Origin: a virus
Direction: 5' to 3' (one strand)
Virus record (IMG/VR): IMGVR_UViG_3300035698_001666
Coordinates: 1-22,293 of that record
DNA length: 22,293 nt
The translations under genes were made by a program, and so were the position numbers. The notes beneath the pieces are model-generated. The model saw only the letters and a list, made by a program, of their open reading frames with translations, was not told the DNA's origin and did not search any database. Shown here piece by piece: positions 1 to 22,293 of this stretch. How positions within the stretch are numbered: position 1 is the first letter of the stretch; each line of letters opens with the position of its first letter.

Positions 1-7767: not shown

Positions 7768-8345
7768 TACACTGGTCCTCCTGTATTGCTTGGTCCTGAG
7801 TCAACACCTGAATGAACGTGATTATCAAGAACAATTCCATTACTGCTTACTTCACCGACAACCGTTAAATTTCCTGTCATATTAATATTTCCAGTAACGG
7901 TTGTTCCTGCGACACCAATCGGAGCGAGCACGATTCCTTGAGCCACAACAGTCACAATTCCTAAAGGAGCATTTAAATTAATATTTTTTATCGTCGTTAA
8001 GTCAATGTCTCCAAGCTCATTAAATTTAATCGTGGACCCGACAACGAAATTTCCCGCTTCAAACTCGCCTTCTTTTAAATTCTTAGGTCTTGACTCAGCC
8101 GACAAAGGAATCACAAATCGATTGGCCTCATCGCCGTTGACCGTAAATAAAAGACAGGCCGTTCCTGCTGGTGGGTTCCCATGAATGCCGTAATTTTCAG
8201 CAACAGCAACGTCAGCAATTTTCTCGAGGTAAGTCACTTGAAGAACTGGAAACGGTGAAGCATCCTTCGACTTCTTAAGGGTTTTAGCTTGTTTAATATT
8301 GGACAAGATCTTCTCCCACTTGGTTAAAAGAGCTATCTTTTTCAT
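7767..8345 (-). CDS. Mu gp45-like baseplate central spike
   Basis: This 192-residue spike protein has an OB-like N-terminal half ending near 'LLFTVNGDEANRFVIPL'. A beta-helical stalk follows with short repetitive strands (INLNAPLGIVTVVAQGIVL, then TTVTGNINMTGNLTVVGEV). The C-terminus is 'NHVHSGVDSGPSNTGGP', whose HxH at residues 176 and 178 is the metal-binding tip motif of membrane-piercing spikes. The frame is open back to 8414, but the ATG at 8345 is chosen because CGGAG lies about 10 nt upstream and the extra 23 residues are low-complexity and polar. Even so, the gene overlaps the hub gene by 53 nt, a rather long overlap for this operon. Confidence 0.85.
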   Translation of the reverse strand: MKKIALLTKWEKILSNIKQAKTLKKSKDASPFPVLQVTYLEKIADVAVAENYGIHGNPPAGTACLLFTVNGDEANRFVIPLSAESRPKNLKEGEFEAGNFVVGSTIKFNELGDIDLTTIKNINLNAPLGIVTVVAQGIVLAPIGVAGTTVTGNINMTGNLTVVGEVSSNGIVLDNHVHSGVDSGPSNTGGPV

Positions 8346-9411
8346 CACGAGTCGGCTCCGGTGCGTATGAATCTTTTCGCACGCAGGCGATTGCGACTTT
8401 CGTTCCGCTTCCAACGCTTAAAGAATAGGTGACTTTTTGAATGAGCATCATCGCTTGAATGTTACAGAAATCGTCGATAATACTGATCAATGTATTTGGG
8501 AAAAATATCTCTGTCTTAGCTTCGTTTACGAATATATTTCTTATCATTGCCGTGTACAGAATGCTTCTAGCTCTGCGAATATTCGACTCAAACTCTGCTT
8601 TTAGTTGGACGCTATCTTGTGTTGATGATGTTTCAGCCTCCATCTCTATTTTGCGTGAGATACGAACATCTCTATCAATAGCAATTCCTTTAATTGAAGC
8701 AACATCCGTCATGCCCTCGGATGAAAAGGACTCTGAAGCCGATGGATTGCCTTGCGAACGTATCACGTACTCATTAAATCGATTTGTAAAATCATAAACG
8801 ACTGACGACTCTTCAACATTATTCGAGTTGTTTTCAACTTGCTTCAAGAGAACCCCAGAAGACACACTCGAGCCAGATCGAGAGATGACAATATCGCCAT
8901 CACCGCTTGAAGTCAGTATCACACCTCGTTTAATGCAATATTTTTCTATAAAAGAATAAGCATTTTCACCAACCTTCCCAGCGATCAATTCATTTTCTGA
9001 GAAAGCTTTTATATTGAAAACAGTATCAAGAACTTTGATGTCTGACCGGAGGCCTAATCCTTCAAGCACCGTTTCAATGATCTGTGTAAGCGTGATAGGA
9101 GCTTTCAACTCGACACTTCCAAACAAAGTACTATCAACTAAGTCAGAAGTCTTGTCACGGCCAGAGAGAGTAATTGTGTGAGAATTCGCATCGCTCTCTA
9201 TTTCTAAGTTCTCGAGGTAGCCCGTAATAAAAGGCACGCCATTTAAAAGAACTCTCGCTTTCTCTTGACCTCTAAATGGAAGATATCTTTTCCCCTGTGA
9301 CGTGGTGACGAAAGAGAATTCACCAGAGAGATCTTCCATCGACTTCGAAAAGTAGATATTCTTAAAACCATCATAAGAAATTCCATTTATTTCAAGCGTA
9401 ACGTCATTCAT
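8293..9411 (-). CDS. Mu gpP-like baseplate hub protein
   Basis: This 372-residue protein fits the gpP/gp44 hub family, structural cousins of T4 gp27. The N-terminal domain has 'VLLNGVPFITGYLENLEIE' and the conserved 'LSGRDKTSDLVDSTL' (residues 82-96). It is followed by 'LTQIIETVLEGLG', and later by 'IDRDVRISRKIEMEAET', where homologues carry the conserved Arg-rich strand. The C-terminus (PTRDEKDSSFNQ) is flexible. The protein forms the trimeric ring that receives the tail tube and holds the spike encoded next. The ATG overlaps the stop of the preceding gene by 8 nt; AAGGG lies about 9 nt upstream. Confidence 0.88.
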   Translation of the reverse strand: MNDVTLEINGISYDGFKNIYFSKSMEDLSGEFSFVTTSQGKRYLPFRGQEKARVLLNGVPFITGYLENLEIESDANSHTITLSGRDKTSDLVDSTLFGSVELKAPITLTQIIETVLEGLGLRSDIKVLDTVFNIKAFSENELIAGKVGENAYSFIEKYCIKRGVILTSSGDGDIVISRSGSSVSSGVLLKQVENNSNNVEESSVVYDFTNRFNEYVIRSQGNPSASESFSSEGMTDVASIKGIAIDRDVRISRKIEMEAETSSTQDSVQLKAEFESNIRRARSILYTAMIRNIFVNEAKTEIFFPNTLISIIDDFCNIQAMMLIQKVTYSLSVGSGTKVAIACVRKDSYAPEPTRDEKDSSFNQVGEDLVQY

Positions 9412-10423
9412 TTGACAATGCCCTTATCGTTCCTTCCACTTCATAAACCTTTTCTTTTCCATTTAACTCAAAAAGCCTACTGAATAGATCCATATTTTCG
9501 TAATTTAAGTAGACTACCTTTGAAAGAGGATTCTTTTGAACCTCTTGAGTAATCACCCTTCGAACTGGTTGATTCTCGAAATAGAGGCGTACTTCATTTC
9601 GCATATTTATAAGAGTGTTTCGTGTGTCTCCGTCAACCGTATTGACAATTGCTTCATATTGATCATTGAGCTTTGCTTCGACAATGTTCATTTGTTCGTC
9701 GTCATCAAAATCGATCGTTGCTATTGTGCTGTAACCATAAGCCAATGAGTAAACCTTCACATATTGATTGATTATGTCTCGATTATTCTTCTCTTCGATC
9801 TGCTCTTGAGTGATCGCAACGTCCGTCGGGTCATCAGATCCGTAATTATAGAACTCCTCATAGATCGCTAGATTGTCGATAGGCTCTTCGGCCATTAAAT
9901 CCATCTGATCGAATACGTTATCAAGCTGGGTCGCTAAAGTATCAGCTTCAAGAGCGCTTGTTACGATATTTCGGTCAAAAACATCCAGAGCGACAGTCAT
10001 CGCCGATGCCGATGCCGCATCCAGAGGAACAATGTTTAATATATTTCTTGCTGAAGCTGATAATGAAGTTAATTTCGTAATGGAGCCACCCGTCGAGCTT
10101 GGATATAAACCAGAGATATCGTAACCTTCAGCCACAAGCGTTCTCAATCCAGTATTGATTTGACTGAGGTATGTTCGGATCCTCGGACCATTATTTTGAG
10201 ACTGAGAAGGGAAAAACCCAGTGGTTACTTTCTTGAAAACCGCTGTGAATCTTGCGATGCCATGCTCTTCGTCTGATTCGGCTAATGTTGGGAATCCTAC
10301 AACAGCACAAGTCACCTGACCTTCATACGGATGAATCAGCTCACCTTCGCCAGGACTTGTGAGCGCTTCTTTTAGGGAGTTCCTCTTTGTAACATAATCA
10401 TCGTCGACGCTATTAATAAACAT
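9404..10423 (-). CDS. gpN-like DNA circularisation/tail protein, main fragment after a frameshift
   Basis: This 339-codon frame holds most of a Mu gpN (DNA circularisation protein, COG4228-type) homologue. It has 'DDDYVTKRNSLKEALTSPGEGELIHPYEGQVTCAV', the family's diagnostic stretch, followed by helical and linker regions. The C-terminus 'NPLSKVVYLNYENMDLFSRLFELN' also fits the family. The N-terminal family segment is missing here and is found in the -1-related frame just upstream. No ribosome binding site precedes the ATG at 10423, and a TGA closes the frame at 10441-10439. The two pieces join naturally at about 10434 into a protein of about 394 residues. In Mu-like tails this protein connects the tube end to the hub. 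The family assignment is good; whether it is expressed is uncertain. Confidence 0.8.
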   Translation of the reverse strand: MFINSVDDDYVTKRNSLKEALTSPGEGELIHPYEGQVTCAVVGFPTLAESDEEHGIARFTAVFKKVTTGFFPSQSQNNGPRIRTYLSQINTGLRTLVAEGYDISGLYPSSTGGSITKLTSLSASARNILNIVPLDAASASAMTVALDVFDRNIVTSALEADTLATQLDNVFDQMDLMAEEPIDNLAIYEEFYNYGSDDPTDVAITQEQIEEKNNRDIINQYVKVYSLAYGYSTIATIDFDDDEQMNIVEAKLNDQYEAIVNTVDGDTRNTLINMRNEVRLYFENQPVRRVITQEVQKNPLSKVVYLNYENMDLFSRLFELNGKEKVYEVEGTIRALSNE

Positions 10424-10587
10424 ATCCAGAGAAAGGTATCACCAGCTTCGCCGAGAGCTTCGACCTCACTCCTGTTTGCGTTCGGGAACTCGTGCACAGC
10501 GTTCTTTTGTCCAAATGTAATGCTAGAAGAATTGACATAAAACGGGACTCCTTTAAATGATGAAGCATACATTCTATCCAGTAGCAT
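10372..10587 (-). CDS. gpN-like protein, N-terminal fragment upstream of the frameshift
   Basis: The first 52 codons encode the conserved gpN N-terminus: 'LDRMYASSFKGVPFYV', 'NAVHEFPNANRSEVEALGEA' and 'GDTF'. The frame then runs on as unrelated sequence (LWICLLIAST) to a stop at 10372, while the expected continuation (SLDMFINSVDDDY) is in another frame from 10432. The ATG at 10587 is preferred over 10602, because GGAGGTG at 10594-10600 gives a strong site 7 nt upstream. It overlaps the end of the tape measure gene by 14 nt. One missing T in the run at 10432-10434 would restore a single gene. It may be a sequencing error, a genuine mutation or, less likely, a recoding site. Confidence 0.75.
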   Translation of the reverse strand: MLLDRMYASSFKGVPFYVNSSSITFGQKNAVHEFPNANRSEVEALGEAGDTFLWICLLIASTMIMLQRGTP

Positions 10588-11845
10588 AACCAACACCTCC
10601 AAAAGCGGCTCGCTTCATTGTGGTTCCTAGATTAAAGTTCTTACTCTTGCTTTTACTCGAAACACTTTCAACATTATTCCCATTGTCTTTAACATTCACA
10701 TCGACGGATCCATTAAAGGAACTTCCAAGAGAGGTAAATCCTCCGGATAACATATTTTTCAAACCAATGAGCTTATCCAGAGCGCCGTCTTTAAATCCAG
10801 CCATAAGCTCTTTCCAATTTTTCATAAGATAATAAACAGAAGCCGACAGCGCAGCAACGGCCGCCGCTACAAGTAAGAACGGTCCAGCGACACCAGCCAC
10901 AGCAACAGCGAGGAAGTGAAAGATTATTAACAAGGGCGCCAGCGCAGCGCCAATTGCAAGAATTTGAACGACCAACACTTTGTTTTTAGGTGAAAGTCTT
11001 TGCATAACACCATCAAGCTTTTTTATGAGCCCAACTAAAGGAACTAAGGCGTTATAAACGATCGGACCATACTCCTCGAGAGTGTCGCCTAAATCGTTTA
11101 CCAATTGTTTTAATCCACCGGCGCCAACTTGAGCCGCAGCCTTCGCAGCTCCTCCATAAAGCGTTTCGAGTTCTGTCAAAATAACAGACTGCGCTTCAAA
11201 CAATCTTCCAGACTTGGCCAGGCCTTTGATTGTCGCTTTTTGAGTTTCGTTAAAGATAACCCCCATCCGACCAAGAGCGCCAAGCTGTCCAACGGGATCC
11301 GCTAACACTTTACCGAGTTGCAATGTCGTAGAGGTTAAGTCAACCATGCCACCTCTTGAGGCCGCCAACTTCGCCGCCAAATCTACGGAGGCAATCGCAG
11401 CACGATCGAAATTACTTTCTGTTATTTGTGTAAAAGTTAACAACTGAGCGATTACCCCAGCAAGAACTTTGTCATCTCCAAATATCGTATCGTTTTGAAT
11501 GCCTCTTGCTAGTGCTTGTAGTTCAACAAGTGATTTCTTAGCAACACCACCTGTAGATTCAATACCTAGCCTTACCTGTTCGACAGCCTGTGCTTGCTCA
11601 TCCCATACTTTAATAGCCAGAGCGCCAAGACCAAGAATAGGAAGCGTTAATCGAGTTGATAGAGATTTTCCAGTTGCATACGCTTGTTTAGAAACACCTT
11701 TCATGCTTTTGGTGAATTTCTTTAATGCGATGGCTGTTTTTTTAACGTTGTTTTTAAATGCGGTCGTTGACTTAGCAATCTTTCTCAATGCTGGTCGATA
11801 CCTGTCAATAATTTCGTATTTATACTGTACACTGAAATCACTCAT
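10574..11845 (-). CDS. Tail length tape measure protein
   Basis: This 423-residue, Ala/Lys-rich, mostly helical protein lies between the tail chaperone and the gpN-like gene, where the tape measure is expected. The N-terminus is basic and coiled-coil-like (KKTAIALKKFTKSMKGVSK). The middle has the tape-measure-type core 'ALARGIQNDTIFGDDKVLAGV' and 'LGALGRMGVIF'. A strongly hydrophobic stretch at residues about 288-340 (VLVVQILAIGAALAPLLII onward) fits the membrane-interacting segments of these proteins. It is short for the class. By the usual rule of about 0.15 nm per residue, a tail of roughly 60-65 nm is implied (an estimate). Its ATG overlaps the stop of the frameshift extension as ATGA. 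Confidence 0.9.
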   Translation of the reverse strand: MSDFSVQYKYEIIDRYRPALRKIAKSTTAFKNNVKKTAIALKKFTKSMKGVSKQAYATGKSLSTRLTLPILGLGALAIKVWDEQAQAVEQVRLGIESTGGVAKKSLVELQALARGIQNDTIFGDDKVLAGVIAQLLTFTQITESNFDRAAIASVDLAAKLAASRGGMVDLTSTTLQLGKVLADPVGQLGALGRMGVIFNETQKATIKGLAKSGRLFEAQSVILTELETLYGGAAKAAAQVGAGGLKQLVNDLGDTLEEYGPIVYNALVPLVGLIKKLDGVMQRLSPKNKVLVVQILAIGAALAPLLIIFHFLAVAVAGVAGPFLLVAAAVAALSASVYYLMKNWKELMAGFKDGALDKLIGLKNMLSGGFTSLGSSFNGSVDVNVKDNGNNVESVSSKSKSKNFNLGTTMKRAAFGGVGYATG

Positions 11846-12509
11846 TTAATTTTCCCCATTTCTTTTCTCTCTTCATTCGAGATCCTTGTGGCCACTTCTC
11901 CCAACTCCATGAGATCCATAATGCCTAAATCTTCGCAATACTCAAAACTTAATCCACCTTCAAAAAACTTTACCAGCTTCCCAATGAGATACATTCTATC
12001 AAGTTTTAAGTCCCTTAATTTACTTGGGAAGCTGTAATAAAATTTTCAATGTAGCCTCCGAGTAAAGCCTTCGTATCTCTATAATCCATGTCGTCATACA
12101 TAACTTTTGTAAGACGGATCCGATCATTGGCAACACACATCGGCTTGTCATGACTTCCGCTTGTTAAGATATTTCTTAAAGCAAAGAAACATGCTTCGAT
12201 GTCACCATTACCACTCAAAAGAACAGACGTAATTGATTCGCCCGGGTCTTGCTTTGACTCTTTATCTGGAGTCTCCCGATCGTCTGACATGATTTTGTCT
12301 AGCCCTTCTTGACCAAGCCCATCACTAAGAGCCGTCAATGTTCTGAGCCTTGCCTTTTCGAATTCCTGATCAAGAGTTGATAGATGTTTGATCATTGCAT
12401 TCGATGGCGCCCTGATCGTTAATTTTTCGGCCGTTACTAGTTCGCCACCGTCAGCCACCTGAAGTTGTTTCTTCAGAACGTATTCAAATTCGGATTCGAG
12501 CTTTTCCAT
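11842..12509 (-). CDS. Tail assembly chaperone, predicted -1 frameshift fusion product (gpG-T/gp41-42 type)
   Basis: If ribosomes slip back one base at 12039-12045, the first 157 codons of the chaperone join a -1 frame of 67 codons that ends with TGA at 11844-11842. The fusion is about 222 residues. In the extension, 'LDRMYLIGKLVKFFEGG' and 'YCEDLGIMDLMELGEVAT' are helical and resemble the short second-frame domain that recruits the tape measure protein in lambda G-T, P2 E-E' and Mu-like systems. The -1 frame opens exactly at the slippery site, because TGA stands just before it. Its stop overlaps the tape measure start as ATGA, the coupling seen throughout this operon. No independent ribosome binding site explains the extension. 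Confidence 0.8.
11974..12059 (-). promoter_or_regulatory. Programmed -1 ribosomal frameshift signal
   Basis: Three elements are visible on the minus strand. GGAGG at 12059-12055 lies 9 nt before the heptamer, like the stimulatory SD-like site of dnaX. The slippery heptamer A AAT TTT at 12045-12039 is in the correct zero-frame phase (gaa aat ttt att). A perfect 11-bp inverted repeat, CAGCTTCCCAA at 12034-12024 and TTGGGAAGCTG at 11984-11974, starts 4 nt after the heptamer and encloses a 39-nt loop. The last could be a stimulatory stem or part of a larger fold. Confidence 0.82.
12015..12509 (-). CDS. Tail assembly chaperone, zero-frame product (gp41/gpG-like)
   Basis: This 164-residue protein sits between the tube and tape measure genes, the invariable place of tail assembly chaperones. 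It starts MEKLESEFEYVLKK and carries a beta segment 'AEKLTIRAPSNAMIKHLSTL' plus helices ('IEACFFALRNILTSG'), as in Mu gp41-type and gpE-type proteins. In the family this product coats the tape measure protein before tube polymerisation. Near the 3' end its codons run through an A AAT TTT heptamer, so a fraction of ribosomes should pass into the -1 frame. GGGAGG lies about 10 nt upstream of the ATG. Confidence 0.82.
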   Translation of the reverse strand: MEKLESEFEYVLKKQLQVADGGELVTAEKLTIRAPSNAMIKHLSTLDQEFEKARLRTLTALSDGLGQEGLDKIMSDDRETPDKESKQDPGESITSVLLSGNGDIEACFFALRNILTSGSHDKPMCVANDRIRLTKVMYDDMDYRDTKALLGGYIENFITASQVN

Positions 12510-12549
12510 TTTATTATTTCCTCCCTAAATTCCCGGTTTTTTAAAAAAG

Positions 12550-12939
12550 TTATCTTCCTGCATTACCTTTGAACTCTAATTCGATCTCACCTTCACTTGC
12601 GAAATTAATATCCGGATCGTTCGTGAGAGCGGCTTGGTTAATTACAATACTGTAATCGTTATCGCTTATAGCAATATAATTACTGTTCTTATTAGCCTTC
12701 AAAACTTTTATCGCCTCGATATTTTCTTTCGTTGTGTAAACCGAGTATCGCACTTCTGAAAACTTACTATCTAATTTTTCAAAGTGTATAAGTTCTACAA
12801 CGCCATTCCCCAGAGATTGAGGAAGCATTTCACTTTCCCCTTGACCGAGCTTTACGGAAAGGGAGTTCGGAACGGTTGCGAATACCTCATTGTTAACTCG
12901 TACAGTTGGAGCCGATAGGCCTCTTTGATTGTTTGGCAT
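12550..12939 (-). CDS. Tail tube protein (Mu gpM-like)
   Basis: This 129-residue protein immediately follows the sheath gene and matches the contractile tail tube family of Mu and relatives: 'VRVNNEVFATVPNSLSVKLG' near the start, 'LIHFEKLDSKFSEVRYSVYTTKEN' in the middle (the region with conserved 'K..vs.v.f.v..t'), and a final strand 'EGEIELEFKGNAGR'. It polymerises into the inner tail tube through which DNA passes. AAAGGAG lies about 10 nt upstream of the ATG. Length and gene order are normal for the family. Confidence 0.87.
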   Translation of the reverse strand: MPNNQRGLSAPTVRVNNEVFATVPNSLSVKLGQGESEMLPQSLGNGVVELIHFEKLDSKFSEVRYSVYTTKENIEAIKVLKANKNSNYIAISDNDYSIVINQAALTNDPDINFASEGEIELEFKGNAGR

Positions 12940-12973
12940 CTTAATTCATCTCCTTTATTTCGTTCGGGTTACC

Positions 12974-14581
12974 TTAATTGATTGTAAAAGTTGTCTTCAG
13001 GTTCGCAAGGATCGTTCTCAATTGCACAACGATCGGAAAGTCTGAATTTGCAGTGACTTTTCCTAGAACCATATCGATCGCAATCGTTAAATGCTCAACA
13101 AAGAAAGCCGTCGCTTCTGCACTTTTTGGAACAATTGCTACATCAGCTAAATCAAGATAATACTTCTTAAGCTGATCCTTGAATCCTTGAGCATTGATCA
13201 TTGAGTAACCCTGAACCATGTCACCCTCTGTCAATCGAGTTTGTGCAAAATCGACTTTCATGTTATTGAAGAAATATTCCGCAGCAACACTCATCGTGTC
13301 GACGGTGTTCAATCGCTTCCAAGTCGTATTCACATTCCCAGAAGGATCCGTTTTAAATGTTGTGTTAATCGTGCTCATAATGATCGTGTTTCCGGCTGTG
13401 TTGTTCCCGATAACCGATCCACCCTTCGCCTCGATCTGAAGAACTTCTGCTTTTGTAAATCCCTTTCCTGCATCCATAGGAGACACGCCGTACATCGGAG
13501 TATTGAAGTAAGGTAATGTACTGATATGTTTTCCCCCTTGCCCGTCACTAAATCCACGAACGGCCGCTGGCGTGATGCTAACGATATTAGCTTCCTCTGT
13601 TAATCGCAAAGCTCTGAGAGCTGCAAATTTTGCCGCAACAACTGTCGTTTGCTCTAACAAAGCTGGTCCCTTGTGCATGTCTTCGGTAAGAGTTTTAGTG
13701 AAAAAATGCGTTAGGTTCTCTGAATTAAGGAGGTCAAGAGCTGTTTTTGCGTTCGCATATGTGTCTGTTTTACAAACACACGCAACACCATCTAGAATAT
13801 CATTATCAACCGTGAATCGACTGTCTAGAAAGTTAGTGGCAGAGAAAGCAATTCCATACTCAGAAGGATGAACAATCGTTTGATAACGTTCGCCATCAAG
13901 TAGGGCTGAAAGATCCGGCAACGTTGCATCATTCGCACCACTCGCAAACCCTGTGATCGTAAACTCAACATTTCCGAGAACATGATCGCTTCCGTTCAGA
14001 GTCAATCCTTTGATCTTAATTCCAAATGAGTTCGCCACCGTACCGCCATTCTTGGCCGTTAAAGTGATCGTGCTTGTGGATCGAGTAGCAACAACAGGAA
14101 GATCCGTCAAAGCATTAAGAGCATCGACAACAGCTTGCGCTAGTCCCGTGTCGAGAGCGGCTCCAACAGCAATCGAAAGCTTAACTGTGTAATTGAATTG
14201 AGAAGCAACAGAGATATAAACGTCTCCAGCAACAGTCGCCGCATTTGTGGATCCACCTACCTCGGCGATCGCAATCGTTCCAGTTGCCTTAACAGCGCTT
14301 CCACTATCCGACAAAGGAATTACGTCAACTCTGGGAACTTTAGATGATCCGGAACGTTCAAACACGTCAAAAATACCATTCAAAGTGTTAGCTATTTGAG
14401 AACCATTGTTAAAAATAGATCCGATTTCATCTTTAGAGACATCGATCCTTAAGGCTCCGGGGATTGCCGTTGCTCCAGAGGTAATAAGTTGATCCACTAC
14501 AAGAATTTTTTGTGAGTCGAGTCCTGCTGGGAGTGAAGCTCGTAATTTATTGACCGTTATGTCTGGTTTTGAAATTTCCAT
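12974..14581 (-). CDS. Contractile tail sheath protein (Mu gpL-like)
   Basis: This 535-residue protein is the sheath subunit that defines the phage as a myovirus. The N-terminus has 'QKILVVDQLITSGATAIPG'. An inserted domain follows ('DVYISVASQFNYTVKLSIAVG' through 'LPVVATRSTSTITLTAKNGGT' and 'NSFGIKIKG'), typical of Mu-type sheaths. The core has 'GFASGANDATLPDLSALLDGERYQTIVHPSEY', and the C-terminal domain has 'DTMSVAAEYFFNNMKVDFAQ' and 'GKVTANSDFPIVVQLRTILANL'. AAGGAG precedes the ATG. Nothing appears truncated. Confidence 0.93.
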   Translation of the reverse strand: MEISKPDITVNKLRASLPAGLDSQKILVVDQLITSGATAIPGALRIDVSKDEIGSIFNNGSQIANTLNGIFDVFERSGSSKVPRVDVIPLSDSGSAVKATGTIAIAEVGGSTNAATVAGDVYISVASQFNYTVKLSIAVGAALDTGLAQAVVDALNALTDLPVVATRSTSTITLTAKNGGTVANSFGIKIKGLTLNGSDHVLGNVEFTITGFASGANDATLPDLSALLDGERYQTIVHPSEYGIAFSATNFLDSRFTVDNDILDGVACVCKTDTYANAKTALDLLNSENLTHFFTKTLTEDMHKGPALLEQTTVVAAKFAALRALRLTEEANIVSITPAAVRGFSDGQGGKHISTLPYFNTPMYGVSPMDAGKGFTKAEVLQIEAKGGSVIGNNTAGNTIIMSTINTTFKTDPSGNVNTTWKRLNTVDTMSVAAEYFFNNMKVDFAQTRLTEGDMVQGYSMINAQGFKDQLKKYYLDLADVAIVPKSAEATAFFVEHLTIAIDMVLGKVTANSDFPIVVQLRTILANLKTTFTIN

Positions 14582-14599
14582 TGTATTGATTCTCCTTTT

Positions 14600-15709
14600 T
14601 TAAGGTAATTCGCCGACTACTTCTTTTTTTTCTATCGTGTAGGCATCGAATATGTTTTTAAATTCTGTGTCGAACTCCCTGAAAGCTCGTGTGTCAGAAA
14701 CTTCCACCGCATCTTCTGGACAAAAGTTGTAAACAGTTTCAAAGTTGAAAACATGAATGTAATAAGCACTCTTGTAATCATGGTAATCATCACCAAGAAA
14801 CGTGGTTTTATACATAGGGTCTTCATGCAATCCTGTATCAAATAAAACACCAACTAGCGATTTACAAAGCGCCGCTCGTATATCTGCCATTTCATCTGAT
14901 ACGTCAACGGCTGTAAACTCGTTCGTACATGGTGCAACAACATAAACATCAAACGGCTGAATAATCTCCGCTCGAATAGCATCTGTTTTTGACACCTTAG
15001 AAACTGCGTCAGAGTTTGTGTTACGATTAAAAGAAACAACCGATGGACCATTTACAACAAAGGCGAAAAACTCTCCGATCGTTTGTTCACAACTTTTATA
15101 ATACTCCTCGATATACTCTTCATTGATTAGCCCAACAATTCTAGGCGTACTAAAAAGCTTCGTGTCAGAACTTACGAAGAATGACTGCAATGATGTTGCA
15201 GGGATCTCGACTTCAATAGTCGTCTTTGATGTTTTCGAGAAAACTTTATAATTTCCGTTTACTCCGTCGAGTCTTGGTTCGTTTACTTGACCGAGATTCT
15301 TTGGTGCAGCACTCAATGAAGTAGCGATCGTAAATGTTTTATTTGTTGGCGTCTTAAGTAATGGATATAGGCCAGCCGGTATTTTATTGAATCCTGTTAA
15401 GTAAACATCTTTCGGATAACCGTCAACGCCGTTAAAGAATTCTTGAGTCATGTCGTGCGTGTACTGCGTTGTAAAAGTAAGGATCCCCCCAGACAACGTT
15501 GCCGCTGTAATTGGGTTAGGATAAAGAGCATCTTTTAACATAACGTAATCATCAGTAGTCAAGTCATTAACCCTGTCTGTTTCAATCCGCAGCCTGTTTT
15601 CTCCAGAAACTTTCGTCACAGAGATTACCCTATAACTTCGATTGAATTTATCTGTCTGCTTTGGAATGATCAGACTTAATTGATTTACAATATCAACGAG
15701 TTTAGCCAC
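14600..15709 (-). CDS. Probable tail terminator/completion protein with N-terminal beta-domain insertions
   Basis: This 369-residue protein occupies the slot between the gp10-like protein and the sheath, where Mu-like phages encode a tail terminator/completion protein. Only the C-terminal part (from about residue 240: 'IRAEIIQPFDVYVVAPCTNEF', 'MADIRAALCKSLVGVLFDT', then 'YIHVFNFETVYNFC') looks like a terminator/Gp37-type fold, with a helix, strands and a downstream acidic tail. The first 190 residues hold beta modules. One of them ('AATLSGGILTFTTQYTHD' to 'TNKTFTIATSLS', residues 67-132) resembles the module inserted in the gp47-like protein. The start is GTG at 15709 with GAGGTG 7 nt upstream, and it overlaps the previous gene by 8 nt. 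The functional call rests mainly on position. Confidence 0.6.
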   Translation of the reverse strand: MAKLVDIVNQLSLIIPKQTDKFNRSYRVISVTKVSGENRLRIETDRVNDLTTDDYVMLKDALYPNPITAATLSGGILTFTTQYTHDMTQEFFNGVDGYPKDVYLTGFNKIPAGLYPLLKTPTNKTFTIATSLSAAPKNLGQVNEPRLDGVNGNYKVFSKTSKTTIEVEIPATSLQSFFVSSDTKLFSTPRIVGLINEEYIEEYYKSCEQTIGEFFAFVVNGPSVVSFNRNTNSDAVSKVSKTDAIRAEIIQPFDVYVVAPCTNEFTAVDVSDEMADIRAALCKSLVGVLFDTGLHEDPMYKTTFLGDDYHDYKSAYYIHVFNFETVYNFCPEDAVEVSDTRAFREFDTEFKNIFDAYTIEKKEVVGELP

Positions 15710-16142
15710 GACGTTTCACCTCTGCATCAACCGATTGCCTTAAGATTTTTAAACTTTTCGCCCTGTTCTTTTCGACTGACGGACGAAGAGAAGGTCTTTT
15801 TTCCATACGTGATGTCCCCGACTCTAAATGAACACCATAATCAGCTTTAAAGCCTATATCCATTTCACGAGAGCCTGAAACTTTGAATCCTGTGCTTCTT
15901 CTGAGTTTCCCACTTCTATTTGCTGGTGCTTCACCCGGTGCAGACGCCCTTTTGTTTCTCTTTTTATACTTGTAATATCTTCCCGTCTTAGGAGGATTCT
16001 TGATTCTCGCTTTAATGTTCGCAGTAACAATCTTTCCTATTCGGTAAAGACCATGACGACAGCCAGAGTCAAAACGAGTCTCTGCTTTCTCGATCGATTC
16101 CAAAGCAAACTTTGTTTTATTCACTTCTTTAATACGACTCAT
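15702..16142 (-). CDS. HK97 gp10-like tail completion / head-tail joining protein
   Basis: This 146-residue, very basic protein shows the HK97 gp10-like pattern: helical N-terminus with 'YRIGKIVTANIKARIKNPP', 'APGEAPANRSGKLRRSTGF', 'IGFKADYGVHLESGTSRMEKRPSLRPS', and a C-terminal helix. Family members complete the tail end or the neck and are encoded between the head-tail adaptor and the tail terminator, as here. The ATG overlaps the stop of the adaptor gene (ATGA), with AAAGAGG 7 nt upstream. Confidence 0.87.
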   Translation of the reverse strand: MSRIKEVNKTKFALESIEKAETRFDSGCRHGLYRIGKIVTANIKARIKNPPKTGRYYKYKKRNKRASAPGEAPANRSGKLRRSTGFKVSGSREMDIGFKADYGVHLESGTSRMEKRPSLRPSVEKNRAKSLKILRQSVDAEVKRRG

Positions 16143-16522
16143 TTAGACGCCTCTTTCGTACTAATACCTTTTACGTTGCAATCGAGAATTATCCATCGGT
16201 GCTCATTGTTGTGGTCTTTCACCTCGAGGATTCTATGTCGTTGATTGTCGTGCAATACAAGATGACTCACCGTGATCCCGGGGATGTATCGAATCCAGAA
16301 GCGATGAGTAATTCTTTGTTCTTCCATATTGATATCATCAAAAGGTTGCGTGCTTGATAAAGTCTCAATCACCGAAAAACATTCATGAAAGTCAGTGTAA
16401 ATTATTCTCATATTAGCACCACTCAGAGGAGCTTTGCTTTTTGCTGACTGTATAGAAATTCGATGCGACATGTCGCCCGGCTGAATAGATAATTTTGTAA
16501 ATTGCTTTCTTTTTTGAAGCAT
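16139..16522 (-). CDS. Head-tail adaptor (HK97 gp9 / SPP1 gp16-like stopper)
   Basis: This 127-residue protein fits the phage head-tail joining family: 'IQPGDMSHRISIQSAKSK' at the start, 'FHECFSVIETL' in the place of the usual 'vWA.v..l' strand, then 'THRFWIRYIPGITVSHLVLHDNQRHRILEVKD' and 'HRWIILDCNV'. The protein forms the stopper ring under the gp6-like connector. Its ATG shares one base with the preceding stop (TGATG), with AGAGGA 6 nt upstream. Confidence 0.87.
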   Translation of the reverse strand: MLQKRKQFTKLSIQPGDMSHRISIQSAKSKAPLSGANMRIIYTDFHECFSVIETLSSTQPFDDINMEEQRITHRFWIRYIPGITVSHLVLHDNQRHRILEVKDHNNEHRWIILDCNVKGISTKEASK

Positions 16523-17121
16523 CAGAGATCCTCTATACAGTACAAGTTGAGTAATGTTTTTAAATTATGAGGTATTTCAGAAACAGTCCCCATAACAAGA
16601 CCGTCTCTGTTTTCGTACATGTTGGCCAAGATCATCAATATGGCCGACTTAAGCCCTGGAGGTAATGTCTCTTCCGTATAGCCTGCCTTGAATTCAATCT
16701 CTAAAGATGAGTACGTCCGGCCACCATCCGGAAGACTCGTACCGTCTTTTTTTATAATCAAAGCGAATTGATCATAATTCTCGATCACATAGTCCGTCAT
16801 ATCTATCGTGGTGGAAACGCCTGCCGTGTCGAAAGTTTTAATGGAAACGATTTCCGTTATTGGACTCATGCAGAACTCAACACGATCGGTATGAAACTTG
16901 TTGTAACGCTCGTCCGGATCTTTACACTCATCAGCCATCTTCTTATAGAGGTATGTATTCAAGGTGATCGGTCTGTACGTGTATTTAGTGACATAATCCT
17001 GAACAGTAGCAAGAAGCCCATACAACAACGCATCGTCGAAAGTGGAATCTATGCGAAGGAAGTTCTTAATATCGATCAACGGTATTACGAAATCCTGTTC
17101 GCGTGTTTTTAAGGTCAGCAT
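16522..17121 (-). CDS. gp6-like head-tail connector protein
   Basis: This 199-residue protein is the first connector ring under the portal. The family pattern is clear: 'PLIDIKNFLRIDSTFDDALLYGLLATVQDYVTKYTYRPI', then 'ITEIVSIKTFD', 'LEIEFKAGYTEETLPPGLKSAILMILANMYENRDG'. The ATG at 17121 is favoured over an in-frame TTG at 17127, because AAAAAGGA ends 8 nt before the ATG and only 2 nt before the TTG. The gene is followed by the gp9-like adaptor with a one-base overlap. Confidence 0.87.
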   Translation of the reverse strand: MLTLKTREQDFVIPLIDIKNFLRIDSTFDDALLYGLLATVQDYVTKYTYRPITLNTYLYKKMADECKDPDERYNKFHTDRVEFCMSPITEIVSIKTFDTAGVSTTIDMTDYVIENYDQFALIIKKDGTSLPDGGRTYSSLEIEFKAGYTEETLPPGLKSAILMILANMYENRDGLVMGTVSEIPHNLKTLLNLYCIEDL

Positions 17122-17151
17122 AATCAATATCCTTTTTGGATCTTCATCCCA

Positions 17152-17664
17152 TTATTTAATTTCTGAAAAAGGTACTTCGGCGTTCTTCTTGTTTATTTTG
17201 AAAATTGCAACTTGCTTATCGAGATCGATCTTCAGCACTTTTTGAGTTTTTTCTTTTCCCTCATATTCAAAAGTCGCCCGCTCATCTTCTTGACAAGGAA
17301 CAAGAACAATGTCGTCCTGTGGAACTTCGAAATATTCATCTCCAACGGCAATGGTAACTGTCGCTTCTTCTTCATTTACTTCTGATATGATTCCAACTTG
17401 GAAAGGCTCATCTTCAGTGTCGTTTTCTTTGAAAGCAGCAATGCCATCAACTTTAAAAGGCGATTCTTTTGGCTCTTTTCCAACTTTTGAGTTATCTTCG
17501 TCTGTTTTGTTGTCATTCGGCTGATTTCCGGGGATCACACCGTAATTATTATCGAGAACATCTTTTGCAACATCTTCATCTAGGTCGTAAATCTTTCCTT
17601 CTTCTAAAACGACAAGCTTGAATTTAATACTCCACTTTTTCGTTTGGGTCATTTGGACTTTCAT
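17152..17664 (-). CDS. Acidic accessory protein between capsid and connector genes
   Basis: This 170-residue protein has no family I can name surely. Residues about 8-45 ('KWSIKFKLVVLEEGKIYDLDEDVAKDVLDNNYGVI') look like the small domain often encoded between capsid and connector genes (a strand, a turn, then a helix ending in a hydrophobic patch). A polar, acidic linker with NDNKTDEDNSK follows. The C-terminal 90 residues are beta-rich and look like two small SH3/KOW-type barrels ('FQVGIISEVNEEEATVTIAVG' and 'YFEVPQDDIVLVP'). AAAGGA lies close upstream of the ATG. Head accessory or assembly roles are possible but not shown. Confidence 0.7.
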   Translation of the reverse strand: MKVQMTQTKKWSIKFKLVVLEEGKIYDLDEDVAKDVLDNNYGVIPGNQPNDNKTDEDNSKVGKEPKESPFKVDGIAAFKENDTEDEPFQVGIISEVNEEEATVTIAVGDEYFEVPQDDIVLVPCQEDERATFEYEGKEKTQKVLKIDLDKQVAIFKINKKNAEVPFSEIK

Positions 17665-17810
17665 CGTATTTCCTTTCGATTCTCAGTTAATAAAAACTAA
17701 TTTAAAGAGTGGAAGAGGAGCAAGGCTGGAAGGTCATTCCGGGAAATACCCTGCCCCACTTCCGATCGCAGCCGTCTGCAAACCAGATAGGCATTACGAA
17801 GCCAGTCGAT

Positions 17811-18206
17811 TTATGACTTGCTTCTTTTGAAACCTTTTGTAGCGATAACCCCAACCGTTCCACCAGTTGAAGTATTATCCGTAACAATGTTCGCACGAAC
17901 ATAACGCTTCTTACCGATATAACCAACTTGAGCGATAGTGTCATCGTCAGTGTCAGCCGTATTAGCTGGCAAAGAGCCAATCAAGTCAGCCGCCGGAACT
18001 GTTGCTCCATCGCTTAATCCTGAATCATCACCATGAGTCAGAGTCAAAGAGAAATCACCATCAGTGATAACGCCTGTAACCATAGCGAAGTTAATTCCTT
18101 CAAAACCAACAGTATCAAGAATGACACCAGCGGTCGTCGTATCAGATCCAATGAGCTGAATAAGTAACGCAATTACATTTTCTACGTCTGTTAAATCTCT
18201 TTCCAT
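17811..18206 (-). CDS. Probable capsid decoration/accessory head protein
   Basis: This 131-residue protein follows the major capsid gene. It matches a pattern common in phage head modules: 'ILDTVGFEGINFAMVTGVITDGDFSLTLTHGDDSGLSDGATVPAADLIG' and then 'IAQVGYIGKKRYVRANIVTDNTSTGGTVGVIATKG'. The closing beta region fits a small beta-sandwich, as in capsid decoration or head fibre proteins. I know of no experimentally proven function for this sequence pattern. GGAGGACAG precedes the ATG closely. A hairpin in the preceding spacer may lower its expression relative to the capsid gene. Confidence 0.75.
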   Translation of the reverse strand: MERDLTDVENVIALLIQLIGSDTTTAGVILDTVGFEGINFAMVTGVITDGDFSLTLTHGDDSGLSDGATVPAADLIGSLPANTADTDDDTIAQVGYIGKKRYVRANIVTDNTSTGGTVGVIATKGFKRSKS

Positions 18207-18262
18207 TTTACTGTCCTCCAGTTATTTAGTTTTCAAGTTCAATATGTTTTACTTAAGAAACC

Positions 18263-18286
18263 CTCCCTCGCCCGAAAGCGAAGGAG
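18263..18286 (-). terminator. Hairpin after the major capsid gene, possible partial terminator
   Basis: On the minus strand CTCCTTCGC pairs with GCGAGGGAG around a 6-nt loop (TTTCGG), giving a 9-bp GC-rich stem with one G-U pair. A broken T tract (GGTTTCTTAAG) follows. It lies about 20 nt after the capsid stop codon. A weak terminator or mRNA-stabilising hairpin would make capsid transcript exceed that of the downstream genes. The imperfect T tract argues against full termination. Confidence 0.6.
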
Positions 18287-18306
18287 ATTGTTTAATATTG
18301 CTTAGG

Positions 18307-19557
18307 TTACGCTTTTGTTTTTAAAAGCTTAAAAGCTTCTGGAAGAACAACTTGACCGTTATTCCAACGAATAACGTGAAGCAAGACGATTCCTTTTTTC
18401 ATTTCAGTCACATCATCACGCATCACTGCAAGAGCCACGCTATCCATGATTGAATACCCTGCAAAGAAATCACCAAAACCAACTGAAAATGAATTAGAAG
18501 CAATATCTGGCATATCCTGCATCACGAGATAGTTATAACCATTAATTTGCGTTGGTTGAGTTTCACCTCCAACTCTCCAGAGATAATTACCGTTACTATC
18601 TTTTTTAGTTCTTAAGTTAACTAAAGTAGAAAGGTTGAGAAAGTAAACTGGCTTATAACCAACTTTCAAATCTCCGCCCAAAGAAATAACGTCATCAAAG
18701 TTAACTTCACCCGTAGTACCTACTCCTTGACGAAAACTAGAATAAACAGTTGGGTTAACAAGAATCCCTTGTGGTTCTTTTGCCCCAGAACCAAGGAGAA
18801 ATTTATTTCCTTCTGATTTAGCAAACTGTAAACGTGCATCAGCCATAACATCAGCTTCAATGTCGAATTTAGAGAAGTTAAGTAAATCAAGAGTTACATC
18901 AATTACAGCATGTTGTCGAAGTGCAGTAATTGATTCTGAACGGTAAGTTGAACCACTCGCAGTAACTGCTTCTGCTTCACCTTCATAAAAAGCAGATGGC
19001 AACGTTGTACGAACTGGAATAGAAAGAGTTTTTCCGTTCGTTTGCCATTTGCGACATAGCTGACGAACTTCGCTGACTTCATCCATTTCTCTCAACATAA
19101 CTTCTGCCATTTCCGTAGGAACGGTATAACCACCCTGAGCATCATTGTGAGTTGTCATATTAGCTTTATGCTCCATAGAAAGACCGTTCATGCCTTTCTT
19201 AACGAATTCTTCAATGGCTTTATATTCTTGAGAGTTTTGGTATTCTTTATTCGTAGCACCCTGAATTTCACCTCTACGAGCAAGAATCTTTTCAAGCGAA
19301 TCTATCTGAGACTTGAGCTCATCTTTATCAGTAGAACCTAGAGTTTTTAATTCTTCGATTTTACCTGTTGCTTCTTTTAGCTCACGCTCAAGATTGTCAG
19401 TTTTAATCTGAGCTTTTACGTTTTTTTGATTTTCTAATTCAAGCTTTTCAACAATCTGTGTTAACTTAACAACTTTATCTGTTGTTACGCCTTCCGCCTC
19501 ATCGTGAGCTTTTCGCAATTCTTTTACTGCTAATGTTAAATCTTTAATGTTTTCCAT
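18307..19557 (-). CDS. HK97-fold major capsid protein
   Basis: This 416-residue protein has the HK97 layout. Residues 1-95 are a coiled-coil delta/scaffold domain (KLTQIVEKLELENQK, LERELKEATGKIEELK). A short linker (RRGEIQGATNKEYQNSQEYKA) follows, then the capsid core. The core signatures are 'GGYTVPTEMAEVMLREMDEVSEVRQLC', 'YEGEAEAVTASGSTYRSE', 'KFLLGSGAKEPQGILVNP', 'INGYNYLVMQDMPDIASNSFSVGFGDF' and a closing 'VVLPEAFKLLKTKA'. The N-terminal domain should be removed by the protease encoded just upstream. AAGGAG lies 9 nt before the ATG. Confidence 0.95.
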   Translation of the reverse strand: MENIKDLTLAVKELRKAHDEAEGVTTDKVVKLTQIVEKLELENQKNVKAQIKTDNLERELKEATGKIEELKTLGSTDKDELKSQIDSLEKILARRGEIQGATNKEYQNSQEYKAIEEFVKKGMNGLSMEHKANMTTHNDAQGGYTVPTEMAEVMLREMDEVSEVRQLCRKWQTNGKTLSIPVRTTLPSAFYEGEAEAVTASGSTYRSESITALRQHAVIDVTLDLLNFSKFDIEADVMADARLQFAKSEGNKFLLGSGAKEPQGILVNPTVYSSFRQGVGTTGEVNFDDVISLGGDLKVGYKPVYFLNLSTLVNLRTKKDSNGNYLWRVGGETQPTQINGYNYLVMQDMPDIASNSFSVGFGDFFAGYSIMDSVALAVMRDDVTEMKKGIVLLHVIRWNNGQVVLPEAFKLLKTKA

Positions 19558-19581
19558 ACTAAATGGCTCCTTTTTTGAAGA

Positions 19582-20937
19582 TTATTTATTCTGAATTTTT
19601 ACAACGAGACTTTTAAGTTCGCTGATAACTTCAGAGATTAATTCTTCCTCATTGCAAGGATCATTCTTCTCTGCTGGTTCATCTTTAATCGACTCATTAC
19701 GAGCAGACATTTTTTTAAGACAATAGATAACCTCGTTTGCGTCTTTCACTGATAAACCGTTATTTTTCAAAAAACGACTAATATCAGCGACATGTTCAAA
19801 ACGAGAATGCTCAAGGGATTTAAACCCTGTGATTTTTGCTTTTTGATTACATGGAATTGTTGAAATAGAAATTTCATATAGCTCAACATCAGTTAAGTGC
19901 CGAGTGCCACCTTCGTAATACTTTTGCATTGCTCTAAATCCGAAAGACATGTTCCTGATCGAGCCCACTTTCATTTGAGGAATAATTCTTCCTTTAACAA
20001 AATCGTCATCCTTCGGTAGCTTCGCTGTAAAACGTAATCCGTTATGGTCTTCTTTCAATACTGCTACACCGATTGGGTTGTCTTGTTCATGCTGCCAAAG
20101 AACCGAACGCTCATTTGCTCTTTCAAGTAGTTTTGATGATTCAAGGGTCCTTTGAAAAGCTCCTTTGTGAATAACATCATTAATTTCATCTGCTACATTG
20201 AATACACTTGCATACCCTTCAAAATAGAAATAATCGTCATCCTCTTTTACACTTTTAATCTCAAGAGAACTCTCTGCGTATTCAACCGCAGATTCTTGAA
20301 ATTTCTTCTCCATGCCCGCTCCTATTGAAAACACTTCTTCTCCGATTTTTTCATTCAAACTTTTGATCTCATTCAGGTCTTCGTCAATAATCTTGTCGAC
20401 GATCCCATACTCAAGGGCTTCTTTAGCGTTCAACCATAGGTCGCGCTCGGTATCAGCTTTGATTTCCTTTTTCGACTTCTTCGTATTTTTTGCCAAAATA
20501 GTTAAGATCTGATCGTTTACCCTTCGAGACATTTCGATCTGACGTTCCATATCTTGAATTTGTCCAAAAGCCACGCTACTGACTTGATGTAAAAGAACGT
20601 ATGAGTTTTTTCCGATGAATCGCTTTCCCTTTGCCCCTGCCGACAAAAGAACAGCTCCACAAGATGCTGCCATGCCGAGACAGTATGTTTCGACCGGCTT
20701 TTTAACAGCATTCATCCCATCCACGATCGAAAAGAGATCCATGCAAGCGCCACCCGGAGAATTGATATACATCTTCGTAACGAAATCATCTGAGTGGTCG
20801 TTGCCGTCTCCGTCTTCAGCGTAATATCCACCCTCGCCGAAAAGATTTTCAATAAATACTAAGTTCATAAGAATGTTTCTCGACATCTGAGGATTAAAGT
20901 CTTCAAATACGAAAATAGGCAGGCTTTCTTTATCCAT
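19582..20937 (-). CDS. Fused ClpP-like and HK97-type prohead protease
   Basis: This 451-residue protein carries two proteases. Residues about 8-186 are ClpP-like (S14): 'MYINSPGGACMDLFSIVDGM', 'CLGMAASCGAVLLSAGAKGK' with the nucleophile Ser92, 'SYVLLHQVSS' with His117, and 'TERDLWLNAKEALEYGIVDKI' with Asp166, giving an intact triad by alignment. Residues about 225-375 are the HK97/U35-type prohead protease: 'FEGYASVFNVADEINDVIHKG', 'SVLWQHEQDNPIGVAVLKED' (His283), 'SIRNMSFGF' (Ser331) and 'LTDVELYEISISTIP' (Glu355). A short helical tail follows. The task is to cut the capsid protein's N-terminal domain and the scaffold during maturation. The gene lies directly upstream of the capsid gene, with AAGGAG before the ATG. 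The fusion of both types is unusual. Confidence 0.92.
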   Translation of the reverse strand: MDKESLPIFVFEDFNPQMSRNILMNLVFIENLFGEGGYYAEDGDGNDHSDDFVTKMYINSPGGACMDLFSIVDGMNAVKKPVETYCLGMAASCGAVLLSAGAKGKRFIGKNSYVLLHQVSSVAFGQIQDMERQIEMSRRVNDQILTILAKNTKKSKKEIKADTERDLWLNAKEALEYGIVDKIIDEDLNEIKSLNEKIGEEVFSIGAGMEKKFQESAVEYAESSLEIKSVKEDDDYFYFEGYASVFNVADEINDVIHKGAFQRTLESSKLLERANERSVLWQHEQDNPIGVAVLKEDHNGLRFTAKLPKDDDFVKGRIIPQMKVGSIRNMSFGFRAMQKYYEGGTRHLTDVELYEISISTIPCNQKAKITGFKSLEHSRFEHVADISRFLKNNGLSVKDANEVIYCLKKMSARNESIKDEPAEKNDPCNEEELISEVISELKSLVVKIQNK

Positions 20938-20938
20938 T

Positions 20939-21817
20939 TTATTGCTCCTTCTTTAAGGTGTGCACGTAAAGCTGTTTACATCTGCAATTAATAGTATTCC
21001 CAGCCGACCCGTTTGGATCTCTTGGAAATGCAAGTGGTTCGTTATCTACAAAAAAGTTTTCATCCGCTGGAATGGGATCCGAATAATACTGGCTATCTGC
21101 AATCACATGAGCTGGACGTGTTGCGTTGTCAAGAATCGCATTCCACCATTTTTTCAACGAGTCTTTTAATGGTTCACCATCCAGAGTTGCTTCCGATCGG
21201 TTAAGAATCTCAGCTTCAGCCTCTTTTGCTTTCGCCTCGGCCTGTCCAGCTGCTAGTTCTGATATTGTCGCCGCTCTTTGGATCGATCGTTTCTTGAAAT
21301 CCTCCGATGCCAAATCCGCAACCTTTTTATCAGTAATGTTCTCCCCAGCCTTGTCTAACTTCTTTCTAGCGAGAAGAATTGTTCGCTTCATCTCTTTTTC
21401 ATTCGTTGTCAAAATCCTTGAGGAATGCGCTGTACGGACTTCTTCGATAAAAGCAACCAGTATCAAGGCGACTTCTATTTCTACCCGGTCGGCCTCATCT
21501 TTTGTCGGGAACTCAACGGGATCGATCTCTCTCGCTTTCGTTTCAAATCGATTCGGATTCCTCATAGTGTCCTTAAATACATCCGCTGTTTTCTGCATCT
21601 GGTCATCAATCAACGCCTCGAGGCTGTTAACGTATCGAGCTTTTTGATCCGGGATCATTCCGGTCGATGCATAAACGCTCTTAAAATCGTTTGCCATTAA
21701 GCTGAAAAGACGATTCAACTTATCTTCAAACTTCTCGATCAAAGGAGCTATCATTGCTAGTTCCTTATCGACTTGTTTGTCGGCTGTTTTTCTAGAGGTC
21801 GCTTGCTTCAATAGCAT
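20939..21817 (-). CDS. Mu F-like head morphogenesis (minor capsid) protein
   Basis: This 292-residue protein has a long helical N-terminal part and a C-terminal signature: 'KKWWNAILDNATRPAHVIADS', 'FFVDNEPLAFPRDPN' and 'GNTINCRCKQL', the pattern of the phage Mu F-like/minor head protein C-terminus with its CRC motif. In related phages a few copies bind near the portal and are needed for head assembly. Residues about 100-220 are rich in Ala, Glu and Lys and look coiled-coil-like. AAAGGA lies 8 nt before the ATG. It overlaps the portal gene's end by 26 nt. Confidence 0.88.
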   Translation of the reverse strand: MLLKQATSRKTADKQVDKELAMIAPLIEKFEDKLNRLFSLMANDFKSVYASTGMIPDQKARYVNSLEALIDDQMQKTADVFKDTMRNPNRFETKAREIDPVEFPTKDEADRVEIEVALILVAFIEEVRTAHSSRILTTNEKEMKRTILLARKKLDKAGENITDKKVADLASEDFKKRSIQRAATISELAAGQAEAKAKEAEAEILNRSEATLDGEPLKDSLKKWWNAILDNATRPAHVIADSQYYSDPIPADENFFVDNEPLAFPRDPNGSAGNTINCRCKQLYVHTLKKEQ

Positions 21818-22293
21818 CGCTAATTTCCTTTAATGTTTTCTTTTCATGATGTGCTAATCTTTTTTCTTGCTCTTTTGGCTGCCTGTTCGTCAAAGGTGAT
21901 TCACCGACTGGAACTAATTGTGATGGTTGGTAAAGCGTGTCGCCTGTGTCTCCGATACTTACAAGTTCATAACGATCTCTTAATTCATTTATTGTGAAAA
22001 CTCCGCTTTGCGATTTCCTGAGATTAGCTTCATCAAACATAGCTTCTAGTGCTGGGATCTTCTTCTCGACGATTGTGATCTCGTAATCTGATCCGTTCGT
22101 GTACCAACTCATAACTGCCTTCGTAATTTCCTCATTTAATCGATAGGTATTTGGCAGAACTGCAAAAATATAAAGATTGATTCGGTCGCCTTGAATATTA
22201 TTAAATGTCGCTTTTGAGTTGTCATAGAAGCTGTGAGGAATGTCGAGGCATTCATATATAGAATTTTTGGCCATCTTTGTGAGGTTAGCGAAA
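21792..22293 (-). CDS. Portal protein, C-terminal part
   Basis: The frame is open to the right edge (residues FANLTK lie before the first internal Met), so the start is outside the window and 166 codons are seen. The visible part has 'NSIYECLDIPHSFYDNSKATFNNIQGDRINLYIFAVLPNTYRLNEEITKAV', 'ITIVEKKIPALEAMFDEANLRKSQSGVFTINELRDRYEL', and 'LYQPSQLVPVG'. This is the typical end of an HK97/lambda-type portal, where the 'iPal' and 'ltinE.R' elements recur. The tail of the protein is basic and helical. The portal forms the dodecameric channel at one vertex. Confidence 0.87.
   Translation of the reverse strand, partial: FANLTKMAKNSIYECLDIPHSFYDNSKATFNNIQGDRINLYIFAVLPNTYRLNEEITKAVMSWYTNGSDYEITIVEKKIPALEAMFDEANLRKSQSGVFTINELRDRYELVSIGDTGDTLYQPSQLVPVGESPLTNRQPKEQEKRLAHHEKKTLKEISDAIEASDL

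Follow-up and report, generated by a model that had tools for sequence, protein, structure and literature searches.

A viral contig from IMG/VR, analyzed here over its full 22,293 nucleotides (referred to as the window), carries on its minus strand a Mu-type contractile-tail module in which a 164-aa open reading frame (ORF) overlaps a second frame that runs to the start of the tape measure gene. This locus raises the question of whether ribosomes are programmed to pass from the first frame to the second and, if so, which sequence elements promote the event. An earlier note had proposed a complete −1 frameshift signal in a tail chaperone gene, comprising a slippery heptamer with a Shine-Dalgarno (SD)-like element upstream and a stem downstream. 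Based on comparisons with related loci, we conclude that the window very probably encodes a tail assembly chaperone from a contractile-tailed phage of the Mu type, that a −1 slip on A AAT TTT would yield a fusion protein, and that stimulators would raise the rate of this slip. A −1 shift in a tail chaperone gene is itself known and is a textbook case for tailed phages.

Layout of the putative frameshift site and its tail module

The genes on the minus strand follow the order sheath, tube, 164-aa ORF, and tape measure, and next come genes similar to N (DNA_circ_N), P, gp46, gp47 (Baseplate_J), and gp48. Gene order across the tail module of phage Mu is alike (sheath-tube-chaperone-tape measure-N-P-46-47-48). 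The ORF pair lies directly 5′ of the tape measure gene and 3′ of the tube gene, which is the placement of tail chaperones. The AlphaFold2 model of the 164-aa protein (pLDDT 92) consists of a beta hairpin followed by helices. When this model was compared with viral protein models, a Rheinheimera phage tail assembly chaperone ranked third (E 5e-3, probability 0.98) behind two unnamed or uncharacterised viral proteins, and Mu FS-gp41 was a weak match; the corresponding search of the PDB returned nothing meaningful. Within the family described below, a single member matches Phage_TAC_7 in its chaperone part (E 0.004), the Pfam families weakly matched by single members being PF10109 and PF06528, and profiles of Mu-type chaperones match weakly. 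From its position, its fold, and these weak profile similarities, the 164-aa ORF is predicted to be a tail assembly chaperone.

The features of the site are collected in the table. GGAGG, A AAT TTT, and the inverted repeat are all present at the coordinates and in the order given by the earlier note. Its description of the stem (11 bp, perfectly paired, with a 4-nt spacer and a 39-nt loop) and of the −1 frame (TGA before the heptamer, 67 open codons, ATGA overlap) also proved exact.

Features of the putative frameshift site and neighboring tail genes, listed 5′ to 3′ along the minus strand
Feature	Position	Strand	Basis or remark
Tail sheath protein	12974..14581	-	PHROG 165 tail sheath, E 5e-32
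Tail tube protein	12550..12939	-	Position; weak PF10618 Tail_tube; homologs in L017, L084, L088
Zero-frame ORF, predicted tail assembly chaperone, 164 aa	12015..12509	-	Between tail tube and tape measure; AlphaFold2 fold; stop TAA 12017-12015
SD-like GGAGG, 9 nt 5′ of heptamer	12055..12059	-	Anti-SD duplex energy -9.5 kcal/mol
TGA closing −1 frame directly before heptamer	12046..12048	-	Sequence
Slippery heptamer A AAT TTT, in phase	12039..12045	-	AAT codon 156 = 12044-12042; TTT codon 157 = 12041-12039
−1 frame extension, 67 codons then TGA 11844-11842	11842..12045	-	Homologous to −1 ORF of L017 and other family loci
5′ stem arm, CAGCTTCCCAA, 4 nt past heptamer	12024..12034	-	11 bp, perfect complement to 3′ arm; 39-nt loop
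3′ stem arm	11974..11984	-	Register also used by L152 and L136, whose changes are compensatory
Tape measure protein, 423 aa	10574..11845	-	PHROG 27166, E 4e-40; start overlaps extension end (ATGA)

Because the TGA before the heptamer closes the −1 frame, a slip is confined to the 28 nt up to the zero-frame stop. This permitted slip window, which runs from the −1 opening to the zero-frame stop, narrows to ~10 nt in one relative (L153), and the site always falls inside it. The ATGA overlap at the far end is formed by the TGA of the extension and the tape measure ATG at 11845-11843, and the predicted fusion would be 157 + 65 = 222 aa long. The stem has a calculated energy of −16.5 kcal/mol, with its first nucleotide at position 5 after the heptamer, and the RNA downstream of the heptamer folds with z of about −2.5 to −3.1 relative to shuffles. 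This stem is the sole uninterrupted 11-bp inverted repeat with a loop of less than 100 nt found in the 22-kb window, where the remaining three reported inverted repeats are 78-92% complementary.

Several observations concern other genes of the window. The tape measure protein is short; by the usual rule of 1.5 angstrom of tail length per tape-measure residue, the tail would also be short, at roughly 60 nm. The homolog of gene N (10602-9404, minus strand) occupies two frames, a 76-aa start and a 339-aa rest, with a junction at about 10440-10420 where a slippery heptamer is not apparent. The homologs in L017 (395 aa) and L084 (390 aa) are unsplit, and the break in the window is likely a one-base change or a contig error. 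A 451-aa ORF (20937-19582, minus strand) combines a ClpP-type protease domain (PF00574, E 2e-43) with a prohead protease S78 domain (PF04586, E 4e-28) on its C-terminal side, so that two different phage protease types are joined in one fused gene. A probable tail fibre of 1083 aa (3576-325, minus strand), for which Pfam gave no match, contains a series of repeats, each ~22 residues long and with the pattern E(I/M)DTEAELEALLTDVT, at a 66-bp period.

Relatives and the conservation of frame, heptamer, and extension

When the chaperone was compared directly with phage records, viral contigs, and genome contigs, nothing matched, and scans of the window proteins against PHROG and Pfam (the latter even at E 10) found no family for the chaperone or the extension. 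Relatives were reached only via alignments of the sheath and tape measure proteins. The initial alignment of the sheath, made with remote Mu-type phages, had too much divergence to serve as a search query. An alignment of the tape measure with those of Flavobacterium and Rhodobacter phages led to 80 viral loci, among which L017, L084, and L087/L088/L090 carry homologs of the chaperone and, in an overlapping frame, of the extension (L numbers denote individual loci). A sheath alignment built from these loci then yielded 80 loci, including 79 new entries. When six-frame ORFs were searched with iterated profiles, the chaperone was detected at 81 loci, of which 76 also have the extension. In L109, L146, L157, L166, and L182 the chaperone is present without an extension match, and some of these loci end near the gene. 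Loci that differ in the region, a few of them only slightly, form the non-redundant set of 62 used below; the heptamer was never used to find any of them. About 890 bacterial genomes from three phyla gave no convincing case of a prophage copy.

The earlier note had proposed that homologous loci be examined for an intact −1 frame and a conserved heptamer, and both were found. The extension ORF lies in the −1 frame of the chaperone ORF at all 62 loci. This result bears on another explanation, namely that the second frame reflects an indel introduced during sequencing or assembly, or a gene in decay. Such an explanation could appeal to the apparent frame break in gene N of the same contig, but it is refuted by the same −1 relation in 62 non-redundant loci, and we give it almost no credence.

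The heptamer AAATTTT occupies the codon pair homologous to Asn156-Phe157 of the window, as placed by profile alignment, in 42 of the 62 loci. Three loci have AAATTTC, TTTTTTT, or TTTTTTC at this codon pair, and ten have T TTT TTG, T TTT TTA, or T TTT TTT one codon 3′ of it. Six loci (L107, L126, L136, L156, L160, and L174) lack a canonical heptamer and retain T TTT. As a background, the chaperone ORFs upstream of the site contain an in-frame X_XXY_YYZ at 63 of 8188 codon positions and AAATTTT at one of them. The heptamer is kept against codon usage in GC-rich members: among the 14 loci above 50% GC, Asn is encoded by AAT in 6/34 cases elsewhere versus 9/9 at the site, and Phe by TTT in 16/72 cases elsewhere versus 14/14 at the site.

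Some individual sites deserve mention. Several of the six loci that have no X_XXY_YYZ have strong downstream stems. L156 carries G GTT TTT, which is arterivirus-like, and the −1 codon that lies over the P site in both L160 and L174 is TGA. The site of L176 is odd, with T TTC CCA and C CCA AAG nearby. This locus (IMGVR_UViG_2515154119_000001) has an identifier that resembles that of an isolate genome rather than a metagenome, and it may offer a culturable entry point to the family.

A run of this kind might also act at the level of transcription, with RNA polymerase slipping at AAAATTTT to produce mRNAs of altered length. The run is A-T rich, and some family members have 6-9 consecutive T residues. 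Against this proposal, the window has just four A residues and four T residues in a row, the codon phase of the heptamer is conserved even though a polymerase has no need of it, and the stems lie at ribosome-entry distance. We therefore regard polymerase slippage as highly implausible.

The extension itself was compared across the family. Taken alone, it matches that of L017 with 40-41% identity (E 1e-12), and across 50 aligned loci its profile is conserved. It is predicted with high confidence to be helical past its first ~15 residues, and the extension of one family member matches Phage_P2_GpE (E 8e-4). Among nine independent pairs of relatives, nucleotide differences fall on the three −1-frame codon positions in the ratio 177/124/270 (270/571 at the third), a bias slightly favored by the fact that the alignments were made at the protein level. 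Judged by these sequence comparisons, the extension is a real, conserved protein domain.

Such a domain could in principle be translated separately from the chaperone, by re-initiation after the chaperone stop at an internal ATG (11994-11992). In the window this ATG is in frame, and AAGGGA lies 16 nt upstream. Across the family, however, a separate start codon for the extension is not conserved: before its conserved F.EGG motif, 39 of the 62 loci have no ATG and 29 have no ATG, GTG, or TTG, with L017, L106, L152, L136, and L130 among the loci counted. Re-initiation would also leave the conservation of the heptamer against codon bias without a reason. It is thus a very improbable source of the extension, and a −1 frameshift remains our preferred reading.

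The downstream stem and the upstream SD-like stretch

Folding downstream of the site was compared with that of shuffled sequences. In the 80 nt past the site, the family mean z is −1.09 (−3.1 in the window), compared to −0.2 to −0.5 in other stretches. Stems start 6-10 nt past the heptamer at 30% of locus-positions versus 3.7% in shuffles, an approximately eightfold enrichment that forms the single peak within 60 nt on either side of the site. Likewise, a stem of −4 kcal/mol or lower that starts 3-10 nt past the site is found in 41 of the 62 loci, versus 12 and 18 in control stretches. A clear stem is absent in about a third of the family, and L106, the closest relative of the window, has only a weak local hairpin (z 0.1).

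Many relatives (for example, L111, L137, L160, and L167) form a short local hairpin, and a few (L152 and L136) form a longer-range stem like that of the window. The stem of L152 pairs the same columns as that of the window (p+q=17), with the exchanges C-G/T-A, G-C/T-A, T-A/C-G, C-G/G-C, and A-T/G-C. Over all loci, a permutation test for covariation in the register of the window gave only marginal values (P 0.06 in one register and 0.045 in the adjacent one), because the 5′ arm has another pairing partner in most relatives. Therefore, we do not claim a conserved stem sequence, and the register is not general. The position of the stem is kept, whereas its sequence and exact partner turn over in most relatives. 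The covarying stem for which the earlier note had proposed to compare homologs thus exists in two relatives, which share the register and carry compensatory changes, but most of the family differs in both sequence and pairing partner.

The upstream element is likewise clearer in the family than in the window. For the window GGAGG, 27% of synonymous shuffles are equally good, and the motif is absent in L017. Regardless, the anti-SD pairing energy peaks just 5′ of the site across the family, and SD-likeness is above the synonymous-shuffle expectation in 48 of the 62 loci (Wilcoxon P 4e-5, a value that ignores relatedness among the loci). Hence, the GGAGG of the window is unremarkable once the encoded protein sequence is taken into account, and SD-likeness at the site is a significant family trend. 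The earlier note had likened the combination of SD and stem to that of dnaX; the stem does recur at a similar distance and the SD is a family trend, but GGAGG taken alone is no better than its amino acids predict.

These observations also frame a further alternative, in which the heptamer alone sets the low shift rate that tail assembly needs and the stem and SD-like stretch add little. According to a review (PMC5009743), some tailed phages apparently shift with no stimulatory signal; Gly-Gly codons largely explain the GGAGG of the window, and the third of the family without a clear stem fits this proposal. Moreover, the RNA past the lambda site, examined as a control, folds with z −3.1, and this value together with the review just cited means that folding alone is no proof of stimulation. 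The proposal does not account for the enrichment of stem starts at exactly 6-10 nt and nowhere else nearby, for a peak of SD-likeness at the site that exceeds synonymous expectation, or for the compensatory changes between the window and L152. We therefore consider it rather unlikely and favor a slip whose rate is raised by its flanking elements.

Known frameshift systems and implications for the family

Frameshifted tail chaperones are widespread; those of lambda and P2 shift by −1 and that of Mu by −2 (PMC5009743; PMC4378225). Thus, the earlier note was right to cite lambda G-T and P2 E-E′ as −1 precedents, but its third example, Mu-like phages, calls for a correction in that Mu itself does not belong with them. 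Mu gp41/FS-gp41 shows a weak fold match to the window chaperone, and the family extension profile weakly matches the Mu extension, but all 62 family loci show the −1 relation. The likeness to P2 E/E+E′ extends to the contractile tail, the position between tube and tape measure, a −1 shift (predicted in the window) close to where the first ORF ends, and an extension that overlaps the tape measure start. The P2 shift site is T TTT TTG, which some relatives of the window also have, whereas the main heptamer of the family is A AAT TTT. The P2 chaperone also differs in length (91 aa versus 164 aa), and the window chaperone is unrecognisable by sequence, and its family has a recurrent stem at a fixed distance. 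With lambda gpG-gpGT, the window shares two overlapping ORFs between the major tail protein and the tape measure and, as predicted, a −1 shift and a short and a long chaperone. In contrast, lambda uses G GGA AAG, has no detectable sequence relation to the family, and lacks an SD-like element (duplex energy −2.1 versus −9.5 for the window).

Outside of tail genes, an SD stimulator is used by dnaX and by an estimated 56% of IS elements (PMC5009743). The arrangement in Escherichia coli dnaX resembles that of the window in having an SD-like element ~10 nt upstream, a heptamer, and a stem a few nucleotides downstream (PMC3711429, PMC5009743). However, dnaX is another kind of gene, its shift yields the shorter product at near 50% efficiency, and in the window family the SD is a mere trend. 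The heptamer of the window is A AAT TTT and not the A AAA AAG of dnaX, so the signal would work like that of dnaX without being a member of the same class. Tape measure homologs with about 32-44% identity occur in Flavobacterium phage FPSV-S1 (Winoviridae) and Rhodobacter phage RcCronus. Both phages have a −1 extension at the equivalent place, with A AAA AAG and G GGA AAC, respectively, and profile searches did not recover their chaperones as family homologs.

Programmed −1 frameshifting is supported by the −1 relation in 62/62 loci, a heptamer kept against codon bias, a conserved extension, and a recurrent stem. The sequences establish how the ORFs are arranged, that the site and the extension are conserved, and that a stem is placed at a fixed distance. 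We infer from these features that the slip occurs, at some rate, with stimulation by the stem and the SD, and that the proteins function as chaperones. Most ribosomes would end at the TAA of the zero frame and produce the 164-aa chaperone. A minority would pause and slip back by one base on A AAT TTT, where tRNA-Asn would re-pair with AAA and tRNA-Phe with TTT, and would then read the −1 frame to give the 222-aa fusion. The C-terminal domain of this fusion would be the counterpart of P2 E′ or of the T part in lambda. By analogy with lambda, many short copies and few fusion copies would cover the tape measure as the tail is assembled and would bring in tube subunits. The slip rate would be raised by the downstream stem and probably also by the upstream SD-like stretch. 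For comparison, the shifting measured in a GeneTack study amounted to 6-7% in two genes for tail chaperones (PMC3711429).

A broader proposal, to which we assign even chances, is that the window belongs to an uncatalogued, widespread family in which selection keeps a signal of three parts: an SD-like stretch, a slippery site (A AAT TTT, or a substitute displaced by one codon), and a stem of variable sequence at a fixed distance. In this proposal the shift rate would be tuned by the stimulators instead of depending on the slippery site alone, and members without a canonical heptamer would rely on T TTT, perhaps helped by a stem.

What is new here is a family, represented by at least 62 distinct loci, that lacks a Pfam or PHROG entry and is not closely matched by any of the public phage records that were searched. 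Contigs of this type should be annotated with the 222-aa fusion beside the 164-aa protein. Because heptamer identity and position, stem sequence, and SD strength vary while the frame and extension are kept, the family is a natural data set on the evolution of a frameshift signal, and it allows us to ask whether stimulators tune the shifts in tail chaperone genes.
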